Shown here piece after piece: positions 1-37,302 of a DNA stretch of 37,302 bases. The position numbers and the translations under genes are program-made. Position 1 is the first letter of the stretch. The number at the start of each line of letters is the position of its first letter. Origin of the DNA: Micromonosporaceae bacterium (lineage in GTDB: Bacteria > Actinomycetota > Actinomycetes > Mycobacteriales > Micromonosporaceae); the NCBI GenBank assembly GCA_016880465.1, contig JAEHDK010000003.1, positions 1-37,302 on the forward strand. The letters run 5' to 3'. The notes beneath the pieces were generated by a model. It worked only from the letters and a program-made list of their open reading frames with translations, searched no databases and was not told the origin of the DNA.

Positions 1-1
1 C

Positions 2-29
2 GGGTGGGTGGGTGGGTGGGTGGGTGGGT
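2..29. repeat. (GGGT)7 tetranucleotide tandem repeat at window edge; G-quadruplex-capable
   Basis: Seven uninterrupted GGGT copies read directly at 2-29, followed by GTGTGGG; may extend upstream of window. Confidence 0.95.
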
Positions 30-487
30 GTGTGGGACCGCATCGGGTGGACTCCGCGGAAGCTGCGCGCCTCCACGAGTTGTTGATGGATGTCGTCCGG
101 GCTGCCGCCCTGCTGCAGCCGGACCAGACCGTCGCCGGGCACCCGGTATCGATGTCGCAGGCGTTCGCGCTGCATGAGTTGGACACCGGCACGCCGCTGT
201 CCCAGCGCGACCTGGCCGAGCGGCTGCGGCTGGAGAAGAGCAGCGTCAGCCGGATGGTCGCGGAGATGGAACGCAAGGGACTCCTGGTGCGCGAGCGGGA
301 TCCGGAAAACCACCGGCAGTACCGGCTGCGCCTGACGGACCAGGGTCGCGCCACGCACGCACGGATGGCGTCCACCTTCCACGAACGGTACGAGTGCTGG
401 GTAACCGCGATGACCCGCAGCGAGCGCGCCGCGCTCCTCAAGGGCCTGCCGGCACTGGTCCGGGTCATCCGCCAACACGTCCGGTGA
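8..487 (+). CDS. MarR family transcriptional regulator (start uncertain: GTG at 8, 20, 32 or 47)
   Basis: Winged-helix MarR pattern LSQRDLAERLRLEKSSVSRMVAEMERKGLLVRERDPENHRQYRLRLTDQGR. Confidence 0.85.
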   Translation: MGGWVGGCVGPHRVDSAEAARLHELLMDVVRAAALLQPDQTVAGHPVSMSQAFALHELDTGTPLSQRDLAERLRLEKSSVSRMVAEMERKGLLVRERDPENHRQYRLRLTDQGRATHARMASTFHERYECWVTAMTRSERAALLKGLPALVRVIRQHVR

Positions 488-574
488 ACGGGGTGCCCGT
501 GCGGCCGCCGGGAGGCTGCCACCTGTGTGGTTGCCCGATCGGACCAGTCCGCGGTCACCGCGGTGCGGGGAGGC

Positions 575-817
575 TCAAGAGGGCTGCCGGTCGCGGTAAC
601 GCGACCGACGACGGTGGACTGCTGCGGTAGTCATGAAGACTGCCGCCAGCAGGCCGGGCCCGCAGTGCACCGCGAGAACTCCGGCCAAGCTGGGACCACA
701 CCAGTCGTCGCGGTAGGCGGCTGGGTCGCCGACATCAATGACGAACGGCTCGACGATGGCGCGGGCGACCAGGTACAGACCGAGCATCATCCCCACCAGC
801 CACAGAATCTTCCGCAT
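575..817 (-). CDS. Small membrane/secreted hypothetical protein (MRKILWLVGMMLGLYLVARAIVEPF...)
   Basis: Internal ATG at 817 gives a hydrophobic N-terminus followed by a conserved-looking PFVIDVGDPAAYRDDWCGPSLAGVLAVHCGPG segment. Confidence 0.6.
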   Translation of the reverse strand: MRKILWLVGMMLGLYLVARAIVEPFVIDVGDPAAYRDDWCGPSLAGVLAVHCGPGLLAAVFMTTAAVHRRRSRYRDRQPS

Positions 818-1070
818 GCTGACTCCCGACCGCTGCGGTAGTGCATTGCTGCCTGCGGCTCGACCGTACGTCCAGGCATGCATGCGCCGCATCCCGGCCC
901 TCTCCGCTTTGTCGATGCCGAGTACACGCCGAGAGTCGAATAGTCACCAAGCCTCTTCGACCAGTTGTCGATCTCGACCGGAGGTTCTGCGATCGTCGAT
1001 CTTGGCGATCGTTTGATGCAAGACGCCCTGTGCTGATCGGAGCTGGCAGGATCGTCAGCGTGGAGCAGGT

Positions 1071-1658
1071 ATGAGCCGGCCGTCGCGATCCGGTGCGTCA
1101 CCGTGGGACAGGCGCCACCTGCGCGCCGATCCCGCCAAGCAAAGAAGGTACGAGTTGCTGGCGCAGGGCCCGTTCTTCGCACCGGTCGTGGATCTCGCCA
1201 GCGCCTACGTGGCCGCGGCGATTGCCGACCCGGCCGGTACCGAGGGCGAGTTCTGGGCACTGTCGTGCCTGCCGGGCACTACGCCCCGGCGGCTGTCCGC
1301 ACTGACGATGAGGATCACCGACATCCTGGTGATCTACCAGGTGGAACCGATCGAGACCGCCCTGGTCGAGGCGCTCATGATCGTCGAACGGTCGACGTTC
1401 GAGGCCGGTTTCGGCACTCGCGCGGCTGCGCGCAAACGATACCCACGGCTGCGTTTCACCGACTCCGACTACCACGGCGCCGGGGTGGACCAGATGATGG
1501 TCAGCGGCCCTTGCGAGCAGGTGGTGTGCGCGCTGCGCGACGAGCCAGTGGTCGAGGCCGCCCGTCAGATGGCCGGTCGAATGATGCGTGGTGGCCGGGT
1601 GATGCATTGGCGTGGGCACAATCCGATGCTCGCTGACCACGTACTGGGGCGGGCGTGA
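1071..1658 (+). CDS. Hypothetical protein
   Basis: Complete 195-aa ORF with coherent composition; competing frames are Arg/Pro-rich shadows. Confidence 0.65.
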   Translation: MSRPSRSGASPWDRRHLRADPAKQRRYELLAQGPFFAPVVDLASAYVAAAIADPAGTEGEFWALSCLPGTTPRRLSALTMRITDILVIYQVEPIETALVEALMIVERSTFEAGFGTRAAARKRYPRLRFTDSDYHGAGVDQMMVSGPCEQVVCALRDEPVVEAARQMAGRMMRGGRVMHWRGHNPMLADHVLGRA

Positions 1659-1927
1659 GAAGTACTGCTGACCGGATCGCCGCCGCCGGCGACTGTCGTC
1701 CACCCGGTGGCGCGATGCCGTCGGCGCGGCCGGTTTGGCGGCTGGGCGCTGGTACCCGAGCCGGCCGGCCGGCGAGCCGCAGATCCTGGTCGTCTCAGCG
1801 CCGGACCAGCTGGACGACGAACCGGAACGCGGCGCGAGTAATGCACGCACCGACTCCAATGTCGCGATTGGCCGTGGCGCAACGCCGGCTGCGGTGTCGG
1901 TGGCAACGACGGCATCGGCGGGCCAGA

Positions 1928-2104
1928 TCACGAGTAGCGCAACATCCAGGCGGTGTCCGGGTCGCCGGCTGGCGGTGCGGAGCTCGGCGGGGGATCCTCC
2001 GGAACGGACTCGACCATGTCGTCCGGGTCGATCCTTTCGGGGAGCCGGCGCCACTTCTCAGCGGGCCTGCGGGGTTCGGTGTCCTTCTGCTGTTCAGTGG
2101 CCAG
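1928..2104 (-). CDS. Small hypothetical protein with possible CTG start
   Basis: Reverse strand reads GGAAGGAGGTCCGCC-CTG-GCC-ACT-GAA-CAG: strong Shine-Dalgarno 6 nt before an in-frame CTG; product LATEQQKDTEPRRPAEKWRRLPERIDPDDMVESVPEDPPPSSAPPAGDPDTAWMLRYS. The ATG at 2143 has no visible SD. Confidence 0.5.
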   Translation of the reverse strand: MATEQQKDTEPRRPAEKWRRLPERIDPDDMVESVPEDPPPSSAPPAGDPDTAWMLRYS

Positions 2105-2214
2105 GGCGGACCTCCTTCCAGGAGTGTGCCTGATGAGGGGCATCGTCGGACATCGCCATCACGATCCTCAGGGCAATCTAGGAACAATCCTTTCCCCATA
2201 TTGCTCCTAGTCTT

Positions 2215-2466
2215 CTCCGGCATCGAGATCCCCCGGGCCGACCTCGACTACGTCAACGACCGGCTCGCCGACGCCCGCTGGCCCGGTGAGGTGCCCGGCG
2301 TGGGTGGACCCGCGGCGTACCGCTGGGCTACCTGAAGGAGCTCGCCGAGTTCGACGCCGGCGTGTCCGGCACGGTCGCCAGCCTCGACGGCAAGCACGTG
2401 ATCGGCGTACACGTGGTGACCGATCCGCTGACCGCCGCGAACGTCTCGGCGCGTTCGGCCCGGTGA
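2215..2466 (+). pseudogene. Epoxide hydrolase N-terminal domain remnant, frameshifted and truncated
   Basis: FSGIEIPRADLDYVNDRLADARWPGEVPGVG in one frame continues as WTRGVPLGYLKELAEF in another after a 1-nt loss near 2303; no alpha/beta-hydrolase domain follows. Confidence 0.7.
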
Positions 2467-2520
2467 GCGCCGCTGACATCCAATTGTCCGCCTACCCAAG
2501 CATCTGCCTGCCGTGGCGGA

Positions 2521-3054
2521 CTACGGTGTGCCCATCGACACGTGGTCCCGCAGCCGTTGAAGCAGCACGGCATCGGTCGCGACCGCTCGCCGGTAGCTGG
2601 CCAAGCCGAGGGCCACGGTGACTACCGCCACGACGGCGAAGCCGACCGCGGCTCCTGACGTCTCAGCGCCGGCCGGGCAAGCCGCGTTGCTGCGGAGCGC
2701 GGCCGAAATCGCCAGCGCGCCCAGAAACAGGCCGTAGAACGGCAGCTTGGTCCACCGGTGACGGCGTACCTCGTCATCGATCGCGAACCCGGGCACGCCA
2801 TGGGTCTCGGCAATGCGCGCACGTAGTTCGGCGATCTCGTCGGCCTGCCGATCGAGGCGGTAGGCAACCGACCCCAAGGCGGCCAGGAGCACGCCCGCGG
2901 CAACCAACGGCATGGCGGGGATCAGTCGGACGCCGGGCCAGCACCCCGCCGGTGCACCCGGAAGGACCGCAAAGAGGATACCGAGAAGGACTGCACCGGC
3001 ACCGGCGGTCCGGAGCTCACGGCGGGTTTGAGACGTTGCCGTCCGGGTACTCAT
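2521..3054 (-). CDS. Integral membrane hypothetical protein
   Basis: 177 aa with several hydrophobic segments (AVLLGILFAVLPG, LIPAMPLVAAGVLLAALGSVAY, LPFYGLFLGALAISAAL, AVGFAVVAVVTVALGLASY). Confidence 0.7.
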   Translation of the reverse strand: MSTRTATSQTRRELRTAGAGAVLLGILFAVLPGAPAGCWPGVRLIPAMPLVAAGVLLAALGSVAYRLDRQADEIAELRARIAETHGVPGFAIDDEVRRHRWTKLPFYGLFLGALAISAALRSNAACPAGAETSGAAVGFAVVAVVTVALGLASYRRAVATDAVLLQRLRDHVSMGTP

Positions 3055-3152
3055 CGCGCCACCCCGATCGACGTGTGTTGCTCCAGACTACGGTCCGACC
3101 GGGTGCCGCGCAGCGCACGGCACCCGGCAAGATCGTCAAATTCTGAGCTCGT

Positions 3153-3761
3153 TCAGCAGTTCCGCGCGACCACTCGTGCGCCCTTGAATGCACCAGTGTA
3201 GCCGAACTTCAATTCAAGGCACTCGCCCGGATCGACGAGGTACGCATAGTTGTTGATCGCCTCCCAGACGACGTAGGCCAGACCTGCGCAGATGACCGCG
3301 CCAATGATCGTTTCGACGAGCATGGCACAGATGGCGGCGGACGCGCCCGCGTAGCCGAGCCCGATCAGCCAGTGGATGTCATTGCGGTTGAGGTACAGGT
3401 AGATGTTCCAACCCACCCCGACTGTCCACTCCGTGCCGGACCGGCCCGAAGCCATGACCTCGGCCGGGAGCCCAGCGCCTAGCGAGCCGTCCGGGTTGAT
3501 CCAGACACACGTGACCTCGCCCTTGGGCGACTCCGCACACACTTGTGGACCCGCGCTGTCCACCGGGTTCGTGCGGACCATCCCCTGCGCCGCAAGCGAC
3601 TCGAAACTGGCGGGTAGAGCCGACGGTTGGTTTGCGCTGGCTGAGTCCGGCCGGCCCTGGGCCTGTGCCGGAGCGGCCTGTGCCGGAGCCGCGAATGCGA
3701 CTGTGCTGACCACCCCTACAGCTATACACAGCAGTTTGCCGCGTAGACCGATGATATTCAC
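3153..3761 (-). CDS. Secreted hypothetical protein
   Basis: GTG start at 3761 preceded by GAGGAGG; signal peptide VNIIGLRGKLLCIAVGVVSTVAFAAPAQAAPA; C-terminal hydrophobic, Cys-containing region. Confidence 0.7.
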   Translation of the reverse strand: MNIIGLRGKLLCIAVGVVSTVAFAAPAQAAPAQAQGRPDSASANQPSALPASFESLAAQGMVRTNPVDSAGPQVCAESPKGEVTCVWINPDGSLGAGLPAEVMASGRSGTEWTVGVGWNIYLYLNRNDIHWLIGLGYAGASAAICAMLVETIIGAVICAGLAYVVWEAINNYAYLVDPGECLELKFGYTGAFKGARVVARNC

Positions 3762-4035
3762 CGGGGGGCCTCCTCTCCGCTGGTCTGTTTCGTGCCGTCC
3801 CGGCGGGCCCAGCTGCGACGACACCCTCGATATCGACGCTAGTGACGAGTCCCAGGTACCGGGAAGGGCCATCGATCGATGTGGCAACGTGGCGCCAACC
3901 CCCTGGCGCGGCCATCGACGACGGTGGCAACGCGACGCCAATCTTGCGGGCCTGCGGACCTGGCCTTGTCGGTCTACTTGCCCTGCGGCAACATGTCCAT
4001 TAGGACGTCCACCTGCAAGCTCGGGGAGGCAGCTG

Positions 4036-4233
4036 GTGGTCGATGAACAGGTGGCAAAATCTGCTGGGCAGATAACTGGACTGCACGTTCGCATCCTTCG
4101 ACGCATCGTTCGCGGGGAGAGCTACCAGCGCATCGCGACAGTCGAGTACGTCAGCAAGCGAACCGTCTGCCGGCAGGTGGCTGAGCTCAAGCAGCTGGCC
4201 GGCGTGAGCAGCAGCGTCGGCCTTGGCATTTGA
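4036..4233 (+). pseudogene. LuxR-type HTH protein, C-terminally truncated
   Basis: [65 protein letters not shown] resembles a LuxR HTH; GGGGAGG precedes GTG; stop lies at the junction with ABC-ATPase homology. Confidence 0.5.
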
Positions 4234-4586
4234 GGCGCGGGATCCCGGTGCGGGAGCGACGCAGCCGTGCGCGGGACGCGCTGGATCGGGTCGGCCTCGC
4301 GGGTCGGCTGAGCGCGCTGCCGTGCCAACTGTCGGGCGGTGAAAGGCAGCGGGTAGCGATCGCTCGTGGCCTGGTAGGAAGGCCGAGCCTGCTGTTGTGC
4401 GACGAACCGACGGGCAACCTGGACACCGACTCCGCCGGCGGTGTGCTGGGCCTTATCGAGTCATTGTGGCGCGACGGCATGACTGTCGTTCTGGTGACTC
4501 ACGACTCCGCGGTGGCGGCGCGGAGCCGGCGAGCGGTCGAGATCATCGACGGCCTCGTCCGTGACCGGCAGGAGGCCGGGCGGTGA
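4230..4586 (+). pseudogene. ABC transporter ATP-binding protein (MacB/LolD-like), N-terminally truncated
   Basis: Signature [15 protein letters not shown], Walker [13 protein letters not shown] and H-loop LVTHD present; Walker A and Q-loop region absent. Confidence 0.75.
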
Positions 4587-5822
4587 GCGCCCGGCCGCCA
4601 TCGGTGCCGACTGAAACCAGTCACCTGAGGTTGGCCGATCTCCGGTCGGAGATCTTCGCCCGGGGTGCTGCAGCGCCCGGGACGCTCGACGCTCACCAGC
4701 GTCGGCACCGTGTTGGGTGTCGCTGCCCTGGTTGCTGTACTTGGGCTCACGACCACGGTCGGTGGGCAGATCAGCCGACGGTTCGACGCGCTCATCGCCA
4801 CCGAGGTGGTTGTGGACGATACCGGCGGAACCGAGGGCGATCTCGCACCTGTCTCGTTCCCGCCCGATTCCGACGCGCGGATCGCGATGCTCAACGGCGT
4901 ACGTAACGCCGGGGTCGCCTGGACGGTGACGATCGACCGGCGGCTGACCGTGACCGCGTTGCCGTACGCGGCCTCCGGTGGCGAGCAACCGCGGGTTGTC
5001 GCGGCCTCGCCCGGCGCGCTGCTGGCGACCCGGCCGAAACTCGGTGCAGGCCGGCTCTTCGGGGCATTTCATGAGGCCCGCGCCGAACGGGTCGCGGTGC
5101 TTGGCGAGGCGGCCGCTCGCCAACTGGGGGTGACCCGGTTGGAGGCGCAACCGGCGGTCTTCATCGACGGTACGGCGTTCACCGTCGTCGGCGTGCTCAG
5201 TGATGTTGCCCGCCATGCGGACTTGCTCTTCACGGTGATCGTGCCCCGGCGGACCGCGCAGACCCTGTGGGGCCCGCCGTCTGGTTCGGCCCGGGCAACC
5301 ATGCTGATCGACACCGAGCTGGGCGCCGCACGCCAGGTCGCGGGAGAAGCTGCTCTGGCACTGCGGCCGGACCGGCCTGATCTGTTCACGATCACGCCGC
5401 CACCGGATCCGCGAACGCTGCGCGAGGGTGTCACCGGAGACCTCAATCTCCTCCTGCTGCTGTTGGCGGTCGTGTGTCTGGTAATCGGTACCTTCGGAAT
5501 CGCGAATGCAACGCTGGTGTCGGTGCTGGAGCGGGTCCCGGAAATCGGGTTACGCCGCGCGCTTGGTGCCGGCCGTCGGCACATCATCGCGCAGTTCCTC
5601 GGCGAGGGGGCCATGCTCGGCGGGCTCGGTGGCATCATCGGTACCGCTGTCGGGGTCGCCACCGTGGTAGGGGCAGCAGCGGTCCGTGACTGGACTCCGG
5701 TCCTGGCTGGGTGGAGCGTCGGGATCGGCCCTGCCCTGGGCCTGTTGACCGGCCTCGCAGCGGGCATCTACCCGGCGCTGCGGGCGGCGAGCGTCGAGCC
5801 CGTGGTGGCGCTGCAGCGATAG
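4583..5822 (+). pseudogene. MacB/FtsX-like ABC transporter permease with N-terminal frame break (ORF remainder from GTG 4665)
   Basis: N-terminus SARPPSVPTETSHLRLADLRSEIFAR in the frame overlapping the ATPase stop; continues as VLQRPGRSTLTSVGTVLGVAALVAVLG one frame away, with an extra G in the 4662-4665 GGGG run; typical C-terminal FtsX helices. Confidence 0.7.
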
Positions 5823-5991
5823 CGGATGGGGGGCGCGGGTGCACCGCGGCGACAGCCTCGACACATCAGGGCCCTCCCGGGGTTGCCGCCGCACAGCAGA
5901 AGCAGATCCGTGGAGGTGGTTGCGCCGCAGCCCTCAATAGCAGCACGCGGGCGGGAATCGCGGGGTTCCGCTGTATGGCGCGTCGGCCTGC

Positions 5992-7092
5992 TCAGGCCGG
6001 CAGGTCCAGGTCAAGGTCGAGCCAGCTGGCGAGGTCCTTGATCTCGCCGGTCACCGCGGCGGTCGTCGGCTTGGTGAAAGGGACGTCCTGGTGGATCGCG
6101 TCGACCCGGAGCACGCGGGCTTTGCGGTCGGCCGTGGCGTCGAGCTTGCCCACCAGCCGGTCGCCGTAGAGGATCGGCAGGGCGTAGAACCCCCAACGTC
6201 GTTTGGCGGCCGGCTTGTACATCTCCAGGGCGTAGTCGAACTCGAAGAGTTCGAGCGTGCGTTTGCGGTCGTAGACCAGCCGGTCGAACGGGGACAGCAG
6301 GGCAGCCCGTCCGGCGAACGGCTGGCCCAGTTGCGCGGGATCGACGCGCCAGACGCCCCTGACTCCCTCGACCACGGCCGGTTCACCCACGTCGCCCACG
6401 TCCGACGGCTCCACCGGACATTCCGGTCCCTGCGTACGGGCGATACCCAGCGCGCGCAGCCGCCGCTCGTTGCGGATGCGCAGTGCCTTGTCCTCGGGCA
6501 CGACCTCGTCGGGGTAGACCCGGGTCGCCAGGTCCCACAGGCGTTCGCGACCGTCCCGGCCGGCGATCGCGACCTCGCCGCGCAGCACCATGAAATCCAG
6601 CAACATGGACACGTTGCGGTCGTCATTCCACCCGGTGGATCCCCACCGCACCTGGCAGGTATCGGGAAGCGCCGACAACGGCAGCGGGCCGTCGGCGTCG
6701 AGCCGGTCGAGGATGTCGCGGCGGCACGCGTCGTTGGCGCGTACCCAGTCCCGCTGGCTCTCCCGCCAGCCGCGCTGCCCGGCGCGCGTCGACCACGCGG
6801 CCATCTCCGCTCGGTAGAGCGCCAGGTCCTCCCCGGGCCGGATCATCCCCCGGAGCTCGATGAGCGTCCGGTCCTCGAGGGCGGTCGCCAGCTCGGCCGG
6901 GGCGTATGGCGACCCGAGACGACTCCACGCCACCAGGTCGACGCTGGGCGCGACCGCGGCCGTCAGGTCGACCTGGAGCAGGGTCAGGTGGCGTACGACG
7001 TCGAGCAGCGCCGCCGGCCGCCGGCGGTCCAGGAGCTGAGCGCGTACGGCGATCCGGCGCGCGTCACGTGGCGAGAGCTGGTGGACGATCAC
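5992..7092 (-). CDS. Winged helix DNA-binding protein, YcaQ/AlkX-type (HTH_42 family)
   Basis: MIVHQLSPRDARRIAVRAQLLDRRRPAALLDVVRHLTLLQVDLTAAVAPS... GFYALPILYGDRLVGKLDATADRKARVLRV. Confidence 0.85.
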   Translation of the reverse strand: MIVHQLSPRDARRIAVRAQLLDRRRPAALLDVVRHLTLLQVDLTAAVAPSVDLVAWSRLGSPYAPAELATALEDRTLIELRGMIRPGEDLALYRAEMAAWSTRAGQRGWRESQRDWVRANDACRRDILDRLDADGPLPLSALPDTCQVRWGSTGWNDDRNVSMLLDFMVLRGEVAIAGRDGRERLWDLATRVYPDEVVPEDKALRIRNERRLRALGIARTQGPECPVEPSDVGDVGEPAVVEGVRGVWRVDPAQLGQPFAGRAALLSPFDRLVYDRKRTLELFEFDYALEMYKPAAKRRWGFYALPILYGDRLVGKLDATADRKARVLRVDAIHQDVPFTKPTTAAVTGEIKDLASWLDLDLDLPA

Positions 7093-7102
7093 GCTTCCAA
7101 CC

Positions 7103-7319
7103 TCAAGATCGCCGAGAGGCCCTGTCGAAGATGTTCAGCAGAACATAACCCACGCCGCCGACGATCGCCACGATCGTGAACGCCACCCAGAACGGAAGGC
7201 CCGTGACGTCTGACAAGACGTACGCGATGATGGGCAACGATGCCCGCGACGACGGCGACCCAGGTCAATACGGTAGTGATGCGATACCGGTCGATCGCAA
7301 TCTGGCGCAGGTCGGCCAC
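7103..7319 (-). pseudogene. Small two-TM membrane protein with a frame break
   Basis: VADLRQIAIDRYRITTVLTWVAVVAG in one frame, then SLPIIAYVLSDVTGLPFWVAFTIVAIVGGVGYVLLNIFDRASRRS* in another; consistent with one extra base in the CGGGCATCG stretch near 7230. Confidence 0.6.
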
Positions 7320-7353
7320 CGAACGGTCCGAGCCCACCCGCCGGGCAGGTGAC

Positions 7354-7367
7354 GGGACCAAAGACCC
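7354..7367. promoter_or_regulatory. DosR-box-like palindrome GGGACCAAAGACCC
   Basis: 12/14 match to the core GGGACTWWAGTCCC of the published mycobacterial DosR motif; about 90 nt upstream of the hsp20 start. Confidence 0.45.
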
Positions 7368-7455
7368 GACCTCTCGCGCCGTTATGCCATGAGCGCTGCG
7401 ATGCAGCGGTGTTCAGATGGAGGTGATGGAACCCGAGGGAGAGGAGGTGGCAACG

Positions 7456-7854
7456 ATGAGCGCGTTGGTGCCGCGTCTGTTCGGCGATATCAGCGACTGG
7501 TTCGAGACGGACCTTCCGCTGCGTACCGGGCACACGATAAGGGTCGAGGACTTCCTCGGCGAGAACGAGTACGTGGTGCGCGCCGAGCTGCCCGGCCTGG
7601 AACCCGAGAAGGACATCCAGGTGACGGTGAACAACGGGGTGCTGAGCATCCACGCCGAGCGTCACGAGCAGACGCAGAGCAGGAGCCGCACCGAGTTCCG
7701 CTACGGCATGCTGCAGCGGTCCGTACGGTTGCCGGCCAGCGCCGACGAGACCAAGATCAAGGCCGAGTACGGCAAAGGCATCCTGCAGATCACTGTGCCG
7801 CTTACGGCGGCGGAACCGACCGGGCGCCAGATTCCGGTGACCCCGTCCGCGTGA
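7456..7854 (+). CDS. Hsp20/alpha-crystallin family small heat shock protein
   Basis: Alpha-crystallin domain IRVEDFLGENEYVVRAELPGLEPEKDIQVTVNNGVLSIHAERHEQ...GILQITVPL; GAGGAGG RBS before ATG 7456. Confidence 0.93.
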   Translation: MSALVPRLFGDISDWFETDLPLRTGHTIRVEDFLGENEYVVRAELPGLEPEKDIQVTVNNGVLSIHAERHEQTQSRSRTEFRYGMLQRSVRLPASADETKIKAEYGKGILQITVPLTAAEPTGRQIPVTPSA

Positions 7855-7920
7855 GCGGACACCGCGGGCCGCGCCGGCTACTGCCAGCGCGGCCCGCCGC
7901 GACAGATCAGGAGGTGTGAT

Positions 7921-8190
7921 ATGCCGGCCATGAAGCGCTGGACCGTCGAGGTCTACCTCGACGAGGACGACGGCCGCACCTACGCCGAGGCACGCTTGCA
8001 CAGCGGAGCCGACACCCGTCTCGTGGGTGTGGGCCGGGCGAAGTTGAACCCGGCGGACGACGACATCCCGGAGATCGGCGACGAGTTGGCCGCTGCCCGA
8101 GCGCTGTCGGATCTCGGCCACCGGCTGCTGATCGCGGCCGCCGCCGACATCGCGGCGGTCAGGCACGAAGACGTCGAGTTGACGGCTTAG
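7921..8190 (+). CDS. DUF1876 domain-containing protein
   Basis: KRWTVEVYLDEDDGRTYAEARLHSGADTRLVGVGRAKLNPADDDIPEIGDELAAARALSDLGHRLL; AGGAGGTGT RBS. Confidence 0.9.
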   Translation: MPAMKRWTVEVYLDEDDGRTYAEARLHSGADTRLVGVGRAKLNPADDDIPEIGDELAAARALSDLGHRLLIAAAADIAAVRHEDVELTA

Positions 8191-8315
8191 CGGTGTGCGC
8201 TGGGCGCTGATCCGGGCCCGTCGTTGCCCTGTTCGCTCGACGCGTACACCGGATTTCCGGGAGTGATGCGCGCTTGGCGTCGCGCGGTGGTCAGCGCCCA
8301 CGGGAGGTGAGATCG

Positions 8316-9161
8316 GTGGTTGACGTTCAGTATCCCGTCGTCGTGGGTGTGGACGGATCGCCCGCCGCCTTGCACGCCCTGGGGTTCGCTGCCGCGGAGG
8401 CATCGGCTCGCGGTGTGCCGCTGCAGATCGTGCACGCGGAGCGTTTGACGATCGGCACCTCTTCCCGCGCCGTGCTCGACGACGCGCGGGCCCGGGTGCT
8501 GAAGCGCTATCCAGCAACGTCCATCCACGCAGTTGTCGTCCACGGTGGACCGGCGTCCGTACTCGTCGAGGCATCCGGCCATGCCGTGGTGACCGTCGTC
8601 GGTTGCCGGGGACTCGGCGGGTTGGCGGGCCTGGTGGCCGGTTCGGTCAGCGCCGACGTGGCCACCCACGGACACGGTGCGGTGGTCGTCGTGCGCGGCC
8701 CGCACTATCTGCCCTCTGGGCGGCCCGTGCTGCTCGGGGTTGACGCGACGACCGGTGGCGACCAAGCCGTCGGCTACGCCTTCGAGGAGGCCGCACTGCG
8801 CGCAGTACCGCTACGTGCGCTCTACGCCTGGACCCATACGCCGATCAGCGATCTGGGCGAGGTCGCCCCACCCGGATACCGCATGGCGGAGGTGGAGGAG
8901 CAGTCGTGGTTCCAGCTTGCGGCCGCGCTGGCCGGCTGGCTGGAGAAGTACCCCGGTGTCGCCGTCACGCCCTCGCTGGTACACAGCCGGCATCCGGCCA
9001 AGAAGCTGATCGCCGCAGCCCTCGATGTCGACCTGGTTGTCGTGGGCTCGCGCGGTTTGGGCGCGCTGGACGGCCTGCTGGGTGGCTCGGTCGGCCACGC
9101 GCTCACCCACCGGGTGCCGTGCCCGGTGGCCATCGTGCACCCCGATACCGCCTTCCGCTGA
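8316..9161 (+). CDS. Universal stress protein, tandem UspA domains
   Basis: Two UspA units (VVVGVDGSPAALHALGFA...; VLLGVDATTGGDQAVGYAFEEA...LVVVGSRGLGALDGLLGGSVGHALTHRVPCPVAIVH). Confidence 0.92.
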   Translation: MVDVQYPVVVGVDGSPAALHALGFAAAEASARGVPLQIVHAERLTIGTSSRAVLDDARARVLKRYPATSIHAVVVHGGPASVLVEASGHAVVTVVGCRGLGGLAGLVAGSVSADVATHGHGAVVVVRGPHYLPSGRPVLLGVDATTGGDQAVGYAFEEAALRAVPLRALYAWTHTPISDLGEVAPPGYRMAEVEEQSWFQLAAALAGWLEKYPGVAVTPSLVHSRHPAKKLIAAALDVDLVVVGSRGLGALDGLLGGSVGHALTHRVPCPVAIVHPDTAFR

Positions 9162-9344
9162 GTCCGTGGGCACGGTTCGGTGCACCGGGCGGGGCTCGGT
9201 GTAGACGGTAGTGCCGGGTGCGGCCACGGCGGCGTACGCATCAGGAAGCATGAAGCCATGATCTGGGCCGTCGCAACGAGTGCACAATTGATCGTGATGG
9301 GGGGTCGCTGCGGCCCATGCGGCGGAGTGCGGCAGACTGTGGTC

Positions 9345-9794
9345 ATGGCCGTTCACTACCGCGCCCCGGGTTGGCTGACCCGCAACGTGTTCAACCGGGC
9401 GGTGGCATTCCTGACCCGGTACGGGTTGAGCATTCTCGGCTCACGGGTTCTTGCTGTCAAGGGACGCACGAGCGGGGTGTGGCGCACGACGCCGGTGAAC
9501 CTCCTCGAGCACGATGGCCGCCGCTACCTCGTGTCGGCCCGCGGCCACGGGCAGTGGGTGCGCAACCTGCGCGCCGCGGGTACCGGCGAGCTGCGGGTGG
9601 GTAAGCGCACCGAGGCATTTCGCGGTCGTGAGCTCACCGACGATGAGAAGGTGCCGGTGTTGCGGGCGTACCTCAAGAGGTGGAAGGCGGAGGTGGGCAC
9701 GTTCTTCGCCGGTGTCGGTCCCGAATCCAGCGACGAACAGCTTCGCGCGATCGCGCCAGATCATCCCGCGTTCGAGGTCCTGCCCGTCCCGTGA
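9345..9794 (+). CDS. Nitroreductase/quinone reductase family (Ddn-like, deazaflavin-dependent) protein
   Basis: KGRTSGVWRTTPVNLLEHDGRRYLVSARGHGQWVRNLRAAGTGELRVG pattern of the DDN family. Confidence 0.88.
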   Translation: MAVHYRAPGWLTRNVFNRAVAFLTRYGLSILGSRVLAVKGRTSGVWRTTPVNLLEHDGRRYLVSARGHGQWVRNLRAAGTGELRVGKRTEAFRGRELTDDEKVPVLRAYLKRWKAEVGTFFAGVGPESSDEQLRAIAPDHPAFEVLPVP

Positions 9795-9923
9795 CCGGCG
9801 CGTTCCAAACCAGCTCGCGCAACTGGCCAGCCGAGGCGAGGGCGGCGCTGGAGTGGAACTCAGGACGGTGCGAGAGCGGGCGGTACGGGTGCCTCCAGGT
9901 GCTCGAGTAGCACCGCCACGTTG

Positions 9924-10019
9924 CGTCCGGAGTGGCGCGTACATCATCAATGTTGGATCGTGCCGGAACATGCGTTCGGCGATCGTGTGGTTGCCCATGA
10001 GGCACTCGACACAGCGGCC
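9924..10019 (-). pseudogene. Possible DUF302-like gene remnant
   Basis: KLVGRCVECLMGNHTIAERMFRHDPTLMMYAPLRT in a short frame, then loss of frame; neighbouring frames have only short coding-like pieces. Confidence 0.3.
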
Positions 10020-10364
10020 GACCAGCTTGCTCTGCGTTCAGCCAGCGCGTTGAAAGCCTGGGCGTCGTACGGCGGGACCCGTCGTGGTGCCCGGGTCCTC
10101 GCCGGACGGCTCGGCAGAGTCCGGACATGTCCAACGTAACAAGCAGTCCGAACCCTCCGCTCGGGCCGTTCCACCAGTTGCGCAGCCAATCGCCGCGCAT
10201 CGACATGTTTCGGCACGGTCTCCATCATGTCGAGCACCGCGCGGGGGAGTCGCTGGACAGCGAGGGGTGGACTGCATAACTTCACGAGGGAGGTTGGCTC
10301 GAACAGATGTTGCTCGTTCGGCCAGCAGGAGCCAATGGGGCGATCCGGGTAGGAGGCAGGCTAG

Positions 10365-11561
10365 ATGACCAGTCCGACACGCCGCAGACACACGGTGCTC
10401 GGAGCGCTCGTGGCTGCCGTGAGCGCCGTGCTGCTAACGGTGACCTCGGCGGCAGCGGCAGGTGGCGAGCAGGGGACGCCGCCCGCCAAGCCGGTCACCG
10501 TGATGACGAGGAACCTGTACCTCGGGGCAGACCTCAACCCGGCGATCCGCGCCGCGCTGGCCCAGCCCGCTGGCAGCTTCGCCCAGCTGGTCGCCCTGGC
10601 CAACGGCACGCACGCGGTACGGCACATCGTTGACCAGACCAACTACCCGGTCCGCGCCCATTCGCTCGCGAGAGAGGTCGCGACCACCCAGCCGGACCTG
10701 GTCGCGCTACAGGAGGTTGCGCTGTGGCGGCATGGGCCACTCGAGCTCAACCAGGTTGCCGTACCCAACGCAGCCACGGTCGATATTGACTTCCTGCAGA
10801 TACTCATGGCGGAACTCGCGGTGCAGGGGGCGTCCTACGTGGTGGTGAAGGTCCAACAGGAGGCGGACGTCGAGGCCCCGTCATTCGTGGGGACGAACCC
10901 ATTCAGCCCGACCGCGGATGCGTCGGACATCCGGCTGACGATGCGTGATGCGATCCTGATGAAGATTGACCCCGGCCTCACCGTGCTGGACTCCGGGAGC
11001 GCAAACTACGCGACGCGCTTCACGGTGGGCATCGGCCAGCAGAGCTACACGTTCCTGCGTGGCTACGTCTGGGCCGACGTCCGGGTCGGCGCCAAGATCA
11101 TGCGGTTCATCGACACGCACCTGGAGTCGGAATTCTCGATCTACGCGCTGGGACAAGCCAATGAGCTGCTGGCTGGACCAGCCGCGACGTCCAGGTCCGT
11201 CACCATCGCGTGCGACTGCAACTCTGACCCGTTGAACAACAACGGCAAACCCCCATTCGACTCCACGCCTCATTCCGCGCCGTACAACTTCATCGTTGGC
11301 CATGGCTTCACCGACCAATGGCTGCAATTTGCGCCAGCCGAGGAGGGCTGGACCTCCGGGCTGTCAGAACTGGTCAATGACGCGACCGCCGACGGCTTCG
11401 ACCACCGGATCGACATGATCTTTGCTCGTCCGGCCGGGGGTCAGGTCGCCGACGTGGACAAGGGCCAGGTTACCGGTGACGAGATAAGCGACCGGGACCC
11501 GGCGACCGGGCTCTGGCCATCAGACCACGCGGGCGTGGTACTCAGGCTCCGCGGCTGGTAA
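10365..11561 (+). CDS. Secreted endonuclease/exonuclease/phosphatase family protein
   Basis: Signal peptide; VMTRNLYLGADLNP, QPDLVALQEVALWR, FIDTHLES, ACDCNSDP, DHRIDMIF, SDHAGVVLRL motifs. Confidence 0.88.
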   Translation: MTSPTRRRHTVLGALVAAVSAVLLTVTSAAAAGGEQGTPPAKPVTVMTRNLYLGADLNPAIRAALAQPAGSFAQLVALANGTHAVRHIVDQTNYPVRAHSLAREVATTQPDLVALQEVALWRHGPLELNQVAVPNAATVDIDFLQILMAELAVQGASYVVVKVQQEADVEAPSFVGTNPFSPTADASDIRLTMRDAILMKIDPGLTVLDSGSANYATRFTVGIGQQSYTFLRGYVWADVRVGAKIMRFIDTHLESEFSIYALGQANELLAGPAATSRSVTIACDCNSDPLNNNGKPPFDSTPHSAPYNFIVGHGFTDQWLQFAPAEEGWTSGLSELVNDATADGFDHRIDMIFARPAGGQVADVDKGQVTGDEISDRDPATGLWPSDHAGVVLRLRGW

Positions 11562-11822
11562 CGGCACGGAGGGCGGGCCGCAGAAACCCATCCGCTGAAA
11601 CCGGACAGGGTGCTGTGGCCCGACCTCCGTACGGCTCGCCGGCTTACCGGGTCGCTGGGCTGCGGGCGTCGTGTTCGCCTCGGCTGCCGGTCGGCTGGTG
11701 AAGTCGCCGCGACGAACCCTCCCCCTGCCTCCACGGGCGTGCCTGTGGATCACGACCGGCACGCCGTGTAAGGATCGGACTAATCCCGGTTCGGACCGCA
11801 TGCGGGCGGGTACGGATGACTC

Positions 11823-12047
11823 ATGTCCGGCAAGCAAATGGAGGGCGACAACCAGCAGCGCCGTCGGCGCGGCCGGGACGCCCGGAGTGAGGGTGAAGCG
11901 CCGAGCGAGGCACAGGTGACGCTCGGTGCGTCCAAGGCGCCTGAGCACGTGCCGCACAGCGCCGACCATGAAGAACACGTGACGGCGCCGTTGCGGGGCA
12001 AGCAGCGCGCCTCACAAGTCGAGCGCAAGCGCGGAGTGTCGCCATAG
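11823..12047 (+). CDS. Small charged hypothetical protein
   Basis: MSGKQMEGDNQQRRRRGRDARSEGEAPSEAQVTLGASKAPEHV...DHEEHVTAPLRGKQ; resembles recurrent short actinobacterial proteins (from memory). Confidence 0.5.
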   Translation: MSGKQMEGDNQQRRRRGRDARSEGEAPSEAQVTLGASKAPEHVPHSADHEEHVTAPLRGKQRASQVERKRGVSP

Positions 12048-12156
12048 CGGGTCGGGTCGACCGCGAACTGATGCCGGCGGTGGGCGGGGGTGGAGCGCGA
12101 TGCGGCCGTGTGCCACGCGGTACTCATGTGGTAGCCGATCGGGTTGTCGCCCGGGT

Positions 12157-12590
12157 CTAATGTGGACGTTGTGCGTACCCCCAGCCGGAGAAAGGATGGT
12201 CGGACATCAGCTGGCGTACCACGGTGGTGACCCGGTTGCGCGGGACGATCCCGCTCCACAGTAGCTGGCCCAAGTTGGACGTCATCGAGTCGATCCGGCG
12301 CATTTCCCCGTCCAGTCCGACCGCGTAATAGCCGCCTCGTTCGTCGATCCAGAAGTCGCGGTTGAACCGTACGCGCAGCTCGTCGGCTTCGGCCCGCAGC
12401 CGCTGCGCCAGGACCAGATCGTCGGCTGTGTGGCCCCCTGGTATGCGGCGATCGCCAGCAGTGCCCTGCGCGCCAGCAGCGGCCCGAAGGCCACTGTCTG
12501 GTACGCGGTGATTAGCGTGTCCCGGCCGAAGAGGGTCAGGAACCAGGGCAGCCCGGCAGCGGGCAGGACTACCCGCTCACCAAAGCTGAT
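12157..12590 (-). pseudogene. Amylo-alpha-1,6-glucosidase / glycogen debranching-type remnant with internal deletion
   Basis: GERVVLPAAGLPWFLTLFGRDTLITAYQTVAFGPLLARRALLAIAAYQG in one frame; then in another frame TADDLVLAQRLRAEADELRVRFNRDFWIDERGGYYAVGLDGEMRRIDSMTSNLGQLLWSGIVPRNRVTTVVRQLMSDHPFSGWG; the intervening catalytic region is missing. Confidence 0.75.
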
Positions 12591-12741
12591 CGGCGTGTCC
12601 GCGGCGCAGCCGCGCTTGCGGCTCGTGCCCATATGACGGGAACCGGTTTTCCCCGAGTTCAGTGCATCTGAATGGATGGACAGCGAAGCTCGCCTATCCG
12701 TAGAGTCGGCCGCACTGTAGCGCCGCGCCCCGGAGGCGACC

Positions 12742-14904
12742 GTGAAACCGTTGTTCCGTCGGACGTCCACGCTTGCTGTGCTGGTTGCCGCAGCACTGGG
12801 CGCAACCGTGCTGGTGGCGGTGCCCGCGTCCGCGGCGACACCGACCCGCGTGCTCATCGTCGGCGACTCGATCACGCAGGGTTCGGCCGGCGACTACACG
12901 TGGCGGTACCGGCTGTGGAAGCGCCTGCAGGTGAGCGCTCCGGGTGGGGTCGACTTCGTCGGTGACCGGACGTACCTGTTCGACAACATCGAGGGAGAGC
13001 AGGGCTCGCAGGCGTACGCGGACGGCAACTTCGACAAGCAGCATCACGCAGAGTGGGGCCGGCCGCTGGTCTACGAGAAGGACATCATCGCCTCCGCGGT
13101 GAGCAGTTCGGCGGCCCAGGTCGTGCTCGTCCTGCTCGGCATCAACGACCTGGTCTGGTGGGGTGCGACACCGGCGGAGGTCAGCGGGTGGATGGACGAG
13201 TTCATCTCGAACGCCCGGGCGGCCAACCCCTCGGTACGGATCGTCATCGGGCACGTGCTCAGCCGGTACGACCTCTGGGCCGGCACGGTGGTGAACGGCG
13301 CGGCAACCGCAGAGCTCAACGACCGGTACAACCAGCTCGCCAGCCAGCGTTCGACCGCTACATCGCCAGTGGTGACCGCGAGCACGGATGCGGGTTGGGA
13401 CCCGAAGGTGCACACCTGGGACGGCACGCACCCCAACTCCACCGGAGAGGTGCGGATCGCCGCCAAGTTCGCCGACGCGCTCGCCGGGTTGGGCATCGGC
13501 GCGCCGTACGGCACCATCCCGAGCTCGGTGGCATGGGGCGTCGCCGCCGGTGCCACCACGCTGACCAGCCTGGACCGCGCGGTCCGGCTCAGCTGGCCGA
13601 CCATTCCCGGTGCCAACGCATACTTCATCGAGCAGAAGCTCGTGTCGATCGGGGAGACGAGTTTTACCCGGCTGCCGTACCCGGTGCCCGGCAACAGCTG
13701 GACGGCCCAGTTGTTGCTGGCCGGCTGGATCGTGGAGTTCCGGGTGGTGCCGGTCAAGGGGCTGATGGCCGGGGTAGCCGGTGCGGCGGGCCGGGCCACG
13801 GTCGGTGGGGTCCGGCCGACCGACCGGCCGCTACTGTACGGCGCACCGAGCAGCGACGTGCACATGGCCCAGTTGCTGTGGACCGCGGTCGACCACGCCA
13901 CCGGTTACTTCATCGAGCAGATGGACCTTGGCGTGCACACTCTGTCGTGGACCCGGCTGCCGTGGCCGGTGCCGGGCACCTCGTTCAACCCGGGTGTCCT
14001 TCAGGCCGGCCACTGGTACCGGTTCCGGGTGGTACCGACCAACGGTCTGCTGACCGGGCCGGCCTCCGCGTCGGTCGACATCCGGACCACCGGCGTGCCG
14101 TACTATGAGGCGTTCTACGCGCTCGGCGACTCGTACTCCTCGGGGCTGGGCACGCTGGGTACGGTCGGCTCGTACACCGGCGGAAGCTGCAAACGGTCGT
14201 CGGTGGCGTGGCCTTATCTCACCAAGACCGGCTGGGAGCCTACGCCTGTGCATCTGGCGTGTGCCGGGGCGAAGACGCCCGACCTGCGCGGTGGGCAGCT
14301 GTCGTCGGTGCCGCAGAACCCGGGCGCGGTCCTGATCACGCTGACCATCGGCGGCAACGATGTGGACTTCGGGCCGGAGGCGACCAAGTGCTGGCAGGAG
14401 GACTGCACCGCCGACGAGCCTATCCTCAACGCGCGCATCGACGCGATGGACAGCACGTTGCGCGCGACCTACCGGGACATCCGCAACCGGGCACCCGGCG
14501 CGGACATCGTCGTGGCCGGGTACCCGAAGCTCATCATGCCGCCGGAGACGGCCAACTGTTCCATTGTCTTCCGCAGCGGCTTCCCTGGTGTCGGCGACGG
14601 TTTCCAGCACAACGAGAAGCGGATGATCCGCCGGCTCGCCGCCCGGCTCAACGGCGTCATCCAGCGAGCCGGAGACGCGGAAGGCATCGTGGTCGCGGTA
14701 CGCGAGGTCGAGGCCTGGTTCGACGGTCACGAGGCGTGTGCCGGCTCCAACGGCGAGTACATCAACCAACTGGCCGAGTGCACGGCGTACCCGGTCGGCT
14801 GTGCTGGCACGCTGCACCCCAACTACGGCGGGCAGTTGGCCTACGCGTACGCGGTCAACCAGCGACGGGTGGGCCTGAACGAGCATGGCTACGTCCGGTA
14901 CTGA
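12742..14904 (+). CDS. Secreted protein with two SGNH/GDSL hydrolase domains flanking two fibronectin-III-like segments
   Basis: Signal peptide; domain 1 VGDSIT...LGINDL...DGTHPNSTGEVR; domain 2 LGDSYSSG...IGGNDVDF...LHPNYGGQ; two WTRLPWPVPGTSF-type repeats between. Confidence 0.88.
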   Translation: MKPLFRRTSTLAVLVAAALGATVLVAVPASAATPTRVLIVGDSITQGSAGDYTWRYRLWKRLQVSAPGGVDFVGDRTYLFDNIEGEQGSQAYADGNFDKQHHAEWGRPLVYEKDIIASAVSSSAAQVVLVLLGINDLVWWGATPAEVSGWMDEFISNARAANPSVRIVIGHVLSRYDLWAGTVVNGAATAELNDRYNQLASQRSTATSPVVTASTDAGWDPKVHTWDGTHPNSTGEVRIAAKFADALAGLGIGAPYGTIPSSVAWGVAAGATTLTSLDRAVRLSWPTIPGANAYFIEQKLVSIGETSFTRLPYPVPGNSWTAQLLLAGWIVEFRVVPVKGLMAGVAGAAGRATVGGVRPTDRPLLYGAPSSDVHMAQLLWTAVDHATGYFIEQMDLGVHTLSWTRLPWPVPGTSFNPGVLQAGHWYRFRVVPTNGLLTGPASASVDIRTTGVPYYEAFYALGDSYSSGLGTLGTVGSYTGGSCKRSSVAWPYLTKTGWEPTPVHLACAGAKTPDLRGGQLSSVPQNPGAVLITLTIGGNDVDFGPEATKCWQEDCTADEPILNARIDAMDSTLRATYRDIRNRAPGADIVVAGYPKLIMPPETANCSIVFRSGFPGVGDGFQHNEKRMIRRLAARLNGVIQRAGDAEGIVVAVREVEAWFDGHEACAGSNGEYINQLAECTAYPVGCAGTLHPNYGGQLAYAYAVNQRRVGLNEHGYVRY

Positions 14905-14933
14905 GTAGCGCGGGGCGGAGCTTCACCCGCCGG

Positions 14934-15887
14934 TCAGCGCCAGGCGTCGGCTACCGGCGCGGCGCGGCTTGCCTCGCCGACCGGCGGGAGGCCGTACAAG
15001 TCCTCGATGGTGCGCAGGACGGTGTAGTGGGTCACGGCCTCGTCGTAGCGACCCGGTCGTACCATCGGGCCGGCGAACAGGGTGAGAATCTGGTTGCCGG
15101 CGCTGTTGTCGTTCTCGTCGAACGTGATGACGAGCAGGCTGTTGTGCGTGTCGGCCCAGCGAAGGTAGCTGTCGAGGTGCGACTTCGCCCACCGGTCACC
15201 TGCGGCGATACCACAGTCGTGCATGTCGTTGCACAGGTTCGGGACCACGAACGACACGGTCGGCAGCCTCCCGTAGTCGGCTGGGAAGGCGGTGTACGGC
15301 TGGTTGGCGCTGGCCGGCACGTTGTCGAAGTCGACCCACGGGTTGTGCTTGCGGGCGTAGCCGGCGCGGGAGCAGCCGGTGTACCCCCCGCCCGGCATGT
15401 CTTCGGAGTATCCGGTGAAGGTACGCCCCGCGTCGAGCAGCTGCCGGCCGAGATTCTGCCGACCAGACAGCCGGACGGGGCAGTGGTCGTCGGTGACGCC
15501 GTGGGTGGAACCGGAGAACAGTGCGAGGTAGTTGGGCTGGCTCGGGTGCGCGACCGCATGGGCGTTGGTGAACACGGCCGCACGGCCAAGTAGCCCGTTG
15601 AGGTACGGCGCCTTCGGGTTACCGACGATGTCCGCGAACGACTTGTTCTCAAAGACTGCGACCAGCACGTGGTCCGGCCGTGGGAGCTGGCTGGCGGACC
15701 CGGCTGCCGTCGAGCCGACCGGCGACGGAGCCGCAGCTGGTCCCGTGGTCGCCGACTGCCGCGGGTTGACCGGTGCGGTCACCGGATCGCGCGGCCCGGT
15801 CGTACAGGCAGCCAGCCCGACCACAGCCGCCAACGATCCCAGGACCAGCAGTGCCCGCGCCGTCTTGCTCGCCCAGCCCGTACCCAT
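14934..15887 (-). CDS. Phosphoesterase family (PF04185-like) lipoprotein
   Basis: Lipobox VVGLAAC; HVLVAVFENKSFADI, HPSQPNYLALFSGSTHGVTDD, LLVITFDENDN. Confidence 0.88.
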   Translation of the reverse strand: MGTGWASKTARALLVLGSLAAVVGLAACTTGPRDPVTAPVNPRQSATTGPAAAPSPVGSTAAGSASQLPRPDHVLVAVFENKSFADIVGNPKAPYLNGLLGRAAVFTNAHAVAHPSQPNYLALFSGSTHGVTDDHCPVRLSGRQNLGRQLLDAGRTFTGYSEDMPGGGYTGCSRAGYARKHNPWVDFDNVPASANQPYTAFPADYGRLPTVSFVVPNLCNDMHDCGIAAGDRWAKSHLDSYLRWADTHNSLLVITFDENDNSAGNQILTLFAGPMVRPGRYDEAVTHYTVLRTIEDLYGLPPVGEASRAAPVADAWR

Positions 15888-15945
15888 AAATGAGATAATA
15901 GCGGACTAATTGGGCGGCCGACCCGGCGGGTACCTGCTACGCGTT

Positions 15946-15960
15946 TGTCTACTGTAGACA
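15946..15960. promoter_or_regulatory. Perfect 15-nt palindrome TGTCTAC-T-GTAGACA, possible operator
   Basis: 7-bp arms around one central base, upstream of the phosphoesterase start and overlapping the stop codon of the dihydrofolate reductase-like gene. Confidence 0.5.
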
Positions 15961-16503
15961 GTAATGGAGGTGGACCACCCCGTTGTCGAAGCGGTGCTCG
16001 TCCAACAGCTCGAGCGAGAGCCGTACGTGGTCGGGCAGGGCCGGGGTGCCGCCGCCGACCACGACCGGGTTGAGGAACAGGTGCAGCTCGTCGACCAGTC
16101 CCGCCCGCAGTGCCGCCGCGGCCAGCTCCGGTCCGCCCACGCTGAGGTCGCGCTGCGCCGACGCCTTCCACCGCCGGACCGTGTCGGGGTCGAATGTGCG
16201 CTCGATCCGGGTCCGGGCGCTGGACACCGCATCGAGGGTACCCGAGAAGACCACCTTGTCGGCGGCCTGCCAGATGCCGGTGAAGTCGGCCACGACGGGC
16301 GGCTGGTCGGTGGTGTCCATGGTCTCCCAGGCGACCATGACCTGGTAGAGCCGCCTCCCGTACAGGTAGGTCCCGATCTCCCGCTCGAGGTCGTTGACGA
16401 ACGCGTGGACCTGTTCGTCGGGGGCGGACCAGTCGAAGTTACCGTTCTCGTCCGCCACGTAGCCGTCCAAGGACGCGATCGCCGAGTAGATGAGTCTTGC
16501 CAT
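15949..16503 (-). CDS. Dihydrofolate reductase family protein (RibD C-terminal-like)
   Basis: MARLIYSAIASLDGYVADENGNFDW...DLSVGGPELAAAALRAGLVDELHLFLNPVVVGGGTPAL. Confidence 0.9.
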   Translation of the reverse strand: MARLIYSAIASLDGYVADENGNFDWSAPDEQVHAFVNDLEREIGTYLYGRRLYQVMVAWETMDTTDQPPVVADFTGIWQAADKVVFSGTLDAVSSARTRIERTFDPDTVRRWKASAQRDLSVGGPELAAAALRAGLVDELHLFLNPVVVGGGTPALPDHVRLSLELLDEHRFDNGVVHLHYCLQ

Positions 16504-16799
16504 GACGCTCAACATACGGCTACCGCCGCGGTTGGTCGGGCAGTCACCGACCCGGTACGCGACGCCACCGCGATACTTTGCTAACAGCATTGGTGTGATT
16601 ACTCTTTGTCGACGGTTGATCGCTGGATCCGGGCGCGCCGCCTTTGTGGCGCGTTCGCTGTCGAAAGCAGCCGCGCCTGTTCGTCGTACTTGCGGGGTAG
16701 AACTGTGGTTGGCCCGACCGCGCCGGTCGGGTCGGCGAGGTCCGCTCCGGCGGACGGTCAACCCAGGCACGTCACCGAACGAACTGGAAGGATGAGGGC

Positions 16800-17915
16800 A
16801 TGAGCGGGGTACGGGTACTCGTCGGCACGCGCAAGGGTGCGTTCACGCTGACATCGGACGGTAAGCGCAGTGACTGGCGGGTCGACGGGCCGCACTTCGG
16901 CGGATGGGAGATCTACCACCTCGCCGGGTCGCCGGCCGACCCGAACCGGCTCTACGCCTCGCGGTCCAGCGGCTGGTTCGGGCAGGTCATGCAGCGCTCG
17001 GACGACGGCGGCCGGAGCTGGACGACGGTCGGCAACGACTTCACGTACGCGGGTGAGGTCGGCGACCACCTCTGGTACGACGGCACCCCGCGGCCGTGGG
17101 AGTTCAAGCGGATCTGGCACATCGAGCCGTCCCGGGACGACCCGGACACGGTGTACGCGGGGGCCGAGGACGCGGCGCTCTACATCTCGCGCGACGGCGG
17201 TCTCAAGTGGACGGAGCTCACCGCTCTCCGCCAGCATCCGACCGGACCGACCTGGCAGCCGGGCGCCGGTGGCATGTGCCTGCACACGATCATCCTCGAC
17301 CCGGTGCACAAGGACCGGATCTTTGTCGCCATCTCGGCCGCGGGCGCGTTCCGCAGCGACGACGCCGGCGCCACCTGGCTGCCCATCAACAAGGGCCTGC
17401 GCTCGGGCGAGATTCCGGACGACGACGCCGAGGTCGGCCACTGCGTGCACCGCATCGCGCAGCACCCGGCGCGTCCGGACACCCTGTTCATGCAGAAGCA
17501 CTGGGACGTCATGCGCAGCGACGACGCCGGCGGGCACTGGCGTGAGATCAGCGGCGAGCTGCCCTCCGACTTCGGCTTCCCGATCGCCGTACACGCCCAC
17601 GAGCCGGAGACCATTTACGTCGTGCCCATCAAGAGTGACTCCGAGCACTTCCCGCCGGAGGGCAAGCTCCGCGTCTACCGCAGTCGCACCGGCGGCGACG
17701 AGTGGGAGCCGCTGACCAACGGCCTGCCGCAGTCGGACTGCTACGTCAACGTCTACCGGGACGCTATGGCGGTCGACACCCTCGACCCGTGCGGGATCTA
17801 CTTCGGCACCTCGGGCGGCCAGGTCTACCGCTCAGCCGACAACGGCGACACCTGGGCGCCGATCGTACGGGACCTGCCGGCCGTGCTCTCCGTGGAAGTC
17901 CAGGTGCTGGCGTGA
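16800..17915 (+). CDS. BNR/Asp-box beta-propeller protein (commonly annotated exo-alpha-sialidase/glycosyl hydrolase)
   Basis: Six Asp-box-like repeats: [53 protein letters not shown]. Confidence 0.85.
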
Positions 17916-18223
17916 TCCGGGTCGTCCTCCCGGCCCACCTCAAGGGCCTGGCCCACGTCACCGGCGAGGTGCGCGTTGAGGTGCCCGACCTCGGGACGGA
18001 CGGCGCGGTCACGCAGCGCCTGGTACTGGACGCCCTCGAAGCCCGGTACCCCATGCTGCTCGGCACCATCCGCGACCGCCACAGCGGGGAGCGCCGCGCG
18101 TTCGTGCGTTTCTACGCCTGCGAGGAGGACCTGTCCAACGAGTCGCCGGACACCGCGTTGCCCCACCGGGTGATCAACGGCGAGGAGCCGTTCATCATCC
18201 TCGGCGCGATGGCCGGGGGATAG
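17912..18223 (+). CDS. MoaD/ThiS family-like protein with C-terminal Gly-Gly
   Basis: GTG start overlaps the upstream stop (GTGA); [24 protein letters not shown]...[17 protein letters not shown]...[12 protein letters not shown]...[17 protein letters not shown]. Confidence 0.82.
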
Positions 18224-18249
18224 GGGGCAGCGGGCGACGGCCCGATCGA

Positions 18250-18963
18250 CTAGCCGTGCGGTGTGCCTCCGGTGGGCTCGGAGACCGATCCAGCTGCGGC
18301 GGTGACCCGGCTGGCGTGGCGCTCGAGCCAACCGGGCCAGACGCGCTGGGCGACGGCGACGCGGAGCCGGCCACCGAGGTGCATCGCCTGCGCGACCCCG
18401 CGGTAGCCGGGCAGTACGCCGGCCGCGATCAGGATGTGTCCGAGCAGAACCGGTGTGATCACGTAGGTGGCCCACGTGTGCAGGCGTAGCAGCCATACGT
18501 AGCTGGCGCCCCCGGCAACGACCGCAAGCCCGGTTCCCGTACCGACCAGCGTAGCCAGCAGGCCGACCAGAGCCAGGTTGGCGATCCGTTGCCCGGGGTC
18601 GAAGTGGCCCTCGTGGCGGGTGAAGCGCCCCGTCGCCAGCGCGGCCGGCCAGCGTACGAACCAGCGCAGGTCGCCGCGGTCGTAGCGCACCGACTCGCGC
18701 AGGAACGTCGCCGCCGCGCGGGCGCCGAACGTGACGCCCAGCGCGGCGATGACGGTCAGCGCCCAGCCGACGTAGGTATGGAGCGCCACGTCGCTCACAC
18801 CGGTGAGCCGTGCTGCCGGGCTCGGTCGTCCCTCATGGCCGGTCAGCAGCCACCACCCGGTGCCGAGGAGTACCAGCACCGTGACGTACGTGGCGGCATG
18901 GAACCAGCGGACGGCACGCGAGTAGCGCTCGACCACCGGCGTGGCCGATCGGGTGGCGGTCAT
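18250..18963 (-). CDS. Cytochrome b/b6 domain protein (formate dehydrogenase gamma-like)
   Basis: Multiple TM helices with conserved His positions: RWFHAATYVTVLVLLGTGWWLL, ALHTYVGWALTVIAALG, LLRLHTWATYVITPVLLGHILIAAG. Confidence 0.82.
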   Translation of the reverse strand: MTATRSATPVVERYSRAVRWFHAATYVTVLVLLGTGWWLLTGHEGRPSPAARLTGVSDVALHTYVGWALTVIAALGVTFGARAAATFLRESVRYDRGDLRWFVRWPAALATGRFTRHEGHFDPGQRIANLALVGLLATLVGTGTGLAVVAGGASYVWLLRLHTWATYVITPVLLGHILIAAGVLPGYRGVAQAMHLGGRLRVAVAQRVWPGWLERHASRVTAAAGSVSEPTGGTPHG

Positions 18964-18966
18964 CGG

Positions 18967-19413
18967 TCAGTAGCCGTAGTCCGGCGGCGCGGCGCTTCCG
19001 GTGGGGTTCGGGCCGGCCCCGCCGGTGACGGTGATCGAGACCTCGGTCTCGGCACCGGCCGCCGAGTGGTTGGCGTTGCGCAGCGAGACGTGCATGGTGT
19101 GCTGGCCGGCGGCCAGGTCCGTTATCTGTGTCGTGTCCGACTCCACCACCTGGTAGTTGTCGGCGTTGCCATCGAACCAGATGTGTACGTGGTGGCGTCC
19201 GGTGCTGGTCGCTCCGAGCGGGACGCTGCTGTCGACCCTGACGCTGAACGGCAGCGCGACGGTCGAGCCCGCCGTCGGTTCCGACACCGACACCGACATC
19301 GCCCCGCTCGAACCGCCGGACTGCCCACCACCGCACGCGGTGAGCCCCAGCGCCAGCGCCAGCCCGACGGCGGCGCCGGCGACGTACCTCCAGGTCTTGA
19401 CGGTTTTCCTCAT
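18967..19413 (-). CDS. Lipoprotein with His-containing Ig-like domain (DUF4399-like)
   Basis: Lipobox LGLTAC; HHVHIWFDGNADNYQVVESDTTQITDLAAGQHTMHVSLRNANHSAAG. Confidence 0.78.
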   Translation of the reverse strand: MRKTVKTWRYVAGAAVGLALALGLTACGGGQSGGSSGAMSVSVSEPTAGSTVALPFSVRVDSSVPLGATSTGRHHVHIWFDGNADNYQVVESDTTQITDLAAGQHTMHVSLRNANHSAAGAETEVSITVTGGAGPNPTGSAAPPDYGY

Positions 19414-19420
19414 GCCGGTT

Positions 19421-19488
19421 CTACCGGCCGACCCGGCCAGCGGGATTTCCGCTCGACCGGGAAAACCATCCGCGGCCGGATCGCGTAG
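19421..19488. promoter_or_regulatory. Divergent pair of ECF-like promoters
   Basis: Plus: GGAAAAC (19460-19466)-N19-TAG(T)ACCGG; minus: GGAAATC (19450-19444)-N20-TAG(A)ACCGG; each ends at the start of its gene. Confidence 0.5.
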
Positions 19489-19496
19489 TACCGGAT

Positions 19497-20042
19497 GTGG
19501 GGGTGACCGACGAGGCGCTCCTCGCCGGCATGGCGGCGGGCGACGCGCAGGCGGCCACGACACTGGTCCGCCGGTATCAGGCGCGGGTGTACGGTCTTGC
19601 GCTCACCATCGTCGGAGTGCCCGCGACCGCGGAGGACGTGGCACAGGACGCGTTCCTGCGGGCGTGGCGGTTCGCCGGCGGTTACGACCCGCGCCGCGGT
19701 GGCGTGGCGACCTGGCTGCTCAGCATCACCAGAAACGCAGCGATCGATGCGGTGCGTATGCGGCGGGACCAGCCGTACGAACCGGAACTGCTGCTCGCGA
19801 TGCTGGACACGCGCAGCGCCGACGACGGCGGGCAGGAGCGTACCGCGGACGCCGATCGGGTCCGCACGGCGCTGCGTACCCTGCCGCGGGACCAGGCGGC
19901 GGCAGTGGTGATGGCGACGTTCTACGGCTTGACTGCGAAGGAGATCGGGGCCCGGGAGGGCGTACCCATCGGCACCGCGAAGACCCGGATCCGGCTGGGC
20001 CTGGCCCGACTGCGCGACAAACTCGAGGTGCACGATGGATGA
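19497..20042 (+). CDS. RNA polymerase ECF sigma factor
   Basis: Sigma2 VRRYQARVYGLALTIVGVPATAEDVAQDAFLRAWRF...WLLSITRNAAIDAVR and Sigma4 LPRDQAAAVVMATFYGLTAKEIGAREGVPIGTAKTRIRLGLARLR. Confidence 0.93.
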   Translation: MGVTDEALLAGMAAGDAQAATTLVRRYQARVYGLALTIVGVPATAEDVAQDAFLRAWRFAGGYDPRRGGVATWLLSITRNAAIDAVRMRRDQPYEPELLLAMLDTRSADDGGQERTADADRVRTALRTLPRDQAAAVVMATFYGLTAKEIGAREGVPIGTAKTRIRLGLARLRDKLEVHDG

Positions 20043-20748
20043 CGACCGGTACGGATGCGCGCAGGCCACAGAGCTGCTCGCCGAGCTGGCGGTCGGCGCA
20101 ATCGCCGGCGAGCAGCGGGCCGACGTACTGCGTCACGTCGCCGGGTGTCCATCCTGCCGGGCCGAGCTGGCCGAGCTGGCCCGGGTGGCCGACGGCCTGC
20201 TCCAGCTCGCGCCGCCGGTCGAGCCGCCGGCCGGCTTCGAGAGCGCCGCCCTGGCCCGGATCGCCGTCGAGGCCGCCCCGTCGCCCAGCGTGGCGGCAAA
20301 GCCGCGGTATCCCCGGATCCGGCGGCCCGGGCGCGCGCTTGCCGCGGCGTTCGCTCTGGTCGTGGCCGTCGCGCTCGGCGCGGGCGCGGTCTGGTGGCGC
20401 ACGGCGGCGGATCGCTCCCTCGCCGCGCGGACCCGGCAGACGCAGGAGCTGGCCGATGGCCGGTACCTGAAGGCGGCCCGGCTCACCACGGTGGCCGGGG
20501 ATTCCGCCGGTACGGTCTTCATGTACGAGGGCAACCCATCCTGGCTGCTGGTCACGATCTCGGCGGCCCCGGTCGACGGGTCCTACCGGGTGGTGTTGAT
20601 CAACCAGGACGGGCGGCGGTACCCGATCGGCGCCTGCGAGGTCGCCAGCGGCAGCGGGACCACCGCGTACCGCCTCGCGACGGTGGCAAGCATCGACACG
20701 ATTGAGATGACGGCACCGTCCGGGGTGCTCCTCACCGCACGGACATGA
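20035..20748 (+). CDS. Anti-sigma factor with zinc-finger (ZAS-like) domain
   Basis: HVAGCPSCRAEL motif, one TM segment (ALAAAFALVVAVALGAGAVWW), overlaps the sigma gene stop. Confidence 0.88.
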   Translation: MDDDRYGCAQATELLAELAVGAIAGEQRADVLRHVAGCPSCRAELAELARVADGLLQLAPPVEPPAGFESAALARIAVEAAPSPSVAAKPRYPRIRRPGRALAAAFALVVAVALGAGAVWWRTAADRSLAARTRQTQELADGRYLKAARLTTVAGDSAGTVFMYEGNPSWLLVTISAAPVDGSYRVVLINQDGRRYPIGACEVASGSGTTAYRLATVASIDTIEMTAPSGVLLTART

Positions 20749-20775
20749 CGGGTGGCCGATCCGGCGCCACGGAGT

Positions 20776-21753
20776 TCACCCCCGGATCGCGTCGACGTAG
20801 ACGAAGCCACCGGAGTACGGGCGGGCGCCGAGCCGGACCCGGTAGGCCCCGGGCCGTTCGAAGCACAGCTTGCCGCGCCCGCTTGGCGGCACCTGGCCGT
20901 ACGGGGTCTCGTATCGGGTGCCGGAGCGGTTGTCCACGACGACGCAGCCGCCCGCGCTGGTACGCAGCCACTGTGGGTGGAACTGGTCCCGTAGCACGAT
21001 CGCGGCGGGTGGGCCGGCTGCCGACAGGCGCGCCGCCTCTCGTTCGACCGGGGACCGTGACCACGGTCGGTGCCAGCCGACGATGAGCGCCGTCGCCGCG
21101 ACGAGCAGCAGGGCGACGCTGTGCCGGCCCAGTTGGCGTAGCGTTGCGGCGGTCCGGTCCAGGTGCTGCGCCAGCCGACCGAGCGGAAATCCGTAGCAGA
21201 CGTGGGCACCGTACGCGACGGCGATGGGAATCGTCTGACCGCTGATCCCGTACCGGGCGCCGAACGGGCTGAACAGGGCTACGGATTCCAGGACGAGTGC
21301 CCACACCACGCCCCACGGCCATGCTCGCCGAGCCGCGATCGCCGCGTACGCGATGCCGAATGTGACGCCGTTGGAGAGGTGGTAGAGCCAGCCGAGGGTG
21401 GACGTAAAGCCGGACGAGGCCGAGGCGTCGGCGATCAGGATGCCGTAGGACTCGATCGGTGCGAAGACGCGCTGGCCGGCCAGCGCGACGGGCACCCGGA
21501 TGAGGTCGTAGCCGAGCGTGCCCACCGCGCCGGCGATGGCGCCGACCCGGATCCGCTCCCGCAGCTCGAGATCCACCCGCGGCAGGCCGGCCAGTACGGC
21601 GAGCAGAGCCATCGACGGTACCGAGGCAAGCCAGAAGACCAGGTGCATCGGCGCGATGCCGTAGAGGTCGGCGAGGAGTGCCGCGATCGAGCCGCCGGCC
21701 AGCAGCGCAACCACGAGACGGAACGGCCACCGGTAGCGGCCGGCCGCAGTCAC
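20776..21753 (-). CDS. Polytopic membrane hypothetical protein with soluble C-terminal domain
   Basis: GTG 21753 overlaps the upstream gene stop (GTGA); six or more hydrophobic helices then a cupredoxin-like beta-rich tail. Confidence 0.7.
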   Translation of the reverse strand: MTAAGRYRWPFRLVVALLAGGSIAALLADLYGIAPMHLVFWLASVPSMALLAVLAGLPRVDLELRERIRVGAIAGAVGTLGYDLIRVPVALAGQRVFAPIESYGILIADASASSGFTSTLGWLYHLSNGVTFGIAYAAIAARRAWPWGVVWALVLESVALFSPFGARYGISGQTIPIAVAYGAHVCYGFPLGRLAQHLDRTAATLRQLGRHSVALLLVAATALIVGWHRPWSRSPVEREAARLSAAGPPAAIVLRDQFHPQWLRTSAGGCVVVDNRSGTRYETPYGQVPPSGRGKLCFERPGAYRVRLGARPYSGGFVYVDAIRG

Positions 21754-23114
21754 GGGCGATGTGGCGCCGGCCCCTCGTTCTCGTCGTCGTCGCGGTCGGG
21801 CGGTTCGGGCAGGAGGTCGTTGATGCTCGACAGGTCCGGCTGGTGCTGGCTGGGCACGGTCCATGGTGGCTCCACGGTCGACTGGGGTGGCGGTAGCGCA
21901 TCCTGGTTGACGGTGCCGTCCCGGCCGAGTTCGAACTGGATCGGTTGCGGTGCCGCGCCGGCCTGGCCCGATCCGGGTGCGGTGTGCAGGGGCGGCGGGC
22001 CGGACTGCCGCAGCTGGTCATAGCCGGACTGCTGCGGCTGGTCAGGGCCGGCCGGCCACTGCTGGCTGTCACCGGCTGAACGCGGGCCGGGCGCCTGTCC
22101 GGCGGCCCCGGCCTGTGCCGCGGCGACCGCGAGGCTGGCGGCGGCGCCACCGACACCGAGTCCCAGCGCCGCACCGATGGCCGCGGCCAGTCCGCCGATC
22201 GATCCACGCGCCACGACATGCCCGGCACCGGGCGAGCCCAGCCAGGCGAAGATGCCGCCCAGGCCCAGGTCCGAGCAGGGCTCTCCGTCGGACGTCACGC
22301 ACTCACCCCAGCCGCCATCGTCGGCGTACGCCCAGCGGACCCGTACGACCTGCCAGCCGATCAGTACACAGCTCGCCAGTAGCAGGACGGCCGCACGAGG
22401 TGGCGGCGCGCCACGGACGAGCAGCACGGACACGACCGCGCAGGCCACCCCGAGGACCAGCTCGACCAGCCAGGCACCGATGGCCCAGTCCGCGAACAGG
22501 CCCACGGCTTCACCGACCATGACGAGCACCGGGCTCACCATGACCGCCAGTCGCGGACCCGCGGCCGGGGTGATGATGCCGCACAGACCGCGCCAGGCGC
22601 GGACCAGCGCGAAGTTCAGGATGACCCCGACCGGAGTGGTGGCGAGTGCGACCAACACCAGGCCGAGCGCGAGCGAGACCGCGGAGGAGATGATCGTGGA
22701 GATCACCAGGCTGACCGCCGCGCCCCACAGCAGCATGGCGAGGGCGAGGGAACGGCCGCTCGCCATGGCTTCGCCGAACCGCCGCGGCAACGCCAGCATG
22801 TCCGCCCGGAAGTTGCGCCACCCCCGCGACCAGGCGTACGTGACCAGGCCGCCGGCGAGGCTGAACAGCAACAACCAGAACAGGCCGTTGCCGGTGTGTC
22901 CGTCCGCCGTCGCCGCTGTCTCGGCGCCGGGCCCCACCTGGCTACCGTCGAGATTCACGGCCATCAGGTAGGTGTTCCACACCCAGCCCACGACGAACGC
23001 CAACGCGCTCAGCGCGAGCGTCATGCGCCAGTGCCGGCGGGTCCAGGCACGCCACTGCACCAGCACGTCGCGGGTCCACATGAGACTCCCGCTCAACGAC
23101 ATCGCCTCGGCCAT
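21750..23114 (-). CDS. Polytopic membrane hypothetical protein with Ala/Gly-rich and Pro/Gln-rich acidic tail
   Basis: AAGGGGGACGCCA precedes ATG 23114; multiple TM segments; tail QPDLSSINDLLPEPPDRDDDENEGPAPHRP. Confidence 0.75.
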   Translation of the reverse strand: MAEAMSLSGSLMWTRDVLVQWRAWTRRHWRMTLALSALAFVVGWVWNTYLMAVNLDGSQVGPGAETAATADGHTGNGLFWLLLFSLAGGLVTYAWSRGWRNFRADMLALPRRFGEAMASGRSLALAMLLWGAAVSLVISTIISSAVSLALGLVLVALATTPVGVILNFALVRAWRGLCGIITPAAGPRLAVMVSPVLVMVGEAVGLFADWAIGAWLVELVLGVACAVVSVLLVRGAPPPRAAVLLLASCVLIGWQVVRVRWAYADDGGWGECVTSDGEPCSDLGLGGIFAWLGSPGAGHVVARGSIGGLAAAIGAALGLGVGGAAASLAVAAAQAGAAGQAPGPRSAGDSQQWPAGPDQPQQSGYDQLRQSGPPPLHTAPGSGQAGAAPQPIQFELGRDGTVNQDALPPPQSTVEPPWTVPSQHQPDLSSINDLLPEPPDRDDDENEGPAPHRP

Positions 23115-23562
23115 TGGCGTCCCCCTTCGAGGCGCAGCATAGGGAAGATCCATCCCGATGTACACGGCAGACCGACCACACCCACCTGTGCGGTCGGGCG
23201 GACCTTCTCGCGCCGCGGCTTTGGCCCTCGCGGTCGCGGTGCCGGTCGGTGTGCTACGGAATACGCCTGGGTGCCGAGCGGTGCCGCCACCTCCCGAGCC
23301 CTTGCCGGACTCCGGCCCCACACCCCAACCAGCTCGACCGATGGGTGCGCGGCCAGCGCCGTCCCCTGCTTGTGCGACGTCGTCCGAGGTCATGGATCTT
23401 CCCGGCAGCGACCATCGGGCGGTGCTCGCGGTCCGGCTCCTTCCCTGGCGGCCCGGGCCCTGTCCTCCTCGGCGCCGGGATCGGCCGGATCAGCAGCCAC
23501 GGTATTCGCCAATGTCTTCTAGCCGATTGCGTCGGATCCGTCCGGGGGTCGATGCTGCCGTC

Positions 23563-24117
23563 ATGACGGTGTACGGCGGCGGCCGAGACTCCGGTGAACG
23601 GGAACAGAGTTCGCACCGCGGCAAGGCGTTCGCCACGGTCGCGACGATCGTCGTCGCCGCCTTCGGGCTGCTCAGCTCACCGGTCTGGGGACCGCCCATC
23701 TGCCGGGCGGTACGCGTCTGTGGAACGGACGACACCGCCGCAGTGTCGGTCGATACGTCACCGACCGCCAATGCGCCAACACCGACGAGCGGGCCCACGA
23801 GCTCGACCCCCACGGCCGCTCCCACCTCGCGGTCCGAGGGCACGGGGTACCCGTCGGGCGCCGGCGACTACTGCGACGAGTTTGTCCGGGCCTGGCAGGA
23901 CGGCTACCGGAACCGCGCCACCGACCTGTCGAACGCGCAGGTTGTCGATACGGTGTTCAAACTGATTCCGCCGACGCACTACCGCAACGACTGGGGGCCC
24001 ACCGGCACCGGTGCCCAATGCACAATTATCGATCTGGATCGGGGCAACGCGCAGCTCATCAGGCTGTCCGTCCGGTCGACCGGCAAGCCGGGCGCGATCA
24101 CCGCCGTTACCGTCTGA
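23563..24117 (+). CDS. Membrane-anchored hypothetical protein
   Basis: MTVYGGGRDSGEREQSSHRGKAFATVATIVVAAFGLLSS TM anchor, Thr/Pro/Ser linker, C-terminal globular domain. Confidence 0.62.
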   Translation: MTVYGGGRDSGEREQSSHRGKAFATVATIVVAAFGLLSSPVWGPPICRAVRVCGTDDTAAVSVDTSPTANAPTPTSGPTSSTPTAAPTSRSEGTGYPSGAGDYCDEFVRAWQDGYRNRATDLSNAQVVDTVFKLIPPTHYRNDWGPTGTGAQCTIIDLDRGNAQLIRLSVRSTGKPGAITAVTV

Positions 24118-24287
24118 CGCCCGGCGGGTCCCGGTCGGAAGGGTGCTCGGCCATTCCCACTGCCTGGCTCGGCCGGTCGGCGCTGTGGGCTCGGCCAACA
24201 GGGCGCCGACTCCCGCCGCGCAGCCCTGGACACCACAAGACAGCGCGTCCAGTGGGTCGGGTCCGTCGGCCGGGCGACATTCCCAGC

Positions 24288-24305
24288 GTACGGTTTAAGC
24301 CGTAC
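24288..24305. promoter_or_regulatory. Near-perfect palindrome GTACGGTTTAAGCCGTAC
   Basis: 16/18 symmetric positions, 22 nt upstream of the fusion gene start. Confidence 0.45.
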
Positions 24306-24327
24306 ATATGGGGTAAAGGCCACTCCC

Positions 24328-26478
24328 GTGGCGTGGTTGGTGACAGGTGGAGCCGGCTATGTCGGTGGTGCTGTCGTACGAGCGCTGCTGGACGCCGGCC
24401 GCCGGGTGGTCGTGCTGGACGATCTGTCCACCGGGGACCGGGCAGCCGTACCCGCGGGGGTGCCGCTGGTCCGCGCGTCGGTCACCGACGCCGGTGCGGT
24501 GGGCCAGGCGCTGGTCGAGCACACGGTCACCGGGGTCATCCACCTGGCCGGCCGCAAGTCGGTCGCGGAGTCGATGGCCCAGCCGCTGACGTACTACCGG
24601 CAGAACGTCGGCGGGACCGTCGCCGTGCTGGAGGCGATGGCCCAGGTCGGCGTGCGGCAGGCGGTGCTCTCGTCGAGCGCGGCGGTCTACGGGGCGCACG
24701 AAGCGGAGCTGATCGACGAGGACGCCGTACCGTGCCCGACCACCCCGTACGGGGCCACGAAGCTGGCCTGCGAGTGGATCGTGGCGGACTCGGCTCGAGC
24801 GTACGGCCTGCGGCACGTGATACTGCGCTACTTCAACGTTGCGGGCGTGGCGGTGCCCGGCTTGGCACGGCGCGCAGACGGCCTGCTGCCGTGCGCGGTG
24901 GAGGCGGTCGCCCAGGGCAGCTCCCCGGTCGTGTTCGGTCGGGACCATCCCACCCCGGACGGGTCCTGCGTGCGGGACTACGTACACGTGCTGGACGTCG
25001 CGTCCGCCCACGCCGCCGCGGTCGAGGCGCTGGAGGCCGGTGCTGGCGGCGCAGTCTACAACGTCGGCAGCGGCGTCGGGTACTCGGTCACGGAGGTCCT
25101 CGACCTGATCCGGCGGGAGACCGGCAGCGACTTCGCGGACGACGTCCAGCCGCCCCGGGCGGGCGATCCACCGCGGGTCGTCGCGTCGGTCGCGAAGATC
25201 CGCCGTGACCTCCACTGGCGGCCGCGGCACGGGATGCCGGAGATCGTGCACGACGAGTGCCGCGTACGTGCGGCACCGGCACCCGCACCGGACCGGCCAG
25301 CTCCACCGCCCCAGCCCCAAGCGCCCCACCCGCAACCGGCACAGCGGTTCCGGAGCGAGCCGGGAACGGACGCCAAGCAGGGCCGCATCGTGGTGGTCTC
25401 GGCCGGTGTCGGCGCGGGTCATGACGGGGCGAGCCGCGAGCTGGCGCGCCGGCTGGGGGAGCGCGGCTTCCAGGTGGACTGCCTGGACGTGCTCGACATT
25501 CTGTCGTTCGGACGGCTGTTCTGCCGGGCGTACCGGGTGGTGCTGAACCGGATGCCGTGGGTCTACGGCATGCTCTTCCGGATCGCCCTCGCGTTCCGCG
25601 GTGCCAGCCCCAGCGCGCGAGCGCTGAGCCGCAAGGGCCGGCGGAAGCTGCTCCAGGCGCTGCCGCCGGACACCCGCGCAGTCGTGTCGACGTTCCCGCT
25701 CGCCACCCAGCTGCTCGGGCCGCTGCGCCGGGACGGCGAGCTCACCGTGCCCGCGATCACCTACTTCACCGACTTCGGGGTCAACCCGATCTGGGTCGCG
25801 CCCGGCGTGGATACGTACTGCGCCGGCCACGAGGTGAGCCGCGCGCAGGCCTGTGCGCTGAAGGCGGCGGACGTCCGGGTGGCCGGCCGGGCGGTGTCCG
25901 CCCGGTTCCGGCCCGGCTCGCCGGAGGTCAAGCGCCGGGCCCGGGAACGCCTCGGGCTTCCGCCCGGGCGCCTCGTCCTGCTGGTGGCCGGCTCGTGGGG
26001 CGTGGGTGAGGTGGTGGCGACGGCGGCCGAGATCGCCGGTACGGGCGTGGCCGTCCCGGTGGTGGTCTGTGCCGGCAACAAGGCGCTGTACCGCCGGCTC
26101 CAGCGGCGGCGCATCGGCCGCGTGCTCGGCTGGGTGGACGACATGCCGGCCCTGATGCACGCCGCCGACGTGCTCGTCGAGAACGCCGGCGGGCTGACTG
26201 CCCTGGAGGCCATGGCGTGTGGACTTCCGGTGCTCACGTACCGCCCGATTACCGGACACGGCACGGTGAACGCCGCGACGATGGACGAGGCCGGGGTGTC
26301 CACCTGGGTACGCCGGCCCGATGCGCTCGGCCCGACCCTGGTCGAGCTCATCGAGGGTACGCGTGGCCAGGAGCAGCGCGAGGCCGGCCTGGCGCTGTTC
26401 GAAGCGGATCCGGCAACGGTGATCGCCGACGCCGCCAAGGGTGTGCAGCCGCCGTCGACCGCCGATCGGACCGGATGA
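24328..26478 (+). CDS. Fusion: UDP-glucose 4-epimerase-like SDR + MGDG-synthase/GT28-like glycosyltransferase
   Basis: N-terminal GGAGYVGGAVVRALLDAG, SSSAAVYG, YGATK, RYFNVAG, DGSCVRDYVHVLDVA; Pro-rich linker; C-terminal VVVSAGVGAGHDGASRELARRLGERGFQVDCLDVLD and GWVDDMPALMHAADVLVENAGGLTALEAMACGLPVLTYRPITGHGTVNA. Confidence 0.9.
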   Translation: MAWLVTGGAGYVGGAVVRALLDAGRRVVVLDDLSTGDRAAVPAGVPLVRASVTDAGAVGQALVEHTVTGVIHLAGRKSVAESMAQPLTYYRQNVGGTVAVLEAMAQVGVRQAVLSSSAAVYGAHEAELIDEDAVPCPTTPYGATKLACEWIVADSARAYGLRHVILRYFNVAGVAVPGLARRADGLLPCAVEAVAQGSSPVVFGRDHPTPDGSCVRDYVHVLDVASAHAAAVEALEAGAGGAVYNVGSGVGYSVTEVLDLIRRETGSDFADDVQPPRAGDPPRVVASVAKIRRDLHWRPRHGMPEIVHDECRVRAAPAPAPDRPAPPPQPQAPHPQPAQRFRSEPGTDAKQGRIVVVSAGVGAGHDGASRELARRLGERGFQVDCLDVLDILSFGRLFCRAYRVVLNRMPWVYGMLFRIALAFRGASPSARALSRKGRRKLLQALPPDTRAVVSTFPLATQLLGPLRRDGELTVPAITYFTDFGVNPIWVAPGVDTYCAGHEVSRAQACALKAADVRVAGRAVSARFRPGSPEVKRRARERLGLPPGRLVLLVAGSWGVGEVVATAAEIAGTGVAVPVVVCAGNKALYRRLQRRRIGRVLGWVDDMPALMHAADVLVENAGGLTALEAMACGLPVLTYRPITGHGTVNAATMDEAGVSTWVRRPDALGPTLVELIEGTRGQEQREAGLALFEADPATVIADAAKGVQPPSTADRTG

Positions 26479-27239
26479 TCGGCGCGGCGACGGCCGGCAG
26501 GCGCCCCGGGACCGACCACGGCGGTACTACCACTGTGGTGGCTGCCCTGGGCGTTGCGGCCGCGGCGTACGGGGTGCCGGCGCTGACGGCGCTGCCGCGC
26601 GTGCGGACCCGGCTCCTCCCGCGCCTGTCCGGAGTCGGTGAGCCCGACCGGGTGGCGCTCACCTTCGACGACGGTCCGAGCCCTGCCTCGACGCCACGGT
26701 TCGTCGACGTGCTGGCCGGCCGGGGCGTACGGGCGACCTTCTTCCTGCTCGGGTCGGTGCTCGCCCGGGCGCCCGGCCTCGGCCGGGACCTCGTCGCCGC
26801 CGGCCACGAGGTGGCCGTGCACGGGTGGGCGCACCGCAACCTGCTGCTGCGCAGCCCGTCCGGCACATACGACGACCTGGCTCGGGCGCGTGCGCTGGTC
26901 GCGGACACGACCGGGCTGGTACCGCGGTTCTTTCGTCCCCCGTACGGCGTGTTCAGCACGTCGTCCCTGCTGGCAGCCCGCCGGCTGAACCTCACCCCGG
27001 TGCTGTGGACCTGCTGGGGCAAGGACTGGAGCCGGTCGGCGACTCCGCGGTCGGTACTGGCCAGCGTCACCACCGGGCTCTCCGGCGGCGCCACCGTTCT
27101 GCTGCACGACGCCGACTCCGCCGGCGCGTTCGGCTGGCGGTCGACCCTGGCGGCGCTGCCGCGGCTGCTCGACCACTGCGCGCAGCACGGGCTGCGGGTC
27201 GGACCGCTGAGCGAACACGGCTGCTGGGCCCGCCGGTGA
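26475..27239 (+). CDS. Polysaccharide deacetylase family protein (NodB homology)
   Basis: ALTFDDGPSPASTPRFVDVLAGRGVRATFFLLG, HEVAVHGWAHRNL, FFRPPYG; ATGA overlap with upstream gene. Confidence 0.92.
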   Translation: MIGAATAGRRPGTDHGGTTTVVAALGVAAAAYGVPALTALPRVRTRLLPRLSGVGEPDRVALTFDDGPSPASTPRFVDVLAGRGVRATFFLLGSVLARAPGLGRDLVAAGHEVAVHGWAHRNLLLRSPSGTYDDLARARALVADTTGLVPRFFRPPYGVFSTSSLLAARRLNLTPVLWTCWGKDWSRSATPRSVLASVTTGLSGGATVLLHDADSAGAFGWRSTLAALPRLLDHCAQHGLRVGPLSEHGCWARR

Positions 27240-28090
27240 ACGCCGCGGCCCTGCTGCTGGCACTCGGCTCAGCCGTTCTGTTCGGATTGAGCTCCGCGGT
27301 GCAGCAGCGGGCCGCCAAGCAGGAGAAGCGCACCACGTCGCTCGACCCGCGGTTGCTCGTACGGCTGCTGCGCCGGCCGATGTGGCTGCTGAGTTGGCCG
27401 CTCGACACCGCCGGTACCGGCCTGCAAGCACTCGCGCTGCGCGTCGGCCCGCTCGCCCTGGTCCAGCCGGTGCTGGCCAGCGGTCTGTTCCTGGCGATTC
27501 CGTTGGAGGCGGCCATCAACCGGTCGCGGGCACACCCACGCGACCTCGTGGCCGGAGCTATCGGTGTGATCGGCCTGGCCACGTTCCTGGTGGCGGCGCA
27601 ACCGCGCCAGGGCGTGTCGGATCCGTCCGCCCGGGCCTGGCTCGGTGTCGCGCTCGGATCCGGCACGGCCGTTGCGATCTGCCTTGCGCTGGCGACAAGG
27701 GCGACCAACGCGGCGCGGGGCGCATTGCTCGGGGTCGCCACCGGTTTGTTCTACTCCAACACCGCGGCCCAGCTCAAACCGGTCACCACCAAGCTGGCGC
27801 AGGACCCGCTCTCCGTGCTCACCGGCTGGCATCTCTACGTGCTCGCCGTGCTCGGCCTTACCGGCCTGCTGCTGAACCAGAACGCGTTCCAGAGCGGCCG
27901 GATCGCCGCACCGTTGACCGCCATCACCATGGTCGACCCGGTCACGAGCGTGCTGATCGCCGTGACGGCCTTCCACGAGAAACTCGACGTCAGCGGTCCG
28001 CGTCTCGTCATCGAACTGGCCGCCGCCGCAGTCATGGCGAGCGGGATCTGGCTGGCCAGCACCCGCCGCCACGTCCGGGCCGGCCGATAA
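27236..28090 (+). CDS. DMT/EamA-like transporter family protein
   Basis: About 9-10 hydrophobic helices, VNAAALLLALGSAVLFGLSSAVQQRAA...; GTGA overlap with deacetylase gene. Confidence 0.82.
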   Translation: MNAAALLLALGSAVLFGLSSAVQQRAAKQEKRTTSLDPRLLVRLLRRPMWLLSWPLDTAGTGLQALALRVGPLALVQPVLASGLFLAIPLEAAINRSRAHPRDLVAGAIGVIGLATFLVAAQPRQGVSDPSARAWLGVALGSGTAVAICLALATRATNAARGALLGVATGLFYSNTAAQLKPVTTKLAQDPLSVLTGWHLYVLAVLGLTGLLLNQNAFQSGRIAAPLTAITMVDPVTSVLIAVTAFHEKLDVSGPRLVIELAAAAVMASGIWLASTRRHVRAGR

Positions 28091-28169
28091 AGCAACATCC
28101 AAGTCCGATCAGCTCGGGCTCTAGCGTTGAGCAGGTCCGGTGGTACGGACCCGGTGCTGGTCAGCTACG

Positions 28170-28491
28170 ACGACTCGGACCGGGGCACCTCGGTAACCTG
28201 TACGGCGTCGGCGACCGCGGCGGGATCGCCCGCGGCGGGTACGGCCGCTATGGACACCACGCTGACCACGCCGCCGGCCACGACCACGACCACCGGAGTC
28301 ACCGGCGCGGCGTACACCAACAATGCTGCGCCGCGGTGCCAGCGTGGCCAACGCGGCGTACGCGACGCTCAAAGTGGACGGTCGCTACCGGCTGTACCGG
28401 GTCGACCTGCTGACGGGGCGCGCGACCGGCACCGGCGAGTTCCCCCGCCGGACGCAGGTGACCGACATGGCGACTCCCCTCGACGCGTGAG
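28170..28491 (+). pseudogene. DUF4394 protein C-terminal remnant
   Basis: GTAAMDTTLTTPPATTTTTGVTGAAYTNNAAP in one frame; RRGASVANAAYATLKVDGRYRLYRVDLLTGRATGTGEFPRRTQVTDMATPLDA* in another. Confidence 0.6.
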
Positions 28492-28506
28492 GTCGCGCCC
28501 TACGGT

Positions 28507-28540
28507 CCGTCCGGTGGCTCAATGCGGCGCCACCGGACGG
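28507..28540. terminator. Strong hairpin between convergent transcription units
   Basis: Perfect 12-bp stem CCGTCCGGTGGC / GCCACCGGACGG with 10-nt loop; no U-tract. Confidence 0.7.
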
Positions 28541-28549
28541 CACCGTCGG

Positions 28550-29413
28550 TCAGGTCGTGACGTCCCGGCGGGCGGTGAGCGTCAGGCTCCCGGCCAGGAA
28601 CAGCACCAGGTACGCACCGAGCAGGATCGTCGCCGCCGTCCCGCCTATCACGGCGGTGACACCGGGTGTCCCGTTCGGATCGCTCTGGGTCAGGGCGCCG
28701 ACCGCCCCGGCCAGTGAGCCGGCCGCCGTACCGGGCAACACGTCCGTCACGTTCGCCACCGGCCCCAGGAGCCCGGCCACGCCGCGCAGCAGGTTCTCGA
28801 CCACGAGCGACCAGACCAGGCCGAGCCCGACGGCGAGGGCGGGACCGCGGGTCAGCGTGCCGAGCAGCACTCCGGCGGCCATCCACATGGCGCTGATGAG
28901 CAGTGCCGCGCCGAACCCCTGGGCCGAGTCGGCCAGGCTGGGCCACGTCGTCGGCTGTGACTCCGCGGCGGCGACGGTGAAGGATGCGATCAGGTCGAGG
29001 ACGAACGTCACGGCGATCAACCCGGCGAGGACGATGCCGAGGGCGGCCATCGTGCCGCCGAGCGCGGTGTGCCGCCGTGGCCTGGTGGTGAAGATGGTCT
29101 TCCAGGTGCCCCAGCCGTACCCGCTGCCTACCGTGATGGCGCCGAGGATCAGCAGCAGCGCGCCGCCGAACATCGGCAACCCGGCCACCAGCGTGATCGG
29201 AGCCTGGTCGGGCATCAGGTGGCGCAGCAGGACCCTGGCCGTGGCGGCGTCGGTGATGTTCTCGGCGAACCCGCTGCCATCCCGGCTGCGATAGCTCAGG
29301 TAGTTGAACAGGTAGCCGAAGGCCAGGTTGAGCACCAACCAGGTGCCGCACAGCACCCAGGTAACGGGCCACCGGCGCAGGCGCAGCAGCTCGGCGCGCA
29401 GGCTCGCGATCAT
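28550..29413 (-). CDS. ABC transporter permease
   Basis: MIASLRAELLRLRRWPVTWVLCGTWLVLNLAFGYLF... six TM segments; ATGA overlap with ATPase gene. Confidence 0.85.
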   Translation of the reverse strand: MIASLRAELLRLRRWPVTWVLCGTWLVLNLAFGYLFNYLSYRSRDGSGFAENITDAATARVLLRHLMPDQAPITLVAGLPMFGGALLLILGAITVGSGYGWGTWKTIFTTRPRRHTALGGTMAALGIVLAGLIAVTFVLDLIASFTVAAAESQPTTWPSLADSAQGFGAALLISAMWMAAGVLLGTLTRGPALAVGLGLVWSLVVENLLRGVAGLLGPVANVTDVLPGTAAGSLAGAVGALTQSDPNGTPGVTAVIGGTAATILLGAYLVLFLAGSLTLTARRDVTT

Positions 29414-30318
29414 GATGGGATCTCCTCTCGGGTCTTGGTCATCGCGATGAAGGCGTCCTCCAGCGTCCGTTCGACCGGGCGTACCTCGGTCACCGCGACG
29501 CCGGACAGGACGAGTGCGCGATTGAGCTCGGCCGTACTGCTGGCGTCGATGGACAGCCGGAGCGCTCCGTCCTCTGTGGACACCCGCTCGGCGCCGATGA
29601 GGTTGGTGGCCACCTCGCGCGCGGTCGCCAGCGGCTCGGCGCGTACCAGCACGCTGGCCTGGCCGCGCAGGTCCGCGACCGTGCTCTCGACGAGCAACCG
29701 CCCGGCGACGATGACGCCGACCCGGTCGCAGATCTGCTCGACCTCGCCGAGCAGGTGGCTCGACAGCAGGACCGTCTGGCCGTGGTCGGCCAGCGTACGG
29801 ATCAGCTCGCGCATGTCCGCCATGCCGTTGGGGTCCAGCCCGTTGGTGGGCTCGTCGAGGATGAGCAGCTCCGGATCGCCGAGCAGCGCCGCCGCCACCC
29901 CGAGCCGCTGCTTCATGCCGAGGGAGTACGAGCGGAACCGGTCGCCGCCGCGGCCGGACAGGTCCACCAGCTCCAGGGCGGCCTCCACCGCGATGTCGTC
30001 GAGCCCGGCGTACCGGGCCAGCACCCGCAGGTTGTCCCGGCCGGTCAGGTACGGATAGAAGCCGGGACCCTCGATCAGCGCGCCGATGCGGGACAGCCCC
30101 GCCGATGCGCCGGGCGGTTGGCCGAGGACGGTGGCCTCGCCGCTGGTGGGCCGTACGAGGCCGAGCAGCATGCGCAGCGTGGTCGTCTTGCCGGCGCCGT
30201 TGGGTCCGAGGAAGCCGTACACCTCGCCGCGCCGGACGGTGAGGTCGACCCGGTCGGCGGCCAGCCGCTCGCCGTACCGCTTGGTCAGGGCTCGGGTGGT
30301 CACGATTGGTTCGGTCAT
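29410..30318 (-). CDS. ABC transporter ATP-binding protein
   Basis: Walker A GPNGAGKTTT, signature YSLGMKQRLGVAAALL, Walker B LLILDEPTNGLD. Confidence 0.95.
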   Translation of the reverse strand: MTEPIVTTRALTKRYGERLAADRVDLTVRRGEVYGFLGPNGAGKTTTLRMLLGLVRPTSGEATVLGQPPGASAGLSRIGALIEGPGFYPYLTGRDNLRVLARYAGLDDIAVEAALELVDLSGRGGDRFRSYSLGMKQRLGVAAALLGDPELLILDEPTNGLDPNGMADMRELIRTLADHGQTVLLSSHLLGEVEQICDRVGVIVAGRLLVESTVADLRGQASVLVRAEPLATAREVATNLIGAERVSTEDGALRLSIDASSTAELNRALVLSGVAVTEVRPVERTLEDAFIAMTKTREEIPS

Positions 30319-30451
30319 GCAACCCACCCTCGCCGGCCGGGCCGTCGCCGTCGTCCGCCGGTGAGCGGCTTCGCGAGTACGGGAATCTGCGTACGGCGCG
30401 TACGTCGCCGTGCTGACGGCGGGGCAGGCGCCGCCGGCCTAAGGTCGGACC

Positions 30452-31597
30452 ATGGCAGCTCGGCGTATCACCTGGCCCGACCTCGTGCTCGCGGCCGTGC
30501 TGCTCGTGTTCGGCCTGTTCGGGACCGCGGGGGCCGCCAACAACCAGGGCCAGTCGGCGCCCCTCTTGTCGTACGTCCTCGTGGCGGCCGCCTGCTTACC
30601 CCTCGTGCTCTGGCGGTTCCGGCCCACCTGGGCGTTCGCCCTGACCGGTGCGGCGACGATGACCTACCTCGGGCTGGGGTACGTATACGGGCCGATCCTG
30701 TTCGCGCTGCTCCTTGCCATCTACGGGCTGGCGGTGCGGTCCCCGGTCCGGCACACCGTCGTGAGCATGGCGGTACTGTCCGCGGCGAGCGTCGTGGCGA
30801 TCGCCATCGGCGTGCTCGCCGGCGACCGGAGCTGGACCGAGTTCCTCACGGTGGCCGCCTGGCTCGTTGTTCCGGCGGGACTCGGCACCGTGCTGAAGAT
30901 CCGCCGGGATGCGGCCGCGGACGTACGGGCCGAGCAGGCGCGCCGCGCCGTCTCCGAGGAACGGCTACAGCTCGCGCAGGAGGTCCATGACGTGGTCGGT
31001 CACGGTCTCGCGGTGATCGCGATGCAGGCGGGCGTGGCGTTGCGGGTCCTCGACCGCGAGCCGGCCCGGGTCCGGGAAGCGCTGGAGGCGATCCGGGCGA
31101 CGAGCAAGGAGGCGCTGGACGGCCTGCGGGCCGAACTGGACGCACTGCGTACGGAGTCCGCCCTGCGGGAAGCCCCCCGCCACCCGGTGCCGGGGCTGGC
31201 CGACCTGTCCGGGCTGGCCGAGCGGATCCGGTCGAGCGGGCTCCCGGTCACCATGGACCTGGGCCGGGGCGATGCGGCGCCGGACGGGGTACCTCCGGCC
31301 GTCGACCACGCGGCGTACCGGATCGTGCAGGAGTCGCTGACCAACGTGCTGCGCCACGGCGGTCCCGACGCGACCGCGCGGCTACGGATCCACCGCGACG
31401 GCACCACGCTGCACATCGAGGTCCTCGACACGGGCCGGGGCGGTGTCGCGGCGCCGGGCGGCCACGGCATCGAGGGGATGCGGGAGCGGGCCCGGGCGCT
31501 CGGCGGCGCCGTCGAGGCCGGGCCACGTCCCGCCGGCGGGTTCGCGGTGACGGCCCGGCTGCCGGCCACGACAAGCAGCTCGGGAGGGACCGGGTGA
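30452..31597 (+). CDS. Sensor histidine kinase (HisKA_3/NarL-type partner)
   Basis: N-terminal TM region; EVHDVVGHGLAVIAMQAGVALRVL; C-terminal HATPase VLDTGRGG...GHGIEGMRERARALGG. Confidence 0.93.
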   Translation: MAARRITWPDLVLAAVLLVFGLFGTAGAANNQGQSAPLLSYVLVAAACLPLVLWRFRPTWAFALTGAATMTYLGLGYVYGPILFALLLAIYGLAVRSPVRHTVVSMAVLSAASVVAIAIGVLAGDRSWTEFLTVAAWLVVPAGLGTVLKIRRDAAADVRAEQARRAVSEERLQLAQEVHDVVGHGLAVIAMQAGVALRVLDREPARVREALEAIRATSKEALDGLRAELDALRTESALREAPRHPVPGLADLSGLAERIRSSGLPVTMDLGRGDAAPDGVPPAVDHAAYRIVQESLTNVLRHGGPDATARLRIHRDGTTLHIEVLDTGRGGVAAPGGHGIEGMRERARALGGAVEAGPRPAGGFAVTARLPATTSSSGGTG

Positions 31598-32247
31598 TCC
31601 GCGTCGCCGTCGTCGACGACCAGGCGCTCGTCCGCGTGGGCCTGCGTACGCTGCTCGACACCGAGGACGACCTGGAACTCGTGGCCGAGGCCGCCGACGG
31701 CCGGGAAGGGCTGGCCGCCATCCGCCGGACGCGGCCGGACGTCGTCCTGATGGACATCCGGATGCCGCAGCTCGACGGGCTGGCGGCGCTGCGGGAGATC
31801 ACCGCCGACCCGGCACTGCGGGACGTACGGGTGGTCATGCTGACGACCTTCGAGCTCGACGAGTACGTGTTCGAGGCGCTGCGCGCGGGCGCCAGTGGCT
31901 TCGTACTCAAGGACGCGGAGCCCGAGGAACTGGTGCGGGCGGTACGGGTCGTCGCCGCCGGCGAGTCGCTGCTGTCGCCCTCGGTCACCCGCCGCGTGAT
32001 CCAGCAGCTCGCCGGGGCCGGACCCACCCGGCCGGCACCGCATCCGCAGCTGAGCCGGCTCACCGACCGGGAACGGGAGATCGTCGCCTGGGTCGCCACC
32101 GGTCGCTCGAACGATGAGATCGCGGCTGAGTTGGTGGTCAGCCCGGCCACCGTACGGACCCACGTCAGCCGCGCGATGGTCAAGCTGGGTGCGCGCGACC
32201 GGGCCCAGCTCGTCGTCTACGCCGTGCAGTCCGGCCTCACGACGTAG
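31594..32247 (+). CDS. Response regulator, LuxR/NarL family
   Basis: IRVAVVDDQALVRVGLRTLL, DVVLMDIRMP, LTDREREIVAWVATGRSNDEIAAELVVSPATVRTHVSRAMVKLGARDR. Confidence 0.95.
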   Translation: MIRVAVVDDQALVRVGLRTLLDTEDDLELVAEAADGREGLAAIRRTRPDVVLMDIRMPQLDGLAALREITADPALRDVRVVMLTTFELDEYVFEALRAGASGFVLKDAEPEELVRAVRVVAAGESLLSPSVTRRVIQQLAGAGPTRPAPHPQLSRLTDREREIVAWVATGRSNDEIAAELVVSPATVRTHVSRAMVKLGARDRAQLVVYAVQSGLTT

Positions 32248-32269
32248 CGGATGCCGGCCGCGACGGAGG

Positions 32270-33127
32270 TCACGCGCGCGCCCAGTACGCGTAGTCGAGG
32301 GTGTAGATGATGGTGCCGGCCGCGTCGGTTGCCTTGGACACGGTCACCGCGGCGACCGCGCCCTTGCTGGTGCGGACACAGAACACGTCCCCGGCATGGA
32401 CGTTCTCGACGGTCCGTTTGCCGTGCGCGTCGATGGCCGAGTCGCACGTGCCCGGTGTGGGCACGACACCGGCGTTGAGCGGTCCAACGGCCGCCCCGCC
32501 GGTGGCGATGAACCCGGTCCTGGCGGCCGTGAGATCGGCGACGTTGTCCTTGTTGGTAGCCTGGCCCTCCGCGTCACGTACGTCATCCACGTCGAAGGAG
32601 GAGCCCGAGATGGTCACCTTCGTGTCACTCAGCGAGTCCTCGGCGTACGACGGTTGCGTTACCTCCGAATAGATCGCCGCGCCGCCGCCGCCGAGGCCGA
32701 GGAGCCCGGCGACGATCAGCGCGGTCATGCCGCCACCGCCGAACCGGATCGATCCGATGTGGAATCTCTTGCTCTTGTCGATGTTGCCGCCGGCCACGTC
32801 GCCGCGCACGACACTGCCGCCGCCCACCGTCACGGTGGATCGCTGCGTCGGGATCTGCGGGCGGCCCAGGACGCTGGCCAGCCGCTTGGCGTAGTCCGGG
32901 TCGCGCATCAGCTCGTCGGCCAGGACCGCGGCGGCTAGCTCCCGCTCCTGCGTACCGCCGGGATTGCGGTGCAGGGACTCCATCGCCCGGGTGCCGGATC
33001 GGCTGCGCTCCAGCCGGTCGCGGATGACCGCGACCAGGGCGTCCCCGGCCGCATCGGTGAGCTCGGGCAGCCGCTGGGCAATCACGTTGACCGCTTCGGT
33101 GGCGAGCTCGTCAACATTCATGGCCAA
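32270..33127 (-). CDS. Single-TM hypothetical protein with Gly/Val-rich central motif
   Basis: TVTVGGGSVVRGDVAGGNIDKSKRFHIGSIRFGGGGMTALIVAGLLGLGGGGAAIY; coherent 285-aa frame. Confidence 0.72.
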   Translation of the reverse strand: MAMNVDELATEAVNVIAQRLPELTDAAGDALVAVIRDRLERSRSGTRAMESLHRNPGGTQERELAAAVLADELMRDPDYAKRLASVLGRPQIPTQRSTVTVGGGSVVRGDVAGGNIDKSKRFHIGSIRFGGGGMTALIVAGLLGLGGGGAAIYSEVTQPSYAEDSLSDTKVTISGSSFDVDDVRDAEGQATNKDNVADLTAARTGFIATGGAAVGPLNAGVVPTPGTCDSAIDAHGKRTVENVHAGDVFCVRTSKGAVAAVTVSKATDAAGTIIYTLDYAYWARA

Positions 33128-33168
33128 TCCTCACATCGATGGCGCAAGGAAGCTACCCAGCGGAGGAT

Positions 33169-36801
<3,633 letters not shown>

Positions 36802-36996
36802 CGCGCTCCTTCCGGTCAAGACCCAAGAGGCGCGCACTTTGCGGGCGCGGGGCTCTTTAGGCGTTTTTGTCCTGGTCGCCAAGCTGCCGTCAAATCCTGT
36901 CCAGGTGGCCGCAGACTACTCCGTCCACCGCGCCGTTACTTCCCGGGCGCGCGGTCGACCCGCGCCGTCCCCTACGATCTCGCCGGGGAGGTACAG

Positions 36997-37302
36997 ATGA
37001 CCACACGACGGAAACTGCTCACCGCGACCGCGGGCGGTGCGCTGGCCGCGGGCTTGTCGGTGGCCGCCGCGGCACCCGTGGCAGCGACGGCCCGCCGCCT
37101 GGTTACCCGTACGCCGGCCGCCCGTGCGACTCCCGGGCGGCTGCGGGTGGACGAGTTCGCCCTGCCGATCAGCCACCTGGGCGTGGCCTGGCAGGGCTCG
37201 GCTGCTCAGGTGCGGCTGCGTACCCGGGCCGGCTGGGGATCATGGCGTACGATCGCCGGCTGCATGGGCGGCCGGGACGGGTCCGCGGCGGAATCCTCCG
37301 GC
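36997..37302 (+). CDS. Secreted protein, probable N-terminus of a PGRP/N-acetylmuramoyl-L-alanine amidase-type protein (truncated by window)
   Basis: Tat-like signal TTRRKLLTATAGGALAAGLSVAAAAPVAA; LPISHLGVAWQGSAAQVRLRTRAGWGSWRTIAG typical of such N-terminal regions; open to window end. Confidence 0.6.
   Translation, partial: MTTRRKLLTATAGGALAAGLSVAAAAPVAATARRLVTRTPAARATPGRLRVDEFALPISHLGVAWQGSAAQVRLRTRAGWGSWRTIAGCMGGRDGSAAESSG

Follow-up and report, generated by a model that had tools for sequence, protein, structure and literature searches.

An epimerase–glycosyltransferase fusion in a predicted amino-sugar lipid operon of a Micromonosporaceae bacterium, with a possible tie to hopanoids

The HexSDF system of Clostridioides difficile makes an aminohexosyl lipid; HexS is an MGDG-synthase-type glycosyltransferase (GT) acting on hexosyl-diradylglycerol, and HexD is a polysaccharide deacetylase (PMC10128005, PMC11898633). 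In the GpgSDF system of Pseudomonas aeruginosa, GlcNAc is put on a lipid and then deacetylated (PMC12713373). Among proteobacteria, HpnI adds GlcNAc to a hopanoid (bacteriohopanetetrol) and HpnK deacetylates it, accompanied by a sugar epimerase (HpnA) and a GT (HpnB) whose functions are still unknown (PMC12583986).

We analyzed a three-gene cassette within a 37,302-nt stretch (the window) of the draft genome of a Micromonosporaceae bacterium, a soil-type actinobacterium (Table 1). Compared by description, HexSDF resembles the cassette in that one operon encodes an MGDG-synthase-type GT and a polysaccharide deacetylase together with a membrane protein, a flippase in HexSDF and a candidate one in the cassette; it differs in having no epimerase, an MprF-like flippase where the cassette's candidate is DMT-type, hexosyl-diradylglycerol as acceptor, and no hopanoid link. 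GpgSDF has the same synthase–deacetylase–flippase logic but draws on other families (a GT4-type synthase, a COG3233 deacetylase, and a YbhN-type flippase) and uses phosphatidylglycerol as acceptor. The HpnI/HpnK pair with HpnA and HpnB shares GlcNAc transfer followed by deacetylation, with an epimerase and a GT as companions, although the protein families differ from those of the cassette. The literature we searched held no description of a GalE–MGDG-synthase fusion or of hopanoid glycosylation in Micromonosporaceae.

Table 1. Features of the cassette, in window positions
Feature	Position	Strand	Evidence
GalE-type UDP-sugar 4-epimerase half, residues 1-312	24328..25263	+	TIGR01179 314.7 bits; nearest solved chain 2c20; motifs
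Pro-rich linker, predicted disorder residues 319-348	25264..25374	+	pLDDT <50 at 319-348
MGDG-synthase/UgtP-type GT-B glycosyltransferase half, residues 350-716	25375..26478	+	PF06925 33.5 bits; AlphaFold pLDDT 92.2; MGD1-like fold
NodB/CE4-type N-deacetylase, membrane-anchor-like segment residues 21-39	26475..27239	+	PF01522 104.7 bits
Integral membrane protein of the DMT family, candidate flippase for a glycolipid	27236..28090	+	NF038012 106.3 bits

The operon and its enzymes

The first gene is a single open 716-aa frame (24328-26478, + strand, GTG start). Its epimerase half clears the TIGR01179 galE cut-off of 262.3 bits and keeps intact the NAD motif GxxGxxG (GGAGYVG at 7) and the Ser and YxxxK catalytic residues (SSSAAVYG at 115 and YGATK at 141). 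The gatekeeper column (equivalent to residue 299 of the E. coli enzyme) holds Val, which fits an enzyme permissive for N-acetyl sugars but is not decisive.

A full-length domain search, proposed by the first-pass annotation to recover epimerase, MGDG_synth, and GT28 domains, returned galE. MGDG_synth was absent from the scan of the whole 716-aa protein and emerged only when the C-terminal half was scanned alone (cut-off 25 bits), along with Glyco_trans_1_4 (34.7 bits, cut-off 27); Glyco_tran_28_C fell narrowly short (21.1 bits, cut-off 22). MGDG_synth was also matched in 54 of 56 relatives. By Foldseek the best structural match was MGD1 (4x1t, E 5e-17, TMq 0.62); MGD1 chains 4x1t and 4wyi came first and MurG next, and profile matches were to 9wde (UgtP-type) and 4wyi. 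The UgtP equivalog PRK13609 (diglucosyl-diacylglycerol synthase) scored 95.5 bits against a cut-off of 500. MGD1 and UgtP resemble the GT half in fold and MGDG_synth domain, but they are stand-alone glycolipid synthases with hexose donors and a GQE donor-site motif, whereas the GT half is fused and carries GHG instead (PITGHG), with His295-Gly296 invariant in 56 relatives. One weak partial match aside, we found no second GT of this family in the genome.

The two downstream genes overlap their predecessors by 4 nt each, confirming the first-pass description: the deacetylase ATG overlaps the fusion stop (ATGA, 26475-26478), and the GTG of the DMT gene overlaps the deacetylase stop (GTGA, 27236-27239). 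Catalytic motifs 1-5 of the deacetylase (PF01522 cut-off 23.1 bits) are all in place (TFDDGP, HGWAH, RPPYG, DWS, and LLHD). Each of the three enzyme modules has its expected motifs. The DMT protein (NF038012 cut-off 50 bits) has seven hydrophobic segments in a simple scan. PADLOC returned no defence-system match, Rfam no RNA element in the window, and a sigma-70 scan no promoter.

Genomic associations of the glycosyltransferase

Across 200 genomes of the family, the GT and the cassette-type deacetylase were both present in 56 and both missing in 140, with only one of the two in the remaining 4. Of 80 named actinobacterial loci, most also had the two genes side by side, including those of Streptomyces, Frankia, and Actinoallomurus. 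A GT that attaches an N-acetyl sugar for later deacetylation would be expected to show such co-occurrence; because the two genes are almost never apart and are mostly neighbors, an N-acetylhexosamine donor, of the kind used by HexSDF and GpgSDF, would fit better than UDP-Gal. Genomes G014 and G036 have a GT of about 55% identity without the deacetylase, and the GT and deacetylase are not linked in Plantactinospora, among others. As in HexSDF, some Micromonospora-type loci place the GT and deacetylase alongside an LPG_synthase_TM protein of the MprF type. Linkage of GalE to the GT–deacetylase pair occurs in separate parts of both computed trees. The earlier proposal of a compact lipid-glycosylation operon (epimerase, GT, deacetylase, and putative flippase) stands, but its route from UDP-Gal to diacylglycerol does not sit well with this co-occurrence.

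The closest relatives of this GT, which the first-pass annotation had no means of seeing, are located in hopanoid operons. The GT tree placed the window's GT in a 21-row clade (SH-aLRT 96) made up solely of four GalE-fused GTs and 17 GT–DMT pairs at hopanoid operons; in one row (L076), hpnC is reached at the contig end. In Dactylosporangium (four loci, L154-L157) the order is deacetylase-hpnC-hpnD-hpnE-polyprenyl synthetase-SHC-hpnG/ispH-hpnH-(SDR)-GT-DMT, where SHC is squalene-hopene cyclase. SHC was present in 22/22 genomes whose GT shows 55% identity or more, versus 44/200 overall; at genus level this was 11/11 versus 18/44 (p=4e-6, the p-values ignoring relatedness). All genomes with fused or hopanoid-linked GT copies have SHC, the four that carry the fusion included. 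Within the window there are no hopanoid genes; the genome's own hopanoid operon is on another contig (C222), and hpnD, hpnE, polyprenyl synthetase, SHC, hpnG/ispH, and hpnH are present. The fusion cassette likewise lies far from the hopanoid operon in Phytohabitans flavus and Rugosimonospora africana.

SHC was missing from 26 of the 36 genomes that have only distant-type GT–deacetylase pairs. Since such pairs occur in many SHC-less genomes, the ancestral acceptor was probably not a hopanoid. HpnI (TIGR03472) and HpnK (TIGR03473) were above cut-off in none of 150 family genomes, this one included, and we rejected them as the sugar source there.

A proposed pathway and its alternatives

The related genomes point to an amino-sugar lipid, quite possibly one with a sterol-like hopanoid as its base, and not to an ordinary galactolipid. 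Our leading, still tentative reading, which we hold at a little under even, is that the operon encodes a synthase–deacetylase–flippase module for an amino-sugar membrane lipid whose acceptor is most likely bacteriohopanepolyol. The GalE half would epimerize a UDP-sugar at position 4, most likely turning UDP-GlcNAc into UDP-GalNAc (the other option being a supply of UDP-Gal), and the tethered GT half would place the sugar on a membrane lipid, most likely the extended hopanoid bacteriohopanepolyol. Deacetylation would then expose the amine, yielding a galactosaminyl lipid that the DMT protein, as putative flippase, may move across the membrane; the deacetylase would carry out the former step. 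The predicted lipid could alter membrane charge, and the synthase–deacetylase–flippase scheme, so far described in C. difficile and P. aeruginosa, would extend to many actinobacterial operons.

A broader proposal is more doubtful: that Actinobacteria have their own route to hopanoid glycosylation, with HexSDF-type enzymes in place of HpnI/HpnK, and that the GalE–GT fusion directs it to galactosaminyl-hopanoids, a head group without description in the literature we found. If the leading reading holds, the cassette would open actinobacterial hopanoid head groups to genetic study, in a family where we found no hpnI or hpnK, and would offer a testable parallel to the still unexplained HpnA and HpnB.

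It is rather unlikely that the operon is instead a HexSDF-type module proper, with diacylglycerol, hexosyl-diacylglycerol, or a phospholipid as acceptor and the hopanoid linkage reflecting membrane-lipid co-regulation. The enzyme types of HexS and HexD and the hexosyl-diradylglycerol acceptor of HexS favor such a module, as do the use of diacylglycerol by the structural neighbors MGD1 and UgtP and the location of most GT relatives outside hopanoid operons; yet the clade of the window's GT is otherwise wholly linked to hopanoid operons, and the draft genome yielded no second, UgtA-like GT for making hexosyl-diacylglycerol. The plainer route, in which a neutral galactolipid is made with UDP-Gal from GalE and another substrate is left to the deacetylase, agrees with the GalE equivalog and MGDG_synth matches. 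The near-inseparability of deacetylase and GT disfavors it, and GHG in place of GQE, with its invariant His-Gly, also counts against it, making it improbable. We regard as similarly improbable a sugar attached to a polyprenyl carrier (Arn-like or polyprenyl-phosphate-galactosamine-like), deacetylated, flipped, and passed to a wall polymer. Here a deacetylase with a DMT-like carrier recalls ArnD with ArnE/F in outline, the GT-B fold is also MurG-like, and some relatives adjoin a D-Ala-D-Ala carboxypeptidase and a GT4; but the enzymes nearest to the GT, UgtP and MGD1, use lipid acceptors, and no wall-polymer transferase lies in or adjoining the operon.

Recurrence of the fusion

A 654-aa antisense ORF overlaps the 716-aa frame in sequence of 70% GC, so ORF length by itself is weak proof of a gene; the evidence for a fusion gene is its domain content. 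The first-pass annotation had the fusion channel its UDP-sugar straight to the acceptor, a claim that the predicted structure does not support: the linker is predicted to be disordered and the overall pTM of the whole fusion is 0.54, so the data show no more than tethering.

The annotation's uninterrupted GalE–GT frame with a Pro-rich linker was borne out by the frame, the domain matches, and relatives, and the survey it called for extended the fusion to four genera (our genome and three relatives). Although the genome is a draft in 808 contigs, an assembly or frame artefact uniting two genes is vanishingly improbable, and we rejected it because the same fusion recurs in one frame, at 60-73% identity, in Micromonospora yasonensis (704 aa) and R. 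africana (913 aa). P. flavus carries it too, its frame broken once, where several C residues follow one another. The linkers of the one-frame copies differ from that of our genome, and linker length and sequence vary between the fused proteins.

Domain content and recurrence of the fusion

The operon lies on one complete contig (37,302 bases, 70% GC) of a 5.5-Mb draft genome in 808 contigs (G000), whose named family relatives belong to the Micromonosporaceae. A 654-aa antisense ORF overlaps the frame of its first gene, and because long open frames are common at 70% GC, the case for a fusion rests on domains and not on ORF length. Profile searches placed residues 1–312 above the curated equivalog cut-off for GalE, and residues 350–716, scanned alone, exceeded the MGDG_synth gathering score, as did 54 of 56 relatives. 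This domain search bears out the first-pass annotation, which described a single 716-codon frame joining GalE to an MGDG-synthase-type glycosyltransferase (GT); the ATGA overlap of the deacetylase with the fusion end and the GTGA overlap of the DMT-type gene with the deacetylase end were likewise confirmed. All expected motifs were found in the operon's enzymes, and the GT deviates at just four of 87 columns conserved at 90% or more.

Surveying relatives of the GT, as the annotation had proposed, we found the fusion in four genera, recurring in Micromonospora yasonensis, Rugosimonospora africana and Phytohabitans flavus (Table). It is real and rare. In P. flavus, the single frame break falls at a run of five C and reflects either sequencing error or true mutation; in M. 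yasonensis, the DNA immediately 3' of the fusion stop resembles the beginning of a DMT gene. The GT tree unites the four fused GTs in a single group (SH-aLRT 89) and the fused GalEs cluster in theirs (support 99) with one long-branched outsider, making a single fusion event likely. Five loci (L106, L112, L119, L127, L130) carry GT, deacetylase and galE, in this order, as separate genes of one operon and fall elsewhere in both trees, which suggests that 4-epimerase linkage to the GT–deacetylase pair probably arose more than once.

Table. Fused enzymes and other features located in the window and at other loci
Feature	Source	Position	Strand	Length	Remarks
GalE–GT fusion	Window	24328-26478	+	716 codons	Open throughout
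GalE–GT fusion	M. yasonensis	L174		704 aa	
GalE–GT fusion	R. africana	L087 = L190		913 aa	Deacetylase next
GalE–GT fusion	P. flavus	L079 = L176			Deacetylase + DMT next; epimerase split by frame break (L079:8508-8520)
ECF sigma factor, then zinc-finger (anti-sigma-like) protein	Window	19497-20748	+		Ends overlap
ABC transporter pair (-); past it, histidine kinase + response regulator (+)	Window	28550-32247	-/+		ABC pair convergent with operon
B12-dependent methionine synthase	Window	33169-36801	-		Complete-looking
HpnG-like phosphorylase–IspH/LytB	Own genome	L148:8076-9557	-		
HpnG-like phosphorylase–IspH/LytB	Other locus	L085:9601-11145	-		
GT–acyltransferase fusion (example)	Other locus	L135:9057-11693	-		

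The GT half was modeled with high confidence (pLDDT 92.2, pTM 0.91); its best solved structure matches were MGD1 (4x1t, 4wyi) and then MurG, and a profile search put 9wde, a diacylglycerol glucosyltransferase of the UgtP type, and MGD1 on top. The annotation had the fusion channeling UDP-Gal or a related sugar directly to a lipid acceptor. The full-length model shows two good domains and a disordered linker (319–348), but how the domains are placed relative to each other is uncertain (pTM 0.54); it supports tethering of the halves rather than a rigid channel.

Donor sugar and likeness to known modules

Of 200 family genomes, 56 encode a cassette-type deacetylase as well as a close GT and 140 lack both genes; two have the GT alone and two the deacetylase alone. 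The two are usually adjacent across 80 named loci (Streptomyces, Actinacidiphila, Frankia, Kitasatospora, Actinoallomurus and others). Since a deacetylase is expected only with an N-acetylated transferred sugar, the GT probably uses UDP-N-acetylhexosamine. The donor-site motif, GHG with invariant His-Gly in this GT family and GQE in UgtP and MGD1, weakly favors the same donor; a MurG (GlcNAc donor) shares the aligned His. Where E. coli GalE has residue 299, the window enzyme and the other GalEs linked to this GT have Val, which at most permits N-acetyl sugar use.

HexSDF of C. difficile combines a GT of the MGDG-synthase type with a polysaccharide deacetylase and a flippase resembling MprF; it makes aminohexosyl-hexosyl-diradylglycerol, and a deacetylase mutant builds up the N-acetyl form (PMC10128005). 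Its required acceptor is hexosyl-diradylglycerol (PMC11898633). GpgSDF of P. aeruginosa applies the same logic to phosphatidylglycerol through other protein families (PMC12713373). In some Micromonospora-type loci (L096, L104, L110, L164), GT and deacetylase adjoin an LPG_synthase_TM (MprF flippase) domain protein, and a two-component system lies close to the pair in L106, L111, L113 and L119; by analogy, these actinobacterial operons may work like HexSDF in outline. Judged by protein type, the window operon would be a HexSDF-like module: an epimerase is fused to its GT, its membrane protein is DMT-type rather than MprF-type, and its GT's closest kin sit in hopanoid operons.

The annotation's pathway, in which UDP-Gal goes to a lipid, the deacetylase edits an N-acetyl sugar and the membrane protein exports or flips the product, stands in part and is redirected: the operon is best read as a module for an amino-sugar lipid. 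The epimerase half would make a galacto-configured donor, the GT half would place that sugar on a lipid, the deacetylase would uncover its amine and the DMT protein would flip the product. The deacetylase has one anchor-like segment and may act on either side of the membrane; the proposed side is the outside for HexD (PMC10128005) and the inside for GpgD (PMC12713373).

Hopanoid genes and the lipid acceptor

The closest unfused relatives of the window GT are 60%–66% identical. In these, the same DMT gene directly follows the GT, then come hpnC, hpnD, hpnE, polyprenyl synthetase and squalene-hopene cyclase (SHC) (L072–L082 without L079, L089, L090). Dactylosporangium loci L154–L157 read deacetylase-hpnC-hpnD-hpnE-polyprenyl synthetase-SHC-hpnG/ispH-hpnH, an opposite-strand SDR, then GT-DMT. 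A 21-row clade of the GT tree (support 96) holds the four fused and 17 hopanoid-linked GTs and no others; one member locus, L076, stops within hpnC. SHC was present in 22/22 genomes whose GT shares 55% identity or more, versus 44/200 overall, and also in M. yasonensis; at genus level the counts were 11/11 versus 18/44 (p = 4e-6, p-values ignoring relatedness). Genes for extended hopanoids lie on another contig of the own genome: hpnD, hpnE, polyprenyl synthetase, SHC, hpnG/ispH and hpnH.

A hopanoid, at slightly less than even odds, is our leading candidate for the acceptor; a glycerolipid comes next and is less likely. Against a hopanoid, the fused cassettes lie outside hopanoid operons, and more distant GT–deacetylase pairs lack SHC in 26/36 genomes, suggesting that either the acceptor changed or the hopanoid link is regulatory. 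For hopanoid acceptors, proteobacterial HpnI adds GlcNAc to bacteriohopanetetrol and HpnK deacetylates the product (PMC12583986); cut-offs for HpnI and HpnK were passed in 0/150 family genomes. Three genomes of one genus (G017, G051, G109), with SHC and without this GT and deacetylase, gave HpnK-like matches of 114–175 bits, under the cut-off, possibly an alternative deacetylase. Two hopanoid operons, one in the own genome, encode a protein that joins an HpnG-like phosphorylase domain at its N terminus to IspH/LytB (Table).

A different fusion, of an MGDG-type GT to a wax-ester-synthase/DGAT acyltransferase (about 770–980 aa), occurs in L134–L142 and L144–L147, mostly with a DMT gene nearby. 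In seven loci (L134–L140) it adjoins hpnH with one short gene between, and SHC is present in 14/14 genomes assigned to its GT group, which suggests a putative route to acylated glycosyl-hopanoids.
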